Of a DNA stretch of 64,000 nt, positions 1 to 64,000 are shown piece after piece. The translations under genes were made by a program, and so were the position numbers. Position 1 is the stretch's first letter. The number at the start of each line of letters is the position of its first letter. The notes beneath the pieces are model-generated. The model searched no databases. It was not told the origin of the DNA and worked only from the letters and a program-made list of their open reading frames with translations. The DNA is from Bacteroidales bacterium (GTDB taxonomy: Bacteria; Bacteroidota; Bacteroidia; Bacteroidales; B18-G4): positions 1 to 64,000 of the forward strand of contig JAGYMZ010000005.1 of the NCBI GenBank assembly GCA_018400295.1. The letters are read 5' to 3'.

Positions 1-9
1 AAAATGGGT

Positions 10-26
10 CCAGGGTTCTACCCTGG
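10..26. other. Small GC hairpin at window edge
   Basis: A perfect 6-bp stem (CCAGGG/CCCTGG, 10-15 with 21-26) encloses a TTCTA loop. No T-tract follows, so it is only terminator-like. It may belong to a gene left of the window. Confidence 0.3.
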
Positions 27-155
27 GGTTAAATACCGTTTATTACATTGTTGCAATAATTATGTCCGGTTGTTAAAAAAAATGTAGAAAAAAAGGGAAC
101 AAAATGCATCGCGGGGTATAAATATATAGACAAATACGTAGAAAATATCCCAATC

Positions 156-854
156 ATGCAAAGTAAATTCATTCCCGGCATTTATTTGTATTGTGATCAG
201 TGGTGTGAACGATGTCATTTAAAGTTTTTCTGTTCTGCTTTCGCCAACAACTCCATGTTGCCGGATGCAAATGGAAGCGAGTATATGCCGCCGGAAGGGC
301 TTCCATATTTAGAGCATGGATCCTGCGATCATTGTTTATCTGAACGGGAACGCCAGGGATACGATAAAGGTCGTATGCCCGGATCGGGCAATGGTCTGTC
401 TGTCTCCCGATGCGACGATGAGGCCTTGTGTCATATTGCGCTCGAATACGCTAAAAGTGTTTATGCCTGGTTTGAAAAAAACCGGGATGAGATCCGGAGC
501 TTGGGTTGTGAATTGGCTACTCTGGATAAGCATGAAAAGTGGAAGTTTGAAGACGTAATCCTGATTTTTTACAGGTACGGGTATCTGATTTATCATAAAC
601 TTATCTTTGCGCTTGACAACCATGCCAATATTAAGGTTGCGGATGGGGATAAATATCTGGGGGCGGTAAAAGTTGCCCTTATTGCTTGTGAGAAAACACA
701 AGGAGCTTTATGCAGATTGTTGAAATGGTGGGATAATGAAGACGAGATCCTGGAATTTCTGCTCAGCCTGAACGTGCTGAAAAAGAGGATTATTGCCAGT
801 TTTCCTAAGGCCCCGCATTTTAAAAGACCGGGATTTGATATTGATGAAATGTGA
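156..854 (+). CDS. Conserved hypothetical protein with N-terminal Cys cluster
   Basis: This 232-residue protein has no function I can name. Near the N-terminus it carries a four-cysteine cluster, C13-x3-C17-x2-C20-x5-C26, inside the string YCDQWCERC, followed by a second pair C57/C60. Spacing of this kind suits a metal or Fe-S site, but that is inference. The rest is predicted soluble and mostly helical, with Trp/Tyr-rich stretches around 100-150 and a basic C-terminal third. There is no signal peptide or membrane segment. It stands alone: downstream lies a hairpin that starts in its stop codon and then about 400 bp of non-coding DNA. The start ATG follows an A-rich leader. Confidence 0.7.
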   Translation: MQSKFIPGIYLYCDQWCERCHLKFFCSAFANNSMLPDANGSEYMPPEGLPYLEHGSCDHCLSERERQGYDKGRMPGSGNGLSVSRCDDEALCHIALEYAKSVYAWFEKNRDEIRSLGCELATLDKHEKWKFEDVILIFYRYGYLIYHKLIFALDNHANIKVADGDKYLGAVKVALIACEKTQGALCRLLKWWDNEDEILEFLLSLNVLKKRIIASFPKAPHFKRPGFDIDEM

Positions 855-872
855 TCCCGGATTCCCGGGATC
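853..872 (+). terminator. Hairpin at the stop codon of the Cys-cluster gene
   Basis: A perfect 8-bp stem GATCCCGG/CCGGGATC (853-860 with 865-872) with loop ATTC begins inside the TGA stop. There is no T-tract, so intrinsic termination is uncertain; it may instead stabilise the mRNA 3' end. Confidence 0.4.
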
Positions 873-1007
873 GCAGTCAGGATTTATGTATTTGTTGGAC
901 GGTACCAGCAATATCGGAAGGATGTTTTCGTTGAAAATATTTCAGGGACACAGACCTGTTCAAGGGTGAACATAATGCAAATTATTAATGTCTAACTAAG
1001 AGGATAT

Positions 1008-1089
1008 GGACAGGTGCCGGATTGTAAAACCTCACTACTTGCTTTATACCGGGAGTTAAGGAGCCCGGTAACCGGCCCTGTCCTTTTTT
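1008..1089 (+). ncRNA. Candidate structured small RNA ending in a terminator
   Basis: The two ends pair: GGACAGG (1008-1014) with CCTGTCC (1077-1083), continued by GCCGG (1016-1020) with CCGGC (1072-1076), one T bulged. This 12-bp helix encloses a 26-nt single-stranded stretch and a 7-bp hairpin, TACCGGG (1047-1053) with CCCGGTA (1064-1070), with a purine-rich loop. Six T residues follow directly (1084-1089). The whole reads as an independent small RNA or a terminated riboswitch-like leader. No good TAnnTTTG box sits just upstream, and it matches no RNA family I recognise. Confidence 0.4.
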
Positions 1090-1168
1090 CTGCCATCACA
1101 TCCAGGCCGGGTGCAATTTTGTCATGTCATTTGCCCGGTTACCCCGCTTTCCCGGAACCCTGTGCCAA

Positions 1169-1191
1169 CACTCCCGGTGAGTGCTTTTTTT
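1169..1191 (+). terminator. Short hairpin with T-run
   Basis: CACTC (1169-1173) pairs with GAGTG (1179-1183) around a CCGGT loop and is followed by seven T residues (1185-1191). The stem is only 5 bp, so strength is doubtful. It would end any transcript reading through 1008-1089 before the next gene. Confidence 0.4.
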
Positions 1192-1263
1192 CTTTCCGGG
1201 ATCCATTAGCCTGCAGGTCCTTTGGCACATAAATTGATATGGGGCTATTCCAAATGAATAATA

Positions 1264-1848
1264 ATGGCACTAAAGGAAATACAATCGCATCAGGATCTTT
1301 TGCTAGGATTAGAGGAGAAGAAAAAGTCCTACATCCTCTTATTTAAGGGTGGTTCGGAGCAGAGTGCATGTGCTTTGGAAAACATTATGAAGGCATCAGA
1401 AAACCATAAAGATGTCAATGTTATGTATGCGGATGTGAGACAGGTGAGGGATATACATGCAAAATATGATGTGCGGACCGTTCCTTCTATGTTGGTGTTT
1501 GATGGTAAGGATTTTAAAAATGTCATCAAAGGGTGTCAAAATGTTGATTATGTTAATTCGATTTTTGAAAATGCAGTTTTTAGAGCCCGAAGCAACGAAG
1601 AAGAAAAACCTCAAAAAAATGTAACCGTATATTCTACACCTGCCTGCACATGGTGTAACGCATTAAAATCCCATTTAAGGAAACATCGTGTGGTCTTTAC
1701 GGATATTGATATAAGTCAGGATCCTTCCTCCGCTGAGGAACTGGTCCGGAGGTCAGGCCAGCAAGGTGTTCCCCAAACCGAAATTGATGGTGAGATCATT
1801 GTAGGGTTTGATAAAACACGGATCAATAAGTTGTTGGGGGTTGGATAG
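1264..1848 (+). CDS. Thioredoxin-like / glutaredoxin two-domain protein
   Basis: This is a 194-residue cytoplasmic protein with two thioredoxin folds in tandem. Residues 1-105 form a thioredoxin-like domain that keeps the cis-proline motif (TVPS, P74), but the place of the WCGPC active site reads GGSEQSAC (29-36), so the usual CxxC is missing. Residues 118-194 form a glutaredoxin/NrdH/YruB-type domain with an intact C128-T-W-C131 site, cis-Pro 170 and the terminal IVGFD motif (179-183). The second domain can therefore catalyse dithiol chemistry, while the first may bind partners. A GroES gene follows 50 bp downstream on the same strand, possibly co-transcribed. The physiological substrate is unknown. 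Confidence 0.85.
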   Translation: MALKEIQSHQDLLLGLEEKKKSYILLFKGGSEQSACALENIMKASENHKDVNVMYADVRQVRDIHAKYDVRTVPSMLVFDGKDFKNVIKGCQNVDYVNSIFENAVFRARSNEEEKPQKNVTVYSTPACTWCNALKSHLRKHRVVFTDIDISQDPSSAEELVRRSGQQGVPQTEIDGEIIVGFDKTRINKLLGVG

Positions 1849-1898
1849 GGGATGAAGATAAAAGATAAAAGTGTAGTTAATCGATAAAACAAGGAATC

Positions 1899-2186
1899 AT
1901 GAAAGAATTACAACCATTAAATCAGAATGTCATACTGGATTTGAGTATGGAAAAGAAGGAAGAGAAAACAGCCAGCGGGATCATCATACCGGAATCGGCA
2001 AAAGAAAAACCCCTTCATGCACCTGTTGTATCTATTGGCAATGTGGAAAATGTGGAGATCAAGGTGGGTGATGTGGTCTTTTATAAAAAGTTTTCAGGGA
2101 CCGAGCTGGAATTTGAAGGGAAAAAATACCTGATCTTGCCTTACGCGGATCTTTTGGCGAAGGTAGTTGAAACGGAAGAGATATAA
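1899..2186 (+). CDS. Solitary GroES-family co-chaperonin
   Basis: The 95-residue product has the Cpn10 fold pattern: N-terminal strand PLNQNVIL, a mobile-loop region with SGIIIPESAKEKP (26-38), GDVVFYKKFSGTEL and a C-terminal YLILPYADLLA. GroES normally caps the GroEL chaperonin in the cytosol. No groEL lies beside it, and the preceding gene is the redox fusion. Either the main groES-groEL operon is elsewhere and this is a second copy, or the genome separates the two. The mobile loop has EKTASGIIIP in place of the usual ETKSAGGIVL, a moderate divergence. A strong terminator follows. Confidence 0.88.
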   Translation: MKELQPLNQNVILDLSMEKKEEKTASGIIIPESAKEKPLHAPVVSIGNVENVEIKVGDVVFYKKFSGTELEFEGKKYLILPYADLLAKVVETEEI

Positions 2187-2212
2187 CCACGAAATATACC
2201 GCACAACGCGAC

Positions 2213-2253
2213 AAGGGTGGCTTTTCGGAATAGCAGAGGCCACCCTTTTCTTT
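2213..2253 (+). terminator. Intrinsic terminator after groES-like gene
   Basis: A 9-bp stem AAGGGTGGC/GCCACCCTT (2213-2221 with 2239-2247) is followed by a T-rich run (TTTTCTTTTC). Confidence 0.85.
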
Positions 2254-2285
2254 TCTATGGCGGTTTTAGATTAAAAAAACTTTCC

Positions 2286-2293
2286 TATTTTCG
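2286..2293 (+). promoter_or_regulatory. Possible -7 box (TATTTTCG) abutting the sulfotransferase start
   Basis: TATTTTCG matches TAnnTTTG at 7 of 8 positions and ends 3 bp before the ATG at 2297. If used, the transcript would start at or inside the first codons, giving a leaderless mRNA or forcing use of a later start. Confidence 0.4.
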
Positions 2294-2296
2294 CGC

Positions 2297-3442
2297 ATGG
2301 CCAGGAAGTCTCATTACACCCTTAAGGAGAATTTTCAGATATACCTGCCTCCCGTCGTAGGATATTCGTTTATCCATCTGATCGCCATGTTATTCCGGTA
2401 CCGGATACAATGGAAATATTTGGGCCGTTCCGTGGTCATATGCCTGATCAGTTTCATTGGAATTCCTTTCAGGATCTATGAAAATATACGTTATCGTTCG
2501 AAGATCAACGATTTTGATCTCCCAGAGGATCCCATTTTCATTATTGGTCACTGGCGAAGCGGAACCACATATCTGCACAATATTATCAGCCATGATGAAC
2601 ATATGGGATATGTGACTACCTATCAGACTGTCTTTCCAAATGCGCTTTTCCGAAGTCCGGGACGATTAATTTTTCGTTCTTTCATGCGCTTGCTGATCCC
2701 TTCTTCAAGGAAAGGGGATAATGTGCAACTTGGTGTGGAGTATCCCCAGGAAGAAGAATTTGCAATCGGGGCAGCACGCGGCACATGTTTTTATTATTTC
2801 TGGTATTTTCCCCGGAAATTGAGGGAATTCTACAGGGAGAATATAAATTTTCAGGACAATGCCCAAAAAGGAACGTTTTCAAAAGAATATAAGAAAGTGA
2901 TCACCAAGGCCATGATGTATTCGGGAAAACCCGTGTTTATTTCAAAAAACCCATCGAATACAGGAAGAGTGAAGTTGTTGCTTGAACTTTTCCCAAAAGC
3001 ACGGTTTATTTATATATACCGGAATCCGGTTTCGGTAATCCTTTCCACCCGGAACTTCTTTGATAAAATGATGCCCGTATTATGGCTTCAGGAGTTGAGG
3101 CCGGAGGAGCGAAAAAGGGAGATCTACATGCTTTACAGGAATATTATGGGAAAATACCTGGAGGAGCGATCCCTTATTCCTGAAGGACAGTTGATTGAGG
3201 TTAAATTTGAGGAATTTGAACACAATCCCGTTCCCTGGCTGGAAAAGATTTATAGCCGGTTGAAGATATCCGGTTATGAAAAAGCCCGCCTGGATTTTGA
3301 GCATTATTTTGCCCGTGCCAGGAAATATAAAAAGAATACCTACACCATCCGGGATAATGACCTTAAGGATATTTTGGAACATACACGGGAATATATGGAA
3401 GCCTGGGGATACGATTTACCGGAGAACCTGGAAATCCGATAG
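2297..3442 (+). CDS. Sulfotransferase family protein
   Basis: This 381-residue protein belongs to the PAPS-dependent sulfotransferase superfamily (Sulfotransfer_3 type). The 5'-phosphosulfate loop is GHWRSGTTYLH at about 84-94. The 3'-phosphate region is seen in KNPSNTGR (about 220) and in IYIYRNPVSVILST further on. The N-terminal 70 residues contain hydrophobic stretches (around 18-34 and 45-58), suggesting membrane association, as in enzymes that sulfate glycans or lipids. The acceptor is not known. The gene is monocistronic: a terminator precedes it and a convergent gene follows. Confidence 0.8.
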   Translation: MARKSHYTLKENFQIYLPPVVGYSFIHLIAMLFRYRIQWKYLGRSVVICLISFIGIPFRIYENIRYRSKINDFDLPEDPIFIIGHWRSGTTYLHNIISHDEHMGYVTTYQTVFPNALFRSPGRLIFRSFMRLLIPSSRKGDNVQLGVEYPQEEEFAIGAARGTCFYYFWYFPRKLREFYRENINFQDNAQKGTFSKEYKKVITKAMMYSGKPVFISKNPSNTGRVKLLLELFPKARFIYIYRNPVSVILSTRNFFDKMMPVLWLQELRPEERKREIYMLYRNIMGKYLEERSLIPEGQLIEVKFEEFEHNPVPWLEKIYSRLKISGYEKARLDFEHYFARARKYKKNTYTIRDNDLKDILEHTREYMEAWGYDLPENLEIR

Positions 3443-3514
3443 ATTTGCAATGTGGTGGGTATGGGCTTATGCCTGTTGAAACATGAATGTCCGGCACGAA
3501 TGTACACATTGTAT

Positions 3515-3538
3515 ATGCAGGATCATACATGCAGGATC
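3515..3538. repeat. Short direct repeat in a convergent gap
   Basis: ATGCAGGATC occurs at 3515-3524 and again at 3529-3538, followed by GATC and eight T residues. It lies between the convergent sulfotransferase and dipeptidyl peptidase genes. It may be part of a weak terminator or chance. Confidence 0.35.
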
Positions 3539-3572
3539 GATCTTTTTTTTGTCTGTTCCGGTTCTTAAGGGA

Positions 3573-5618
3573 TCAGTTATATGTCGGTAAAAATGCGTAT
3601 GCTTTGCTGTAATGCAACATCTGTTCCGTGTAGTCGTCCGGGAATTCAATGTGTATATCCACGATCTTTTTGCCTTCGTAAACCGGTTTGAGTACGGGAT
3701 TGATGAAGCCGCCGTAAGGAGCCAGGTTCAGTTTTGCATATCTTTCTTTGACTTCTTTGTGTAGTTCAGGATCTACTTTAACAGCGTATGTTTCCACCAG
3801 GGTTTTTCCGGCATTGTAATCGCCCTCGGATTTGATCCGCTGGACTTCAGCCAGCAACGTACCGATATGTGCCCTTAGTTTTTGGTAGTCATTGATACGT
3901 ACGTAAGTTTTTCCATCTTTTTTGAAAAATTCGATCACATGGTCTTTTCCCCCTTTTTCATAACACCATTTTGAGATCAGTTGTCTGTTGCGCATGTGTG
4001 CCTGTTCGATTTCTTTGCCCAATTCGATCCGTGTCAGCTGGGTCATGATGCCGTTGCGTATGTAGTTGTCGTATTCTGCTTTTGCGGCGTCCGGGTTGGG
4101 AAGCAGTCCGAGCGTAACCAAATTGGGATCCATTATATAATACAGTGCAAACAGATCAGCCCTGGCTTCCTCCAGGGGGGAGGAATAGCTTTTCAGTGCT
4201 TCCGGGCTTGTTCCGGGAAGCAATTGGCCCGAAGCATGCCCGATGCACTCATGCAGATCCGTATGGAGGTTTCCGGCAAGACTGCCGTATTTTTTCTGCC
4301 GCTCAATTTCTTCCCGGGAGGCGGCAAATTCTTCCAGGAAACCACTTTCCATGGATACCTGATCGTAGGCATAAGTAATGTTATCCATGGTCACCGATTT
4401 GGAGCCGTGTTCTTTCCGGATCCAGTCTGCATTGGGGAGGTTGATCCCAATCGGTGTGGTTGGATAACAGTCTCCTCCCAGATGGGCTACCGTAATAACT
4501 TTGGCGGTGACGCCTTTGACTTCATCCTTTTTGAACCTGGGATCCACCGGAGAGTTGTCCTCAAACCACTGTGCATTTTCGCTGATGATCTCCGTTCTTT
4601 TTGTAGCTTCCATATTTTTGAAATTTACAACGGACTCCCAGGTAGCTTTCATGCCCAAAGGATCACCGTAAACTTCAATAAAACCGTTTACATAGTCAAT
4701 AAAGGCATTGTTATCATTGAGCCACATAACATTATATTCGTCCCAGGCTTTCAGGTCGCCGCTTTGATAATACTCAATGAGTTTGTCAAGCGCCGCTTTC
4801 TGCTGATCATTATCGGCTACATCCCTGGCTTTGTCCAGCCAGTATACGATCTTTTCAATGGCGGGTCCGTAAAGGCCACCGATTTTATAAACTTTTTCCA
4901 CGATCCGGCCATCTGTTTTCATTACCTTGGAATTAAGACCATAGGATACCGGGCTATGGTCTTCCGGGTTTTTCATATTTTCATAATATGCCAGCACTTC
5001 TTCCTGGCTGACATCTTCGTAAAAATTTGTTGCCGATTCTACAACCATATCTTTTCCGGGATCGGTAACGATTTTTTTTGAGGCTACCCCGGGATCAAAG
5101 ATCACTTTTGTGAGACGTTCCGAGAATTCTTCCGGGCTTTCTCCATTTCTTAAAGGGAAAACCGAACCCGGTGCGTTGTTAATGAGTTCTGCGAAATAGG
5201 ACCTGTTGAATTCCGGCAGGATTTTATCGGTGGAATAATGATGATGTATGCCGTTGGCGAACCAGATGCGTTTGAGGTATACGACAAATTTATCCCAGTC
5301 CCTGTCCTGCCTGCTGCCCTGGTAGTTTTTCAGTATCTCTTCAAGGGACCGGCGTACCATTAGGTTATATTTGTAATTTTGGTCGAAGGTAATGTCCCTT
5401 CCTGCCAGGGCGGCTTCGCTGAGATGGTAGATATATGTTTTTTGCCTCAGGTTAAGACTGTCCCAGCCAGGGATCCGGTAGCGCATAACTTTTAGGTCTG
5501 CAAACTGCTCCACCATGTATTGAAAGTCATCTTGTTCTGTGCTGCCATTATTATTTGTTGTACAGGAATGGTTCATGAGTGCGTATGCAAGTGCCATGAG
5601 GATGATGATTTGTCTCAT
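3573..5618 (-). CDS. Dipeptidyl peptidase III (M49) lipoprotein
   Basis: The 681-residue product is a zinc aminopeptidase of family M49, which releases dipeptides from peptide N-termini. The catalytic motif HECIGH is at 456-461, the short HExxGH form found in Bacteroides enzymes rather than the eukaryotic HELLGH. The second zinc motif, EEARAD, is at 483-488 (E484 as likely ligand). The N-terminus is a lipoprotein signal ending in NHSC (Cys19), placing the enzyme on a periplasm-facing or surface membrane. Database entries of this family are often labelled dihydrofolate reductase, wrongly. It follows gcvT by 65 bp on the same strand and may share its promoter. Confidence 0.9.
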   Translation of the reverse strand: MRQIIILMALAYALMNHSCTTNNNGSTEQDDFQYMVEQFADLKVMRYRIPGWDSLNLRQKTYIYHLSEAALAGRDITFDQNYKYNLMVRRSLEEILKNYQGSRQDRDWDKFVVYLKRIWFANGIHHHYSTDKILPEFNRSYFAELINNAPGSVFPLRNGESPEEFSERLTKVIFDPGVASKKIVTDPGKDMVVESATNFYEDVSQEEVLAYYENMKNPEDHSPVSYGLNSKVMKTDGRIVEKVYKIGGLYGPAIEKIVYWLDKARDVADNDQQKAALDKLIEYYQSGDLKAWDEYNVMWLNDNNAFIDYVNGFIEVYGDPLGMKATWESVVNFKNMEATKRTEIISENAQWFEDNSPVDPRFKKDEVKGVTAKVITVAHLGGDCYPTTPIGINLPNADWIRKEHGSKSVTMDNITYAYDQVSMESGFLEEFAASREEIERQKKYGSLAGNLHTDLHECIGHASGQLLPGTSPEALKSYSSPLEEARADLFALYYIMDPNLVTLGLLPNPDAAKAEYDNYIRNGIMTQLTRIELGKEIEQAHMRNRQLISKWCYEKGGKDHVIEFFKKDGKTYVRINDYQKLRAHIGTLLAEVQRIKSEGDYNAGKTLVETYAVKVDPELHKEVKERYAKLNLAPYGGFINPVLKPVYEGKKIVDIHIEFPDDYTEQMLHYSKAYAFLPTYN

Positions 5619-5683
5619 TGTTACTGATTCAACGAAGGTGGGGGTGTGTGTTATGTACCCGGCAAGGTCCCTTTGTGATGCCC

Positions 5684-6778
5684 TTAAGCATCACCCTTGT
5701 AAAACGGCAGTTTCACAATCTTCCCTTTCACCAGCTTATTCCGGATCTTTATATAAATTTCATTATCCAGGGCAGCATGTTCTTTGGCGATATACCCCAT
5801 ACCTATGGGAATTTTCAGGGAAGGGGACATTGTTCCTGAGGTGACTGTCCCGATCGTATTGCCATCGGCGTCACATATATCATAATTTTTCCGGGGAATC
5901 CCTTTGTCAATCATTTCAAATCCGCGCAGTCTCCGCGTAATGCCTTCTTCTTTTTGCTTTGCCAGGAAATCGCGGTCGATAAAATCATTGCCTTCCGTAA
6001 ATTTAGTGATCCAGCCCAGTCCGGCCTCCAAAGGGGAGGTTGTTGCATCGATGTCGTTGCCATACAGGCAAAAACCCATTTCCAGCCTGAGTGTATCCCT
6101 GGCTGCCAGTCCTATGGGCTTGATCCCGTTTTCTTTGCCGGCTTCCAGAACTTTTTTGTATATCTTTTCAGCATCTTCGTTGGCCATGTATATCTCACAA
6201 CCACCGGAACCTGTATACCCCGTTGTAGAAAGAATGACATCTTTAACGCCTGCGAATGACAGCTTTTTAAAGGTATAATATTTCATACCGGTAATATTTT
6301 CATCCGTGAGTTTTTGCATGGCTTTAAGGGCATCAGGACCCTGCACAGCCAGTTGGGATATCTCATCTGAGGCATTATGCAGTTCTGCTCCCCGGGTATT
6401 TTGCTTCTGGCACCATGCCCAGTCTTTCTCTATGTTTGCCGCATTGACTACGAGCAAATAAGTTTCTTCATCCATACGATAAACCAAAAGGTCATCCACA
6501 ATACCTCCGTTTCCATTTGGGAAGCAGGTATACTGAACTTTGCCGTCGGACAGTCTGGATACATCATTGGATGTCACACGCTGAACAAATTCAAAGGCAT
6601 TCGGTCCCCTGACCCAGAATTCGCCCATATGGGATACATCAAATACTCCCACACCTTTTCTGACCGTTTCGTGTTCAATAGTAACGCCATCAAATTGCAC
6701 AGGCATATAATAACCTGCAAAGTCAACCATCTTGGCACCCATAGATTCATGCATGCCGGAAAGAGCAGTACGTTTCAT
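5684..6778 (-). CDS. gcvT: Aminomethyltransferase, glycine cleavage T protein
   Basis: A full-length T protein (364 residues) of the glycine cleavage system. It transfers the methylene group from aminomethyl-lipoyl GcvH to tetrahydrofolate and releases ammonia. Family landmarks are visible: the N-terminal FDVSHMGEF region, the folate-binding LAVQGPDA segment, [11 protein letters not shown], and the C-terminal [12 protein letters not shown] barrel motif. gcvP lies 10.4 kb away on the opposite strand, and gcvH and lpd are not in the window, so the system is dispersed. A TAnnTTTG box lies 40 bp upstream. Confidence 0.95.
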
Positions 6779-6817
6779 TTCTGAAATTATTTTTGTTTAA
6801 CTTCCGTGTATAACCCA

Positions 6818-6825
6818 CAAAAGTA
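6818..6825 (-). promoter_or_regulatory. -7 box of gcvT
   Basis: On the minus strand this reads TACTTTTG, a perfect TAnnTTTG, 40 bp before the gcvT start. No clear TTG is found at the -33 position. Confidence 0.6.
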
Positions 6826-6870
6826 GTAAATCCTGCAGGATATCCGGGGTTCAAATCTGATTTTTCTTTT

Positions 6871-6878
6871 TATCTTTG
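6871..6878 (+). promoter_or_regulatory. -7 box of the CapD-like gene
   Basis: TATCTTTG is a perfect TAnnTTTG ending 12 bp before the ATG at 6891. A TTG inside this box could be read as an earlier in-frame start at 6876, but it cannot be transcribed from this promoter. A second match, TATTTTTG, is at 6788-6795. Confidence 0.65.
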
Positions 6879-6890
6879 GAAGTTTATTTT

Positions 6891-8774
6891 ATGAGGAAGA
6901 TGCAAATACACCATAGCAATACCCCGCGTTGGATCATCCTGGTCATCGATATGCTCATTGTAGTTATGTCGGTCTTTTTGGCATATTTGCTAAGGTTTAA
7001 TTTTGACATTCCGGATAATGAACTCCGGCCTCTTCCCTGGATATTGGGCTATATTTTTATAGTCAGGCTGGTCAGTTTTGCGATTGCCAAGACCTATGCC
7101 GGGATCGTCCGGTTCACCAGTACAGAAGATTTCTTCCGCATCTTTTTGGTGATCACATCGGGCAGTCTGGTTTTTATTGTGACCAATCTGGTCAAGTATT
7201 ATTTTGTGGACCAGCGGTTTTTCATCCCCTTTTCCATCATCATTATTGATTTTATTACCACTACCGGGGCTTTATCTATTTTTAGGATTATTGTCAAGAC
7301 TGCTTATCTTGAGTTGCTCAATCCGCCGGGTGACCAAATCAAGGTGGTGATCTTCGGTGCAGGGGAAGCCGGTGTCATTACCAAGAATGCCCTGGATCGT
7401 GATGCGGGGATACGGTATAAGGTAACTGCCTTCGTTGATGATCATCCCGGGAAAATAGGCAAAAAGCTGGAGGGTGTATCCATATATGGATCCGATCGAC
7501 TGGAGGAAATCCTGAAAAATGCGGACATTTCCATCCTGATCATATCGACACAGAATCTGCGGCCCCGCCAAAAACAGGAAGTTATTGAGATATGCCTGAA
7601 ATACGGGGTGAGGGTTTTGAATGTCCCGCCGGTTTCCCAGTGGATCAATGGAGAACTGAGCTTCAGGCAAATCAAGAAGATAAATATTGAAGATTTGCTG
7701 GAACGTGAGATCATACGTCTGGATGAAGAAAAGATAAGCCGGTTGCTTTCCGGGAAAAAAGTTTTGATCACCGGGGCAAGCGGTTCCATTGGGAGTGAGC
7801 TTGTCCGGCAGATCGCAAAGTATCCTGTAAAAAGCTTGATCCTCATAGACCAGGCAGAGAGTCCACTATTCCACCTGGAGCTGGAGTGCAGGGAAAAATG
7901 CGTCAATAAGCATTTTACCGTTCATGTTGCGGACATATGTAACCGCGACAGGGTACGGTATTTATTTAGTAATTACGCGCCAGATATTGTTTTTCATGCG
8001 GCCGCATACAAGCATGTACCCATGATGGAGGGAAATGTGTCTGAAGCTGTGCTCAACAATGTGGAAGGCTCCCGGATCCTGGCGGATGTTTCAGTGGAAA
8101 AAGGCGTGGAGCGGTTTGTTATGATCTCCACGGACAAGGCAGTCAATCCGACCAGTGTTATGGGGGCGACCAAGCGCCTCGCGGAAATCTATACACAATC
8201 CCTTAATAAAAAAGGGGGTACAAAATTTATCACTACCCGGTTTGGGAATGTGCTCGGATCGACCGGTTCTGTGATCCCGTTGTTCCGGGAGCAAATTGAA
8301 AAAGGAGGGCCCCTGACGGTCACGCATCCTGAGATCACCCGGTATTTTATGACCATACCGGAAGCTTGTCAGCTCGTGCTGGAAGCTTGTGTGATGGGGA
8401 ATGGCGGCGAAATATACATTTTCGACATGGGGAAATCGGTTAAAATCGTTGATCTGGCCAGAAAAATGATACAGTTGTCAGGACTTGAACCCGGCAAGGA
8501 CATACAAATTAAATATACCGGACTCCGGCCCGGAGAAAAATTATACGAAGAATTGCTCAACGACAAAGAAAATACCATTCCTACCCATCACCCTCAAATC
8601 ATGATCGCCCGGGTGCTGGAATATGATCATGCTACCGTTAATGATAAAATTGACGGGATTGTCGCCATGGTTGCCAACCATAATGAGTTTGAAATTGTTA
8701 AGGGTATGAAGAAAGTTGTGCCTGAGTTCAGGAGCAAGAATTCGATTTTTAATAAACTCGACCCGGAAGAATAA
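6891..8774 (+). CDS. CapD/WbpM-type nucleotide-sugar dehydratase/epimerase, membrane-bound
   Basis: The 627-residue enzyme has four N-terminal membrane spans (within about 10-125), a first Rossmann domain (VVIFGAGEAG) and a second SDR domain with the NAD motif TGASGSIGSE. The active-site pattern is STDKAVNP followed by SVMGATKR, that is Met-x3-Lys in place of Tyr-x3-Lys, as in the WbpM/PglF/FlaA1 family of UDP-GlcNAc 4,6-dehydratases. It probably makes a nucleotide-linked deoxy-amino sugar for capsule, O-antigen or protein glycosylation. The start at 6891 is chosen because the -7 promoter box covers the upstream TTG. No glycan cluster surrounds it. Confidence 0.88.
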   Translation: MRKMQIHHSNTPRWIILVIDMLIVVMSVFLAYLLRFNFDIPDNELRPLPWILGYIFIVRLVSFAIAKTYAGIVRFTSTEDFFRIFLVITSGSLVFIVTNLVKYYFVDQRFFIPFSIIIIDFITTTGALSIFRIIVKTAYLELLNPPGDQIKVVIFGAGEAGVITKNALDRDAGIRYKVTAFVDDHPGKIGKKLEGVSIYGSDRLEEILKNADISILIISTQNLRPRQKQEVIEICLKYGVRVLNVPPVSQWINGELSFRQIKKINIEDLLEREIIRLDEEKISRLLSGKKVLITGASGSIGSELVRQIAKYPVKSLILIDQAESPLFHLELECREKCVNKHFTVHVADICNRDRVRYLFSNYAPDIVFHAAAYKHVPMMEGNVSEAVLNNVEGSRILADVSVEKGVERFVMISTDKAVNPTSVMGATKRLAEIYTQSLNKKGGTKFITTRFGNVLGSTGSVIPLFREQIEKGGPLTVTHPEITRYFMTIPEACQLVLEACVMGNGGEIYIFDMGKSVKIVDLARKMIQLSGLEPGKDIQIKYTGLRPGEKLYEELLNDKENTIPTHHPQIMIARVLEYDHATVNDKIDGIVAMVANHNEFEIVKGMKKVVPEFRSKNSIFNKLDPEE

Positions 8775-8818
8775 AATCAGGTTTTCCAGCGTTCCACAAG
8801 TAAAATATAGCATTGAAT

Positions 8819-10081
8819 ATGAAGAAGTTTTTAGCTGCTTTTGTGTTTCTCCTTTTTTCCTGGTCGGCTTTCCCTGCGTACATATTCATTCCGATGGATG
8901 AGGCGCAGGACAATCACCTTAAAGCATATGGCGTTGCTTATTGGGTGTTGGAGCAGGATGTGGAAGTGGACTGGTTGCTGAATTATCACGGCGGCAGTTT
9001 CATGTTTCGTCATCATCAATTGCTGGAGAATGAATGTGTGATACGCGGTGTATCTTACCAGGTGATCGCCGATGTCCAGTATGCTTCTGTTCTCCAGGAA
9101 ATTGCCAGCCCTGAAGTCAATATGGAAGACATTAAACTGCACAAACCGCCAAAGATAGCTGTATATTCGCCCAAGAACAAACAACCCTGGGATGATGCAG
9201 TGACATTGGTCCTGACCTACGCTGAGATCCCTTATGACGTTGTGTATGATCATGAGGTTTTGGATGAAATTTTGCCGCTGTACGACTGGCTGCATTTGCA
9301 TCATGAGGATTTTACCGGCCAGTATGGCAAATTCTGGGCCCGGTATAAAGATCATCAATGGTACCGTGATAATCAGCGTGCAGCCGAAGAAACTGCCCGC
9401 GATCTTGGTTTTAACAAGGTATCCCAGCTAAAACTTGCAGTAGCCAAGAAAATAAGGGATTATGTGGCCGGAGGCGGTTATCTGTTTTCCATGTGTTCCG
9501 CACCCGACTCTTACGATGTTGCTCTGGCGGCTGAAGGGGTGGATATCTGCGATGTTATGTTTGATGGTGATCCCATGGATCCCAATGCCCAGGAAAAATT
9601 GAATTACGATAATTGTTTTGCCTTTACCGGTTTTGAGATCAGCACAAATCCATACGAATATGAGATCTCTTCTATTGATGCAACCCAGGAAAGGGTTCGG
9701 AAGATTAAGGAAGCCAACGATTTTTTTACGCTTTTTGACTTTTCTGCCAAATGGGACCCGGTTCCCACCATGCTTTGCCAGAACCATACGCAGGTGATCA
9801 AAGGGTTTATGGGGCAGACCACGGCCTTTAAAAAGAAATACCTGAAATCCGGTGTGCTTGTCATGGGAGAGAACAAAGCACTTAATGAGGTAAGGTATAT
9901 ACACGGGTCGTTTGGCAAAGGAACCTGGACTTTTCTCGGGGGGCATGATCCTGAAGATTATCACCATTATGTCGGTGATCCGCCCACTGAACTGGATATG
10001 TATCCCAATTCTGCCGGTTACCGGCTTATACTGAATAATATTTTATTTCCGGCAGCAAAAAAGAAGAAGCAGAAAACGTGA
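8819..10081 (+). CDS. Secreted Bacteroidota family often labelled 'asparagine synthetase B'
   Basis: This 420-residue protein has a clean signal peptide (MKKFLAAFVFLLFSWSAFPA) and so acts outside the cytoplasm. It belongs to a conserved Bacteroidota family whose database name, asparagine synthetase B, is not supported: there is no Ntn-glutaminase Cys2 and no PP-loop ATP site. What can be seen is an N-terminal IPMDEAQ segment, a conserved stretch KNKQPWDDAVTLVLTYAEIPYDV, and a class I amidotransferase-like region (GGGYLFSMCSAPDSYD) with a Cys on the presumed nucleophile elbow. HGSFGKGTWTFLGGHDPEDY near the end is typical of the family. The ATG at 8819 is used; a TTG two codons earlier would add M-N. 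Function unknown. Confidence 0.75.
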   Translation: MKKFLAAFVFLLFSWSAFPAYIFIPMDEAQDNHLKAYGVAYWVLEQDVEVDWLLNYHGGSFMFRHHQLLENECVIRGVSYQVIADVQYASVLQEIASPEVNMEDIKLHKPPKIAVYSPKNKQPWDDAVTLVLTYAEIPYDVVYDHEVLDEILPLYDWLHLHHEDFTGQYGKFWARYKDHQWYRDNQRAAEETARDLGFNKVSQLKLAVAKKIRDYVAGGGYLFSMCSAPDSYDVALAAEGVDICDVMFDGDPMDPNAQEKLNYDNCFAFTGFEISTNPYEYEISSIDATQERVRKIKEANDFFTLFDFSAKWDPVPTMLCQNHTQVIKGFMGQTTAFKKKYLKSGVLVMGENKALNEVRYIHGSFGKGTWTFLGGHDPEDYHHYVGDPPTELDMYPNSAGYRLILNNILFPAAKKKKQKT

Positions 10082-10103
10082 GGAAATCCAAGGGCTCAGT
10101 AAT

Positions 10104-10964
10104 TTACTGCCTTTCATTCAGGTATTCATTAAAAAACTTGTGGTAAAACCGGTTGCCGTTGTAATAAAAATCAACCTTGAGCGTGCAGCTGTCGTTTTCA
10201 ATATAATCCAGGGTTCCTGTAGTGACCTCAAGGGAAGGGGTTTGAATATTTTGAATGCCACTTTGCATGAGCAGGCATTCGTATGTTGCGACCAAGGGTT
10301 GGATCACACTGGTCGAGAAAGCATGGCCGTTGGCTGCTACCCCCCGGGAGTTTCCTTCCACGAAGAAAATATCGTCCCCGGGTTCTGCCGGGGTTTCCTG
10401 CCCTTCCTCCAAATAAAGAGTCTGCTGACAACCCCACCGGAACCGGCCGGGGCTTATGGTGTCCATCACAATAATCAGACCGCTGTCGACAACAGATTCA
10501 AAGGTGAGTTTTCCTCCGGTTATATGCCCCTGATTGGCCAGGACTTGTTTGCCCGATACCGACATGTCCTGAACATAAAAACCATAGAACCTTATGGTTG
10601 CCACACTTGCTGAATCAATGAGAGGTCTTGTGAGGCTTGCTGTATAGGAACCCTTACGGACAAGGCCGTCGGAGCATAGCTTGAAATAATCGCCATAATC
10701 GACAACGATCATTTCTGAAGGGGATGCAATGTAAGTGACCAATGCTTCGTCTATCACCGCCGAGCCGTTGTTTATCAGTGCGGTATCCTGGGAGGCCCTG
10801 AAAAGGTACAGAAATACATCGGTGAATACGTCCTGGCCCCTGACCTGATTTTTAGCTGTGATCAGGTTGGGGTTATAATCCATTTCTTCATTGTCTTTTT
10901 TGCAGGATGTCAGCATCAGTGCAGACGGCAAAAAAATAAGCAAACATGTATTGATGAATTTCAT
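10104..10964 (-). CDS. Hypothetical lipoprotein at the end of the thyA-folA operon
   Basis: I do not recognise this 286-residue protein. It starts with a lipoprotein signal ending in the lipobox LTSC (Cys21) and then an acidic KKDNEEM linker. The mature part is beta-rich, with repeated short strands and no visible catalytic motif, which fits an envelope-associated beta-sandwich. It starts 14 bp after the folA stop and is probably co-transcribed with it, but nothing ties its role to folate. Alternatives include a surface adhesin-like protein. Confidence 0.65.
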   Translation of the reverse strand: MKFINTCLLIFLPSALMLTSCKKDNEEMDYNPNLITAKNQVRGQDVFTDVFLYLFRASQDTALINNGSAVIDEALVTYIASPSEMIVVDYGDYFKLCSDGLVRKGSYTASLTRPLIDSASVATIRFYGFYVQDMSVSGKQVLANQGHITGGKLTFESVVDSGLIIVMDTISPGRFRWGCQQTLYLEEGQETPAEPGDDIFFVEGNSRGVAANGHAFSTSVIQPLVATYECLLMQSGIQNIQTPSLEVTTGTLDYIENDSCTLKVDFYYNGNRFYHKFFNEYLNERQ

Positions 10965-10978
10965 GGTCCCCGGATGAT

Positions 10979-11488
10979 TTAACGCTTTTGATAGGTTAAG
11001 AACGAGTATTTCAATGAATTATTTTCATCGGTATACACTTTGCTCTCCTCTATACATTTCCACTGATTTTCACTGATCTCAGGGAAAAAGGTGTCGGCTT
11101 TGAAATCCTGATGAATTTTCGTAATGTAAAGCTTGCTGGCTATGGGCATAAACTGCCTGTACACAGATCCTCCCCCGATCACGAAACTTTCGCGGTCATG
11201 CGGGCATTTTTCAACCGCTTCTTCAACCGAGTTGACAGTTATGCTTCCTTCAAAATGATCATCAGGATTATCGCTGATCACAATATTGGTTCGGTTGGGA
11301 AGGGGTCGTTTTGGAAGGGACAAATAGGTGTTTTTTCCCATAAGAACAGCATGGCCGGTAGTGATGCGCTTAAAGCGTTTCAGGTCTTCCGGAAGATGCC
11401 ACAATAGTTGGTTGTTTATGCCAATGGCCCCGTTGGCCGCGATGGCAACGATGATGGTAATGGGTGGGTATTGGGTTTGTTCTGACAT
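10979..11488 (-). CDS. folA: Dihydrofolate reductase
   Basis: A complete 169-residue DHFR, which reduces dihydrofolate to tetrahydrofolate with NADPH. Recognisable parts are the substrate loop AIGINNQLLWHLPEDLKRFK (about 16-35, with the catalytic acid in PED), the VLMGKNTYLSLP segment and the FVIGGGSVYRQF cofactor motif. It follows thyA by 11 bp, the usual functional pairing, because ThyA consumes methylene-THF and leaves dihydrofolate that DHFR recycles. Confidence 0.96.
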   Translation of the reverse strand: MSEQTQYPPITIIVAIAANGAIGINNQLLWHLPEDLKRFKRITTGHAVLMGKNTYLSLPKRPLPNRTNIVISDNPDDHFEGSITVNSVEEAVEKCPHDRESFVIGGGSVYRQFMPIASKLYITKIHQDFKADTFFPEISENQWKCIEESKVYTDENNSLKYSFLTYQKR

Positions 11489-11499
11489 GTGTTTAAGTC

Positions 11500-12294
11500 T
11501 TATACCGATATTTCCCCTTTTATATGTGGATGGGCTTTATAATCGGTAAGTTCAAAATCTTCGTATATAAAGTCGAAAATATTTTTCTTTTCCGGGTTGA
11601 TCTTCAGGCGGGGCAGGGGATATGGGGTCCTTGTCAACTGCAGTTTGCATTGCCGGACATGATTCAGGTAAATATGGGCGTCACCCAGGGTATGAATGAA
11701 TTCACCCGGCTGCAATCCGGTGACCTGCGCCATCATCATCGTAAGGAGGGAGTAAGAGGCGATATTGAACGGTACACCCAGAAATATGTCGCAGCTCCGC
11801 TGATAAAGCTGACAGGACAATTTTCCGTTATGCACGTAAAACTGGAACAGGATATGGCAGGGGGGCAAAGCCATGTTATCCAGATCGCCAGCATTCCAGG
11901 CACTAACGATAAGCCTCCGGGAGCTGGGATTGTTTCTTATGCCATCGGTTACCTCAGCGATCTGGTCTATGTGTCCTCCATCTGTGGTTGGCCAGGATCT
12001 CCATTGAAACCCGTATATATGTCCGAGATCACCGTTTTTATCTGCCCATTCGTTCCAGATGCGGACACCGTTTTCGTTCAGGTAGTGGATGTTGGTATCT
12101 CCCTTCAGGAACCAGAGCAACTCATGTATGATGGATTTGATGTGAAGCTTCTTGGTGGTAAGCAATGGGAAGCCCTGGCTCAGGTCAAAGCGCATCTGAT
12201 ATCCAAACACGCTGATCGTTCCCGTCCCGGTCCGGTCGGGTTTTTTTGATCCGTTGTTGATCACGTGGTGGAGCAGGTCGAGGTATTGTTTCAT
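11500..12294 (-). CDS. thyA: Thymidylate synthase
   Basis: A 264-residue ThyA, converting dUMP and methylene-THF to dTMP and dihydrofolate. The nucleophile is Cys146 in the motif [11 protein letters not shown], at the same position as in E. coli, and the dUMP-binding [14 protein letters not shown] and [14 protein letters not shown] segments are intact. The length equals the family standard. It sits between the nucleoside transporter and folA, all minus strand with gaps of about 12 bp, giving a thymidylate/folate operon. Confidence 0.97.
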
Positions 12295-12306
12295 ATCATT
12301 AATTGT

Positions 12307-13695
12307 TTAACCCAAAATAATGCCGATGAGGGCAGCAGACAGGAGAGAGGCCATGGCTCCTCCCACCAGGGCTTTAAATCCCAGTTGCGACAGCATGGTT
12401 TTCTTTCCCGGAGCAAGGGCTCCGATGCCGCCCAGGATGATGCCAATGGAACTGATATTTGCAAAACCACACAGCATATATGTTGTCATTATGATCGATT
12501 TGTCGTACACAAAAGCTCCTGCGGCCAAGGAGTTCCGGAAGCTGAAATAAGCCACCATTTCATTCAGGATGATCTTTTCCCCAAAGAGCTGGCCTACCAC
12601 GGCCATATCAGCGGCCGGGACCCCCAGCAGCCAGGTGAGCGGGGCCAGGGAATAGCCCAGGATAAACTGCAGGCTGAGCCCCTCGTACCTTCCGGCTGTT
12701 AATTGCATAATGCTTTCATTCAATGCGGTCCAGTCACCGATTTTCAGCAAAAGAAAATTGAACATATACACCATGGCAATGAAAACAATAAGCATGGCCC
12801 CTACATTCACGGCCAGCCGGATGCCTTGTGTGGTTCCGTTGGCAATGGATTCCAGGACATTGGAGCCGATATCATCTTTGGTGATCTTAATGTCGCTTTT
12901 GATGGGTTTGGTTTGCGGCACAAGAATTTTGGCCAAGACCACCGCTCCCGGGGCAGCCATGACGGAAGCCGTAATAAGGTGTTTTGCAAACATCAGCTGG
13001 CCTTCATAGTTGTCGCCGCCCAGTATGCCAATATAAATGCCAAGCACGGATCCCGCAATGGTAGCCAGTCCCCCGACCATCACCAGAAACATTTCCGAAC
13101 GGTTCATTTTTTCGAGGTATTCCTTGATGAGCAAAGGGGATTCCGTCATGCCCAGGAAAATATTCCCGGCAGCCGAAAGGCTTTCGGAACCGGAGATCCT
13201 GAGCGTTTTTGTCAGCAGCCAGGCCAGTCCGTAAACGATCTTTTGTATGATGCCAAGATAGAAGAGAAGGCTGGTAAGTGCGGAGAAGAAAATAATGGTG
13301 GGTAGGATCTGAAAGGCAAAGATGACCCCGAAAGAATCCGTATCCATCAGGCTGCCAAACACAAATTCGCTTCCGCTTTTGGTAAACTCAAGCACTTTTA
13401 TGAAAAACATTCCCATGTATTCGAATGCCGTTTTTATAAAAGGTATTTTTAATACAGCCAGGGCTATGATCAGTTGAAACGAAAGTCCAATCCCGACAAT
13501 TCGCCATGAAATGGCTTTGCGATCGGAACTGAGCAGATAGGCGATTCCTATCACCACGGCCATTCCCAGCATACCTCTCAATAAATTCAAAAAAGAAAAT
13601 CCTTCCGGGGGGGCGGCAGGTTGACCATTTCCCGCCAGCAGGAGGGAAGGGAGGAAAATAATGGCAAAAACCAGTAAAAACTTTGTTATGCTCAT
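12307..13695 (-). CDS. CNT-family concentrative nucleoside transporter
   Basis: This 462-residue inner-membrane protein belongs to the NupC/CNT family of ion-coupled nucleoside importers. Family signs are the N-terminal spans, a central region with GNIFLGMTESPLLIKEYL and the C-terminal LLGVPAADMAVVGQLFGEKIILNE with FANISSIGIILGG. The ATG at 13695 is preferred over a TTG three codons upstream. Being just ahead of thyA, it may supply nucleosides for salvage. The coupling ion is not evident. Confidence 0.92.
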   Translation of the reverse strand: MSITKFLLVFAIIFLPSLLLAGNGQPAAPPEGFSFLNLLRGMLGMAVVIGIAYLLSSDRKAISWRIVGIGLSFQLIIALAVLKIPFIKTAFEYMGMFFIKVLEFTKSGSEFVFGSLMDTDSFGVIFAFQILPTIIFFSALTSLLFYLGIIQKIVYGLAWLLTKTLRISGSESLSAAGNIFLGMTESPLLIKEYLEKMNRSEMFLVMVGGLATIAGSVLGIYIGILGGDNYEGQLMFAKHLITASVMAAPGAVVLAKILVPQTKPIKSDIKITKDDIGSNVLESIANGTTQGIRLAVNVGAMLIVFIAMVYMFNFLLLKIGDWTALNESIMQLTAGRYEGLSLQFILGYSLAPLTWLLGVPAADMAVVGQLFGEKIILNEMVAYFSFRNSLAAGAFVYDKSIIMTTYMLCGFANISSIGIILGGIGALAPGKKTMLSQLGFKALVGGAMASLLSAALIGIILG

Positions 13696-13769
13696 CCTTG
13701 GCAATTAAAAAATGCCATTACCCTGGTTAAATGGGGAATGACAGGCTATAATAGAAGTCAGATACTGAA

Positions 13770-14360
13770 TTATTCTTTTTTCTTCCGACCATTGATCTCA
13801 TCCCTGATCCTGGATGCTTTTTCATATTCTTCCTTTTCCACTGCTTTGTTTAATAGCTCCTTCAATTCCTTTTTCGTATAATGGGCAAATTCACCTTTCT
13901 TCTGTTCCTTTGTTTTTTTGATTTCTCCGGATCCCTCGGAGATGGCTTTTTCGTCCATGATTATGCCGGCTTCCGACATGATCTTTTCGTATGTATAAAC
14001 CGGGCAGTTGAAACGAATGGCCAGGGCTACCGCATCAGATGTGCGTGCATCCAGTTCACTTTCCTGATTGTCCCGTGTGCAGATCAGTTTGGCAAAAAAG
14101 ACACCTTCCAGGAACTTATCAATGATTACTTCATTGATGACAACATCATAATGATCTGCAAAATTTTTGAACAAATCGTGGGTCAGTGGCCGCGATGGTT
14201 TCATTTTTTCCAATTCAACTGCAATGGCTTGCGCCTCAAAACCTCCGATGATGATGGGAAGCCTGCGTTTGCCATTTTTTTCGCCAAGGATGAGCGCATA
14301 GGCTCCACTCTGTGATTGGCTGTATGACATTCCTATGATTTCCAGTTGAATTTTATCCAT
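13770..14360 (-). CDS. Bifunctional nuclease (DUF151) family protein with UVR motif
   Basis: The 196-residue protein has the DUF151/BFN domain (about 1-130): VELEKMKPSRPLTHDL and LDARTSDAVALAIRF are its conserved blocks. BFN proteins have reported RNase/DNase activity. The last 40 residues carry a UvrB/UvrC-type coiled motif (KKELKELLNKAVEKEEYEKA). The ATG at 14360 is used because the conserved domain begins there and a -7 box lies 47 bp upstream; a longer frame to 14420 would begin close to the transcription start. The gene heads the nucleoside/thymidylate operon, a gap of 74 bp before the transporter. Confidence 0.88.
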   Translation of the reverse strand: MDKIQLEIIGMSYSQSQSGAYALILGEKNGKRRLPIIIGGFEAQAIAVELEKMKPSRPLTHDLFKNFADHYDVVINEVIIDKFLEGVFFAKLICTRDNQESELDARTSDAVALAIRFNCPVYTYEKIMSEAGIIMDEKAISEGSGEIKKTKEQKKGEFAHYTKKELKELLNKAVEKEEYEKASRIRDEINGRKKKE

Positions 14361-14406
14361 CACTAAACAAGATATTTTTACGATCGTTTCATCGCGCAAG
14401 TATACA

Positions 14407-14414
14407 CAAAAGTA
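14407..14414 (-). promoter_or_regulatory. -7 box for the DUF151-led operon
   Basis: On the minus strand the sequence is TACTTTTG, a perfect TAnnTTTG, 47 bp before the ATG at 14360. It is the likely promoter for the DUF151-transporter-thyA-folA set. Confidence 0.6.
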
Positions 14415-14516
14415 TGACAATTTTTTAACAATGTTTTGCTGTCAATTGTTTGCTTTTGCTTTTAGTTTATATTAATTCAGAATAAATAGCATTCTGTGCC
14501 AACCATAAATTTATCC

Positions 14517-14546
14517 TTGGGTATTATAAATACTTTCTTATTTTTG
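14517..14546 (+). promoter_or_regulatory. Full promoter of hppA
   Basis: TTG (14517-14519), a 19-bp spacer, then TATTTTTG (14539-14546): an ideal Bacteroidota vegetative promoter. The spacer holds a small inverted repeat GTATT-ATA-AATAC (14521-14533), which could be a regulator site or chance. The leader to the ATG is about 28 nt. Confidence 0.8.
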
Positions 14547-14579
14547 CTTTGTGAATGTCAAATAAATAAAATTTTAGAT

Positions 14580-17036
14580 ATGAAAAAAGCTCTAGCGTTA
14601 TTATCTGTTATTTTACTACCAGCATTAACATTTGCCAGTGAGGCAGACCTTCCCATTCCGGATTTGAAGAACAATAGTTTTTTCCCGGCCATAAACATGG
14701 ATGGCTGGACATTGCTGATGTACGGCTTTATTATCATATTTATTGGGATCCTGTTCGGGATACTTCAATATTCCTACATACGGAAGATCCCTGTTCACAA
14801 AGCCATGTCGGATGTTTCCAATATTATTTATGAGACATGCAAGACCTATCTTTTTCAACAGGGCAAATTTCTTGCCATTCTATTTGGGATCGTTGCTGTC
14901 ATCATCATCTACTACTTTTTTGGACTGGCTCACATGTCTGTTCCCAAAGTGTTGTTGATCCTTTTCTGGACGGTTATAGGCATCCTGGGGTCCTATGGTG
15001 TGGCCTGGTTTGGCATCCGCATCAATACCCTGGCCAATAGCCGTACTTCCTTTGCGGCACTCAAGAAAAAACCTTTTAGTGTTATGTCCATTCCATTACA
15101 GTCGGGTATGAGCGTCGGTCTGTTGTTGGTTTGTGTGGAACTGGTCATGATGCTGCTTATCCTGCTTTTTGTGCCGGGAGAAAGTGCCGGGGCGTGTTTT
15201 GTCGGTTTCGCTATTGGCGAATCCCTTGGCGCGAGTGCCCTGAGGATCGCCGGTGGAATTTTTACCAAGATCGCAGATATCGGAGCGGACCTGATGAAGA
15301 TCGTATTTAACCTGCCCGAAGATGACCCAAGAAATCCTGGCGTGATCGCAGATTGTACCGGTGATAATGCCGGCGACAGTGTCGGGCCGACTGCTGATGG
15401 TTTTGAAACATATGGTGTTACAGGTGTAGCGCTCATTGCGTTCATTGTATTGAGCATTAATTTTAATGTGCTCAATATTTTTCCAACCGAAGCATCCGCT
15501 TTGCAATTTCAGAGCATACTGATCGTATGGATATTTGCCATGCGTATTCTAATGATATTTACCTCCCTGATATCGTACTATATCAACCATGCAATTTCCA
15601 AAGCGCGATTTGGCAACAAGACTTCTTTTAATTTTGAAACACCGCTGACCAGCCTCGTATGGATAACTTCCATTACATCCATCATCGTTACCTATGTCGT
15701 TAGCTATATTCTGATCGGTAAGCTGAGCATGCCGAACGGAATGGAGACCACGCTCTGGTGGAAGCTGGCTTCCATTATAAGTCTGGGGACTCTGGCCGCT
15801 GCCATAATCCCCGAATTTACGAAATGGTTTACCAGTTCCAAATCCAGGCATGTGAAGGAAATTGTTACGGCATCCCGGGAAGGCGGAGCATCCCTGACAA
15901 TATTATCCGGTATGGTGGCAGGAAATTTTAGCGCTTTCTGGAAAGGATTGGTGATCGTGGGGCTCATGACCTTTGCCTTTTATTTTAGTACCATGGGACT
16001 TGATATGTATATGACCTATCCTTCCATCTTTGCATTTGGGTTGGTTGCTTTCGGTTTTCTTGGAATGGGCCCGGTGACCATTGCGGTTGACAGTTACGGA
16101 CCGGTTGCGGACAACGCACAATCCGTGTTCGAATTGTCTCAAATTGAGAAGATGCCTGATATTCATGAAGAGATAGAAAGAGATTATGGGTTTGATCCAA
16201 ATTTTGAAGTTGGCAAACGCAACCTTGAAGCAAATGATTCCGCAGGGAATACTTTTAAAGCTACTGCTAAGCCTGTGCTGATCGGAACGGCTGTGATCGG
16301 GGCTACTACTATGATCTTTTCCATTATTTTGTTGTTGGGGAATACGATCATTAATGGCGAACCGCTGCTGAGTATAGATTTGACCTCTGCACCTGTTATT
16401 CTGGGTGTGATCACCGGAGGAGCTGTGATATATTGGTTTACAGGTGCTTCTATTCAGGCTGTTACCACCGGGGCATACAGGGCCGTAGAATACATAAAAA
16501 AGCATATTAACCTGGATGAAAAAGCGGCAGATCTGGAGGATTCCAAAAATGTAGTCAGGATCTGTACCAAGTATGCTCAGAATGGGATGTGGAACATTTT
16601 CGGGGTCATCTTTTCCCTTACACTTTCCTTCGCATTTTTAAACCCCAACTTCTTTGTGTCCTACCTGATCTCCATAGCCATCTTCGGATTGTTTCAGGCC
16701 ATGTATATGGCCAATGCCGGTGGGGCATGGGATAATGCCAAGAAAGTGGTTGAGGTGGACCTGCGGGAAAAGAATACGCCGTTACACGATGCTACTGTGA
16801 TCGGTGATACGGTCGGAGATCCTTATAAGGATACTTCCTCCGTTGCCCTTAATCCCGTTATCAAATTCTCTACTTTGTTTGGGTTGCTGGCTGCTGAGAT
16901 CTCCATCATGTTGATCAGGAATGGGGATGAATTGGTTTCCCGATGGATCGGTGTGGGCTTCCTGATCATCGGATTGCTCTTTGTATACCGCTCTTTCTTT
17001 GGAATGAGAATAAAAACAGACCAGAATTCGGATTAA
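14580..17036 (+). CDS. hppA: Membrane-bound, ion-pumping pyrophosphatase
   Basis: An 818-residue polytopic mPPase, which couples hydrolysis of pyrophosphate to H+ and/or Na+ export across the inner membrane. The substrate site is DDPRNPGVIADCTGDNAGD, and the later SYGPVADNAQS and GGAWDNAKK blocks complete the metal-PPi site. The sequence GPTADGFETYG after the first block departs from the common GMAADLFESY, suggesting a divergent clade. Lys560 (GNTFKA) occupies the position that, by family knowledge, makes the enzyme K+-independent. Start 14580 gives a signal-like first span and lies downstream of the promoter; an upstream frame from 14496 would start before the -33 element. Confidence 0.93.
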   Translation: MKKALALLSVILLPALTFASEADLPIPDLKNNSFFPAINMDGWTLLMYGFIIIFIGILFGILQYSYIRKIPVHKAMSDVSNIIYETCKTYLFQQGKFLAILFGIVAVIIIYYFFGLAHMSVPKVLLILFWTVIGILGSYGVAWFGIRINTLANSRTSFAALKKKPFSVMSIPLQSGMSVGLLLVCVELVMMLLILLFVPGESAGACFVGFAIGESLGASALRIAGGIFTKIADIGADLMKIVFNLPEDDPRNPGVIADCTGDNAGDSVGPTADGFETYGVTGVALIAFIVLSINFNVLNIFPTEASALQFQSILIVWIFAMRILMIFTSLISYYINHAISKARFGNKTSFNFETPLTSLVWITSITSIIVTYVVSYILIGKLSMPNGMETTLWWKLASIISLGTLAAAIIPEFTKWFTSSKSRHVKEIVTASREGGASLTILSGMVAGNFSAFWKGLVIVGLMTFAFYFSTMGLDMYMTYPSIFAFGLVAFGFLGMGPVTIAVDSYGPVADNAQSVFELSQIEKMPDIHEEIERDYGFDPNFEVGKRNLEANDSAGNTFKATAKPVLIGTAVIGATTMIFSIILLLGNTIINGEPLLSIDLTSAPVILGVITGGAVIYWFTGASIQAVTTGAYRAVEYIKKHINLDEKAADLEDSKNVVRICTKYAQNGMWNIFGVIFSLTLSFAFLNPNFFVSYLISIAIFGLFQAMYMANAGGAWDNAKKVVEVDLREKNTPLHDATVIGDTVGDPYKDTSSVALNPVIKFSTLFGLLAAEISIMLIRNGDELVSRWIGVGFLIIGLLFVYRSFFGMRIKTDQNSD

Positions 17037-17054
17037 TGATCTTTGATGATCCTT

Positions 17055-17097
17055 AAAAAGAGGTTGTCCTGCAAGTTTACAGGGCAACCTCTTTTTG
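17055..17097 (+). terminator. Intrinsic terminator of hppA
   Basis: AAAGAGGTTG-TCCTG pairs with CAGG-GCAACCTCTTT across a short loop, followed by TTTTTGTTTT. It overlaps the 5' end of the open frame that continues into gcvP, showing that this part is not translated. Confidence 0.9.
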
Positions 17098-17150
17098 TTT
17101 TCCCCCAACAATTATGCAACAGGGTTTAAGAATGAATGGCCAAAGATTGT

Positions 17151-17158
17151 TACCTTTG
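17151..17158 (+). promoter_or_regulatory. -7 box of gcvP
   Basis: TACCTTTG is a perfect TAnnTTTG located 44 bp before the gcvP ATG. The -33 region has TTT but no TTG at the best spacing. I saw no glycine-riboswitch-like structure in the short leader. Confidence 0.65.
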
Positions 17159-17202
17159 CCGCAGTATATAAGAGCCACAAAATACAATTAAATGATTTCG
17201 AT

Positions 17203-20070
17203 ATGATTAAGGACAACTTCATCCACAGACATAACGGACCCAGGTCCGGGGAAACGAAAAAGATGTTGCAGAAGATCGGTATTTCTTCCGTTGATGCACT
17301 GATCGACCAGACGATCCCTGCTTCCATACGAATGAAGGGCAAGCTCAATTTGCCTTCCGGAATGAACGAGTATGAATATGTCAATCACATAAAAACGTTG
17401 GGTGCGAAAAATAAAATTTTCCGGTCGTATATCGGATTGGGATATTATAATGCCATCACACCTGGCGTCATCACACGGAACATCCTGGAAAACCCGGGTT
17501 GGTATACTTCATATACACCTTATCAGGCTGAGATTTCCCAGGGGCGGCTTGAGGCATTGCTGAACTTCCAGACCATGGTTTCCGACCTGACAGGAATGCC
17601 TCTTGCCAATGCATCCCTGCTGGATGAAGGTACCGCCGCATCGGAAGCCATGATCATGTTTTATAACAGTCGCCCTAGGTCCGCTGTGAAGGCCGGTGTG
17701 AAAAAGTTTTATATATCCGATCAGCTTTTTCCCCAGACCATTGAGGTGATCCGGACCAAAGCCCGCCCTCTTGGCATAGAGCTGGTGGTGGAAGATCACG
17801 AAAAAGTGGAGTTTGACGATGATTTTTTTGGCGCAATTGTGCAATATCCAGACCAAAAAGGAAATATCAGGGATTACCGGGGATTTGTGAAAAAAGTGCA
17901 TGCAACGGGAGCCTATATCGCTGCGTCTGCCGATATTATGAGTCTGGCCCTGCTTACTCCGCCGGCAGAATGGGGAGCAGACGTGGTATTGGGTTCCACC
18001 CAGCGTTTTGGTGTTCCCCTGGGGTTTGGCGGCCCCCATGCTGCATATTTTGCAACGACCGAAAAATTCAAGCGGAATATACCCGGGCGTATCATTGGCG
18101 TTTCCATCGACAGCAAAGGCAACCGTGCCTTGCGCATGGCATTGCAGACCCGGGAACAGCATATCAAAAGGGAGCGGGCGACCTCCAATATCTGTACCGC
18201 ACAGGCACTGCTTGCCTCCATGGCCGGTATGTATGCAGTTTATCACGGACCCGGCGGCATTCAGGCCATTGCAAGGGATATTCATAACAATGCTGTTTTG
18301 CTTAAAAGGGTACTGGTATCCCTGAAATGTGAAGTGTTGAACGACTGGTTCTTCGATACACTTGAGATATCCCTGCCCGGCAATACCCGGTCAGAGGATG
18401 TCCGCAGACTGGCCCTGGAAAGGGAGATCAATTTCCGCTACTTTGAGAACGGACATATAGGAATAAGCCTTGACGAAACCACGTCAGACGATGACATCAA
18501 CGATATCATCCATATTTTTTCAACCGCAACCGGCAACGATCCCGACGGAAATCCGGATATTCCTCCACGGGATCAATCTATCCCGGATGATATGCAGAGA
18601 AAGACACCCTTTTTGCAGCAACCCGTTTTCAATGCCCATCATTCGGAAACCGCCATGATGCGGTACCTGAGCAGGCTGGAAAACCGGGATCTGGCCCTGA
18701 ACCGTACAATGATCCCTTTGGGATCCTGCACCATGAAACTGAATGCAGCCGCGGAGCTGTTTCCATTGAGCTGGCCGGAATTTGGGAGCATCCATCCCTT
18801 CGTGCCTGGAGATCAGGCCCTGGGATACGAGGAACTGATCCGGGAGCTGGGAAAAGACCTTTGTGAGATCACCGGCTTCGATGACATTTCATTTCAGCCC
18901 AATTCCGGGGCTGCAGGCGAATATGCCGGGCTTATGGTCATACGTGCATACCATGAGAGCAACGGGGAAGGGCACCGGAACATATGCCTCATCCCTTCTT
19001 CAGCCCATGGTACCAATCCGGCCAGTTCGGTTATGGCCGGCATGAAGGTGGTGATTGTGAAATGCGATGACCATGGCAATATTGATCTGGAAGATCTTAA
19101 GAAGAAGGCCGAATTGAATAAAGATAACCTCGCAGCCATTATGATTACCTATCCATCAACGCATGGGGTTTTTGAGGAAGACATCCTGGAGATCATTGAT
19201 GTCATCCATCAATGCGGGGGACAGGTATATATGGACGGGGCCAACATGAACGCCCAGGTAGGATTGACCAGTCCGGGATTGATAGGGGCAGACGTATGTC
19301 ATCTGAATTTGCATAAGACTTTTGCTATTCCTCATGGAGGTGGCGGTCCGGGTATGGGTCCGATTGGCGTGGCAAAACACTTATCCCCTTTCCTCCCCAG
19401 GCATACGTTTTGCGATTGCGGTGGGGAAAAAGGGATACCGGCCGTTTCTTCGGCGCCTTTCGGAAGTGCGATGATCCTCCCCATTTCCTATGGTTATATC
19501 AAATTGCTTGGTGGCGAAGGGTTGACGGAAGCAACGCGGTATGCCATACTGGGTGCAAATTATCTGAAGTCCTCCCTGGAAGGGCACTATAAAATATTGT
19601 ACGCTGGCAAGAACGGGCGGGTGGCCCATGAATTCATCCTGGATTGCAATGCGTTTAATAAAACCGCAGATATTACCGTGGTTAATATTGCCAAGCGCCT
19701 GATGGACTATGGTTTCCATGCACCCACGGTTGCATTCCCGGTGCCGGGTACCCTGATGGTTGAACCCACGGAAAGTGAACCTTTATCCGAACTGAACCGC
19801 TTCATTGAAGCAATGTTGTCCATACGGGAAGAACTGAAAGAGATCGAAGAAGGCCGGGCTGGAAAGGACAACAACCTGATCCGTAATGCCCCGCATACCC
19901 TGGAGATGATGTTCCGGGAGGAGTGGAAATATCCGTATAGCAAGAACCGGGCAGCATTCCCGAAATCCTGGCTGTATGACGCCAAGTATTGGGTACCGGT
20001 TACGAAGATCGATGATGCATATGGCGACAGGAATCTGGTATGTACTTGTGATCCGGTTGAGAATTATTAA
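17203..20070 (+). CDS. gcvP: Glycine dehydrogenase (decarboxylating), P protein
   Basis: The 955-residue single-chain P protein decarboxylates glycine and loads the aminomethyl group on lipoylated GcvH. The pyridoxal-phosphate lysine is K705 in NLHKTFAIPHGGGGPG; the N-terminal half-domain begins with the typical HNGP motif. The length matches the standard of about 955. The start at 17203 is taken because the upstream 36 codons would run through the hppA terminator and the -7 box. It converges with the next gene, the two stop codons overlapping by 4 bp (20067-20070). Confidence 0.95.
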   Translation: MIKDNFIHRHNGPRSGETKKMLQKIGISSVDALIDQTIPASIRMKGKLNLPSGMNEYEYVNHIKTLGAKNKIFRSYIGLGYYNAITPGVITRNILENPGWYTSYTPYQAEISQGRLEALLNFQTMVSDLTGMPLANASLLDEGTAASEAMIMFYNSRPRSAVKAGVKKFYISDQLFPQTIEVIRTKARPLGIELVVEDHEKVEFDDDFFGAIVQYPDQKGNIRDYRGFVKKVHATGAYIAASADIMSLALLTPPAEWGADVVLGSTQRFGVPLGFGGPHAAYFATTEKFKRNIPGRIIGVSIDSKGNRALRMALQTREQHIKRERATSNICTAQALLASMAGMYAVYHGPGGIQAIARDIHNNAVLLKRVLVSLKCEVLNDWFFDTLEISLPGNTRSEDVRRLALEREINFRYFENGHIGISLDETTSDDDINDIIHIFSTATGNDPDGNPDIPPRDQSIPDDMQRKTPFLQQPVFNAHHSETAMMRYLSRLENRDLALNRTMIPLGSCTMKLNAAAELFPLSWPEFGSIHPFVPGDQALGYEELIRELGKDLCEITGFDDISFQPNSGAAGEYAGLMVIRAYHESNGEGHRNICLIPSSAHGTNPASSVMAGMKVVIVKCDDHGNIDLEDLKKKAELNKDNLAAIMITYPSTHGVFEEDILEIIDVIHQCGGQVYMDGANMNAQVGLTSPGLIGADVCHLNLHKTFAIPHGGGGPGMGPIGVAKHLSPFLPRHTFCDCGGEKGIPAVSSAPFGSAMILPISYGYIKLLGGEGLTEATRYAILGANYLKSSLEGHYKILYAGKNGRVAHEFILDCNAFNKTADITVVNIAKRLMDYGFHAPTVAFPVPGTLMVEPTESEPLSELNRFIEAMLSIREELKEIEEGRAGKDNNLIRNAPHTLEMMFREEWKYPYSKNRAAFPKSWLYDAKYWVPVTKIDDAYGDRNLVCTCDPVENY

Positions 20071-21266
20071 ATGATGGAGGTCTCTTTAAATATTGTATGC
20101 ATTTTTTTCCAGGTTTGCTGGATATCGTTATCCAGTCCTACGGAAAAACGTACGAGCCCTTCGGATAACCCCATTTCTTTCTGAACATTCTCAGGAACTT
20201 CAGAAGATGTGCTTTTGCCGGAATTGCTGAAAAGGGTTTTAAAATATCCCAGGCTGACTGCCAGGTATCCCACATCAGCATGCTGAAGTTTTTCCATTAC
20301 TTCGTTTGCTTTTTCTGTGGTATGTAAGTCTATGGCGATCATACCACCATACCCGAAACCCTGGTTCATCATGCTGCGCAAGAGTTCATATCCGGGATGC
20401 AAGGGTTCACCGGGATAAATGAATTGCATGCCAGTCTCTTTAAACCGCTGCGCCAGGAACATAGCATTGGAGCTATGTTGCTTCATGCGTATATGAAGGG
20501 TATGCAGGTTTTTCAGGATGCTGGATGAGCGTAAGGGATCCAGGACAGGTCCAAGGAGCATGGCGGTGCCTGAGTTCACATCACTTAGGGAATTGATAAA
20601 ATCCTCAGTACCACAAATAGCACCGGCAACGCAATCGTTTTTTCCGTTGACGAATTTTGTCAGGCTGTACACCACGACATCCGCACCCAGGCGGGCAGGG
20701 GAAACGATCATGGGAGAGAAGGTGTTATCGGCAATGAGGGTTATGTTGTTGTCTTTGGAGATCTCCGATAGTTTGGGTATGTCGGATATCTGAAGCAGGG
20801 GATTGGTGATGGATTCGGTATAGATCACCCTGGTGTTGGGACGTATGGCGTTCCTGACCGCTTCCAGGTCGGTGATGTTCACAAAGGAAACATCAATATT
20901 GAACTTGGGCAGGTAGTTTTTTAGAAAAGCAAATGTTCCTCCGTATGTGGTTACACTGGTTATGATATGGTCGCCTGAGTTGCAGAGTTGTAACAGGACA
21001 GTCGTTATGGCGGCCATTCCGGAAGCAGTGACCCAGCCCGATTCCGTGCCTTCCATAGCGGCCATTGCTTCTGCCAGGTATTTATTGCTGGGATTCCAGT
21101 GCCTTGAATATAGAAAACATCCTTCTGAATCTCCATGAAAAGTGTCGATCATGGTTTTGGCTTCCAGGAAAGTATAAGTGGATGAGTCGGTTACGGATGG
21201 ATTTACACCACCAAACTCGCCAAATTGACGCAGCATTTGTATTTGATGAGCAGGGTCGAATTTCAT
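20067..21266 (-). CDS. Cys/Met-metabolism PLP enzyme (gamma-synthase/gamma-lyase family)
   Basis: This 399-residue fold-type I enzyme carries PLP on Lys204 (SLTKFVNGKND), with D180 and the Y53-x-R55 phosphate-site pair (YSRHWNPS) also present. Family members act as cystathionine gamma-synthase, cystathionine lyase, methionine gamma-lyase or O-acetylhomoserine sulfhydrylase. At the site equivalent to Cys116 of classical methionine gamma-lyases the sequence is TYGGTFA (Gly110), arguing mildly against that activity. Substrate therefore remains open. The ATG at 21266 is preferred over longer frames because a -7 box lies about 70 bp upstream. Confidence 0.85.
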   Translation of the reverse strand: MKFDPAHQIQMLRQFGEFGGVNPSVTDSSTYTFLEAKTMIDTFHGDSEGCFLYSRHWNPSNKYLAEAMAAMEGTESGWVTASGMAAITTVLLQLCNSGDHIITSVTTYGGTFAFLKNYLPKFNIDVSFVNITDLEAVRNAIRPNTRVIYTESITNPLLQISDIPKLSEISKDNNITLIADNTFSPMIVSPARLGADVVVYSLTKFVNGKNDCVAGAICGTEDFINSLSDVNSGTAMLLGPVLDPLRSSSILKNLHTLHIRMKQHSSNAMFLAQRFKETGMQFIYPGEPLHPGYELLRSMMNQGFGYGGMIAIDLHTTEKANEVMEKLQHADVGYLAVSLGYFKTLFSNSGKSTSSEVPENVQKEMGLSEGLVRFSVGLDNDIQQTWKKMHTIFKETSII

Positions 21267-21334
21267 GGTTTTTGATTTTACGGGGTAACTAACGTGATGA
21301 TGTTTTGAAGGAACAAAAACATGTCCCAACAAAG

Positions 21335-21342
21335 CAAAGATA
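21335..21342 (-). promoter_or_regulatory. -7 box for the Cys/Met PLP enzyme gene
   Basis: The minus strand reads TATCTTTG, a perfect TAnnTTTG. The transcript would start near 21329, excluding a frame start at 21332. Confidence 0.6.
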
Positions 21343-21361
21343 CAAATTATGTTGATATGGT

Positions 21362-22126
21362 TTATGATCTGAGGTAAGATGCTCCGTTAATATCAATGAT
21401 GCACCCGGTAAGATAATCCGTATGGTCTCCTGCAAGGTATGTGGCCAGCCTTGCAACTTCTTCTGGTTCGGCTGTCCGGTTCAGCGGACTCTGCTTTTTG
21501 AAATTTTCAGCGTGTGGCGACTCAAAAATATGTTTTGTCATATCGGTTTCCACAAATCCAGGGGCGATGGCAAACACTTTGATATTATGCGAGGCCAGGT
21601 CTTTGGCCATGGATTGTCCAAGGGCATTCAGCCCCGCCTTACTGGCCCCGTATGGATATGCATTGGGTTCGCCCCGGAAAGCTCCACGGGAGGTTATGTT
21701 GATGATCTTGCCCCCGCCGTTTTCTTTCATGGATCTGGCGGCAAGGAAAGAAAGCCAGGCCGGACCAGACAGATTCGTATCCATAGTGTTTTTAAAATAG
21801 TTAATAAACTCCCGGTAACTAAGTGATAGTGAGTCCGTTTCTTCATAAATTCCGGCATTATTCACCAGGACATCTATTCTTTTAAATGAATCCATGACTT
21901 TGGCTGTCATTTTTTCCAGGGCTTGTGGGTCTTTCATATCTGCCTGGACGGTAATATGTCCGGAACCCTTTAACCGGGATTTGAGCCTGGAGGCTTCTTC
22001 TGCCGAACGGTGGAAATGTATGGCGATTTGTGCACCGGCATCTGCCATGGATGTGGCTATAGCGCGGCCTATTCCCCTGGAAGCGCCTGTAACCAGAACC
22101 GTTTTGTCATTGAGCTGGATGTTCAT
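21362..22126 (-). CDS. SDR-family oxidoreductase (FabG-like)
   Basis: A 254-residue short-chain dehydrogenase with the NADP(H) motif TGASRGIG (14-21), NNAG, the catalytic Ser in NITSRGAF and the Tyr/Lys pair in YGASK. The C-terminal GCIIDINGA resembles 3-oxoacyl-ACP reductases, but paralogues are numerous and the substrate cannot be assigned. It is the last gene of a tight minus-strand run (4 bp after the rhomboid gene). Confidence 0.85.
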   Translation of the reverse strand: MNIQLNDKTVLVTGASRGIGRAIATSMADAGAQIAIHFHRSAEEASRLKSRLKGSGHITVQADMKDPQALEKMTAKVMDSFKRIDVLVNNAGIYEETDSLSLSYREFINYFKNTMDTNLSGPAWLSFLAARSMKENGGGKIINITSRGAFRGEPNAYPYGASKAGLNALGQSMAKDLASHNIKVFAIAPGFVETDMTKHIFESPHAENFKKQSPLNRTAEPEEVARLATYLAGDHTDYLTGCIIDINGASYLRS

Positions 22127-22130
22127 AACT

Positions 22131-22745
22131 TTATTTTAAACCTGTTTTTTCCAGGAATTCAACAATAATTTCGGGACGTATGACGATGATAAAAATAAGG
22201 CCGAAAACCGCACCCCAGAAATGGGCATTATGGCCGGTATTATCCCTGTTCCGTCTGCCCATGTATGCGGAATATACCAGGTACAGGATGCCAAATACAA
22301 TTGAGGGTATCGGTATGGGAATGAAGAAAAGGAATATGGACCCTGCAGGATGGATGATGATGCTGGCGAAAACCACGGCAGAAACTGCGCCGGATGCCCC
22401 CACAGCACTGTAATATGCATTGTCCTTATTCCTTCCGTAATCGTACAGGACCGAGAAAATTATTCCGCCAACATAAAGCAGGATGAAGTACATAATGCCC
22501 TTGAAACCGAAAAAGTAGATAAGATAGGCCATAACCACGTTCCCGAAGGAATATAACACAAACATATTGATCAGCAGGTGTACCCAGTCGGCATGCAAAA
22601 AAGCGTATGTGAAAAATTTCCAGGTCTGTTTTTCATGTTTGATGGCGTATGCATTGAAGCGTAATTTGTCAAAGATATGCCGCCGGTTGAACGCGGTAAT
22701 GGAAATCAGGGCGGTTAGTGTGATGATCAGGTATATTGCCAACAT
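22131..22745 (-). CDS. Rhomboid-family intramembrane serine protease
   Basis: The 204-residue membrane protein has about six spans. The catalytic Ser is S118 in GASGAVSA and the His is likely H175 in AHFWG, with N60 in the HLLIN motif of the oxyanion region. Rhomboids cut transmembrane helices of substrate proteins. The neighbours, an uncharacterised membrane protein 6 bp upstream and an SDR 4 bp downstream, do not point to a particular substrate. Confidence 0.9.
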   Translation of the reverse strand: MLAIYLIITLTALISITAFNRRHIFDKLRFNAYAIKHEKQTWKFFTYAFLHADWVHLLINMFVLYSFGNVVMAYLIYFFGFKGIMYFILLYVGGIIFSVLYDYGRNKDNAYYSAVGASGAVSAVVFASIIIHPAGSIFLFFIPIPIPSIVFGILYLVYSAYMGRRNRDNTGHNAHFWGAVFGLIFIIVIRPEIIVEFLEKTGLK

Positions 22746-22751
22746 AATGAT

Positions 22752-23576
22752 CTATTTGTTTCCGGTTCCTATTGTGCCTGTGGAATAATCCAGTTCCGAC
22801 CCGAACATGCTGTGGGGAATAAGGTATACCAGAAGAAGGACAACTGATGCAACAACGGCCCATCCGGTACGCTTTCGGTTTTTTCGTTGCCTCAGCAGTG
22901 CGATCAGCCAGAAGACAAAAGCCAGGAGGGTTTTGTTATCGGTCAGGTCCTGTCCGAAAGGCCAGCCCGCCCAGAAAGACCCAAAGGCATATTTCTGGAC
23001 CACCGGCCCGAGAATGAGCCCCCCGGCAAAAAATAAAACAACAGTAAGTTTGGTATATATATATGTTTTTTCGCCTTTGATGAGCGCTTCCACTCCGGTA
23101 CGGGTAGAAAAAAGCATGGCCACGAACATTATGATAACATGTGGCAAAAGAAAACACAAAGGAACGGATCCCTTAAATCGTATGACCACCGGGGCTTCTG
23201 TAAGTGAATATATTTTTCCTTTGTGTATCAGGCTGGCCTGGTAACGAAGCTTTCCAGCCGGTGGCTGAGGAGGAAGGATGATGAGCAGTTCGTCACCGTC
23301 TCTTTCCATTTGCTGCAGGGACCAGTCTTCGGGATGATTGATCCGCTTAAATTTGTAAATCCCATGAATGCTTGTATCGGGCACCGTAATTTTGATGATG
23401 GCCGGTTCTTTGCCTCCTTTGCTTCTCAATAGTGCATAATCGTATTCCTTGTTTTCAATGGTTACGGTTTTGTTAAGCGGGTAGGTAGGACCGGTTTTTC
23501 TTTGATAATAGGCAATGGCAAGCGTAAATAGGGAAACCAGGATCCAAATAAGCGTCGATCTATATCTTCTCTTCAT
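22752..23576 (-). CDS. Conserved hypothetical membrane protein
   Basis: A 274-residue protein with one N-terminal span (about 8-23), a beta-rich extracytoplasmic domain (about 30-135) and four further spans. The segment FWAGWPFGQDLTDNKT between spans is the most distinctive and looks like a conserved functional loop. I know this arrangement only as an uncharacterised family. It is tightly coupled to the rhomboid gene (6 bp) and lies 48 bp downstream of the GH3 fusion gene, so the four genes could form one operon. Confidence 0.7.
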   Translation of the reverse strand: MKRRYRSTLIWILVSLFTLAIAYYQRKTGPTYPLNKTVTIENKEYDYALLRSKGGKEPAIIKITVPDTSIHGIYKFKRINHPEDWSLQQMERDGDELLIILPPQPPAGKLRYQASLIHKGKIYSLTEAPVVIRFKGSVPLCFLLPHVIIMFVAMLFSTRTGVEALIKGEKTYIYTKLTVVLFFAGGLILGPVVQKYAFGSFWAGWPFGQDLTDNKTLLAFVFWLIALLRQRKNRKRTGWAVVASVVLLLVYLIPHSMFGSELDYSTGTIGTGNK

Positions 23577-23624
23577 GCAGTGCTGTTCTTTGTTCGGTTG
23601 TCAAATAATGATGATGCATTGTAT

Positions 23625-26564
23625 TTATTCGTCCGGATCATCCGGCAGCCGTTCATAAAATGCCTGGTGTATCTTTGTCCGTATATTCAGGTCCAGCATT
23701 TTTTTGTTGGAGGCGTCGGGATGTATCGCGTTGGATAAAAAAACGTATACAAGTCCGTTTTCCGGATCCGCCCAGGTATAGGTTCCGGTAAAGCCGCTGT
23801 GTCCAAAGCTTGATGCCGAGGCAGATCTGCAGGCCGGACCGTTCTCTTCGTAAACAAGCATGGGTTTGTCGAAGCCAATGCCCTTCCGGTTCCCTGAAAG
23901 AGGAAACTGGGTTTTTGTAAAGCGTTCCACACTGGTGCTGTCCAGATATTTATTGCCCCCATACCAACCTTTGTCAAGGTACATTTGCATGAATGCACCC
24001 AGGTCTGTTGCATTGGAGAACAAGCCGGCATGGCCCGAAACCCCGCCAAGCAAGGCTGCACCCTGATCATGTACATCACCATGGATGAGGGCTTTCCTGA
24101 AGACCGTATCATTCTCTGTGGGGACGATGCGTTGGAGGCTGAAATGTTCCCGGGGATGAAAGCGCATGGTTTGCAGACCCATGGGCTTATAAAAGGTTCC
24201 CGTTACATAGTGTTCAAAATCCTTGTTGCTTATGTTTTCAATGGCTTCTGCCAGAAGATAAAACCCAAGATCGCTGTATCTATATTCTTTTTTCTTCAAT
24301 GGTTTCGAAAAACGTATGCTGTCTATAATAATATGACGGAACTGACCTGTACCATAAAGGCCTTCGCTTATCCGTATGGGGAATTTTTCTGATATGACAT
24401 CATGGAAATAGGTGCTGTCCATGCTTCCTTCATCAGTGATCAAATATTCATAATATGGGATCCATGCTTTTAATCCTGCCTGATGGGCCAGTATTTCACG
24501 TATGATCAGGGTTTCTTTATCCGTTCCCCTTAAATAAGGAATATAATGGGCTATATTATGATCTATATCAAGCCGTTTTTCTTCTGATAATTTCATCACT
24601 GCAGGAGTTGTGGCTGCAATCTTAGTGATGGAAGCCAGGTCATAAATATCCCGGTGGCTAACTTCGTTTACCTCTTCGTAGGTGTGATGACCGAAAGACT
24701 TTCGGTAAAACACTTTCCCATTCCTGGAAGCAAGCACCTGGCAACCCGGATATGCATTCCGGGAAAGTCCATCCAGAACAATGGAATCGATTGCAAGCAG
24801 TTCCCCGGCGTCTATGCCAAGATCTTCCGGCACCGTAAATTCCAGCCGTGTCTTGATGGTTGATAAACCTGTACCTGCGGGGAGCGAAGGCGATCCTTCC
24901 ACCGGCAGTTTGCCGGAGGCCGGAATGCCCCCGAAAATAAGCTGAGCCGAAAGGTCCTGTGTTACAGAATCGTCCTGGTATGAAATGATGAGTGCGGGGA
25001 TGTTCGCAAATCCATGGATGGATTTCAGGATATAGGGACTGCCAAATATATCCAGGATGGTCGTGTGTGTTTTTTGAATGGCGTTTATCAAATCGATGGC
25101 TGAGGGATGAATGCCGTAATTGTTGTTTGCGAATATGCTTGTATTTTGGATTGCAACGATGACCAGATTATAGTTTTTCAGGTCATCCAGGATGTTTTTG
25201 ATCTGCTTCCTGCCGGGATCGGCACCCACCTGGCAATGCATAATGTTGGTGTAGTTGGACAGGGATTGCTGAAATGGCGTCACTGATCCCCCTCCAATGC
25301 TTACTGATGCGATCTTTAGCGTGTCCAAGTGTTTCAAAGGGAGGATGTTTTGCTTGTTCAGGACCAGGGTGATGGCTTCCCTGATGAGTTTTCTTTGCAA
25401 GGCCAGGTCATACCGGTTGTTAAGATCTTCCTCCAGCGTTTCCAGAGGAATTGTGTCTTGCCGGTGAAGTCCTGCAAGATATTTGTAGAAGAGCACGCGC
25501 CGGACTTTGCTGTTTATCTGCTCCATGGTCAGGGAACCTTTACGCAAGGCAGCTGAAATAGCCTGAAAGGCTTTCGGGACATCCCGGGGAAGGAGTAGCA
25601 GGTCATTTCCGGCCTGCAGGGCCATTGTTTCAATTTCACCGGGTTCATGAAACCGGGTTACCCCCTTCATATCCAACGCATCAGTTATGATCAGGCCGCT
25701 GAACTGCATTTTTTTACGTAGCAGGGAATCTATGATCCGGTCAGATAATGTGGCGGCCATGTTTTCACGATGATCAAGTGAGGGCACGAAAAGGTGGCCT
25801 GTCATGATGCCGGCTGTACCGTTATTGATCATTTCCCGGAAGGGGTAAAGTTCCATGCTGTCCAGCCTTGTGGTATCATGAAGGATTACCGGCAGGGATT
25901 CATGGGAGTCTGTATACGTGTCGCCATGCCCTGGGAAATGTTTTGCCGTGGCGATGACCCCCTCATCCTGCAATCCTCGCATATACATGATCGCTTTTCT
26001 GGCAACATTTGCTTTGTTTTCGCCAAATGAGCGCATGCCAATGATGGGATTGGACGGATTGGAATTAATGTCCGCTACCGGTGCAAAATTAATATGGATG
26101 CCCATTCGCTGGCATTGCTTGCCGATGGACCGGCCCATGTGATAGATCAGGCTGTCGTCTTGTATTGCGCCCAGGGTCATCTGGAAAGGGAAGGAGAATA
26201 TCCCGTTCAGTCTCATGCCCAATCCCCATTCGCCATCAATGGCAATGAATAATGGGACCTGTGAAAGTGATTGCCAGTGGTTCGTTTGCGCTGCCTGTTC
26301 TTCAATGTTTCCCCTGAAAAAGGCAATGCCCCCGATACCATAATCACGGATATATCGGTCAATGGTATTGTCGTACGGTTTGCCGGGCTGATTGGCGCGT
26401 ACGATGAAAAGCTGGCCTATGCGTTGCTCCGGTGTAAGGGTTCGAAGTACAGAGTCTGCCCAAAAGCGCGCGGCGGTGGTATCCTGCAAGTGTCTGCCGG
26501 AATGCGCTTTGAAATTCAGAAGAAGTACAATGTTTAATAATAAAAGGATACGGACATGGGACAT
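23625..26564 (-). CDS. GH3 (NagZ-like) glycosidase fused to a class C beta-lactamase-like serine hydrolase
   Basis: This exported 979-residue protein joins two enzymes. Residues 30-370 form a GH3 N-terminal domain with the NagZ signature KHFPGHGDT (208-216) and the nearby DSH (219-221), typical of beta-N-acetylglucosaminidases that use a His-Asp acid. A GH3 C-terminal-like part follows (about 390-580). From about 590 comes a penicillin-binding/class C beta-lactamase fold with S645-x-x-K648 (SITK), a YSDLGFYLLAE motif and SGHAGLFSN (the HxG-like region). A signal peptide (residues 1-22) sends it to the periplasm. The combination suggests peptidoglycan turnover, removing GlcNAc and acting on a D-Ala-like peptide bond. 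No strong promoter box was seen. Confidence 0.9.
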   Translation of the reverse strand: MSHVRILLLLNIVLLLNFKAHSGRHLQDTTAARFWADSVLRTLTPEQRIGQLFIVRANQPGKPYDNTIDRYIRDYGIGGIAFFRGNIEEQAAQTNHWQSLSQVPLFIAIDGEWGLGMRLNGIFSFPFQMTLGAIQDDSLIYHMGRSIGKQCQRMGIHINFAPVADINSNPSNPIIGMRSFGENKANVARKAIMYMRGLQDEGVIATAKHFPGHGDTYTDSHESLPVILHDTTRLDSMELYPFREMINNGTAGIMTGHLFVPSLDHRENMAATLSDRIIDSLLRKKMQFSGLIITDALDMKGVTRFHEPGEIETMALQAGNDLLLLPRDVPKAFQAISAALRKGSLTMEQINSKVRRVLFYKYLAGLHRQDTIPLETLEEDLNNRYDLALQRKLIREAITLVLNKQNILPLKHLDTLKIASVSIGGGSVTPFQQSLSNYTNIMHCQVGADPGRKQIKNILDDLKNYNLVIVAIQNTSIFANNNYGIHPSAIDLINAIQKTHTTILDIFGSPYILKSIHGFANIPALIISYQDDSVTQDLSAQLIFGGIPASGKLPVEGSPSLPAGTGLSTIKTRLEFTVPEDLGIDAGELLAIDSIVLDGLSRNAYPGCQVLASRNGKVFYRKSFGHHTYEEVNEVSHRDIYDLASITKIAATTPAVMKLSEEKRLDIDHNIAHYIPYLRGTDKETLIIREILAHQAGLKAWIPYYEYLITDEGSMDSTYFHDVISEKFPIRISEGLYGTGQFRHIIIDSIRFSKPLKKKEYRYSDLGFYLLAEAIENISNKDFEHYVTGTFYKPMGLQTMRFHPREHFSLQRIVPTENDTVFRKALIHGDVHDQGAALLGGVSGHAGLFSNATDLGAFMQMYLDKGWYGGNKYLDSTSVERFTKTQFPLSGNRKGIGFDKPMLVYEENGPACRSASASSFGHSGFTGTYTWADPENGLVYVFLSNAIHPDASNKKMLDLNIRTKIHQAFYERLPDDPDE

Positions 26565-26704
26565 ATCAATTTATTTAGAATTTGTAAAAATAATTAATAT
26601 TCCTGAACCGGCGGAATAATTTCGCTTTTATTTGCCGGCATAAGGGATGAAAAAATGTTTTCCAATTTTATTAACAAATGGATGAAATATCGGATGATTT
26701 GGGT

Positions 26705-26712
26705 TAATTTTG
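26705..26712 (+). promoter_or_regulatory. -7 box of the transketolase operon
   Basis: TAATTTTG is a perfect TAnnTTTG ending 24 bp before the ATG at 26737. No TTG at the -33 spacing. Confidence 0.6.
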
Positions 26713-26736
26713 AAATTATAAAGCTTTAATCAGATA

Positions 26737-27582
26737 ATGCCTACTACAAAAGATTTAGAAAGGATCGCGTCGCAGGTCCGGCGTGACATCATCCGGATGA
26801 CCAACCAGGCCCGATCGGGACATCCCGGAGGTTCCCTTGGATGTGTGGAATATTTTGTTGCTTTGTTTTTTCACATCCTGCGGCACGATCCGGGACATTT
26901 TGACATGGATGGACGGGGCCAGGATGTTTTTTTCCTTTCAAATGGTCACATCACGCCCGTTTATTATAGTGTTCTGGCCCGCAGCGGATATTTTGAACTT
27001 TCCGAACTGAAAACGTTCCGAAAGATTGATTCCCGGTTACAGGGCCATCCCGCCACCACGGAGGGCCTTCCCGGCATCCGCATAGCTACGGGATCTCTTG
27101 GACAGGGTTTGTCGGTCGCCATCGGAGCGGCACTTTCAAAAAAGAGAAATGGAGATGATCATCTGGTATATTGCCTGATGGGTGATGGCGAGCTTGGAGA
27201 GGGCCAGATATGGGAGGCGGCCATGTATGCTGCGCACAATAAGGTGGATAATTTGATCGCCACCGTGGATTATAACCGTCAGCAGATTGACGGTTCCACC
27301 GATGAGGTTCTTGGGCTGGGTGACCTGAGGGCAAAATGGGAGGCTTTTGGATGGAAGGTGCTGGAAATGGATGGCAATGACATGGGGAGCGTTCTTGGTG
27401 CCATGAAAGTGGCCAGGGAGGGTTGTGGCAAGGGTGTCCCGGTGATGATGCTCATGTCAACCGAAATGGGATATGGCATTGATTTTATGGTGGGGACACA
27501 CCTGTGGCATGGGGTTCCACCGAATGATGAGCAGGCGGAGGATGCATTGGGCCAGCTTAAGGAAACCCTTGGAGATTACTAA
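26737..27582 (+). CDS. Transketolase, N-terminal (TPP-binding) subunit
   Basis: This 281-residue subunit binds thiamine diphosphate through GDGELGEGQIWEAA (about 149-162) and DYNRQQIDG; the early SGHPGGSL motif and the GSLGQGLS segment are intact. Together with the C-terminal subunit it makes a split transketolase, moving two-carbon units in the non-oxidative pentose phosphate pathway. The partner gene lies 1.4 kb downstream on the same strand, with a vWA gene between them. Confidence 0.93.
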   Translation: MPTTKDLERIASQVRRDIIRMTNQARSGHPGGSLGCVEYFVALFFHILRHDPGHFDMDGRGQDVFFLSNGHITPVYYSVLARSGYFELSELKTFRKIDSRLQGHPATTEGLPGIRIATGSLGQGLSVAIGAALSKKRNGDDHLVYCLMGDGELGEGQIWEAAMYAAHNKVDNLIATVDYNRQQIDGSTDEVLGLGDLRAKWEAFGWKVLEMDGNDMGSVLGAMKVAREGCGKGVPVMMLMSTEMGYGIDFMVGTHLWHGVPPNDEQAEDALGQLKETLGDY

Positions 27583-27600
27583 TATGCACTGAATTAGTCA

Positions 27601-29004
27601 ATGGTTCAAAAGATTTATAAATATGTTCTTGTCCTTTGTTTCTTGATCCCCTGTATTGTAAATGCCCAATATTACCAGGAAGGGGATACGGAGAAAGAGA
27701 AAGAACCTCCCCTCACACGCATTCTTTTCGTGTTTGATGCTTCTCAAAGTATGTACGGCATCTGGCAGAGTGATAAAAAGATCAGTATAGCCCGGCGGTT
27801 GCTTTCCAATGTAATCGATAGTCTGAAAAATACCGAATACCTGGAGCTTGCCCTCCGTGTTTATGGGCATCAAAAATCTTATCCCCCCCAGGATTGTGAT
27901 GATACACGCCTGGAGGTACCTTTCGGAAAGAATAATGTGGAACAGATCAAGCACCGGCTCAGGCAGATCAATCCCAAAGGAACAACCCCCATTGCCTACG
28001 CATTGCAGAAAGCCGGGGAAGATTTTCCGCCTTGTGATCATTGCCGGAACATCATTGTGCTTATAACTGACGGAATAGAAGAATGCGAGGGAGATCCATG
28101 TGCGGTTTCGGAAAGCCTGCAAAAAAACGGCGTTGCCCTTAAACCATTTATTATCGGCATTGGCAGGAATTTCGAGGATGCTTTTGATTGCGTGGGTACG
28201 TATTTTGATGCCAGCAGCGAAAGGCAATTTAGCAAAGCATTGAATATCATAATATCTCAGGCCTTAAATTCGACCACCACACAGATAAATCTTTTGGACG
28301 CTTATGGTTATCCAACGGAAACGAACGTTAATATGACGTTTTACGATAATTTCTCGCAGAGGGTCCAATACAATTTCATTCATACGATGAACAACCGGGG
28401 GATGCCCGATACGCTTATGCTTGACCCGCTGATCGTTTATGATGTTGTGGTCAATACACTTCCTCCCGTGCGTAAAGACAGCGTGGTGCTGATGTCCGGA
28501 AAACATAACATTATACCCGTTGAAGCACCCCAGGGATATCTGAGGTTAAAGATCGATGGATTTGATAATTCCATGAAAAGCTTACAGTGCATTGTTCGGG
28601 AGAAGGGTGATCACCAGACTGTGAACGTGCAAAATTTTGGGCATACGGAAAAATACCTTACCGGGATGTACGATCTGGAGGTTCTTTGCCTGCCGCGTAT
28701 TTATATTGACGAGGTGGAGGTTCTACAGAGTTCCACCACCACAGTAGAGATCCCGGTGCCTGGGATCGCGGTGTTTAAAAAATCTACCCAGGGCTATGGC
28801 AGTTTGTATGTTGCCCGGGGAGATTCCCTGGAATGGGTATATAATTTCAGGGAAAACAATCCTCATCAGGAAACCCTTATCCTTCAACCCGGGCAGTATA
28901 CAGTGATATTCAGGGCAAGATATGCAGACAGGGCACTTTATACGGTAGATCAGCAGTTCCGGATAACTTCAGGAAGAACAGCAAACATTAAAATATTTAA
29001 TTAG
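27601..29004 (+). CDS. Secreted von Willebrand factor A domain protein
   Basis: The 467-residue product has a signal peptide ending near NAQ (23) and a vWA domain (about 38-225) with an intact metal site: D46-x-S48-x-S50 (DASQS), Thr in KGTTP and Asp in LITDG. The MIDAS implies Mg2+-dependent protein binding. Several Cys (CDD, CDHC, CEGDPC) may form disulfides. The C-terminal half appears to hold three degenerate beta-sandwich modules of 80-95 residues, each ending in a hydrophobic strand before a short linker. It is 18 bp after one transketolase gene and 1 bp before the other, so it must share their transcript. Its function and any link to sugar metabolism are unknown. Confidence 0.85.
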
Positions 29005-29005
29005 C

Positions 29006-29971
29006 ATGGAAGTTGCAATGAAAAGGTTTACGATACTGGATCACAAGGATACCCGTTCGGGTTTTGGAGAAGCCTTGCTTGAACTGGGTCATATGAATGA
29101 AAAGGTAGTGGCATTGTGCGCAGACCTGACCGGTTCCCTGAAGATGGACAAATTTGCAGCTGCCTTTCCGGACCGGTTTTACCAGATGGGCATATCAGAG
29201 GCCAATATGATGGGTGTGGCGGCTGGTCTGACCATCGGGGGACAAATCCCTTTTACCGGGACCTTTGCCAATTTTTCCACCGGCCGGGTGTACGATCAGA
29301 TACGGCAGTCGATTGCCTATTCGAACAAAAATGTCAAACTGTGTGCCTCCCATGCTGGCCTTACGCTGGGCGAAGACGGGGCTTCTCACCAGATACTGGA
29401 GGATATCGGGCTGATGAAAATGCTTCCCAACATGACGGTGATCAACCCCTGTGATTTCAACCAGACAAAAATGGCTACCCTGGCATTGGCCGATTATCCC
29501 GGACCGGTTTATTTGCGGTTCGGAAGACCGAAGATGCCTAATTTTATGCCGGAGGAAATCCCCTTTGATATCGGAAAAGCGATTTTACTCAGGGAGGGAA
29601 CGGATGTAAGCATTTTTGCTACCGGACATCTTGTCTGGAAAGCTTTGGAGGCTTCGGAGGATTTGGCTGCAAAGGGCATCAGCAGCGAAGTGATCAATAT
29701 CCATACGATCAAACCCATCGATGAAGCGGCGATCCTGGAATCCGTCAACAAGACCAAATGTGCTGTGACCGCTGAGGAACATGAGATCCATGGCGGACTG
29801 GGCGACAGTATTGCCCAGGTATTGTCACGCCGTATGCCGGCACCAATAGAAATGGTTGCGGTTATGGATACCTTCGGGGAAAGCGGCAAACCGCATGAAC
29901 TGATGGCCAAATACGGCCTGGATACACCCAATATTATCCAGTCTGCCATGCGTGTTCTGGATAGAAAATAA
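29006..29971 (+). CDS. Transketolase, C-terminal subunit
   Basis: A 321-residue subunit holding the pyrimidine-binding (with the catalytic Glu in [14 protein letters not shown]) and C-terminal domains of transketolase. [31 protein letters not shown] and [10 protein letters not shown] are conserved blocks. Two ATGs are possible (29006 or 29018); the first lies 1 bp after the vWA stop. It requires the N-terminal subunit to bind TPP. Confidence 0.93.
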
Positions 29972-29993
29972 TCCAGGCCTGTCCTTACGCATA

Positions 29994-30012
29994 ATACGGT
30001 CGGTAGCCGTAT
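29994..30012 (+). other. Small hairpin upstream of aroK
   Basis: ATACGG (29994-29999) pairs with CCGTAT (30007-30012), loop of 7. It is not followed by a T-run; it could be a weak attenuator or processing site between the transketolase genes and aroK. Confidence 0.3.
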
Positions 30013-30034
30013 CGTTTCAATCGTTTGATCAATT

Positions 30035-30577
30035 ATGAGAATCTTTCTGGTCGGTTTTATGGGAGCGGGCAAAACAACGGTCGGTAGAAAGCTGGCCCGC
30101 AAACTCGACCATGACTTTTATGATACCGATCATGTTTTTGAAGAAAAATTCCGGTATACCATTTACAACTTTTTTGAACATTTTGGCGAGGATATGTTCC
30201 GGAAGTTGGAGTACGGTGTTTTGCAGGATCTCATTCGAAATACTTCTGATGTAGTGATATCCACCGGGGGTGGGACACCGTGTTTTTATGATAATATGGA
30301 CATAATGAACCGGTCTGGCATTACGGTTTACCTGACCATGCACAAAAGTTCACTGAAACAACGCCTCATTCGTTCAAAAAGGCCCAGGCCCGCTCTGAAA
30401 GGCATGAGCGAAGAACATATGGAAAAGTATATTGATGAATTGCTGGACCGCCGGGAATCGTATTATTCTCTCGCCCGGATAACGGTGAAAGGGGAAAACT
30501 GCAATGTAGATGACCTGTGCCGGGAAATAGTGGATTTAGGGAATGCCAATGGTCATAAGGCCGGTGGGGTTGGTTGA
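30035..30577 (+). CDS. aroK: Shikimate kinase
   Basis: The 180-residue P-loop kinase phosphorylates shikimate at O3 for chorismate synthesis. The Walker A is GFMGAGKTT (7-15), followed by FYDTDHVFEE (the shikimate Asp) and the STGGG motif; the lid contains RPRPAL. It ends 14 bp from the convergent rlmD stop. It lies 63 bp after the transketolase operon and may be read through from it, which would place supply of erythrose 4-phosphate next to a shikimate-pathway enzyme. Confidence 0.95.
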   Translation: MRIFLVGFMGAGKTTVGRKLARKLDHDFYDTDHVFEEKFRYTIYNFFEHFGEDMFRKLEYGVLQDLIRNTSDVVISTGGGTPCFYDNMDIMNRSGITVYLTMHKSSLKQRLIRSKRPRPALKGMSEEHMEKYIDELLDRRESYYSLARITVKGENCNVDDLCREIVDLGNANGHKAGGVG

Positions 30578-30591
30578 ACCAATGGTATGCG

Positions 30592-31998
30592 TCATTTCCT
30601 GACCAGCATTGCCATATTTTCCACATGCTGCGTATGTGGGAACATATCTATTGGCTGCACTTCCTTTATTTCATAGCATTCGGATAACAAGGCCAGGTCC
30701 CTGGCCTGTGTGGCAGGATTACAACTGATGTAGGCGATTTTTTCAGGGGCAGCGAGCAGCAATTGATGGATCACGTCAGGGCTCATGCCCGCACGTGGCG
30801 GATCCGTAATGACAATATCCGGGCGTCCGTGTTGTTTAATGAAATCCATGGTCAGGATCTTTGACATGTCACCGGCAAAGAATTCCGTATTGGTGATCCC
30901 GTTAAGTTTTGAGTTTTCCCGGGCGTCCCTGACCGCATCTTCCAGGTATTCTATCCCAACCACCCTGGAGGCTTTGCCGGCAATGAAATTGGCGATCGTG
31001 CCGGTCCCGGTGTACAGATCATATACGGTTTCATTTCCTTTCAGGGAAGCAAATTCACTGGTAAGCTGGTACATCCGGAGCGCCTGTTTGTAGTTGGTTT
31101 GAAAGAATGATTTGGGTGCGATCCGGAACGTAAGGTGTTCCATTGTTTCCCGGATATACGATGCCCCATGGTATAAAATAATTTTCTGGTCGGAGAGATC
31201 GGGGTTCTTTTTGGTATTTATGACGTAATGCATGGAAGTGATCTCCGGAAAATGCCCTTTAATGAAATCCAGCATTGGAAAAAGATCTTCTTCTCTGTCT
31301 TCATTCACCGAAATGATTAGCATCAATGCTCCCGTCGATGTATTCCGGATGATGAGATTTCGCAGGAAGCCGGTCCAGTCAAGCACATTGTAAAAACTGA
31401 GTTTGTTTCTTACCGCATATTCTTTAATGGCCAGCCGTATTGCATTGGAGGGGTTATCCTGAAGAAAGCATTCATCAAGGTCCAGGATACGGCTGAACAT
31501 ACCGGGCAGGTGAAAGCCCAGTCCTTTCATCTCATCCTCGCTCAGTCGGCCCCCGGATGTGTCTGTGATCCATTTCCGGTTGGAAAAAGTGAACTCCATT
31601 TTGTTCCGGTAATGGAAAATGTCCGGTGAAGCAAGGATGGGCCGGATGGAAGGGAAGTTCAGTTTTCCTATGCGCCGGAAATTATCCTCCACCTGTTTTT
31701 GCTTGAAACGAAGCTGATGCCTGTATTGCATGTTTTGCCATTTGCATCCTCCGCACAATCCAAAATGCTTGCAACGGGGTTCCGTTCTTAGTTCCGAAGC
31801 TTTCCGGAGTTTCTCTATTCGGCCCAGCATATAGGATTTCTTTTTATTGGTCACCCGGATATCGCAGATATCACCGGGCACCGCGAAGGGTACAAATATT
31901 ACCCGGTTGTCCACCCGGGCAATGGCTTTCCCTTCCGATCCTGTATCCAGGATCTCCACGTTTTCAAATACAGGAAGGATTTTTCGTTTTCTTGACAT
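30592..31998 (-). CDS. 23S rRNA (uracil-C5)-methyltransferase, RlmD/RumA family
   Basis: The 468-residue enzyme has an N-terminal TRAM domain, a [4Fe-4S] cluster motif C76-x5-C82-x2-C85 (with the fourth Cys in LDECFLQ) and a C-terminal SAM domain with DLYTGTGTIANFIA and the catalytic Cys in SCNPATQARDL. RlmD-type enzymes methylate U1939 of 23S rRNA; family members can differ in target. The ATG at 31998 is preferred over a longer frame to 32067, which begins near the mapped -7 box. It converges on aroK. Confidence 0.92.
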   Translation of the reverse strand: MSRKRKILPVFENVEILDTGSEGKAIARVDNRVIFVPFAVPGDICDIRVTNKKKSYMLGRIEKLRKASELRTEPRCKHFGLCGGCKWQNMQYRHQLRFKQKQVEDNFRRIGKLNFPSIRPILASPDIFHYRNKMEFTFSNRKWITDTSGGRLSEDEMKGLGFHLPGMFSRILDLDECFLQDNPSNAIRLAIKEYAVRNKLSFYNVLDWTGFLRNLIIRNTSTGALMLIISVNEDREEDLFPMLDFIKGHFPEITSMHYVINTKKNPDLSDQKIILYHGASYIRETMEHLTFRIAPKSFFQTNYKQALRMYQLTSEFASLKGNETVYDLYTGTGTIANFIAGKASRVVGIEYLEDAVRDARENSKLNGITNTEFFAGDMSKILTMDFIKQHGRPDIVITDPPRAGMSPDVIHQLLLAAPEKIAYISCNPATQARDLALLSECYEIKEVQPIDMFPHTQHVENMAMLVRK

Positions 31999-32084
31999 CA
32001 AATACACGTGTTGTTCATACAGAATATTGCGTTGGGGCAATATGGCAGATGAAGCCGCATTTCCCATCCCTTACGATCGCACCG

Positions 32085-32092
32085 CAAAAATA
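32085..32092 (-). promoter_or_regulatory. -7 box for the rRNA methyltransferase gene
   Basis: The minus strand reads TATTTTTG, about 87 bp before the ATG at 31998. It lies 37 bp from the plus-strand -7 box of nnrDE, so the two genes share a compact divergent promoter region. Confidence 0.55.
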
Positions 32093-32129
32093 ACACAATA
32101 TGATCACCTGGCTGCTGTTTAATAAATTG

Positions 32130-32137
32130 TAAATTTG
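32130..32137 (+). promoter_or_regulatory. -7 box of nnrDE
   Basis: TAAATTTG is a perfect TAnnTTTG ending 17 bp before the ATG. CTG at 32108-32110, one mismatch from TTG, has the right 19-bp spacing. Confidence 0.6.
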
Positions 32138-32154
32138 TTGGAAAAGCAATTGCC

Positions 32155-33666
32155 ATGAAAATATTACCGATCGACAAGGTCAGGAAAGCCGATAAGTACA
32201 CCATTGAAAACGAGCCGGTGGATTCCATTGAACTGATGGAAAGGGCGGCCAGGGAATGTTATAAGTGGATCTATAAGCGGATAAAGAGGGGGGAACGTGT
32301 CAAGATTTTTGCGGGCCCGGGGAATAACGGGGGAGATGGATTGGCCCTTGGAAGGTTGCTTGGCAGGCAGAAAATTCCCGTGGATATATATGTGATCCGT
32401 TTTACAGAAAAATCTTCGCCGGATTTCAGGATCAATTATGAGCGCCTGGAGCTGGTCCCGGAGGTTAGGGTGCATAACTTAAGGGAAAAGGATCCGTTGC
32501 CTGAGTTGACCGAAAATGATGTTGTCGTGGATGCCATTTTTGGATCCGGTTTGTCAAAACCTGTCAAAGGATTTGTTTCCGATGTGATCGATTACATCAA
32601 CGACGCTTTTTCACGGGTGATTTCCATCGACATCCCTTCCGGCTTGTTTAGCGATACCTGTAGCCGGGATAAAGGCGGGACCATCATAAAAGCTGATCAT
32701 ACCCTTAGTTTCCAGTTTCCTAAATATGCATTTTTCTTTGCTGAGAATGACGCATTCGTGGGAAAATGGGAGATCCTTTCGATCGGATTGCATCCCGATT
32801 ACATAGATGAGGTGGAGGTGACCAACCATTATGTTTTGAAGGAAGATGTTATACTGGAATATCAGCCCAGAAATAAATATGCACATAAAGGCAATTTTGG
32901 TCATGCCCTGCTGATATCGGGATGCTACGGCAAAATGGGAGCCGCTGTGCTTGCTTCCAGGGCATGTATGCGCTCCGGTGCCGGTTTGCTGACAACCCAT
33001 ATTCCGGTCAAGGGTTATGATATATTGCAGACTTCTGTACCCGAATCCATGGTCAGTCTTGACGAGGACGATGAAGTATTTACCCGCCATCCTTCCCTGG
33101 ACCCCTACAATGCGATTGGTATTGGTCCCGGACTGGGCCTGGACGAACGTACACAGAATGCCCTGAAGGTTTTGATTCAGAATACGGACCTCCCTTTGAT
33201 CATTGACGCGGATGCCATCAATATTCTGGGGGAAAACAAGACCTGGATCTCTTTCTTGCCACAGGGTAGTATATTGACTCCACACCCCAAAGAATTTGAG
33301 CGAATTGCCGGAAAATCCGGAAATTGTTTTGATCGCGTGAAGATGCAGCGTGCGTTCGCTGTCAAGCATCAGGTATATGTTGTTTTGAAAGGGGCGCACA
33401 CCAGCATATGCTGCCCGGATGGCACATGTTTTTTTAATTCCACGGGCAATCCGGGTATGGCTACAGGAGGCAGTGGCGATGTGCTGACAGGCATTATTCT
33501 GGGCCTGATGGCCCAGGGTTACCCGTCAAAGGTTTCTGCGGTAATGGGGGTGTTTTTACATGGAATGTCGGCCGATATTGCCATGCCCAGAATAAGTCAG
33601 GAAGCCATGATCGCAGGGGATCTTATAGAATATACCGGCCGCGCATTCAAGGAACTGGTACGCTGA
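32155..33666 (+). CDS. nnr: Bifunctional NAD(P)H-hydrate epimerase / ADP-dependent dehydratase
   Basis: A 503-residue fusion that repairs damaged NAD(P)H. The N-terminal half (about 1-215) is the epimerase, with the FAGPGNNGGDGL motif. The C-terminal half (about 235-503) is the ribokinase-like dehydratase, with HKGNFGHALLISG, DADAINIL and the ATP/ADP anion-hole motif TGGSGDVLTG (437-446). The ends are intact and the two-domain arrangement is standard for bacteria. The gene converges on parE with a 15-bp gap. Confidence 0.96.
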   Translation: MKILPIDKVRKADKYTIENEPVDSIELMERAARECYKWIYKRIKRGERVKIFAGPGNNGGDGLALGRLLGRQKIPVDIYVIRFTEKSSPDFRINYERLELVPEVRVHNLREKDPLPELTENDVVVDAIFGSGLSKPVKGFVSDVIDYINDAFSRVISIDIPSGLFSDTCSRDKGGTIIKADHTLSFQFPKYAFFFAENDAFVGKWEILSIGLHPDYIDEVEVTNHYVLKEDVILEYQPRNKYAHKGNFGHALLISGCYGKMGAAVLASRACMRSGAGLLTTHIPVKGYDILQTSVPESMVSLDEDDEVFTRHPSLDPYNAIGIGPGLGLDERTQNALKVLIQNTDLPLIIDADAINILGENKTWISFLPQGSILTPHPKEFERIAGKSGNCFDRVKMQRAFAVKHQVYVVLKGAHTSICCPDGTCFFNSTGNPGMATGGSGDVLTGIILGLMAQGYPSKVSAVMGVFLHGMSADIAMPRISQEAMIAGDLIEYTGRAFKELVR

Positions 33667-33681
33667 AAAAATACGTTTCTT

Positions 33682-35550
33682 TCAGGCGACCTCTTTGGCT
33701 CCATCTTCCACGACATCTTCTTCCAGCCGGAGATTTTCAATGATAAAGTTTTGCCTGTCCGGGGTGTTCTTGCCCATATAGAAATCCAGGATCTTTTGAA
33801 TGGGGGATTCCCGTTTCAGAAGCACAGGGTCCAGCCGGATCGAACTGCCGATGAAATGAGAGAACTCCTCCGGGGATATTTCGCCCAGTCCTTTAAACCG
33901 GGTGATCTCTGCGTTGGATCCGATTTCTTTCACCGCTTCTTTCTTTTCTTGCTGGGAATAGCAATAGTGGGTCTTTTTTTTGTTTCGTACCCGGAAAAGG
34001 GGGGTTTGCAAGATATATAAATGGCCGCTTTTCACCAGGTCGGGATAGAACTGCAGAAAGAACGTAAGCAGCAGCAAACGGATATGCATGCCATCCACAT
34101 CGGCATCCGTGGCAATGACGATATGGTTATAGCGCAGGTTTTCCATATCCTCATCAATGTTGAGGGCGGCCTGCAGAAGGTTGAACTCTTCGTTTTGATA
34201 GACGATCTTTTTACTAAGTCCGTGGCAGTTCAGCGGCTTTCCTTTTAGACTGAATACGGCCTGTGTCTGGACATTCCTTGCTTTTGTGATGGACCCGGAG
34301 GCCGAATCCCCCTCGGTAATGAACAGGGTCGTTTCCAGCCTTTTTTCATGATTGCTGTTGAGGTGTATGCGGCAATCGCGTAGTTTTTTATTGTGAAGAC
34401 TGGCTTTTTTTACGCTTTCCCGGGCGAGCTTTTTTATGCCGGCCAGTTCTTTGCGTTCCTTTTCCGACTGCAATATTTTTCTGTACAGGGCTTCGGCGGT
34501 TTCCTGGTTTTTATGCAGGTAGTTGTCCAGGTTCCGTTTCACAATATCTGTCACGTAATTCCGGATGGTTTGTCCGCCGGGTTCAACATACTGAGATCCC
34601 AGCTTGGTCTTGGTTTGTGATTCAAATACAGGCTCCTGTACCTTTATGCTGATCGCGGCCAGGATGGATGCGCGGATGTCACTTGTTTCAAAGTCTTTAT
34701 TATAAAATTCCCGTACTGTTTTTACGATGGCCTCGCGAAAAGCAGCCAGGTGGGTTCCGCCCTGTGTGGTGTGCTGTCCGTTGACAAAAGAGTAGTGTTC
34801 TTCTCCGTACTGCTTTGAACTATGTGAAAAGGCACATTCAAAGTCGCCTTCCCTGATATGTATAATGGGATACAGCAGGGGGCCGTTGCCGTTGATGTTC
34901 CGTTCCAGCAAGTCGAGCAACCCATTTTCCGCATGAAAACGTTCCCCGTTGAACAGGATGGTCAGCCCGTTGTTCAGGAAGACATAGTTCCACAGCAGTT
35001 TTTCGACGTATTCGTTGATATAATGGAAATTGCCAAAAATTTCATGGTCCGGAGTGAATGTAACGATCGTTCCTTGCTTAAGCCCGGTCTCTTCCCTGAC
35101 GGGTTCATCATTGGTCAGCGTTCCCCGTTCATATTCCACCACCTTGGTTTTATTTTCCCGCACCGACTGGATCCGGAACCAGGATGACATGGCGTTCACT
35201 GCTTTGGATCCCACGCCGTTCAGTCCGACGGCCTTTTTAAATACCCTGGAATCATACTTGGCACCTGTATTGATCTTGGAAACACAATCGATCACTTTTC
35301 CCAGGGGCATTCCGCGACCGTAATCGCGTATGGTAACGGTCTTGTCTTCTATGGTCACCTCTATTTTCTTGCCATGGCCCATAACGAATTCGTCGATGGA
35401 GTTGTCGATGACCTCTTTGATCAGGACATAAATGCCATCATCGGGTGAGGCGCCGTCACCCAGTTTCCCGATATACATGCCGGGCCTCAGCCGGATATGC
35501 TCTTTCCAGTCAAGCGAGCGTATGCTTTCTTCATTATAATTTTCAGCCAT
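33682..35550 (-). CDS. parE: DNA topoisomerase IV subunit B
   Basis: The 622-residue ATPase subunit of a type IIA topoisomerase. It shows the GHKL ATP site ([28 protein letters not shown]), the transducer QTKTKLG and the Toprim motifs TEGDSASGS and [10 protein letters not shown]. The length and sequence favour ParE over GyrB, which would be longer here with a TEGDSAGG. No parC follows; downstream lies the convergent nnr gene. So subunit A must be encoded elsewhere. Confidence 0.88.
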
Positions 35551-35566
35551 AAATCAGGAATTTTAA

Positions 35567-35574
35567 CAAAAATA
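35567..35574 (-). promoter_or_regulatory. -7 box of parE
   Basis: The minus strand reads TATTTTTG, ending 16 bp before the parE ATG. A clear -33 TTG is not seen. Confidence 0.55.
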
Positions 35575-35640
35575 CCTATTTGCGGGGTTTCCCGAAGGAC
35601 AATGTATGAATTTTATTAAGAAAGGGGTGTTGAAATCTTT

Positions 35641-37467
35641 TTACAGAAGGGGTTCAACGTTCTTACCTGTGATCTTGGCCCGTTTCCGTTCATGTTCCCC
35701 CAGCATGATCTTACGCATCCGCAGCGATCTTGGTGTAACTTCCAGGTATTCGTCTTTCCCAATGTATTCCATCGACTCCTCAAGAGAGAATTTAACAGCG
35801 GGAACGATCATTGCTTTTTCATCCGAGCCCGATGCCCGCATATTGGTCAGTTTCTTGGTTTTGGTAACATTGATGACCAAATCGTTGGGGCGGATATGTT
35901 CACCAATCACCTGTCCGGCGTATATTTCATCATTGGGATGAATGAAGAAAGTGCCCCTGTCCTGTAGCTTATTTATAGCATAGGCTATGGCTGTGCCGTT
36001 TTCCATGGCAATGAGGGAACCGTACCGTCGTCCTGGAATTTCTCCTTTCCAGGGTTGAAATTCCCTGAAACGGTGTGCCATAATTGCTTCTCCTTCGCTG
36101 GCGGTGAGCAAACTGTTCCGCAACCCGATAATACCCCTGGCGGGAATATTGAATTCCAGATGGGAACGGTCTCCTTTTGTACTGATGCTGGCAACCTCGC
36201 CTTTTCGCTGAGAGATCATTTCAATGACCTTTCCGGAAAATTCCGGAGGTACATGCACAGTCAGGGATTCAACCGGTTCATGGTCCGTTCCATTGACCTT
36301 TTTGAGTATGACCTGAGGCTGGCCAATCTGGAATTCGTATCCTTCCCGCCGCATCGTTTCTACCAGGATGGAGAGGTGAAGGATCCCACGGCCATATACC
36401 ATGAGCGCTTCAGGTGTATTGGTTTCTTTGACGCGCAGGGCCAGGTTTTTCTCCGTTTCTTTGAACAATCGCTCCCGAAGGTGGCGCGATGTGACAAATT
36501 TGCCCTCCCGGCCGTAAAATGGCGAGTTGTTGACCAGGAAAAGCATGCTGATGGTTGGTTCTTCAATTTTAAGCGGATCCAGGCCTTCGGGGTTTTCCAG
36601 ATCGGCAATGGTATCCCCTATGTCGAAATCATCCAGTCCCAGCACAGCACATATCTCCCCGGCATGAACATCTTCCTTGAACTTTTCCTTTCCCAGGCCT
36701 TCAAAAACATACAGTTCTTTGATCTTTGACTTTAAAACCCTGCCATCCTGCTTGATGAGTGAGACATCCATTCCCCATTGCAGTGTACCCCTTGAAAGCC
36801 TTCCCACAGCGATCCTTCCAACATAGGAAGAATAGTCGAGCGAAGAGATCTGCAACTGGGTTGTACCTTCCGTAAATGTTGCCGGAGGGATATGGGTAAT
36901 GATGGTATCCAACAGGTAAACAATATCTTTCGTTGGCTTTTGCCAGTCTTCCGACATCCATCCATATTTTGACGACCCATAAACCGTCGGAAAATTCAGC
37001 TGCTCTTCACTGGCATCCAGGTTGAACATCAGGTCGAAGACCTGTTCATTCGCCCAGGAAGGGTCGCAATTCGGCTTATCCACTTTATTGATCACCACGA
37101 CCGGTTTTAAATCCAGGGCCAGCGCCTTTTGTAAAACAAAACGGGTCTGTGGCATAGGGCCTTCAAAAGCATCTACCAACAACAATACCCCATCGGCCAT
37201 GTTCAGGACCCTTTCTACTTCCCCGCCGAAATCACTGTGTCCGGGTGTGTCTATGATGTTGATCTTTGCCCCTTTATATCTGACGGAAACATTTTTTGAC
37301 AATATGGTGATCCCTCTTTCCCTTTCCAGGGGGTTGCTGTCCAGGATCAGGTCGCCCATATCCTGGTTATCCCTGAAGAGATCCGCCTGGTATAGGATCC
37401 TGTCAACCAAGGTGGTTTTTCCGTGATCTACGTGGGCGATGATTGCTATATTCCTGATATCTTGCAT
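35641..37467 (-). CDS. typA: Ribosome-associated GTPase TypA/BipA
   Basis: This 608-residue translational GTPase has G1 AHVDHGKTTLVD at its N-terminus, G3 DTPGHSDFGGE and G4 VINKVDKP, then the EF-G-like domains and the BipA-specific C-terminus. TypA assists ribosome assembly and stress adaptation. The ATG at 37467 (MQDIRNI) matches the family start; the frame could extend six codons to 37485, which lies close to the expected transcription start. Confidence 0.96.
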   Translation of the reverse strand: MQDIRNIAIIAHVDHGKTTLVDRILYQADLFRDNQDMGDLILDSNPLERERGITILSKNVSVRYKGAKINIIDTPGHSDFGGEVERVLNMADGVLLLVDAFEGPMPQTRFVLQKALALDLKPVVVINKVDKPNCDPSWANEQVFDLMFNLDASEEQLNFPTVYGSSKYGWMSEDWQKPTKDIVYLLDTIITHIPPATFTEGTTQLQISSLDYSSYVGRIAVGRLSRGTLQWGMDVSLIKQDGRVLKSKIKELYVFEGLGKEKFKEDVHAGEICAVLGLDDFDIGDTIADLENPEGLDPLKIEEPTISMLFLVNNSPFYGREGKFVTSRHLRERLFKETEKNLALRVKETNTPEALMVYGRGILHLSILVETMRREGYEFQIGQPQVILKKVNGTDHEPVESLTVHVPPEFSGKVIEMISQRKGEVASISTKGDRSHLEFNIPARGIIGLRNSLLTASEGEAIMAHRFREFQPWKGEIPGRRYGSLIAMENGTAIAYAINKLQDRGTFFIHPNDEIYAGQVIGEHIRPNDLVINVTKTKKLTNMRASGSDEKAMIVPAVKFSLEESMEYIGKDEYLEVTPRSLRMRKIMLGEHERKRAKITGKNVEPLL

Positions 37468-37495
37468 AATAATATGGGCTTTCATTTTGAGGGTG

Positions 37496-37503
37496 CAAAA
37501 GTA
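37496..37503 (-). promoter_or_regulatory. -7 box of typA
   Basis: The minus strand reads TACTTTTG, 28 bp before the preferred typA ATG. Confidence 0.6.
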
Positions 37504-37615
37504 GTGATTATATGCATAGGGTTTTCACAGCCTTCATCGATGTGCTAAAATGCTCCGGAAAAAATTTGTAATCGAAAAGGTATACGATACCTTTATCCTT
37601 TACCAAAAAATTCGG

Positions 37616-37623
37616 TAATTTCG
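37616..37623 (+). promoter_or_regulatory. Variant -7 box for the methyltransferase gene
   Basis: TAATTTCG differs from TAnnTTTG at one base, and ends 18 bp before the ATG. The same variant (TAnnTTCG) occurs before the sulfotransferase at 2286-2293. Confidence 0.4.
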
Positions 37624-37641
37624 CCGACCAAATACGGAGCG

Positions 37642-38457
37642 ATGAACAAATTCAACAAATTGGTCAAAGCATTTTCAATGCTTCTGGTTAAGCCTTATTT
37701 GCTTAATAATGTGATCAACGATACCAGCCGGTGGAGGAAGCATGTAGAAAAGAACTATGGGAAAGGTTCCGGTTTGCCCATGGTGGATATTATAAGCTTG
37801 CTGGGTTCGATCAATGAGCAAATATCTCCCTTTTCTTTTCTGGATGGGGGGTCAATGCCTACTGATCTGGCTCTGCTGCGCGGACTGGCCCGGATGCAGG
37901 AAGATTGTTCCTATTTCGAGATCGGTACCTGGCGGGGGGAAAGTGTGGCCAATGTGGCTTCCATTGCCAAAGAATGCTATACCCTGAACCTCTCCAATAT
38001 AGAGATCCGCGAACAGGGATATCCGGAGAGTTACGTACGGCAGTACGGTCTGTTATCCCGGAAGTTCGACAACATCATCCATTTGCGGGGTAATTCCACT
38101 TCTTTTGATTTTGCCGGGTTGAATAAGAAGTTTGACCTGATCTTTATTGATGGTGACCATCATTACGAAATGGTGAAGAATGACAGCCATAAAGTTTTTA
38201 CTTTTCTGGCCCATGAAGATTCGGTTGTGGTGTGGCACGATTATGCCCGCAACCCGGAAACGGTGCGTTTTGAAGTTCTGGCCGGCATATTGGACGGTAC
38301 ACCGAAAAAATATCACGATGGCTTGTATTTTATTTCCAATACCTTATGTGCGATCTATACGCGCAGGAAACTCGATTCCACGCCTTTTCAGCCTCCGCTG
38401 ACACCCGGGAAGATATTCCGGTTGCATCTCAGTTCGGATGAGCTAAAGCCGGATTGA
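37642..38457 (+). CDS. Class I SAM-dependent methyltransferase
   Basis: A 271-residue protein of the Methyltransf_24-like type. The SAM site is YFEIGTWRGESVANVA (about 91-106), and FDLIFIDGDHHYEMV (about 168-182) is the acidic strand that also binds metal in O-methyltransferases of this group; VVWHDYARNP follows. The N-terminal 70 residues are basic and hydrophobic and might contact a membrane. It converges with the flippase gene, 7 bp apart, next to a glycosyltransferase, so modification of a surface glycan is a fair guess but not shown. Confidence 0.8.
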   Translation: MNKFNKLVKAFSMLLVKPYLLNNVINDTSRWRKHVEKNYGKGSGLPMVDIISLLGSINEQISPFSFLDGGSMPTDLALLRGLARMQEDCSYFEIGTWRGESVANVASIAKECYTLNLSNIEIREQGYPESYVRQYGLLSRKFDNIIHLRGNSTSFDFAGLNKKFDLIFIDGDHHYEMVKNDSHKVFTFLAHEDSVVVWHDYARNPETVRFEVLAGILDGTPKKYHDGLYFISNTLCAIYTRRKLDSTPFQPPLTPGKIFRLHLSSDELKPD

Positions 38458-38464
38458 GCAGGTG

Positions 38465-39739
38465 TTATTTCTTTTTTAACAGGTTCCGGATCTCCCCGGC
38501 AAACATGTTCAGGTCTTTTGCATTCAATACCCAGTCTTTACGTTGAAGTACAGATTCCTTCCGGAAAAAAAACATGATAAGCAGGGAAGTTCCAAGGTAG
38601 GAAATGGATGTGGCCCAGCCTGCCCCTGAGGCCGCGTAAACCGGGATAAGGAGATACAAGGCTATCAGGGATACGATAAGACCTGCAGAAGAAGCAATGA
38701 TGTTGATGTGGTATTTTCCCCTTCCTGAAAAATAATGTCCTGTGAGAATATTGATATTGTATATCAATACTCCGGGGGCCAGAGCCCACATGACCGGTTT
38801 TATGCCTTCGAACCCTTCGCCAAAGAGAAACGTGTAAAATGCGGTGGGGAGCAGGATCAACGGCAGGATCAGAACCATACTGATGCCCAGGCTTACCTGC
38901 ACCAGTTGCAGGGTGATCCTCTGGGCATAACGGATGTCATCTGTGTTGGCAATGCGGGCATACTGTACCAGAGAAATGCTTTTGCTGACCAGCCAGATGG
39001 ATTCCATCAGGGCGATGCCGTTGGAATAGATCCCCACATAATTTTCACCGTGGTATGCATCCAGGAAATAATAGCTCAACCGGAAACTCATAAGCTGGGC
39101 GATATGGGCCAGCTGATTCAGGAAGCCAAATTTAAACAGGTCGCGGAGCACCCCCGGAATAGCTTTTATGGTATGTGTTCCGGAAAGTAAGCTTTTCCTG
39201 AGATATAACAACCCTGCCAGCCAGCTTATGGTGAAAGAAAGGTACAGGGCCAGGATGTATGTGTAAATATTATGGTAGGATGTCAGTGTAAAAAATCCTG
39301 TAATGGTCAGAATAACGATCAGGGGTTGCAGCAGTGTCACAAAATTGGATGCCTTGATTTTCTCTTTACCGATCAATAAGGTGGAATTTATGGAAGCAAA
39401 GGAGTTGATGGCCGATAAAATGGCAATATGAAAGGTAAACGAACGATCAACCACAGGGAATAGGAAAAGTACCCCGAAGGCTAAAAGGCTGATCAGGATG
39501 CTCCAGAAATAGGATGGCATGAAAAGCACGGAGACTTTATGCCTGGGCGTCAGGTAAACAAGGGTAGCCCCTCCGACCAGGTTGGAAAATACAAGAATGA
39601 TCGCGATGGTGGTGATGATCAGTCCTTGCTGACCCTTTCCCGCAGGACCAAGGTATTGTGAAAGGACAATGGCGATCAGCAGGTTTATGACTGCCGCCAG
39701 GGATTTTGTGCCGAACGTATGGATGATTTTACCAAACAA
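38465..39739 (-). CDS. Polysaccharide flippase-like membrane protein (MOP superfamily)
   Basis: The 424-residue protein is almost wholly hydrophobic, with about 12 membrane spans, and begins with the Wzx-type pattern GTKSLAAVINLLIAIVLSQYLGPAGKGQ. Such proteins move undecaprenyl-linked sugars across the inner membrane. The start must be TTG at 39739; no ATG lies nearby before conserved sequence. It follows the glycosyltransferase by 9 bp and is probably translated from the same mRNA. Confidence 0.85.
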   Translation of the reverse strand: MFGKIIHTFGTKSLAAVINLLIAIVLSQYLGPAGKGQQGLIITTIAIILVFSNLVGGATLVYLTPRHKVSVLFMPSYFWSILISLLAFGVLFLFPVVDRSFTFHIAILSAINSFASINSTLLIGKEKIKASNFVTLLQPLIVILTITGFFTLTSYHNIYTYILALYLSFTISWLAGLLYLRKSLLSGTHTIKAIPGVLRDLFKFGFLNQLAHIAQLMSFRLSYYFLDAYHGENYVGIYSNGIALMESIWLVSKSISLVQYARIANTDDIRYAQRITLQLVQVSLGISMVLILPLILLPTAFYTFLFGEGFEGIKPVMWALAPGVLIYNINILTGHYFSGRGKYHINIIASSAGLIVSLIALYLLIPVYAASGAGWATSISYLGTSLLIMFFFRKESVLQRKDWVLNAKDLNMFAGEIRNLLKKK

Positions 39740-39748
39740 TGCGATAAT

Positions 39749-40915
39749 TTATTGTTTCAATATGTTACGGTATACATCAAAAAGCTGATTGCCGATCACG
39801 GTGTTGCTGAAATGTTCGAGGGCGTATTTGCGCAGGTATTTTTGATCATAATCATCAGGATGGTCCAGCATATATACAATGCTATCTTTTAATTGCTTTT
39901 CATTCCCGGGCTCAATAAGGATGCCGAGCCGGTCGTTCAGATGCTCCCTGATGCCTCCCACATCGGTAGAAATGACCGGAACACCGCATGCATAACTTTC
40001 CAGGATCACAACCGGTAAATTTTCATAATTACTGAACATGACCATAAATTTTCCGCGTGCCATGATCCGGGCCAGCTCTTCGTTTTCCCGCAGGCCATAG
40101 AAAATCACCGTGTCCTTATCCAGCCCCAGGGAATCTGCATATGCCCTTAAGTCGTCATAATCGATCCCTTCACCAACCATATCGCACACAAAGTCATTGC
40201 GTTCAGCAGAAATTTCTTTCAGTACCCTGAACATGCCGGAGATGTTTTTTTGTTGGTCATCAAAACATGATATATGGACCATGCGTATTTTGCCGTTGGC
40301 TTTTTTGCTGGCCGGATGGAACATGGAGGTGTTGACCACGTTGGGTATGATCACATAATTATCGTTCTTCAGCCCGCAACGGATCATGGCATCCTTGAGA
40401 TTGGAGGTGACCGGCATGATGCAAGATGCACCGGCGGCTACAATGTTGGTGATTTTTTTGCGCAACCATCCGTAATAGGTATGCGTGCTTGGTAAATAAC
40501 GGGTCCAGTGTTCGGTAATGACATAAGGTGTACCATTCAGCCTTTTATATAAATATGCGATCAGACCGTGGCGGGTCAGGACATGCACGTGCAGGAGGTC
40601 TGCATGGCCATGTTTTTCCCGGATCCTGCGCATGCCTATCCGGTGGTATTTATAAAAGCGCCATGCATTTACCAGCTTATCCGGAAATTTCAGGATGCTC
40701 CGGTATTTACGGTAATATATCCGCAGGGTAGGCAGTGGCTCGCCGGTGCTTTCCAGAAAATCGGCTTTGCTACCCTGCATTTGTTCATCCGGGTGTACGT
40801 AAAGCACAGTCACACGGCAATGGGCCGATGCAGCGATCCCGTGCCGTTGGATGAACAGTCCGGGCATAGGGTCATAACGGTGAGGATACCACCGCGGGAG
40901 ATACAATACGTGCAT
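39749..40915 (-). CDS. Glycosyltransferase family 4 protein
   Basis: A 388-residue GT-B retaining glycosyltransferase. The N-terminal YLPRWYP and PMPGLFIQRH blocks, the GEG-containing Rossmann strand (DMVGEGIDY) and the donor-binding ESYACGVPVISTDVGGIREHL with the E-x7-E pattern are typical of GT4. The ATG at 40915 matches the family start; an in-frame ATG at 40939 is also possible. Its own promoter lies at 40959-40987. The flippase follows, giving a two-gene glycan unit whose product is unknown. Confidence 0.9.
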   Translation of the reverse strand: MHVLYLPRWYPHRYDPMPGLFIQRHGIAASAHCRVTVLYVHPDEQMQGSKADFLESTGEPLPTLRIYYRKYRSILKFPDKLVNAWRFYKYHRIGMRRIREKHGHADLLHVHVLTRHGLIAYLYKRLNGTPYVITEHWTRYLPSTHTYYGWLRKKITNIVAAGASCIMPVTSNLKDAMIRCGLKNDNYVIIPNVVNTSMFHPASKKANGKIRMVHISCFDDQQKNISGMFRVLKEISAERNDFVCDMVGEGIDYDDLRAYADSLGLDKDTVIFYGLRENEELARIMARGKFMVMFSNYENLPVVILESYACGVPVISTDVGGIREHLNDRLGILIEPGNEKQLKDSIVYMLDHPDDYDQKYLRKYALEHFSNTVIGNQLFDVYRNILKQ

Positions 40916-40958
40916 ATTTTGATTGCCTTCTGGATCCATGTGCTGACGGCTTGCACTG

Positions 40959-40987
40959 CAAAATTAAAAACTAAAACGTATTTTCAA
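40959..40987 (-). promoter_or_regulatory. Promoter of the glycosyltransferase-flippase pair
   Basis: On the minus strand: TTG (40987-40985), an 18-bp spacer, then TAATTTTG (40966-40959). It lies at the 3' end of the NadR-like gene, so the pair can be expressed independently of the vitamin genes. Confidence 0.65.
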
Positions 40988-41489
40988 TGGCTTTAATTGC
41001 ATTCTTCAAGCGCTGATCCCCAGAACCCGAAACAATATAAAATGGTAAATTCCTGTTATTTAGTTCATTATAATAAAGCCGGAACAGGTATTTCCGTTTA
41101 TCCGGATGTTCTCTCAGCGGGTCTTCCTCCCAGGGAAGGTCAACATCGCAAAGCAGGTACAGATCATAGGGATGCTGCTTAATCTTTTCCAGGATCCAGG
41201 GATGGCACCGTTCGTATTTTACTTCGCTCCATATTTTTATGACAATGGGTTCGGTGTCGCAGAAAAGGAATTTTCTGGCCTGTGGCATTTTTTTCTTTTC
41301 ACTGAGCAACTGATTTTTTGCAATGAACAGCATGTCATGTTCTTCGTAGGGACGTTCCAAGGCCTCCAGATAATCCCGTGCGAATTCACGGACCCATGTT
41401 GTTCCGTAATGTTCTGCCAGTTTCCGGGCCAGATCCGATTTACCGGTAGATTCCGGTCCGGTGATGGCTATGCGTTTAATTGCTTTCAT
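40971..41489 (-). CDS. NadR-like nicotinamide riboside kinase/ATPase
   Basis: The 172-residue P-loop protein resembles the C-terminal ribosylnicotinamide-kinase domain of NadR: Walker A GPESTGKS (11-18), VREFARDYLE and a later CDVDLPWEEDPLREHP. It lacks the nucleotidyltransferase and DNA-binding domains of full NadR. Its start at 41489 overlaps the end of pnuC by 14 bp, suggesting translational coupling and the same substrate: phosphorylation would trap the imported vitamin. The frame runs further upstream but inside pnuC. Confidence 0.85.
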   Translation of the reverse strand: MKAIKRIAITGPESTGKSDLARKLAEHYGTTWVREFARDYLEALERPYEEHDMLFIAKNQLLSEKKKMPQARKFLFCDTEPIVIKIWSEVKYERCHPWILEKIKQHPYDLYLLCDVDLPWEEDPLREHPDKRKYLFRLYYNELNNRNLPFYIVSGSGDQRLKNAIKAIENTF

Positions 41490-42078
41490 GTGCTTCGAGG
41501 TCTTTTTTCCAGGCAACATAACCAACCATGGCCAGGATGGTGAGTACCAAAAACAAGACAGTCGTGGGATACAAGCCTTTATAAATATAAATTCCCACCG
41601 AAACGGCATCGACCACGATCCATACAAGCCAGTTCTCCAAAATTTTTCGTGCCAGCATCCAGGTAGCTACGAAACTCAGGGAAGTGGTGAAGGCATCCCA
41701 GTATGGCAGATCCGAATCGGTATAAGATACCAGGAACTGGGAGATCAGGATGAAAAGCCCCATGCTGACAAAAAACAGGATCAGCATCAGTTTTCGTGAA
41801 GACTTTGTAACCATGACCTTATCCTGCCCGGAATGCTTTTTGCCAAAAACCCAGTGATACCATCCGTAAAAACTGATAACGAGGTAATAGACCTGTAGCG
41901 ACATATCGGCATATAGTTTGGCTTCTATATATACCAATATGTAGAGGCTGACGAGAACGATGGAAACCGGCCAATACCAGATCTTTTGTTTGATCTGTAA
42001 GTAAATGGCGATTAATCCCAGTGTTGCGGCAATGATTTCGATGTAATTACCGGTAACCCAGTGCAGGAACAGGCCCAT
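41476..42078 (-). CDS. PnuC-family vitamin transporter
   Basis: A 200-residue protein with seven to eight spans and the family pattern QKIWYWPVSIV, YIEAKLYADM and YGWYHW. PnuC-type facilitators take up nicotinamide riboside, while the PnuT subgroup takes thiamine. The downstream NadR-like kinase favours nicotinamide riboside, but the upstream MTH1187-like gene, 3 bp away, belongs to a thiamine-binding family, so the substrate stays open. Confidence 0.88.
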   Translation of the reverse strand: MGLFLHWVTGNYIEIIAATLGLIAIYLQIKQKIWYWPVSIVLVSLYILVYIEAKLYADMSLQVYYLVISFYGWYHWVFGKKHSGQDKVMVTKSSRKLMLILFFVSMGLFILISQFLVSYTDSDLPYWDAFTTSLSFVATWMLARKILENWLVWIVVDAVSVGIYIYKGLYPTTVLFLVLTILAMVGYVAWKKDLEAHESN

Positions 42079-42081
42079 GAA

Positions 42082-42336
42082 TTATTCCGGTTTCGTATCC
42101 AGGTCGGCATTGATCACCTTCATAACAAAGACGGAATGAGGAATTTCAAAAGATCTTTTCATTTCTGCAGTAATTGTACCCATAACCTCATCGTATTCTC
42201 CGAAAACCTGGGTGCTCATTCCGCTGACCCGTATCCGCAGGTTTTGGTTTTTTCTTATACGGTCGATGAAATCGCGGATCGGAGGGACGTATTCAATATT
42301 CAGGGGATAATAGCTTATTTCCACAGATGTTTTCAT
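42082..42336 (-). CDS. MTH1187/YkoF-like small protein (thiamine-binding family)
   Basis: The 84-residue protein matches the MTH1187 fold: VEISYYPL at the start, then PPIRDFIDRI and the signature SGMSTQVFGEYDEVM, with a helical stretch and VFVMKVINAD. Members bind thiamine or its pyrimidine moiety in a dimer interface. The ATG at 42336 is preferred; a longer frame to 42360 would start at or before the transcription start implied by the -7 box at 42366-42373. It leads the pnuC-kinase set. Confidence 0.8.
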   Translation of the reverse strand: MKTSVEISYYPLNIEYVPPIRDFIDRIRKNQNLRIRVSGMSTQVFGEYDEVMGTITAEMKRSFEIPHSVFVMKVINADLDTKPE

Positions 42337-42365
42337 AATGCGGTATTTTTTGTTTTCCAATAGCG

Positions 42366-42373
42366 CAAAATTA
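42366..42373 (-). promoter_or_regulatory. -7 box of the vitamin-uptake operon
   Basis: The minus strand reads TAATTTTG, about 30 bp before the MTH1187-like ATG. No TPP riboswitch is possible in a leader of only about 25 nt. Confidence 0.6.
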
Positions 42374-42380
42374 CAATAAA

Positions 42381-42902
42381 TTATCGATCAGGTCTGCGAT
42401 GGGGTTTACGGATGCGTTCTATCAGATGCTTTTTAAACCTTTTGTCGGTTTGATAATATTGCAGGATCTTTTTCGGTGGTAAAAATTGCGTTAATTCCTG
42501 GTAAAATTCCATCTGCAGATCAAGGAGTTCCTGTTCTTTAAGAAACCGGTCCATGATCATGCCGATGGCTTCTTCGTTCGATAAGGTGTCCATAGCCCTC
42601 AAGCAATGATGGCTGCCTGCGTATTCGGGGCCCATCAGTTTTTCTGTGATGTTTTTTTTCCTGCGCTCATGTTCGTGGTACAGCGGCCAGAATCTTTCCG
42701 ATTCTGTTTCGGTAAAATCAATGCTTTGTTCTATAAAACTGATTTTAAAGGCTTGCATAACTTCCCAGGATTTTCCAAAGCCTTTTTGTCCTGGAGAGGA
42801 TCCCATGGGTGGACCGGAACTGTCATTTTTCTGGGAAAAGCATGGATTGTAGCTCAAAACAGCAATAAGTATGATAAACAGCAAGGGTTTGATTTTTTTC
42901 AT
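42381..42902 (-). CDS. Spy/CpxP-like periplasmic protein
   Basis: This 173-residue protein has a signal peptide (LLFIILIAVLSYNPCFSQ). The mature part is helical with repeated charged segments, including FTETESERFWPLYHEHERRKK, which resembles the LTxxQ-like helices of Spy/CpxP and related heavy-metal sensor proteins, though homology is not certain. It begins 2 bp after the putative anti-sigma gene and is the last gene of the ECF module, so it is likely co-regulated by that sigma factor. Confidence 0.6.
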   Translation of the reverse strand: MKKIKPLLFIILIAVLSYNPCFSQKNDSSGPPMGSSPGQKGFGKSWEVMQAFKISFIEQSIDFTETESERFWPLYHEHERRKKNITEKLMGPEYAGSHHCLRAMDTLSNEEAIGMIMDRFLKEQELLDLQMEFYQELTQFLPPKKILQYYQTDKRFKKHLIERIRKPHRRPDR

Positions 42903-42904
42903 GA

Positions 42905-43426
42905 TCACGGGTTGTTGGGATTTGCTTGGTACATTATTAATTCCACGTCATATTCTTCACTGGCCAGCATGGTTTCCAGAATAATGGCATTGTTCAGTCC
43001 TGAATCCAGCGCGGTTTTCAGGCTTTCTTGTTCCTGTTCCAGCCATTCATAAAAGAGTTCGGATTCAGTAAGATCCGCCAGTTCTGCATCGATGGCTGAA
43101 GAAAGCGTATTTATGGAATGATCTGCAAAAAAATTGATGCTGACCGGTTTGCTTACTGTTCCGGAGTTGCGTTGCATAAAGAACAGGGCCAGAGCCAACA
43201 GGATCAACACGGAAGCAGCTCCTGCCAGTGCAGGTTTCCAGAAGATCTTCACAGGGACCGGAGATGATTTTCTTTCCTTTTGCACAATCTTTTCTCTAAG
43301 CCGGGAGGGAAAGTCATCAAAATATCCTTCATGTACCGGGTAGAAAGATTTTTTCTTATCCTTCAGGATAAAAGGAAGTTCCGGTGCAGGTCCCTGATCA
43401 GTATGTTTTCGTTGTTTCTTTTTCAC
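42905..43426 (-). CDS. Putative anti-sigma factor (single-span)
   Basis: No family is recognised with certainty, but the architecture fits a transmembrane anti-sigma: a basic cytoplasmic N-terminus of about 57 residues, one span (about 59-82) and a C-terminal acidic domain of about 90 residues outside. It starts with GTG, 30 bp after the ECF sigma gene. Unlike zinc anti-sigmas it lacks an HxxxCxxC motif in the cytoplasmic part. Confidence 0.6.
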   Translation of the reverse strand: MKKKQRKHTDQGPAPELPFILKDKKKSFYPVHEGYFDDFPSRLREKIVQKERKSSPVPVKIFWKPALAGAASVLILLALALFFMQRNSGTVSKPVSINFFADHSINTLSSAIDAELADLTESELFYEWLEQEQESLKTALDSGLNNAIILETMLASEEYDVELIMYQANPNNP

Positions 43427-43456
43427 AGTATTATGACGTAAAAATATAATAAAAGT

Positions 43457-44002
43457 TTAATCCTCCTGTATATTCTCTTTTATTTTGCGTATGGCATGAT
43501 GGTAACTGGCTTTCAGTGCCCCTACGGATGTACCCAGCACCCTGGAGATTTCCGTATACTTCATTTCATCAAAATATTTCATATTAAAAACCAGTTGTTG
43601 TTTTGCGGGCAGCCGGGCAACGGCCTTCATCAGCTTGTGGTAGATCTCTTCTCCGTCCCTGTCCTGGGTGGAGAAAGGCTCATCTTTGCTTCCTGTATCC
43701 ACGCCCAGGCTGAGCATTCGTCTGATTTTCCGTTTCCTCAGAAAGCTCAGTGCTTCATTCGAAGCTATACGGTATATCCAGGTAAAAATACCCGAGTCTT
43801 CACGGAAGGTGTCCAGGTTATCCCAGACTTTGATAAAAGTATCCTGCATGACATCATCAGTATCCTGGTGATTTTTAAGCAATCTCCGGATGTGATGGTA
43901 GACCCTGACCTGGTATTTTTTCATCAAAAGATCGAAACCATAATTTTTTGTTTCTTTCTTCCGGATCAGTTCCAGTATCTTTTCGTCGGTGGATGCATGC
44001 AC
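43457..44002 (-). CDS. RNA polymerase sigma factor, ECF (sigma-70) family
   Basis: The 181-residue factor has region 2 (DTDDVMQDTFIKVWDNLDTF with IYRIASNEALSFLRKRK) and region 4 (LPAKQQLVFNMKYFDEMKYTEISRVLGTSVGALKASYHHAIRKIKE). It binds core RNA polymerase to direct transcription to a small regulon. The start is GTG at 44002; no ATG is available. It follows lolA by 25 bp, and is followed by a putative membrane anti-sigma and a Spy-like protein, an envelope-stress type of set. Confidence 0.92.
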   Translation of the reverse strand: MHASTDEKILELIRKKETKNYGFDLLMKKYQVRVYHHIRRLLKNHQDTDDVMQDTFIKVWDNLDTFREDSGIFTWIYRIASNEALSFLRKRKIRRMLSLGVDTGSKDEPFSTQDRDGEEIYHKLMKAVARLPAKQQLVFNMKYFDEMKYTEISRVLGTSVGALKASYHHAIRKIKENIQED

Positions 44003-44027
44003 AGTATCCGCAGGAATTAGCCGGGGG

Positions 44028-44663
44028 CTATCTCATATCGATGATCTCCACATCCGGGTGTTGTTCGGTATTGAAAATAAAATCCTTTTCTGTCAGAGGC
44101 GGGTTCATCTCATATTCATCCAGGGTGTATGTTGTGGTGCCTCCGTTTTGATCATGAAGGGTCAGCTTACGTATCAGTTTTTGATCTTTATCGATGTACA
44201 GGTTGACTTTTGAAATGTTTTTATCTTCTTCCGGCTTGAGTTCTACAACATAAACCGGTGTATCATTCATGATTTCCTCTTTCAGGGACCGGGCCTTATA
44301 TTTTTTCTTATAGAATGTAAGGAGATTGGTGGGGGTGATCATCCCATTGTCTTCTGTAACGCTGTTGATCTGAACTTCTTCAGCGTCCGTTATATATGTC
44401 CACATGGTTTTCCCATTGCTGTATACGTGTTGCCCGATAATCTTCAGACGGTACTTATCCCCGCTGACATCCAGTTTGCCCTGGCCATTTTCCCTGGATC
44501 CGTCATCCGGAAATTCAATAGAATAGCTAAAGTCGATGGAAAGGGCATCATAGGATTGTATGTTGTTGTTAACCTCTTCAAGCAGTTGTTCTGCATTTTT
44601 GTTCTGTGCACAAGCGAAGATTGTTAGTCCGGACAGCAGAATGATCAGAATATTTTTCGTCAT
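44028..44663 (-). CDS. LolA-like outer-membrane lipoprotein carrier family protein
   Basis: The 211-residue periplasmic protein starts with a signal peptide with a lipobox-like FAC (Cys18), and its mature domain has the LolA-type half-barrel pattern: SIDFSYSI, GQGKLDVSGDKYRLK and NGKTMWTYI. LolA carries lipoproteins from the inner to the outer membrane. It lies 12 bp after ftsK, an arrangement common in Bacteroidota. Confidence 0.82.
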   Translation of the reverse strand: MTKNILIILLSGLTIFACAQNKNAEQLLEEVNNNIQSYDALSIDFSYSIEFPDDGSRENGQGKLDVSGDKYRLKIIGQHVYSNGKTMWTYITDAEEVQINSVTEDNGMITPTNLLTFYKKKYKARSLKEEIMNDTPVYVVELKPEEDKNISKVNLYIDKDQKLIRKLTLHDQNGGTTTYTLDEYEMNPPLTEKDFIFNTEQHPDVEIIDMR

Positions 44664-44675
44664 AGGTATATTTTT

Positions 44676-47063
44676 TTAATTCATTTCATTCAAAAATTGT
44701 TCCAATGCATATTCATCCGATATCAGCACCTCCCTGGCTTTACTTCCCTCAAAGGGTCCTACGATGCCGGCGGCTTCGAGTTGATCGATGATCCTTCCCG
44801 CGCGGTTATATCCAAGTTTAAGCCGCCGTTGCAATAAGGAAGTGGACCCTTGTTGGTTCTGGACGATGACACGGGCTGCATCCTCAAACAATTCATCCCG
44901 GTCGGAGGGATCAAATTCACCCACCCCTTCGGTTTCTTCATCGGCATATTCCGGAAGATGATAGGCATCGGGGTAAGCCCGCTGGGACCCGATAAAGTCG
45001 GTGACCCGTTCCACTTCGTCCGTATCCATGAAAGCGCATTGCAGCCGGATCACATCGCTGCCGGTAGCCAGGAGCATATCTCCCCTGCCGATCAGCTGGT
45101 CGGCACCTCCCGTATCCAGGATGGTCCGGGAGTCTACTTTGGAAATGACCCGGTAGGCAATACGGGCCGGGAAATTGGCTTTTATGGTACCCGTAATGAT
45201 GTTCACCGATGGCCGTTGTGTGGCTATGATCAGGTGAATACCCACGGCGCGGGCAAGCTGGGCCAGCCTGGTGAGCGGGTTCTCGATTTCCTTTCCGGCG
45301 GTCATGATGAGGTCGGCAAACTCATCGACCACCAGGATGAGATATGGTAAATAGCGGTGTCCTTCCTCCGGGTTCAGTTTGCGTGCTACGAATTTTTTGT
45401 TATACTCTTTAATGTTCCGGACCTGGGCATCTTTCAGCAACTCATACCGGTTGTCCATTTCTATGCCGAGGGAGTTCAGTGTCCGGACAACCTTGCGTGT
45501 ATCTGTGATGATGGCTTCCTCAGAGTCGGGCAGCTTCGCAAGAAAGTGACGTTCTATTTTGGAATACAACGTTAACTCAACCTTTTTTGGGTCTACCAGG
45601 ATGAATTTGAGCTGCGACGGATGCTTTTTATATAGGAGGGAAGTGATGATGGCGTTCAGTCCGACAGATTTTCCCTGTCCCGTTGCACCCGCCATCAATA
45701 TATGAGGCAGGCGGGTAAGGTCGGCGATGTAACTTTCATTGGAGATCGTTTTGCCTAATCCGAAAGGCAACTCATAGGTTGTGTTCTGGTACTTTTCCGA
45801 AGTAAGGATGGATTTGATGGACACGATCTCGCTTTGCTGGTTCGGTACTTCAATACCGATGGTGCCTTTTCCGGGAATGGGGGCAATGATCCGGATCCCG
45901 AAGGCGGAAAGGCTGAGGGCTATATCATCTTCCAGGTTCTTGATCTTCGATATGCGGATGCCGGGTGCCGGGACGATTTCATAGAGGGTAACGGTGGGGC
46001 CGATGGTGGCTTTTATCTTCTCAATCTGTATATTATAGTTTTGCAACGTTTCAACGATCCGGTTTTTATTTCGCTGGAGCTCTTCGTTGGTGACACTGCC
46101 GGAGTCCTGGTTATAATCCGACAGCAATTCAAGCGCAGGATATGTATAGTTGGAAAGTTCAAGGGTCGGATCAAAATGGGTGTCAAGGGTTTTATGATCT
46201 TTTGGATCACCCGTGGATTCCTCCTTTCTTTTTTCAACGGTCAGTTCAATATCGTCCTCAGGCATTTCTTCTTCAATGGCGGGATGGTTCCCCGGATCAT
46301 TTTTTTTTATGTCATTCCCTGTGGGTACGTCCTTCAGGTCTTCATCCTCGCTTACCGAAAATTCAACCGTATTGTATTTGTCTTCTTTCCTGGGGTCCGT
46401 GTTCGTTCCTTTTTCTTTGGGAGGCGGCGGCTTTTTTTGGGATTTTCGGGGCTTATTCCTTTTGAAACGGAATGTGATCAGGACAAAAATGAACAAAACA
46501 AACAAAAGGATGAAAACAGTACCGACCGTGCCAACCAATCCGGTAAGCCATAAGGACATCTCCTTGCCAAAAACGCCTCCCAGAATTTTTAGCCTGCTGT
46601 GATCCATGAAAATGAACCCAAAGGCGAGGGAAAAGAAGATCAGACCCAGAAAGGAAGTCCGGAAGGTCTTCCACATAGAAAAGATCGTTACTTTGAAGAG
46701 CATATAGAACCCTGCAATAAAAAAATACAGCAGAATAAAATAGGATGCCACACCAAACCAGTTTTTGATGAATTTTTGTGAAAGGGCCGTTCCCAATCGT
46801 CCTCCCCAGTTGTTCACCTGTGTATCGTGATCGAAAAGCAGCTGATGGAACGTAGACCCGTTCAAAATATCATGGGCTTCCTGGTTGAACCAGTCTATGA
46901 GGTATGATGTGAACGAAAGAAAAAGATATACCGAAGCCAGGATAAACGAAAATCCCAGAATGCGATGGAAATTATCGCTTTTCAGGAAGCGAACAAATGA
47001 TCGTCCGCGGGATCTTTTCTTTTTTACTCCATTATCCCCGGTAGGTTGTTTCTTGTTTTTCAT
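44676..47063 (-). CDS. ftsK: DNA translocase FtsK/SpoIIIE
   Basis: A 795-residue DNA pump for chromosome dimer resolution and septum clearance. There are four to five N-terminal spans (within about 30-200), an acidic/basic linker, then the motor domain with Walker A GATGQGKSVG (about 455-464) and Walker B ILVVDEFADL. A C-terminal winged-helix gamma domain (STSLLQRRLKLGYNRAGRIIDQLE) reads KOPS-type sequences. The linker is short for the family. It is followed by lolA and the ECF module. Confidence 0.96.
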   Translation of the reverse strand: MKNKKQPTGDNGVKKKRSRGRSFVRFLKSDNFHRILGFSFILASVYLFLSFTSYLIDWFNQEAHDILNGSTFHQLLFDHDTQVNNWGGRLGTALSQKFIKNWFGVASYFILLYFFIAGFYMLFKVTIFSMWKTFRTSFLGLIFFSLAFGFIFMDHSRLKILGGVFGKEMSLWLTGLVGTVGTVFILLFVLFIFVLITFRFKRNKPRKSQKKPPPPKEKGTNTDPRKEDKYNTVEFSVSEDEDLKDVPTGNDIKKNDPGNHPAIEEEMPEDDIELTVEKRKEESTGDPKDHKTLDTHFDPTLELSNYTYPALELLSDYNQDSGSVTNEELQRNKNRIVETLQNYNIQIEKIKATIGPTVTLYEIVPAPGIRISKIKNLEDDIALSLSAFGIRIIAPIPGKGTIGIEVPNQQSEIVSIKSILTSEKYQNTTYELPFGLGKTISNESYIADLTRLPHILMAGATGQGKSVGLNAIITSLLYKKHPSQLKFILVDPKKVELTLYSKIERHFLAKLPDSEEAIITDTRKVVRTLNSLGIEMDNRYELLKDAQVRNIKEYNKKFVARKLNPEEGHRYLPYLILVVDEFADLIMTAGKEIENPLTRLAQLARAVGIHLIIATQRPSVNIITGTIKANFPARIAYRVISKVDSRTILDTGGADQLIGRGDMLLATGSDVIRLQCAFMDTDEVERVTDFIGSQRAYPDAYHLPEYADEETEGVGEFDPSDRDELFEDAARVIVQNQQGSTSLLQRRLKLGYNRAGRIIDQLEAAGIVGPFEGSKAREVLISDEYALEQFLNEMN

Positions 47064-47120
47064 AAAACAGGATCGTTCATTTTTCCGGCATGCATCATGT
47101 ATTTCCTGTCATGAGTCATG

Positions 47121-47801
47121 TTACATGCCGCCTCCAAACGACTGACGCAGTTCCTCCTTTGTTTTTTCCTGGAATTCTTCCGGAATTTCAAATTCCGAAT
47201 CCTTCACGTTCTTTTTATGAACCTCGACGGCTTCCAGTTTCATTTTGAACTGTCCCTCCAGCATTTCAAATTCCATCAAAAGTCCATCAATATCGTTGAA
47301 ATAGGGATTGTCGAAATTAAGCGCTTTGGAACCCAGTTCAGAGGTATAATAGACAATAAAAGAGTTTTTTTTCCCATTCTTGTCAATGGTTATCACAGCT
47401 TTTTTACAGTCGTAGCCGGCGATTTCCTTGATCTCATCAATATAATCTATTTGCGGTTCCGGTTCTTTTTCAAGTTCCTCCTCGATTTCCGTTTTTGTCG
47501 TAACTGTATAGAACTTCTGTCCCATCATATCGAAAAGGTTATATATTGTTTTGCTATTTCCGTTCATAATTTGCATTTGCTGGCCCATATTTCCCATGTC
47601 GATGACCGTTTTGGCCATATCTCCTTTAACATAATAGGTCATCATTTTGGGCATCATTGTTTGCATTTGAGGCGTCAATTCTGCCCCCGGGTAAGTGATC
47701 TTGTAAGTGACCACACCCTTGAAATCTTTTCCCTGCAAGTTGAAGGAAAGAAGGAGAACCATCAGTGACAATACAATTGTTGTTGGAAATGTCTTTTTCA
47801 T
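47121..47801 (-). CDS. Secreted DUF4412-like protein
   Basis: The 226-residue protein has a signal peptide (residues 1-25) and starts its mature part with KDFKGVVTYKITYPGAEL, the pattern of DUF4412/GLPGLI-type periplasmic proteins. The central Met-rich segments (TPQMQTMMPKMMT; MGNMGQQMQIMNG) could bind copper or silver, but such repeats also occur simply by chance in this family. Two -7 boxes 10 bp apart precede it. Function unknown. Confidence 0.7.
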   Translation of the reverse strand: MKKTFPTTIVLSLMVLLLSFNLQGKDFKGVVTYKITYPGAELTPQMQTMMPKMMTYYVKGDMAKTVIDMGNMGQQMQIMNGNSKTIYNLFDMMGQKFYTVTTKTEIEEELEKEPEPQIDYIDEIKEIAGYDCKKAVITIDKNGKKNSFIVYYTSELGSKALNFDNPYFNDIDGLLMEFEMLEGQFKMKLEAVEVHKKNVKDSEFEIPEEFQEKTKEELRQSFGGGM

Positions 47802-47828
47802 GATATCTTATTTGAAGATTAATAAATA

Positions 47829-47846
47829 CAAATGTATGCAAAGGTA
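47829..47846 (-). promoter_or_regulatory. Tandem -7 boxes before the DUF4412-like gene
   Basis: On the minus strand TACCTTTG (47846-47839) and TACATTTG (47836-47829) both match TAnnTTTG perfectly, exactly 10 bp apart. Either may give the transcript start. Confidence 0.55.
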
Positions 47847-47869
47847 TCAATTCCTTGCTTATGCCTGCA

Positions 47870-49384
47870 TTACTTTACCAGCCTTAACATTTTATTCCAT
47901 CGAATTTTTCCGTCGAACAGGGATTTTCCGGGTTCGAGGGAGAGCCAGACAAAGACGGCTTTTCCAACGATATGATCTTCCGGCACAAAGCCCCAGTATC
48001 GTGAATCTGCAGAATTATGGCGGTTATCACCCATCATCCAGTAATAATTCATTTGGATCGTGTATTCATTGGTTTCTTCACCGTTTATATAGATCTTGCC
48101 GCCGCGCACATCCAGGTCATTCAGTTCGTAGGCCTCAATGATCCTCCGGTATTTGGATATATTGCTGGTATTCAGTTTAACCACATCACCGGCTTTGGGT
48201 ATGTACAGGGGACCGAAATTATCCAGGTTCCATGGATAGTCGGGGTGATTCGGGAAAATATCCTTATTCCATTTTCCTTCCGGTTCCAGGTATCTGGTAA
48301 CCTTTCGTACATTTGGAAGTTGATCCAGTTCATGGGCTATATCTTCGGTCATAAAGAATACAAATTCACCCGGCTTTGAGGTTGTCCCGCCCTCGGTTAT
48401 GTTCAGCCGGTCAAGAATGCGGGGATTGATCCTGGAACCGTTGGTTTGCACATTGTATTTATATTGCAGCAGTTCCGGGTTTTTTGCTTTATTGCCATTA
48501 ATGTAAACCTGTTGGTCAACGATTTCAAGGGTATCCCCCGGAAGGGCAATGCAACGCTTAATATAATTTTCCCGTTTATCCACCGGACGGTCTGTGATCC
48601 TGCCAAAATTACGTTGGTCTTTCAGCACACGGTCCCTTCCATATTCCCGGATGAGGGTATAATAGCTTATGTTGCTCTGGAATTTCAGGGAAACGGTATC
48701 TCCGTCCGGATAGTTGAATACCACTGCATCGTTGTGTTTGATTTTGGTAAATCCGGAGAAACGGTAATAGGGCAGTTCAATCCATTCCAGGTAGGATTTT
48801 GTTTCGCTGGTCATGGGCATGGTATGGTGTACGAAAGGAAAGGACAACGGGGTCATGGGGACCCGGGGACCATAGCTCACCTTGCTCACAAACAGATAAT
48901 CGCCTACCAGCAGGGATTTTTCCATGGATGATGTGGGTATGGTATAGGCTTCAATAAAGAAGATCCGTATGATGGTGGCGGCTACGACGGCAAAAATGAT
49001 CGCATCCACCCATTCCCTTGCCCAGGATTTCTTAATTTTGGGGGCTTTATCAGGGTCTGTATATTTTTCATCTTTGTTAAAACCCAGATACGGGAGATAG
49101 AAAAAAGGAAAAATAACGCCCAGTGCCTGGGCTCCGAGACCATGTTTGCCGAAGCATTTCAGTAATTCCACGATCATCAGAAGGATCATGAACACATTGA
49201 TGAAAGGGATCAGAAGAAAGACATACCACCAAAGGGGTTTCTTTATGATCCTGAGCCAGATGTAGAAATTATATAAAGGGATCAGAACCTTCCATCCCGG
49301 CTCGTTCGCTTTTTCGAATATTTTCCACAGACCAATGATGGAGAGCATAAAAAATATAAGAAAAATGATGGTGTAGATGTGCAT
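47870..49384 (-). CDS. lepB: Signal peptidase I
   Basis: The 504-residue type I signal peptidase cleaves signal peptides at the outer face of the inner membrane. The catalytic Ser is S153 (TSSMEKSLL), the Lys is in IKRCIALPGD, and the terminal GDNRHNSADSRYWG motif is present. The N-terminal 140 residues hold several spans, far longer than in E. coli but usual for this phylum. The insert between the Ser and Lys blocks is also long. It is the last gene of the parAB-dapB run, 70 bp after dapB. Confidence 0.95.
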   Translation of the reverse strand: MHIYTIIFLIFFMLSIIGLWKIFEKANEPGWKVLIPLYNFYIWLRIIKKPLWWYVFLLIPFINVFMILLMIVELLKCFGKHGLGAQALGVIFPFFYLPYLGFNKDEKYTDPDKAPKIKKSWAREWVDAIIFAVVAATIIRIFFIEAYTIPTSSMEKSLLVGDYLFVSKVSYGPRVPMTPLSFPFVHHTMPMTSETKSYLEWIELPYYRFSGFTKIKHNDAVVFNYPDGDTVSLKFQSNISYYTLIREYGRDRVLKDQRNFGRITDRPVDKRENYIKRCIALPGDTLEIVDQQVYINGNKAKNPELLQYKYNVQTNGSRINPRILDRLNITEGGTTSKPGEFVFFMTEDIAHELDQLPNVRKVTRYLEPEGKWNKDIFPNHPDYPWNLDNFGPLYIPKAGDVVKLNTSNISKYRRIIEAYELNDLDVRGGKIYINGEETNEYTIQMNYYWMMGDNRHNSADSRYWGFVPEDHIVGKAVFVWLSLEPGKSLFDGKIRWNKMLRLVK

Positions 49385-49454
49385 GGCAAAGAAATTTGTG
49401 TTAAAAGTAAGGTTTAAATTGTATAAGTCACGTTAATTTTTGTTAATTCAGGTG

Positions 49455-50174
49455 TCACAGATTCAGCATGTCTTCCATGGTAAACATTCCTTTTCGGCCG
49501 TGCACCCATTCCGCTGCCATCAGGGCTCCTTTGGCAAATCCTTCCCTGTTTTTGGCGGTATGCTGTATTTCTATGCGGTCTTCTCCGGATTCGTAGGTCA
49601 CAGAATGGATCCCCGGTACGTTTTCCTTTCTGACGGAAATGATCTCAAGCGTCTGGGCATTTTTGGCCGGGGTGTTGGTCCAGGAAGACTTTCCCTGATG
49701 CTTTTCAACAATTGCGTTGGCAAGCTTAATGGCCGTTCCGCTGGGCTTATCCAGTTTTTGAGCATGATGGGTTTCCTTAAGAAAAATGGAGTAATCAGGG
49801 AATTGTCCCATGTTTTCGGCGAGGATACGGTTGATCTTAAAGAAAATGTTCATGCCCGGACTAAAGTTTGAAGCATAAAATACAGTGCCGTTATGTTTCC
49901 TGCAGTAAGCTGTTACGTCACCAAGGTTATCTTCCCATCCGGTAGTTCCTGTCACAACAGGTATGCCCGCATCAATGCACCGTTTAATATTTCTGGTTGC
50001 GGTACCCGGTTCCGTAAACTCAAATGCCAGGTCTGCGTTGGACATTTTCCGGGCATTATTTTTCCAATCTTGTTCATTGTCAATAGTAAGGAATATATCA
50101 TGACCTTTTGCACGGGCTGCTTTTTCGATTTCCTTACCCATTCTTCCATATCCGATGATGGCAAATTTTAACAT
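49455..50174 (-). CDS. dapB: 4-hydroxy-tetrahydrodipicolinate reductase
   Basis: A 239-residue enzyme that reduces the DapA product with NAD(P)H on the way to diaminopimelate and lysine. The cofactor motif GYGRMGKEIE is at 8-17, and the substrate motif HHAQKLDKPSGTA contains the catalytic His/Lys. The length is a little short (E. coli 273). It starts 2 bp from the DUF5683 stop, and the diaminopimelate it leads to feeds the same peptidoglycan pathway as the murL/murD2 pair. Confidence 0.95.
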   Translation of the reverse strand: MLKFAIIGYGRMGKEIEKAARAKGHDIFLTIDNEQDWKNNARKMSNADLAFEFTEPGTATRNIKRCIDAGIPVVTGTTGWEDNLGDVTAYCRKHNGTVFYASNFSPGMNIFFKINRILAENMGQFPDYSIFLKETHHAQKLDKPSGTAIKLANAIVEKHQGKSSWTNTPAKNAQTLEIISVRKENVPGIHSVTYESGEDRIEIQHTAKNREGFAKGALMAAEWVHGRKGMFTMEDMLNL

Positions 50175-50175
50175 A

Positions 50176-50790
50176 TCAAAACGTGAATTTTAAGGATAGT
50201 CCGGTGATGGTTCCAATGTTGTAGTTACGGTTATCGATGACCGGGTCCAGGGATAGCGACAAGTCATCACTGATATCATAGTCAAAGAAATGGGCATCCA
50301 CCGTAGCATCCAGTATGTTCAGGATATACCATAAACCGGTGAGTATATAGGTGAACTCCAGGTTGCGCCGGTAATAGTTTTTTGCTTGACGGAGCTGGTT
50401 TTCATTATATTTCAGGGCATATTCATTGTCGATGTATGTGGAATCCCCGCTGGCAACGTAGTTGTAAGCTTCCTTGTAGGCCCGGTATTCTGTCAGGTTG
50501 GTTGCGATAAAATAAGAAAATGCCCCAAATCCTGCATAAACGATCGGGATTTTCCAGTATTTCTTATTATATGCCTGTCCCAGACCCGGCAACAGGGCCG
50601 ACATCAGGGCGGCTTTTGAGGGAGAATGGGCCTTTACAGTTGTATCTGCTGGCTTTTCCTGGGCCCGAACGGTGTTTTCCGGCAGGGTCAGCAAAGCAAA
50701 CATGAACAGGCATAACAAAATGAGAAGGTATTGTCTTTCCGGACGGTACTTCGTGTGTGCCTTGGCTGCAAGGATAAAAAATGATTTCAC
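50176..50790 (-). CDS. DUF5683 family protein
   Basis: The 204-residue protein is a conserved Bacteroidota family. Residues 20-45 form a signal/anchor segment ending in VRAQ, followed by the family core SPSKAALMSALLPGLGQAYNKKYWK and two hydrophobic segments. The motif with GLGQ and NKKYWK recalls proteins of the TM2/P-loop-free membrane type, but the role is unknown. It begins with GTG and lies between parB and dapB, a conserved gene order. Confidence 0.8.
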   Translation of the reverse strand: MKSFFILAAKAHTKYRPERQYLLILLCLFMFALLTLPENTVRAQEKPADTTVKAHSPSKAALMSALLPGLGQAYNKKYWKIPIVYAGFGAFSYFIATNLTEYRAYKEAYNYVASGDSTYIDNEYALKYNENQLRQAKNYYRRNLEFTYILTGLWYILNILDATVDAHFFDYDISDDLSLSLDPVIDNRNYNIGTITGLSLKFTF

Positions 50791-50814
50791 CGTGTTAACT
50801 CTCCGTTTAATGGG

Positions 50815-51702
50815 TCAGGAATCAAGCAAACTGAGTAATTTCTCGAGTTCTTCACTGGATTCAAACGGAATAACGATATTGCCTTTTCCTTTATTATTCA
50901 GTTTCAGTTTAACCGGAGTATTGTATTTTTCAGACAGCTCTTTTTGTTTTTGCTCATAAGGTTCAGGAAGCGGGTTGGCTTGTATTGTTTGCTTTTGGTT
51001 TTCGGGATGGTTGATTTTCCGTACCATTTCCTCCACCTGTCTGACCGAGAGCGATCGTTGAATCACACGGTTCAACAGATTGAGCTGTTTGTTGGCGTGT
51101 AAAACATTGATCAGGGCCCGTGCATGCCCCATCGTTATTTTATTGTCCCTCAGGGCCACCTGTATTTCCGGGGGCAGCTTAAGCAGCCGGAGATAATTGG
51201 TAATGGTGGCCCGTTTCTTACCTACCCGGTCGCTGAGTTTTTCGTGTGTAAGATTGCATTCTTCAATCAGGCGCTGGTAACTGATGGCGATCTCGATGGA
51301 ATTGAGGTTTTCCCTGTGTATGTTTTCGATCAGGGCCATTTCCAGCATTTGCTCATCGTTGGCCACCCGGATATAACAGGGTACTTCTCCGATATTGGCC
51401 AGTTTTGCTGCGCGAAGCCTCCGTTCACCGGATATAAGCTGGAATTTTTCCTGGCTTAACTTACGTACTGTGATCGGTTGTATGATCCCCTGCTCTTTAA
51501 TGGAGTGGGCGAGTTCTTCCAGGGTTTCTTCCTCAAAGTTATTTCTGGGTTGAAAAGGATTGGCTTCAATAATGTCAACAGAGATGTTTGCTATAGCTCC
51601 CACAATATAATTGTCGGCTATTTCCTTAGAATGTATGTCGGTTTCCGGGCTTTGTAAAATGGCGTCCAGCCCGCGTCCCAGCGCTTTCTTTTTAGTTTTC
51701 AT
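50815..51702 (-). CDS. parB: Chromosome partitioning protein ParB
   Basis: The 295-residue DNA-binding CTPase of the ParABS system loads on parS sites and spreads to organise the origin. The N-terminal [13 protein letters not shown], the CTP-binding [11 protein letters not shown] and the helix-turn-helix [10 protein letters not shown] are conserved. Its start overlaps parA's end by 11 bp, showing translational coupling. No parS-like CACGTG palindrome was seen around it. Confidence 0.95.
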
Positions 51703-52507
51703 TCACTATGTCTATCTTTTTTTCTTCCTGGTTTATTTTGGTCAGATCGTTTCTCTGAAGTATTTCCCTGGCCAGGTTCAGGTAATTAATGGCCCCGGTA
51801 CTTTTGGCATCATGCATTATAATGGTTTCACCAAAGCTTGGCGCTTCTCCCAGCTTTGTGTTCCTGTGAATGACCGTGTCGAATACCATCTGTTCGAAAT
51901 GGGTCTTTACTTCTTCAAGTACCTGGCGGGCCAGCCGGAGCCTGATGTCGAACATGGTAAGGAGTATTCCTTCTATCTCCAGGTCGTTGTTCAGGCGTGT
52001 TTGAACGATGCGAATGGTGTTCAGCAATTTTCCCAGACCTTCGAGTGCAAAATATTCACACTGGACGGGAACGATCACGGAATCGGCGGCCGTAAGAGCG
52101 TTCACAGTGATGAGGCCAAGGGAAGGAGAGCAGTCGATGATGATAAAATCGTATTCGTCTTTCACCTTTTTTACGACCTTGCTCATCATGTGTTCGCGGT
52201 TGGGCAGGTTGATCATTTCTATTTCTGCACCAACCAGGTCTATGTGGGCAGGAATAAGATCGAGGTTGGGGGTGTCGGTTTTTATGATTGCCTTGAACGG
52301 ATCATAGTCATCGATGATGCATTCATAAATGCTGTTTGTAATGTTCTTTGGGTCAATAGCCAGTCCGGAAGTGGCATTGGCTTGCGGGTCGGCGTCTATG
52401 ACCAGTGTTTTGTTTTCAAGTACGGCAAAACTGGCCCCCAGATTAATGGCTGTGGTAGTTTTCCCAACCCCCCCTTTTTGGTTGGCTATCGAAATAACTT
52501 TTCCCAT
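51692..52507 (-). CDS. parA: Chromosome partitioning ATPase ParA/Soj
   Basis: The 271-residue deviant Walker ATPase has [18 protein letters not shown] (10-27), IDCSPSLG and a DNA-binding C-terminus. It positions ParB-parS complexes by a nucleoid gradient. First gene of the parA-parB-DUF5683-dapB-lepB run, with a -7 box 34 bp upstream. Confidence 0.97.
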
Positions 52508-52540
52508 GGCAGTGATTTACGTTTTGTGTGATCTTTCAAA

Positions 52541-52548
52541 CAAAAATA
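52541..52548 (-). promoter_or_regulatory. -7 box of the parA operon
   Basis: The minus strand reads TATTTTTG, ending 33 bp before the parA ATG. Confidence 0.6.
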
Positions 52549-52665
52549 CAACTTTACAGGGAAAATCATAATGGATGATACCATTAGTTATTAACTGACC
52601 GGGTCGGGATTGTTGAGAAAAAAACCCGGATATTGAGGTGTGTTTTAGGAAAAACGTACGAGAAA

Positions 52666-53055
52666 TTATTGGTCTTCCTTTTCGGTGGCATCTTCATCTT
52701 TGCCCAGATCTTCAAAATCTACATCGGTGTGCTTGTCCGAAATTTCTTCAACCTTATTCTTTTCTTCTGTTTCCGGTTCCTGTTCCTGGGGTTGTTCCGT
52801 CTGGATATATTCGATCACATCTTTTAATCCATTGCTGAATTTTTCAAAATCCTCTTTATAAAGAAAGAGTTTGTGTTTTTCGTAGTAGAATTTGCCCTGC
52901 TCGTTGTTGAACCTCCGTTTGCTTTCGGTTATTGTCAGGTAATATTCTCCTGCCCTTGTGGATTTGACATCAAAAAAGTATGTTCTTTTGCCTGCCCTTA
53001 TAACTCTTGAAAATATTTCTTCTCTTGAACTTCCTTTGTTTTCTTGCTCTGTCAT
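52666..53055 (-). CDS. PUR-domain (DUF3276) nucleic acid-binding protein
   Basis: A 129-residue protein with a PUR repeat of about 80 residues (IFSRVIRAGKRTYFFDVKS, then EYYLTITESKR and YYEKHKLFLYKEDFEKFS) that dimerises to bind single-stranded purine-rich DNA or RNA. The last 45 residues are a highly acidic Glu/Asp tail, which could tune binding or be disordered. ATG 53055 is preferred over a TTG two codons upstream. Its transcription unit is separate from parAB. Confidence 0.88.
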   Translation of the reverse strand: MTEQENKGSSREEIFSRVIRAGKRTYFFDVKSTRAGEYYLTITESKRRFNNEQGKFYYEKHKLFLYKEDFEKFSNGLKDVIEYIQTEQPQEQEPETEEKNKVEEISDKHTDVDFEDLGKDEDATEKEDQ

Positions 53056-53092
53056 AATCAATTTTCTTCGTTAATAATTCCAACTACTTTCG

Positions 53093-53100
53093 CAAAAATA
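53093..53100 (-). promoter_or_regulatory. -7 box of the PUR-domain gene
   Basis: The minus strand reads TATTTTTG, 38 bp before the ATG at 53055. Confidence 0.55.
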
Positions 53101-53323
53101 AAAATAATATTGAATAAGTATGTTTATGTGATGAAATGTTCATAAAAAATTCTTTCCGGTGCATTGGAAGCTTTCTGTTTTTCCCGGAAGAAATCCTAAC
53201 AGCAGACAGGCTATGTATGTATATGGTTGCATATTTTTTCAACATTTTCCAGCAGCCTGTATGTGAAGATTTCCACCCGCACCAATACGTCACCTGTATA
53301 TAGTTGGCGGGCCTTTGTCCGCA

Positions 53324-54892
53324 TCAGGGATTGACTTTTCTGACCGCATCGATCACGGTTCCATCGACCCATTTTATGGCTGCTACGATCTCATCGTCCA
53401 ATACCGGCTTTTCCGGTTTGCCACATATCTTTTCTGCTTCGTTCTTCAGTTCTTCAATGGTTTTTATTGGCAGCCCGGTATGTTTCAGCCTGTCCAAAAG
53501 ATCCTGTCTCCGTGGGTTTACGGCAATGCCCCTTTCGGTTACAATTACATCGATCAGTTCACCGGGTCCGCACAGTGTTGTGACTTCATCCTTGATCACC
53601 GGGATCCTGTCGCGGAAGAGCGGGATGGGCAAAATGGTACATTTGGCATGCAGGCAGTTTTGCCATCCTCCGATACCGTGAAGCAGGTACCCGTCGGAGT
53701 GGGTGACTACGTTTCCGTTGAAGTTGATATCGACTTCAGTGGCGCCCAAAATAACAATATCCATCATCGTGGTATAATTGCCTTTGGAGTGGAAGTCGTA
53801 TGCATGAAAAATTGAAACGGGGTAATGGTTCGGATTTTCCCGCACCGACCGTACAGCTTCCAGATCAAAGGCTTGTGCGTCCAGAATATAATCCATAACG
53901 TCATCCCTGATCATATCGACCATGTATTGGGTGCTCCCTCCGAAAGCGAACCGGGCTTTCCAGTTCTTTTCTTTCAGGATCTGGTGAAAGTCGTGACCTA
54001 TGGCCAGGGATGTTCCGCCGGCTCCGAACTGAAAACATCCCCGGTCTTTTAATATGCCTGTTTCCAGACAGAACTGAGATGTTAACTGAGCGATGAGAAG
54101 GCGATCCGGGCTATTTGTGATCCGGGTAGTTCCGGAAACGATCTTCTCCGGGATGCCGATCTTATCCACCACCACAACATAATCTACAAAGTTTCCCTCG
54201 ATTTGCATTGGGATGCAGGGAAAATCGACCAGGTTATCGGTTACGACAATGACTTTATCCGCATATTGATAATCTGCGAGAGAATAACCCAATACCCCGC
54301 ATGCCGAGGGCCCGTCGACTGCATTTCCATTGCCAAAGGGATCGGCAGTGGGTGTGGCAATAACGGCGATGTCTACCTTGATTTCTCCATCCTGTATTGC
54401 CTGGTAACGGCCACCATGGGAACGCAATACGGCTGTGCCCGTCATCCTGCCTTCGGAGCAATATTTTCCAAGTGGGCCGTTCATGCTTCCTTCGATCCTG
54501 TTTAATGTCCCATCTTCCAGGTAATCAATGACAGGGGCATTGCAAGGGAAGGCAGCGGACGGGAACCAGACCAGATTTTTGACCCCCATTTCCGATGCAT
54601 GCTTAAAGATCTCGTTGCTGACCAGGTCACCATTTCTGAGATGATGATGGGTGGATATGGTCATGCCATCCTGCAAGCCCGCTTTTTCGAGGGCTTCCCT
54701 GAGCGAAGCAACGGTTTTGTTCCCGTCTGCAGGATAATCCAGGGATGTGGGTATGAGAGGTGCATGCTTGCGGCCCTGCGGCCTGTGCTTGCCGACACCC
54801 TGAAAAGGGACATGTTTCCGGCCATTGATCTCTTCCGGGACGGTCCTGCCGGCGGCATTTTTTACAAGCGTATCGTATTTCTTCATATTCAT
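53324..54892 (-). CDS. citF: Citrate lyase alpha subunit
   Basis: The 522-residue CoA-transferase subunit moves the acyl-carrier thioester to citrate, giving citryl-ACP. It matches CitF throughout: VPFQGVGKHRPQGRKHAP near the N-terminus, the ISTHHHLRNGD active-site block and the GPGELIDVIVTERGIAVNP end. The start at 54892 (MNMKKYD) is preferred: the longer frame overlaps the upstream citDE end. Gap 23 bp. Neither citC, citX nor citG is in the window. Confidence 0.92.
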   Translation of the reverse strand: MNMKKYDTLVKNAAGRTVPEEINGRKHVPFQGVGKHRPQGRKHAPLIPTSLDYPADGNKTVASLREALEKAGLQDGMTISTHHHLRNGDLVSNEIFKHASEMGVKNLVWFPSAAFPCNAPVIDYLEDGTLNRIEGSMNGPLGKYCSEGRMTGTAVLRSHGGRYQAIQDGEIKVDIAVIATPTADPFGNGNAVDGPSACGVLGYSLADYQYADKVIVVTDNLVDFPCIPMQIEGNFVDYVVVVDKIGIPEKIVSGTTRITNSPDRLLIAQLTSQFCLETGILKDRGCFQFGAGGTSLAIGHDFHQILKEKNWKARFAFGGSTQYMVDMIRDDVMDYILDAQAFDLEAVRSVRENPNHYPVSIFHAYDFHSKGNYTTMMDIVILGATEVDINFNGNVVTHSDGYLLHGIGGWQNCLHAKCTILPIPLFRDRIPVIKDEVTTLCGPGELIDVIVTERGIAVNPRRQDLLDRLKHTGLPIKTIEELKNEAEKICGKPEKPVLDDEIVAAIKWVDGTVIDAVRKVNP

Positions 54893-54915
54893 GGATGTCT
54901 GTATTAACGAACGGT

Positions 54916-56154
54916 TTATTGTTTTTCTTCCTTCAACCAATTTTCAGGCAACATACCCCGGCTTACGGCCATATCGATTGTGTTTTTTGCTTGTTTCACA
55001 ACCGGTGGATCGATCATTTTGGTTCCGAGAGATACCACGCCCAGCCCTTTTTCAGAGGCTTCCCTGAATGCAAGGAATATTTTTTTGGCTTTTTCCAGCT
55101 CCCTGGATGAAGGGGCAAAATGTTCATGGATGATGGCGATCTGGCGGGGATGTATGCAGCCCATCCCGTCAAATCCAAGGGATTTGGATTCCAAAACCGT
55201 TTCTTTCAACCCTTCGGTGTTGGCAACATCTGAGTATACTGAATCAATTGCCTGGATCCTGGCGGCTTTACAAGCATTTACAATGTGTGATCTTGCGTAA
55301 AAGGATTCTTTTCCTGTGCTGGTTCGCTGAATGCCAAGATCCGCTGTGTAGTCTTCCAGCCCGATGGCCATGGCGGCGATGTTGTCAGCAGCGGTTGCTA
55401 TTTCAAAGGAATGAATGATACCCAGGGCACTTTCAATGATCGGCATGAGCCAGACACGGTGGGCAGGGTTGAGGGATGCTATTTTTTGATTGATCTCAAG
55501 AATTTCTTCTTTGCTTTCACATTTGGGGACAAGGATCAGGTTGACAAAATGGGGTACGATGTGATCCAAATCGTCAAGGCTTTTGGGGAACTGATTGACC
55601 CGTACCATTTTCTCGGCACCGTATAAATTCAGGTTCCGGAGGGCATTCCTGACAAGAAAACGGGCTTCGTATTTTTTGTCCGGGGCTACCGCATCCTCAA
55701 GGTCAAAAATAATTCCATCGGGTTTATGTATGCCTGCATTGATCATCAGGTGAGGGGCGTTCCCGGGAATGTAAAGGCGGGAGATCCTTTTCCTGTCTTT
55801 AGGAGTGGCCTGTTTATTCTCCTTAAGTTCCGGAAGCAGGTAATCGTTGGAAGAAGTGATGAGTTTTTTTATGGCTGCTTCCAGCCGGGCTGCAATCACA
55901 AAGGGCAATGCCCCGGAATCCATTATGCGGATCCCGGCATGCTGCAGTCTGAAAAACCTTGCCATCTCAAGGACCTGCTCGCGGATTGCTTTGCCAAACA
56001 TTACCGCGACTTTACTCTTCAGGTCCAGGTCAATCCCTCCTGTGTCTTTCAGGGAAATTTCCACATGGCAATCTGAGCGAATCCCTTCCCCGTAATTGCC
56101 TGCGCTTGCATTTTTTACGCGGTCTTCCATGATTTTTCCTGTATTTAAGGACAT
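54916..56154 (-). CDS. Citrate lyase gamma (ACP) and beta (lyase) subunits fused, CitD-CitE
   Basis: The 412-residue product joins two citrate lyase subunits that are normally separate. Residues about 12-100 are a CitD-type acyl carrier: after AGNYGEG comes RSDCHVEI (S27 aligns with the prosthetic-group Ser of CitD), then IRIMDSGALPFVIAARLEAAI. Residues about 123-400 are a CitE lyase with RLYIPGNAP, the metal-binding FDLEDAV (D151, E153, D154) and MVRVNQFP. The beta subunit splits citryl-ACP into oxaloacetate and acetyl-ACP. The ATG at 56154 is used. Function follows from the CitF partner. Confidence 0.88.
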   Translation of the reverse strand: MSLNTGKIMEDRVKNASAGNYGEGIRSDCHVEISLKDTGGIDLDLKSKVAVMFGKAIREQVLEMARFFRLQHAGIRIMDSGALPFVIAARLEAAIKKLITSSNDYLLPELKENKQATPKDRKRISRLYIPGNAPHLMINAGIHKPDGIIFDLEDAVAPDKKYEARFLVRNALRNLNLYGAEKMVRVNQFPKSLDDLDHIVPHFVNLILVPKCESKEEILEINQKIASLNPAHRVWLMPIIESALGIIHSFEIATAADNIAAMAIGLEDYTADLGIQRTSTGKESFYARSHIVNACKAARIQAIDSVYSDVANTEGLKETVLESKSLGFDGMGCIHPRQIAIIHEHFAPSSRELEKAKKIFLAFREASEKGLGVVSLGTKMIDPPVVKQAKNTIDMAVSRGMLPENWLKEEKQ

Positions 56155-56249
56155 TTTTCTGTTTATCCCTGCAAAGATCAAAAGTTTTTTTTGAATGTCG
56201 TGACATCCTGTGAAAAAATCAACGGCATTTTGAGTGTTTGCGACAATTA

Positions 56250-56279
56250 TTGGTTTCTGGATGGATTATCGTATCTTTG
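56250..56279 (+). promoter_or_regulatory. Full promoter of the DUF5011 lipoprotein gene
   Basis: TTG (56250-56252), a 19-bp spacer, then TATCTTTG (56272-56279), 22 bp before the ATG at 56302. It places the true start there and not at 56191. Confidence 0.8.
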
Positions 56280-56301
56280 GAATATTGAAATAAATACAGA
56301 T

Positions 56302-56634
56302 ATGAAACCATTCCTGCCCGTCACCGTATTGCTTGTCATTCTGCTGATCGCGGGATGCAAGGAAAATGATGAAGAATCACGAACAGATCATACACCACCG
56401 GAAATTACCATCCTGGGGAGTAATCCGGTATATACAAGGCTGGACAGCACCTATGTGGATGCCGGCGCTACTGCCTATGACAATGTGGATGGCGACCTGA
56501 CCTCCAGCATTCAAACAACCAACAATGTGAACATCCATGTGGAAGGTACCTATACGGTGAATTACAGGGTTTCAGACCGGGCCGGAAATATTGCAGACAC
56601 GAACCGTGTTGTAAAAGTGTTGATATTTAAATAG
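56302..56634 (+). CDS. DUF5011 (Ig-like) domain lipoprotein
   Basis: A small 110-residue surface lipoprotein. The signal LVILLIAGC ends at Cys19, and the mature part is one HYR/DUF5011-type Ig-like domain: TPPEITILG, Y-DAGATAYDNVDGDLT, then VEGTYTVNYRVSDRAGN. Such single domains usually occur in arrays in large adhesins; here the domain stands alone. Monocistronic by its promoter. Function unknown. Confidence 0.82.
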   Translation: MKPFLPVTVLLVILLIAGCKENDEESRTDHTPPEITILGSNPVYTRLDSTYVDAGATAYDNVDGDLTSSIQTTNNVNIHVEGTYTVNYRVSDRAGNIADTNRVVKVLIFK

Positions 56635-56685
56635 ATGTCAGTATGAGGGATCCACAGAATATGATGAGGCGCTAACGGCAGGAAG

Positions 56686-56715
56686 GGATCCGGGATCTAG
56701 TTCATTACCGGATCC
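56686..56715. terminator. Inverted repeat between convergent genes
   Basis: GGATCCGG (56686-56693) pairs perfectly with CCGGATCC (56708-56715) around a 14-nt loop. It covers the stop of yqgE and follows the DUF5011 gene by 52 bp. No T-run on either strand, so it may be a factor-dependent or weak bidirectional terminator. Confidence 0.45.
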
Positions 56716-57287
56716 GATGGGAAGTTGGTCCAGATAAAATACTTTCCGCCCAGTTTTTTCAATGATTTTTCCCATAGATTACGGGGAAGGGTGTTCAGCA
56801 GCATATCGGCGCTGGTGTTGGATACTACCCATGCGTTCCGTTTAAGCTCCCCGTCGAGTTGTTTGCTTCCCCATCCGGAATAGCCGATAAAAAAACGGAT
56901 GTCGTCGGCCCTGAGCTTTTTGAGATTGATCAGTTCCTTGATCTGATCGAGGTCTCCGCCCCAATAAATGCCCGGTACGATCTCCTGGCTTGCTGCAATT
57001 TTGTCACCAAGTGTATGGATGAAAAAGAGGTTGTTATTTTGTACGGGCCCACCAAGGAACACAGGGCTTTCAAATTCCGGGAACTCTTTAACCACTTCAT
57101 TGAATTGAGCCGAAAGGGGTTTGTTCATGATCAATCCAAATGAGCCTTCATCTCCATGCTCTGCAAGAAGGACAACCGATCTTTTAAAGTAGAAATCACC
57201 AAGGAAGGGTTCTGAGATCAATATCCGGCCCCGGGCGGGTTCAATATTATTGGTTTTTATATTTAAAAGGCTGTGTAAATCCTTCAT
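56697..57287 (-). CDS. YqgE/AlgH family protein
   Basis: The 196-residue protein is a member of UPF0301: RGRILISEPFLGD, FKRSVVLLAEH, GSFGLIMNKPL and VFLGGPVQ are conserved. The family has no agreed biochemical function, although AlgH has been linked to regulation and redox. The ATG at 57287 is chosen because the frame upstream runs into the -7 box region. It diverges from murL with only 51 bp between the starts. Confidence 0.9.
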   Translation of the reverse strand: MKDLHSLLNIKTNNIEPARGRILISEPFLGDFYFKRSVVLLAEHGDEGSFGLIMNKPLSAQFNEVVKEFPEFESPVFLGGPVQNNNLFFIHTLGDKIAASQEIVPGIYWGGDLDQIKELINLKKLRADDIRFFIGYSGWGSKQLDGELKRNAWVVSNTSADMLLNTLPRNLWEKSLKKLGGKYFIWTNFPSDPVMN

Positions 57288-57295
57288 TTTATAAT

Positions 57296-57303
57296 TACTT
57301 TTG
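57296..57303 (+). promoter_or_regulatory. -7 box of murL-murD2
   Basis: TACTTTTG is a perfect TAnnTTTG ending 35 bp before the murL ATG; the expected start is near 57309. It lies inside the leader of the opposite yqgE transcript. Confidence 0.6.
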
Positions 57304-57315
57304 AAATCTAATATA

Positions 57316-57323
57316 CAAAAATA
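57316..57323 (-). promoter_or_regulatory. -7 box of yqgE
   Basis: The minus strand reads TATTTTTG, with an expected start near 57310, practically the same position as the murL start. It lies inside the murL leader. Confidence 0.6.
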
Positions 57324-57338
57324 ATACCACATATAAAA

Positions 57339-58712
57339 ATGAAAGCGGGAAAAACAGCGCGCTATGTTGATCTGAGAAAAGATTTTCCTTTTTTTGCATT
57401 TGAAGAATTCAGCGTTGAAATAGAAAGCGATGAGATCCGGGCAGAATTCCTGTTTAATTTGTCCGGTCGTTTTTTTTTCCGTCCCGACCTACGGATCCCA
57501 TTACGCCCCTGGTTCATCCAGGAAAATATGCACGAAAGCATCCTCAGGCAACTATTCTTTCATATCGGGATGATCGAGTTGATCAGCTACTGGAAGGCTG
57601 CATGCTCTCCACGGGTGATCATACGGCCATATAATCTTGATGCTTCGCAGGTCCGGTGGTGGAAAACGATTTACCATCATGGCCTGGGTGAATTCTTTTA
57701 TACCAATGGACTCCAGCCAGGGATGGAAGATTTCATGGAAATTGTGCCGGAATCCGGTAATGAAAGCGAAAAAGTCTCTTTCAGGAATTCCCCGGGATAT
57801 CTTGTCCCCGTTGGTGGAGGAAAGGACTCCGCGGTTTCCCTGGAGGTTCTGAAAGGATATAACCATTCGGTCATACCCTTTGTCATGAATCCAAATGCTG
57901 CCATGGAAGGCACCATTCTGGCTTCCGGGGGTTCCATGCACAATTCCGTGGTTGTTTATCGAAGCATTGATCCGAAGTTGTTGGAATTGAATGCAAAAGG
58001 CTTTCTGAACGGGCACACTCCCTTTTCAGCCCTGCTTGCGTTCAATTCATTGCTGGGTGCCTCTTTGGCAGGGACATCCCATATTGCATTATCAAATGAG
58101 TCCAGTGCCAATGAGCCCACCATTCCCGGGACGCACATCAACCATCAGTATTCCAAATCTTTTCATTTTGAAGCCGCTTTCCGTAGCTATATTGCGGATT
58201 ATATCAGTTCTGATGTTTCATATTTTAGTTTGCTTCGTCCTTTGAATGAACTTCAGATCGCCCGTATTTTTGCTGAGAAGAAGCCGTATCATGATGTTTT
58301 CCGCAGCTGTAATAAAGGGAGCAAAACCGGTTCATGGTGCCGCAAATGTCCCAAATGCCTTTTTACATGGATCATTCTTATGCCGTTTTTGGGTAATGAT
58401 GCGCTTATTAAAATGTTCGGCGGCGACCTGATGGAGGACCTTTCGCTAAGACCTTTACTGGACCAGTTGACCGGAATGGCCCGTGAAAAACCTTTTGAAT
58501 GTGTTGGCACAATAGATGAGGTCAATGTTTCTCTTGTATACGGGATCAGGAAGTACGGCAAACCGCTTCCCCCATTGCTCAGGTATTACCGGGATTCGGA
58601 TATGTACCGGAAATATGAAAATGCAGATATGGACCTTTTTTTAAACGTGCTGCATCCGGAGCATTTTGTTGATGAGGACGCTCTTATGATGATAAAATCA
58701 GAACTTCCATGA
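57339..58712 (+). CDS. murL: MurL-like UDP-MurNAc-L-Ala-L-Glu epimerase
   Basis: The 457-residue protein fits the MurL family, which epimerises the terminal L-Glu of UDP-MurNAc-L-Ala-L-Glu to D-Glu with ATP. Seen directly: a PP-loop-like nucleotide motif VPVGGGKDS (156-164), the block SNESSANEPTIPG (252-264) with NHQYSKS, and a Cys cluster C334-x2-C337-x2-C340 (WCRKCPKC). The last codons overlap the start of a MurD-type ligase (ATGA), the partner known for MurL in Xanthomonas. My family call rests on motifs and this neighbour, not on a search. An uncharacterised PP-loop enzyme would be the alternative. Confidence 0.75.
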   Translation: MKAGKTARYVDLRKDFPFFAFEEFSVEIESDEIRAEFLFNLSGRFFFRPDLRIPLRPWFIQENMHESILRQLFFHIGMIELISYWKAACSPRVIIRPYNLDASQVRWWKTIYHHGLGEFFYTNGLQPGMEDFMEIVPESGNESEKVSFRNSPGYLVPVGGGKDSAVSLEVLKGYNHSVIPFVMNPNAAMEGTILASGGSMHNSVVVYRSIDPKLLELNAKGFLNGHTPFSALLAFNSLLGASLAGTSHIALSNESSANEPTIPGTHINHQYSKSFHFEAAFRSYIADYISSDVSYFSLLRPLNELQIARIFAEKKPYHDVFRSCNKGSKTGSWCRKCPKCLFTWIILMPFLGNDALIKMFGGDLMEDLSLRPLLDQLTGMAREKPFECVGTIDEVNVSLVYGIRKYGKPLPPLLRYYRDSDMYRKYENADMDLFLNVLHPEHFVDEDALMMIKSELP

Positions 58713-60097
58713 TAGCCTTGCTGGACGGCAAACTAAGGAATAAGCGGGTATGTATTCTCGGGTTCGGCCGGGAAGGGCAGTCTACGTATTCCTTGATCCG
58801 GAAGTATTTTCCGGATCTCCCCCTGACAATAGCGGATCGGGATCATGCATTCTTGAATTCCTTGGCCCTGAAAGAAAAGGATAAAAACCTGCGATTGATT
58901 TCAGGTACGGATTATCTGAGGGAAGCCGGCAGGCATCAACTGGTATTCAAAACGCCCGGCATCACCATGAAATCCTTGTCCGGAATAATTCCTGCTTCTT
59001 CCATTACCTCCCAGGCGGATATTTTTCTTGAAGCTTACCGCAAACAAGTTATTGGTGTTACGGGCACCAAGGGAAAAACCACTACCGCCAGTCTAATATA
59101 TCACATCCTCAGGCAATCGGGCAGGGATGCTGTCCTGATTGGGAATGTTGGCTTGCCTCCCTTTGAAATGCATGAAAAGATCCGCACAGGCACTGCCATT
59201 GTATATGAGATGTCGTCCCATCAGCTGGAAACCGTAAACCATTCACCACACATCGCGATCCTCTTAAATCTTTTTGAAGAACATCTTGATCACTATGTGG
59301 ATTTTCATTCATACGCCATGGCCAAATTGAACATCATGCGTTATCAGCAAAGGGGTGATGTACGGATATATTCAGCCGACCATGTAACAGGCAGGACGGT
59401 GATGGCGGATCCCGGGGGGGCAACGCACGATTTTACATATTCCCTTTTAAAGAAAGTAACGGCCGGGTGTTACCTGTACAATGGACGCATTATTTTCCGG
59501 AGGAACAGGCATGAATCTGAGATGATGGATGCATCTGAAATACCATTGATGGGCAACCATAATTCAGGCAATGTGATGGCTGCCATGATCGCCGCTCATA
59601 TTTGCCGGGTATCCCTTCCCGTTATTCAAAAGGGTGTTCGGTCATTTCGTGGATTAAAGCATCGATTGGAATTTCTGGGTGTATTCAGAGGAGTGGAGTT
59701 CTACAATGATTCCATTGCTACCATTCCACAGGCGACCATGGCGGCCCTTAAAACGCTGGGTAATGTGGAAATACTTATCCTGGGCGGGTACGATCGTGGC
59801 ATCGATTATGATTGCCTGGTTTCATTTCTGCAAGGGTTCAATGTTAAGAATATCCTGCTGACCGGCCCGGCCGGAAAAAGAATACAGATTAAACTGAAAC
59901 AAAGCCGGCATCCTTCAAACCTGTTTTACCGGCATGCGTTTACGGATATTTTTCCCTTGCTTCGTAAAATTGCAAAAGCCGGCGACACTTGTCTGTTGTC
60001 ACCGGCTGCTGCCAGTTATGATTGTTTTAAGGATTTCGAGGAGCGGGGAATACTCTTTGCTGAATTTGCACAGCGTTTTGAAGCGGAAAGGAAATAA
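58709..60097 (+). CDS. murD2: MurD2-like UDP-MurNAc-L-Ala ligase (probably L-Glu adding)
   Basis: The 462-residue Mur ligase has all three domains. Visible are the N-terminal nucleotide fold GFGREGQSTY, the ATP loop GTKGKTTTA (119-127), YEMSSHQLE (166-174), NLFEEHLDHY (187-196), GNHNSGNVMAA and LKHRLEF. The stop of murL and the start of this gene overlap by 4 bp. MurD normally adds D-Glu; next to MurL the likely acceptor reaction is addition of L-Glu. Whether a canonical murD also exists outside the window is unknown. Confidence 0.82.
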   Translation: MIALLDGKLRNKRVCILGFGREGQSTYSLIRKYFPDLPLTIADRDHAFLNSLALKEKDKNLRLISGTDYLREAGRHQLVFKTPGITMKSLSGIIPASSITSQADIFLEAYRKQVIGVTGTKGKTTTASLIYHILRQSGRDAVLIGNVGLPPFEMHEKIRTGTAIVYEMSSHQLETVNHSPHIAILLNLFEEHLDHYVDFHSYAMAKLNIMRYQQRGDVRIYSADHVTGRTVMADPGGATHDFTYSLLKKVTAGCYLYNGRIIFRRNRHESEMMDASEIPLMGNHNSGNVMAAMIAAHICRVSLPVIQKGVRSFRGLKHRLEFLGVFRGVEFYNDSIATIPQATMAALKTLGNVEILILGGYDRGIDYDCLVSFLQGFNVKNILLTGPAGKRIQIKLKQSRHPSNLFYRHAFTDIFPLLRKIAKAGDTCLLSPAAASYDCFKDFEERGILFAEFAQRFEAERK

Positions 60098-60102
60098 GTA
60101 CC

Positions 60103-60531
60103 TTATTTCTTATCCTTTTCTTTTTTTTCTTCTTTTCCGCTTTTAGCCTTGTTGTTTCCCTCTTTTTGCGCTTCCTTTTTTGCTTCAGCTTTGGTTGTTT
60201 CTTTGGTTCCGGAGCTTTCTTTTCTGGCCGGTTCGTCTTTTTGGACGGGTTCCTTTTTCTTTACTTCATTTTTTCTTACCCGGGTCTTTGTTGTTTTTTC
60301 TTCCTGTGGCCTTGTTTCCTGTTTGACTTCAGCCTTTTGTTCTTTTTTGCGAACCTCAGGCTTTTTTGTTTCTTTTTTGGCCGGGGTTCCCGTGTTCGTT
60401 GTGGTCTTTTTAGCAGATTTTATTGTTTCCTGAGGGGGCATGCGCCGGTTTTTCTTTTTTTTGGGCCGGGTTACTCCGTAAGAACCTCTGATGATTTTGC
60501 CTCTTTTTGTTTTCTTATCTCCTTTTCCCAT
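60103..60531 (-). CDS. Ribosomal protein bTHX with a long Lys/Glu-rich tail
   Basis: The first 30 residues (MGKGDKKTKRGKI, GSYGVTRPKKKK) are the ribosomal protein bTHX, which sits in the 30S head. The family is usually about 30-45 residues, but here the product is 142, because a Lys/Glu/Thr-rich, low-complexity tail of about 105 residues follows. The tail has no hydrophobic core and should be disordered. The same nucleotides are extremely rich in A and G, so a frameshift or missed stop was considered, but the frame is clean. A -7 box lies 36 bp upstream. Confidence 0.8.
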   Translation of the reverse strand: MGKGDKKTKRGKIIRGSYGVTRPKKKKNRRMPPQETIKSAKKTTTNTGTPAKKETKKPEVRKKEQKAEVKQETRPQEEKTTKTRVRKNEVKKKEPVQKDEPARKESSGTKETTKAEAKKEAQKEGNNKAKSGKEEKKEKDKK

Positions 60532-60566
60532 AGGTGAAATGTTTTTAAATCAATGTGCAAAGCCCT

Positions 60567-60574
60567 CAAATGTA
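60567..60574 (-). promoter_or_regulatory. -7 box of the bTHX gene
   Basis: The minus strand reads TACATTTG, a perfect TAnnTTTG, 36 bp before the ATG. Confidence 0.55.
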
Positions 60575-60605
60575 CAAAAAATCCTGATAGCCTTCCGGGA
60601 AAAGG

Positions 60606-61316
60606 CTAAGAGAATTTTTTCAGGAAATTCTTTTCATGCAGTTCCGGCCTTTTGACCACTTTACGTGCCCATTCAAGCAGTAGTTCGGATTGTTCTTCTT
60701 CTGAAAGTTTCCAGGATACTCCGCTTTGCCGGATTTTACGGATGAGGTGATACAGGGTAATGGCTGCCGAAACGGAAATGTTATAGCTTTCTGTAAATCC
60801 GTACATGGGGATCCTTACATATGTGTCGGCCAGACCCATGGCCATATCCGAGATCCCTTCCAACTCTGTCCCGAAAACCACGGCAAGTTTTTGATCAACG
60901 GCAAGGTCTTCAATGCTGACATCATTTTTGTGCGGGGAGGTAACGGCGATCTTATATCCTTTGCTCTTCAATGATGCCAAACATTCAGATGTGTTATTTT
61001 CCCTCTCATTATACCTTTTCATGGTCACCCATTTGGAAGATCCCAGGGAAACACTTTTATTCAGCGTGTATGTGTTTCTGTTTTCAATGATATGTATATC
61101 CTGTATTCCGAGGCAGTCGCAGGTACGCAGCACAGCACTGGCATTATGCGGTTGATAAATATCTTCCAGAACCACGCTAAGGTGCCTTGTCCGGTTTTCA
61201 ATAACCTCGATGAACCTGGACCGTTTATTTTCTGTGATAAACCGGGACAGATATTCAAAGAGATTTTTTTGATGTTCGGGATGATTTTTCATTGCCATGT
61301 CGGGGAAATTTTTCAT
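60606..61316 (-). CDS. TrmH-family RNA 2'-O-methyltransferase
   Basis: A 236-residue SPOUT enzyme, closest in layout to tRNA (guanosine-18-2'-O)-methyltransferase TrmH: the N-terminal part with RTRHLSVVLEDIYQPHNASAVLRTCD holds the catalytic Arg/Asn, VVFGTELEGIS is the SAM knot and MYGFTESYNISVSAAITLYHL closes it. The C-terminal helices suit TrmH. Target nucleoside not proven. TTTG-18 bp-TATCTTTG promoter upstream. Confidence 0.9.
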   Translation of the reverse strand: MKNFPDMAMKNHPEHQKNLFEYLSRFITENKRSRFIEVIENRTRHLSVVLEDIYQPHNASAVLRTCDCLGIQDIHIIENRNTYTLNKSVSLGSSKWVTMKRYNERENNTSECLASLKSKGYKIAVTSPHKNDVSIEDLAVDQKLAVVFGTELEGISDMAMGLADTYVRIPMYGFTESYNISVSAAITLYHLIRKIRQSGVSWKLSEEEQSELLLEWARKVVKRPELHEKNFLKKFS

Positions 61317-61335
61317 TATTTAAATTTCGCCTGGA

Positions 61336-61365
61336 CAAAGATATGAAATATGCAGTTCGTACAAA
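61336..61365 (-). promoter_or_regulatory. Promoter of the TrmH-family gene
   Basis: On the minus strand: TTTG (61365-61362), an 18-bp spacer, then TATCTTTG (61343-61336), ending 19 bp before the ATG. Confidence 0.75.
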
Positions 61366-61420
61366 GGATTCCATTGACCTGCCGGGTGATACCCGTGTCA
61401 AGATAAATGGAAAATGCCTC

Positions 61421-61450
61421 TTGTTTTGATAAAAAAAAAGATTACTTTTG
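61421..61450 (+). promoter_or_regulatory. Full promoter of the TPR-protein gene
   Basis: TTG (61421-61423), a 19-bp spacer, TACTTTTG (61443-61450), then 20 bp to the ATG at 61471. A frame start at 61414 would lie upstream of the -33 box and is rejected. Confidence 0.8.
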
Positions 61451-61470
61451 CACCACAAAAACAGATACCT

Positions 61471-62163
61471 ATGGCTAAAAAGAAAGATCAGCATGACGAC
61501 GGCATGGTTGCTGTTGAAGAAGCCTTAAGTAAAACAGAACGGTTTATAGAGAAGCATCAGAAGATACTGATCGGTGTGATCTCTGTCATTGTGATCGTTG
61601 TTCTTGGTTTCTACGGCTTTAAAAAATTGTATGTAGCTCCGATGGAAAAAGAGGCACAGGAACAAATGTTTGTCGCCGAAAAATATTTTGAAGTAGATTC
61701 CCTTCAGCGGGCATTATATGGGGATGGTAACAACCTTGGATTTTTAGACATTATTGATGAGTATGGTATTACCGTCTCGGGAAATCTGGCCCAATATTAT
61801 GCAGGTATATGTTTTCTGAAAATGGGTCAGTATGAGGATGCCATTGATTACCTCAGTGATTTCAAAAAGAAGGATCAGATTGTGGGCCCGATGGCATTTG
61901 GTGCTATTGGAGATGCTTATATGGAGCTGGAAGAAAAGAAGGATGCCCTTTATTATTATGAAAGGGCCGCGAAATTCAATGTCAATGATTTCACCACTCC
62001 GCTATTTCTGTTAAAGGCAGGCTGGACTGCCGAACTGATGGAAGATTACGAAAAAGCGTATGACCTGTATGAGAAAATTGAGAAAGAATATCCCCGGAGC
62101 AACGAAGCCCGGGATATTGAAAAATACCTGGCCAGGATCAAAACGCTGCAAGAATATAAATAA
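61471..62163 (+). CDS. Membrane-anchored tetratricopeptide repeat protein (YfgM-like)
   Basis: The 230-residue product has a basic N-terminus, one span (about 32-50, ILIGVISVIVIVVLGFYG) and then TPR-like helical repeats in the outer part, e.g. AQYYAGICFLKMGQYEDAIDYL and AFGAIGDAYMELEEKKDALYYYERA. The layout resembles YfgM-type inner-membrane TPR proteins that assist secreted or outer-membrane proteins, but homology there is weak. fmt follows 71 bp downstream, past a terminator-like hairpin. Confidence 0.8.
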   Translation: MAKKKDQHDDGMVAVEEALSKTERFIEKHQKILIGVISVIVIVVLGFYGFKKLYVAPMEKEAQEQMFVAEKYFEVDSLQRALYGDGNNLGFLDIIDEYGITVSGNLAQYYAGICFLKMGQYEDAIDYLSDFKKKDQIVGPMAFGAIGDAYMELEEKKDALYYYERAAKFNVNDFTTPLFLLKAGWTAELMEDYEKAYDLYEKIEKEYPRSNEARDIEKYLARIKTLQEYK

Positions 62164-62186
62164 AGAAAACCCGGGCATATATGCAG

Positions 62187-62224
62187 AGGCTGTCTCACAA
62201 TCACGGGGGTCAGCCTTTTTTTTA
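62187..62224 (+). terminator. Terminator between TPR gene and fmt
   Basis: AGGCTG (62187-62192) pairs with CAGCCT (62211-62216), with an 18-nt loop, followed by eight T residues. Termination efficiency is likely partial, as fmt starts 11 bp further on. Confidence 0.6.
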
Positions 62225-62234
62225 ATCTGTTGGG

Positions 62235-63209
62235 ATGAAAACAAACCTTCGCATCGTTTTCATGGGAACCCCTGAGTTTGCGGTGGAATCTCTTGATATC
62301 CTTATCAGGAACGGATATTCGGTGGCCGGGGTTGTCACTGCCCCGGACAGGCCCTCGGGGCGTGGAAAAAAGATCCGGTATTCGCCGGTAAAAAACTATG
62401 CCCTTGAAAAGGGGATTACGGTATTGCAACCTGAGAAACTCAACGACACTGGTTTTCTCAGGGCGTTGCGGTCGATGAGCCCCAACCTTCAGGTTGTGGT
62501 GGCTTTCCGAATGTTGCCCAAGGCTGTATGGGATATGCCGGAATACGGTACATTTAATTTGCATGCATCCCTTCTGCCGGATTACCGGGGTGCGGCTCCG
62601 ATGAACTGGGTGCTGATAAACGGAGAATCCAAAACCGGTGTAACCACTTTTTTTCTGAACGGGAACATAGATACAGGGAATATTATTATGTCGAAAGAAG
62701 TGTCCCTGGGCTCCGATGAAACCTATGGCGAACTTCATGACCGGCTAATGGTCATTGGCGCTGAACTTGTCCTGGAAACCGTTAAGGCCCTGGAAAGGGA
62801 TGAGGTGCAGGTGACCGGCCAGGAAACATTGGCAAGGGGCCGTCAGCTGCATACAGCACCCAAAATATATAAGGAAGACTGCAGGATTGATTTCTACCGG
62901 AATGCAAAGCAGGTACATGATCTGGTCCGTGGATTAAATCCCTTGCCCGGAGCTTTTTGCGGCCTCCGGTCGCCCTGTGGCGACACCACCCTGTTAAAGA
63001 TCTTCCGGACATCATATTCCTTACATGACCATATTGCGGAACCTGGCAGCATCCATACCGATAAACATTCCTTTCTGAAGGTATTTGCCCGCTCCGGATA
63101 TGTATTGGTCAAGGAACTCCAGATAGCCGGAAAGCGGCGAATGAAAACAGCGGATTTCCTGCGTGGATTCCCACTGGATGATTCCTGGAAAATGACATCA
63201 AAAGTCTGA
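62235..63209 (+). CDS. fmt: Methionyl-tRNA formyltransferase
   Basis: The 324-residue enzyme formylates initiator Met-tRNA using 10-formyl-THF. The N-terminal VFMGTPEFAVESL, the catalytic block FNLHASLLPDYRGAAPMNW (with N, H and the later Asp in SLGSDETYGEL) and the C-terminal tRNA-binding domain are complete. No deformylase (def) gene lies next to it, which is unusual for some phyla but common here. No own promoter box was found in the 70 bp upstream. Confidence 0.96.
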   Translation: MKTNLRIVFMGTPEFAVESLDILIRNGYSVAGVVTAPDRPSGRGKKIRYSPVKNYALEKGITVLQPEKLNDTGFLRALRSMSPNLQVVVAFRMLPKAVWDMPEYGTFNLHASLLPDYRGAAPMNWVLINGESKTGVTTFFLNGNIDTGNIIMSKEVSLGSDETYGELHDRLMVIGAELVLETVKALERDEVQVTGQETLARGRQLHTAPKIYKEDCRIDFYRNAKQVHDLVRGLNPLPGAFCGLRSPCGDTTLLKIFRTSYSLHDHIAEPGSIHTDKHSFLKVFARSGYVLVKELQIAGKRRMKTADFLRGFPLDDSWKMTSKV

Positions 63210-63255
63210 TGAAAACTGCGGAAAGTGTTGTAAAATTAATGGTTTTGGGTTCAAG

Positions 63256-63283
63256 TTATTAACAAAAAACCGGTTTTATTAAC
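63256..63283. repeat. Phased TTATTAAC repeats around a perfect palindrome
   Basis: TTATTAAC occurs at 63256-63263 and 63276-63283, 20 bp apart start to start (about two helical turns), and again at 63366-63373. Between the first two lies the perfect 12-bp palindrome AAAACCGGTTTT (63266-63277). They sit just upstream of the HU promoter and may bind a regulator. None of these alone would be rare in AT-rich DNA. Confidence 0.5.
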
Positions 63284-63311
63284 ATTTACAGGGGTTTCAT
63301 GGCTTTTTCCC

Positions 63312-63341
63312 TTGACTTTTCTGCCAAAACCACTATATTTG
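63312..63341 (+). promoter_or_regulatory. Full promoter of the HU-like gene
   Basis: TTG (63312-63314), a 19-bp spacer, TATATTTG (63334-63341); the ATG is 50 bp downstream. The -7 box lies within an inverted repeat (63327-63350). Confidence 0.85.
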
Positions 63342-63350
63342 TAGTGGTTT
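63327..63350. promoter_or_regulatory. Inverted repeat across the HU -7 box, candidate operator
   Basis: AAACCACTA (63327-63335) and TAGTGGTTT (63342-63350) are perfect 9-bp reverse complements with a 6-bp centre TATTTG. The repeat sits exactly over the -7 element, a position where a bound dimer would block RNA polymerase. Confidence 0.55.
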
Positions 63351-63390
63351 ACGAAATTCATTGATTTATTAACCAAAAATTTAGAGAGCT

Positions 63391-63663
63391 ATGAATAAAG
63401 CAGAATTAATTGATGCAATGGCAGCTGACACTGGAATGACCAAAGCCGATGCCAAAAGGGCCCTTGAATCATTCGTTGATACAACGAGCAAAGCTCTGAA
63501 AAAGGGTGACAGGGTTGCGTTGGTAGGATTCGGATCATTCTCAACTGCAACAAGAGCATCACGTAAGGGACGGAACCCTCAGACGGGTGCAGAAATCAAG
63601 ATCCCTGCAAAAAAAGTTGTAAAATTCAAACCAGGCAACGAACTCGCAGGCACTGTAAAATAG
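63391..63663 (+). CDS. HU-family DNA-binding protein
   Basis: A standard 90-residue HU: MNKAELIDAMA, the two helices with DAKRALESFVDT, and the flexible arm around TRASRKGRNPQTGAEIKIPAKKVVKFKPG. It bends and compacts DNA as a dimer. The promoter region is unusually rich in repeats (63256-63350), which may reflect autoregulation. A terminator follows the stop codon by 12 bp. Confidence 0.96.
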   Translation: MNKAELIDAMAADTGMTKADAKRALESFVDTTSKALKKGDRVALVGFGSFSTATRASRKGRNPQTGAEIKIPAKKVVKFKPGNELAGTVK

Positions 63664-63674
63664 GGAAAAAAATA

Positions 63675-63702
63675 AAAACCCTCCAATCCGGAGGGTTTTT
63701 TT
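63675..63702 (+). terminator. Intrinsic terminator of the HU gene
   Basis: CCCTCC (63679-63684) pairs with GGAGGG (63690-63695), flanked by A-run and T-run (seven T), so it may work in both directions for the convergent genes. Confidence 0.85.
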
Positions 63703-64000
63703 ATGTCTTTTTTAACAGGAATCGGTATGGCAACCGGGCATCTTCTTCTGCATAGTCAATGCCTATCCGGGGGCTTATCTGTATCTTATCTTCCCGGACT
63801 TTCCTCCCGCCATCTTCCAGCCAGATCGTATCCCCAGAAAGGTCCAGTCCGCTATGCCTCCAGTGAATTCCCAGTATCCTGCATACTTTCCCCGGACCGT
63901 TGGCAAAGGCTTTATCTATCAAGGATTTTCCGGATCGCTTTAACATCAGGTCCTTTCCGCATGTGGGGTTAATTCCCCGCACCAGGACAGCGTGAGGGAT
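63701..64000 (-). CDS. 3-methyladenine DNA glycosylase (AAG/MPG family), C-terminal part
   Basis: The gene runs off the right edge of the window; only its last 99 codons are seen. The readable protein (PHAVLVRGINP, then LDLSGDTIWLED and ISPRIGIDYAEEDARLPYRF) matches the C-terminal part of the Aag/MPG alkyladenine glycosylase family, which removes alkylated bases in base-excision repair. The frame is open to the window end; the start is outside. Confidence 0.88.
   Translation of the reverse strand: MPHAVLVRGINPTCGKDLMLKRSGKSLIDKAFANGPGKVCRILGIHWRHSGLDLSGDTIWLEDGGRKVREDKIQISPRIGIDYAEEDARLPYRFLLKKT

Follow-up and report, generated by a model that had tools for sequence, protein, structure and literature searches.

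A conserved structured RNA of the Bacteroidales with a near-invariant 12-nt loop segment, a candidate trans-acting small RNA

The window analysed here is a stretch of 64,000 nucleotides from a Bacteroidales bacterium (GCA_018400295.1, contig JAGYMZ010000005.1, positions 1 to 64,000). Near its beginning lies the gene of a 232-aa protein (156-854) that carries the motif CDQWCERC close to its start and matches no Pfam family; a 27% identical homologue of this protein adjoins the RNA described below in the genome G002. The gene is followed by a gap (855-1263) and by a Trx-Grx gene with its start codon at 1264. When ORFs of at least 100 aa are counted, this gap is one of three of at least 250 bases, the others being 1849-2296, which contains a 95-aa Cpn10 gene, and 63210-64000; the initial annotation had mistaken it for the only sizeable gap of the window. 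The distance given there to the redox gene was right, as the Trx-Grx start codon is found 175 nt past position 1089. The features within the gap are the following:

1008..1089, + strand: candidate small RNA gene, predicted transcript of ~80 nt with both ends predicted; fold z -3.88; 14 related members
1008..1020, + strand: 5' arm of P1, GGACAGG (1008-1014), bulged U (1015) and GCCGG (1016-1020)
1031..1042, + strand: conserved core CTCACTACTTGC in the loop, consensus CTC[A/T][C/T]T[A/G]CTTG[C/A]
1047..1070, + strand: P2 hairpin of 7 bp, UACCGGG (1047-1053) with CCCGGUA (1064-1070), loop AGUUAAGGAG
1072..1083, + strand: 3' arm of P1, CCGGC (1072-1076) and CCUGUCC (1077-1083, CCTGTCC in the DNA)
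1084..1089, + strand: T6 tract, seen in the sequence and forming with P1 an intrinsic-terminator-like end

The fold described earlier for 1008-1089, a 12-bp helix that closes a domain with a 7-bp hairpin and is followed by six T residues, was confirmed by the sequence and by folding. P1 consists of 12 bp with a single bulge and encloses a loop region of 51 nt (1021-1071), in which the loop of P2, AGUUAAGGAG, is composed of purines at eight of ten positions. The minimum free energy (MFE) of 1006-1090 was -33.4 kcal/mol, and none of 200 dinucleotide shuffles was equally stable (mean -21.96, sd 2.95; native z -3.88). In the MFE structure of the window, the last four letters of the core pair with an upstream GUAA. 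A simple terminator scan, which takes loops of 3-8 only, did not list the P1 hairpin. A second terminator-like hairpin is found on the + strand at 1169-1191, between the RNA and Trx-Grx (CACTC-CCGGT-GAGTG followed by C and T7).

Relatives were collected by DNA and protein searches, which gave two, and by covariance models, which gave twelve more. The DNA search of 99 related genomes hit 13 genomes at E<=0.1 and returned, besides the window, one clear homologue, in G002 of the same genus (76% identity, E 1.8e-7); a second homologue of the same genus, in G001, was spotted upstream of its Trx-Grx gene. The three RNAs have AACCTCACTRCTTGC in common and differ in their stems. A covariance model built from them (R1) matched 15 of 295 genomes of the order at E<=1 and contributed four new members that carry the same core, G054 (E 9.9e-10), G209, G040 and G153 (E 0.99). 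The model R2, built from six sequences, matched 23 of 393 order genomes at E<=0.1 and added G322, G247, G275 and G222. R3, built from eleven, added G384, G179 and G343 from the order sample and G124 from a family search at E 0.036, the last on the strength of its stem, its core and a homologous upstream gene. The window, which is itself among the sequences used to build R3, matched this model with E 6.8e-17. At E<=0.01, R3 matched 16 genomes, of which 14 were kept and two (G177 and G342) were dropped.

In total, 15 members from eight families (f1, f33, f47, f68, f74, f76, f103 and f117) and eight genera were obtained, all within the order Bacteroidales. In the large model searches, about 9-15 first-look candidates were scored per genome from up to several hundred or more, and the distribution counts are therefore lower bounds; this holds for the 14 of 393 order genomes judged true. 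Presence was patchy even inside families, with one of 12 genomes in f74 and two of six in f117. All 16 genomes matching at E<=0.01 had one match each among the part of the first-look candidates that was scored. In a class sample, R2 matched seven of 295 genomes at E<=0.1 and only the window's own genome was kept; in a phylum sample, the single match of R3 among 395 genomes at E<=0.01 was again the window's own.

Several matches were discarded. The locus L046 has a core with one mismatch, a stem and a T-run, but it lies antisense inside an ORF of 340 aa; its core-like CTCTCCGCTTGC (1501-1562, G177) is located in a stem followed by T6 and may be a member in antisense or a match by chance. L044, AT-rich and placed between two genes, has one core mismatch and no T-run. 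L059, L070 and L074 were dropped by eye as coding or lacking a stem, L043 and L056 as repeats, and the remaining weak model matches likewise by eye.

The test set beforehand, whether the pairing is conserved in homologues, was run, and the pairing was found to be conserved. Two-sided changes occurred in 11 of the 17 pairs in an alignment of six members and in 14 of 17 with eleven members. With fifteen members the count was again 14 of 17, and 98.5% of 201 cells were paired. At most one of 500 shuffles attained any of five covariation measures. When the partner was shifted by 1-3 columns, the pairing fell to 35-51%. These alignments were made by models and fitted to the structure and are therefore biased towards it. 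In the 15-member alignment, all seven outer P1 pairs and four of six P2 pairs showed two-sided changes. RNAalifold, applied to the same alignment, gave ten P1 pairs, all ten with two-sided changes; in its consensus the core is unpaired and P2 is absent.

As a model-free control, the z value of the duplex formed by 45 nt before and 65 nt after the core was calculated from 200 mononucleotide-shuffled versions of the flanks. The members reached z values from -1.2 to -6.4, with 14 of 15 at -1.9 or lower and L028 as the exception (-1.2). For comparison, 12 further core-like sites were taken, ten of which came from these genomes; 11 of the 12 had values of -1.1 or higher, and the exception was the antisense site within an ORF at L046 (-2.7). 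Although the arms differ strongly from family to family, they still pair, and in the 15-member alignment the spacing between P1 and core changes irrespective of reading frame. A covarying, non-coding structure, as belongs to the trans-acting sRNA class, was found. The flagged RNA is real and conserved, and its folded shape is kept.

P2 was present in seven of the 15 members (f1, f47, f103 and f117) with differing letters, for example GATTTGG/CCAAATC in L045 and GATTCGG/CCGAATC in L069. In the eight members without it, the core sits in a large loop. P1 and the core hence define the family and P2 is optional. In single folds of seven members, the core was partly paired in the MFE structure of five (window, L022, L008, L028 and L029) and free only in L026 and L038, and its pairing was not common between families. 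Pairing of the core with GCGGGGAGU(A)AGG, seen in the MFE structures of L022 and L008, was considered as a two-state switch and dropped because this hairpin involves the P2 letters of a single genus and is impossible in the eight members lacking P2. Inspection by eye revealed no pseudoknot between the core and the loop of P2.

The core CTCWYTRCTTGM is identical at eight of 12 positions in all 15 members; the full composition is C15 T15 C15 A9/T6 C14/T1 T15 A9/G6 C15 T15 T15 G15 C14/A1. Since the search models were built on the core, its constancy is partly a condition of detection; G124 and G343 were recovered despite one departure each. P1 is needed as a stem and not for its letters, while the core is needed for its letters, which gives the core the look of a recognition segment. 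The segment ACUUGCA is complementary to UGCAAGU, a sequence that we take to lie near the 5' end of 16S rRNA, where the alternating A/G of the core would presumably face a U.

Rfam 15 bore out the initial description of a terminated structured RNA with no recognised family, as no match overlapped it. At the gathering score, the whole window gave no matches. A permissive search of 850-1300 (E<=10) and a search of the 14 related loci (E<=1) returned nothing overlapping the RNA; an snR56 match at 926-1001 (E 2.3) in the permissive search was taken as chance. The 6S models of Rfam 15 matched neither in the window nor in 850-1300 nor in the 14 related loci. A literature search found no description of the RNA in a comparison that excludes the candidate structured RNAs of human microbiomes, thousands of which were reportedly presented in one study. 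A pattern for the P2-bearing type matched six genome contigs, two of which are probably the known members G054 and G209; the other four were labelled as other phyla and taken as chance. The same pattern gave no matches in viral contigs, and plasmids and phages likewise contained no match. Most likely, the RNA is a new family, absent from Rfam 15, of an already known kind, namely trans-acting small RNAs.

Signals for expression were searched around the members. An exact TAnnTTTG, which we take to be the Bacteroidetes -7 box, was located 3-7 nt upstream of P1 in four of 15 members (L029, L038, L042 and L045), a number attained by none of 2000 shuffles (mean 0.057). With one mismatch allowed, the count stayed at four and 17 of 2000 shuffles attained it. 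The exact box was absent at this distance from the other 11 members, including the window; for these, other promoters or processing are possible. Inspected by eye, ten of 15 members have five or more T residues in a row where P1 ends, and the run is weak in L026, L029, L040, L045 and L069.

The core was also used to look for targets. Searching the 15 genomes for a perfect 13-nt complement (core plus A) gave 22 matches, of which 12 were the RNA itself; a reversed control pattern gave two. This search is blind to seeds of 7-9 nt. Of the ten matches outside the RNA, four are complementary deep in long ORFs, 565 nt or more past the start. None of the ten is a sense match at 50 nt or less from a long-ORF start, and no recurring gene was seen by eye. 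When the loop was paired with the start regions of 53 ORFs of the window, 293 of 300 shuffled loops paired as well or better. At two of the ten sites outside the RNA (L088 and L092), the core sequence codes for signal-peptide-like starts (MKKIITILTICLFSLSLLAS and MKKFRYTLLFAFAFSLLAC), which may be chance or may hint at mimicry of such mRNAs by the RNA.

The genes around the RNA change from family to family. Downstream, Trx-Grx, a PEMT/ICMT-type methyltransferase, a 279-aa protein without Pfam match, an exonuclease, an AAA-domain protein or a convergent gene was found, and hence no constant class of downstream gene as expected of a riboswitch or cis leader. In f33, the RNA follows an Ala_racemase_N (YggS-like) or PEPCK gene, with an AAA-domain gene ~400 nt further on (names by Pfam for L029 and L041 and by eye for the other loci). 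In f68 and f76, it is located between an E2 gene (64% identical) and an exonuclease gene (63%); as the gap is shared, the arms differ and the core is kept, this is good evidence for one RNA by descent. It lies behind homologous genes of 34% identity in f117 and, in the window genome (G000) and G002, behind the homologous Cys-containing protein without Pfam family (27% identity). In G001 (L022) and G275 (L042), the upstream gene is divergent, and the RNA there cannot be the 3' end of that gene.

The tie to the downstream redox gene that the initial annotation had implied was not supported. Trx-Grx is near the RNA in three of 15 genomes (G000, G001 and G275) and has a promoter-like element of its own. 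The element, TGGCAY-N5-TTGA, precedes the start of Trx-Grx by 37-42 nt in six of seven loci, whether or not the RNA is nearby, with a pattern picked after viewing these same sequences and an approximate start codon position in L099. Its background frequency is 0.0027 per 100 nt, and it was found within 130 nt before the core in none of the 15 RNAs. The copy in the window, TGGCACATAAATTGA (1223-1237), lies 41 nt before the Trx-Grx start, between RNA and gene. We presume that it is a sigma54-like -24/-12 element in which the -12 GC of the consensus reads GA. It is likely a conserved separate promoter of Trx-Grx.

Further elements were observed in this region. A block AATTTTGTCA occurs 3' of the RNA in three genomes of the same genus (window 1115-1124, L022 1229-1238 and L008) and 93 nt before Trx-Grx in L042 (2154-2163). 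It was rejected as part of the RNA, from which it lies hundreds of bases away in L042, and may serve as a regulator site for the Trx-Grx region. In G001, an GGGCTGGG-rich repeat and an inverted copy are found between RNA and Trx-Grx (L022 1244-1385). G006, of the same family and with no copy of the small RNA detected, has an RNase P class A RNA gene (RF00010) close to its Trx-Grx and Cpn10-like genes (L023 1347-1777).

The initial annotation had proposed either a small RNA or a terminating riboswitch. The small RNA is favoured, and the riboswitch is not supported, as the neighbours differ between loci. That the element is a terminating riboswitch or leader controlling Trx-Grx is very unlikely: in G000 and G001 the gene does come after the RNA in the same orientation, and in G275 it follows at a distance of 675 nt, but it was not found at E<=1e-20 in ten of the 15 RNA-bearing genomes, some of them incomplete (G002, with its RNA near a contig end, is 83% complete), it is on a different contig in two of the five that have it (G209 and G179), and in the window the TGGCAY-N5-TTGA element intervenes. 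The RNA might also be merely the terminator and 3' UTR of the upstream gene with a conserved sequence in its loop, as the two have the same orientation in 13 of 15 loci and the stop codon of the gene comes close before the RNA in several (~10 nt in L026 and ~20 nt in L069). We consider this unlikely, because the upstream genes vary between families and are divergent in two of 15 loci, the conserved 12-nt loop would be superfluous for a plain terminator and promoter boxes precede four of 15 members. A chance hairpin or artefact is hardly credible: stable hairpins with T-runs are common and weak model matches inside ORFs such as L046 did occur, but covariation, the conservation of the core and the model-free control all speak against it.

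A family of autonomous small RNAs of ~80 nt, present in part of the Bacteroidales, is probably what these loci encode, with a core that would act in trans, most likely by pairing as a seed with several mRNAs. The transcript, whose separate synthesis is predicted for the window genome, would begin at the base of P1 or close to it and end in the U-run after this stem, so that one stem would be both body and terminator. P1 would enclose a loop of ~30-50 nt, P2 included where present, which carries the 12-nt core CUCWYURCUUGM. The core would be the working part, and P1 would provide stability and termination. As the neighbours change and the RNA stays, action in trans is most likely. Its main rival with respect to mechanism is a protein partner: the core would be recognised by an RNA-binding protein (e.g. 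with an RRM, of the RbpA/B/C type) that the RNA titrates or guides. This is possible, if doubtful. The near letter-perfect core across eight families and the failure to find a common complementary target favour it, whereas each RNA has a single core and titrating RNAs usually repeat the protein site. RbpB of B. thetaiotaomicron is described as preferring single-stranded regions of noncoding RNAs (PMC11697453), which also fits a protein partner.

Pairing with mRNAs would be the mechanism of first choice by analogy to GibS and FopS of the same order. The RNA resembles intrinsic terminators in its GC-rich stem followed by a U-run. It differs from ordinary ones, which have short loops, by its 51-nt loop region in the window, its conserved core and a second hairpin in seven of 15 members. 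The characterised trans-acting RNAs of Bacteroidetes come, according to the accounts of these systems, from gut Bacteroides, and GibS and FopS are described there as base pairing with mRNAs (PMC11697453, PMC7366714). FopS of Bacteroides thetaiotaomicron, likewise from the Bacteroidales and of similar size (~65-70 nt), has members with an intrinsic terminator end, sigma-ABfr promoters and a conserved single-stranded seed (PMC11697453, PMC7366714). As described, the seed of FopS and GibS is a free 5' stretch before the terminator and FopS has 12-15 copies per Bacteroides genome (PMC11697453, PMC7366714), whereas the conserved core here is inside the P1 terminator stem and one copy per genome was found. 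The new RNA is set apart from both by description and not letter by letter; CUUGC, CTTGC and GCAAG are absent from the main text on FopS, where the letters of the R1 seed stand in a figure. As a candidate RNA of the phylum from comparative genomics, it is like Bacteroidales-1, Bacteroides-1, Flavo-1 and 6S-flavo (PMC2864571). The motifs of Weinberg et al. (2010; PMC2864571) that carry Rfam numbers gave no match here; GUCCY-hairpin and Bacteroides-2, which have none in the table given there, are outside this comparison.

The candidate small RNA is a family defined by covariation and found in the order beyond gut Bacteroides. It points to terminator hairpins as possible carriers of a conserved recognition loop, and the 12-nt core CUCWYURCUUGM offers a handle for testing an RNA or a protein partner. 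More speculatively, and with considerable doubt, it could be a global regulator in part of the Bacteroidales that carries a near-invariant recognition segment in its own terminator hairpin and has a partner constant across families. This partner, an RNA or an RNA-binding protein that is itself conserved, would, if it exists, account for the survival of the core while the stems around it were replaced.
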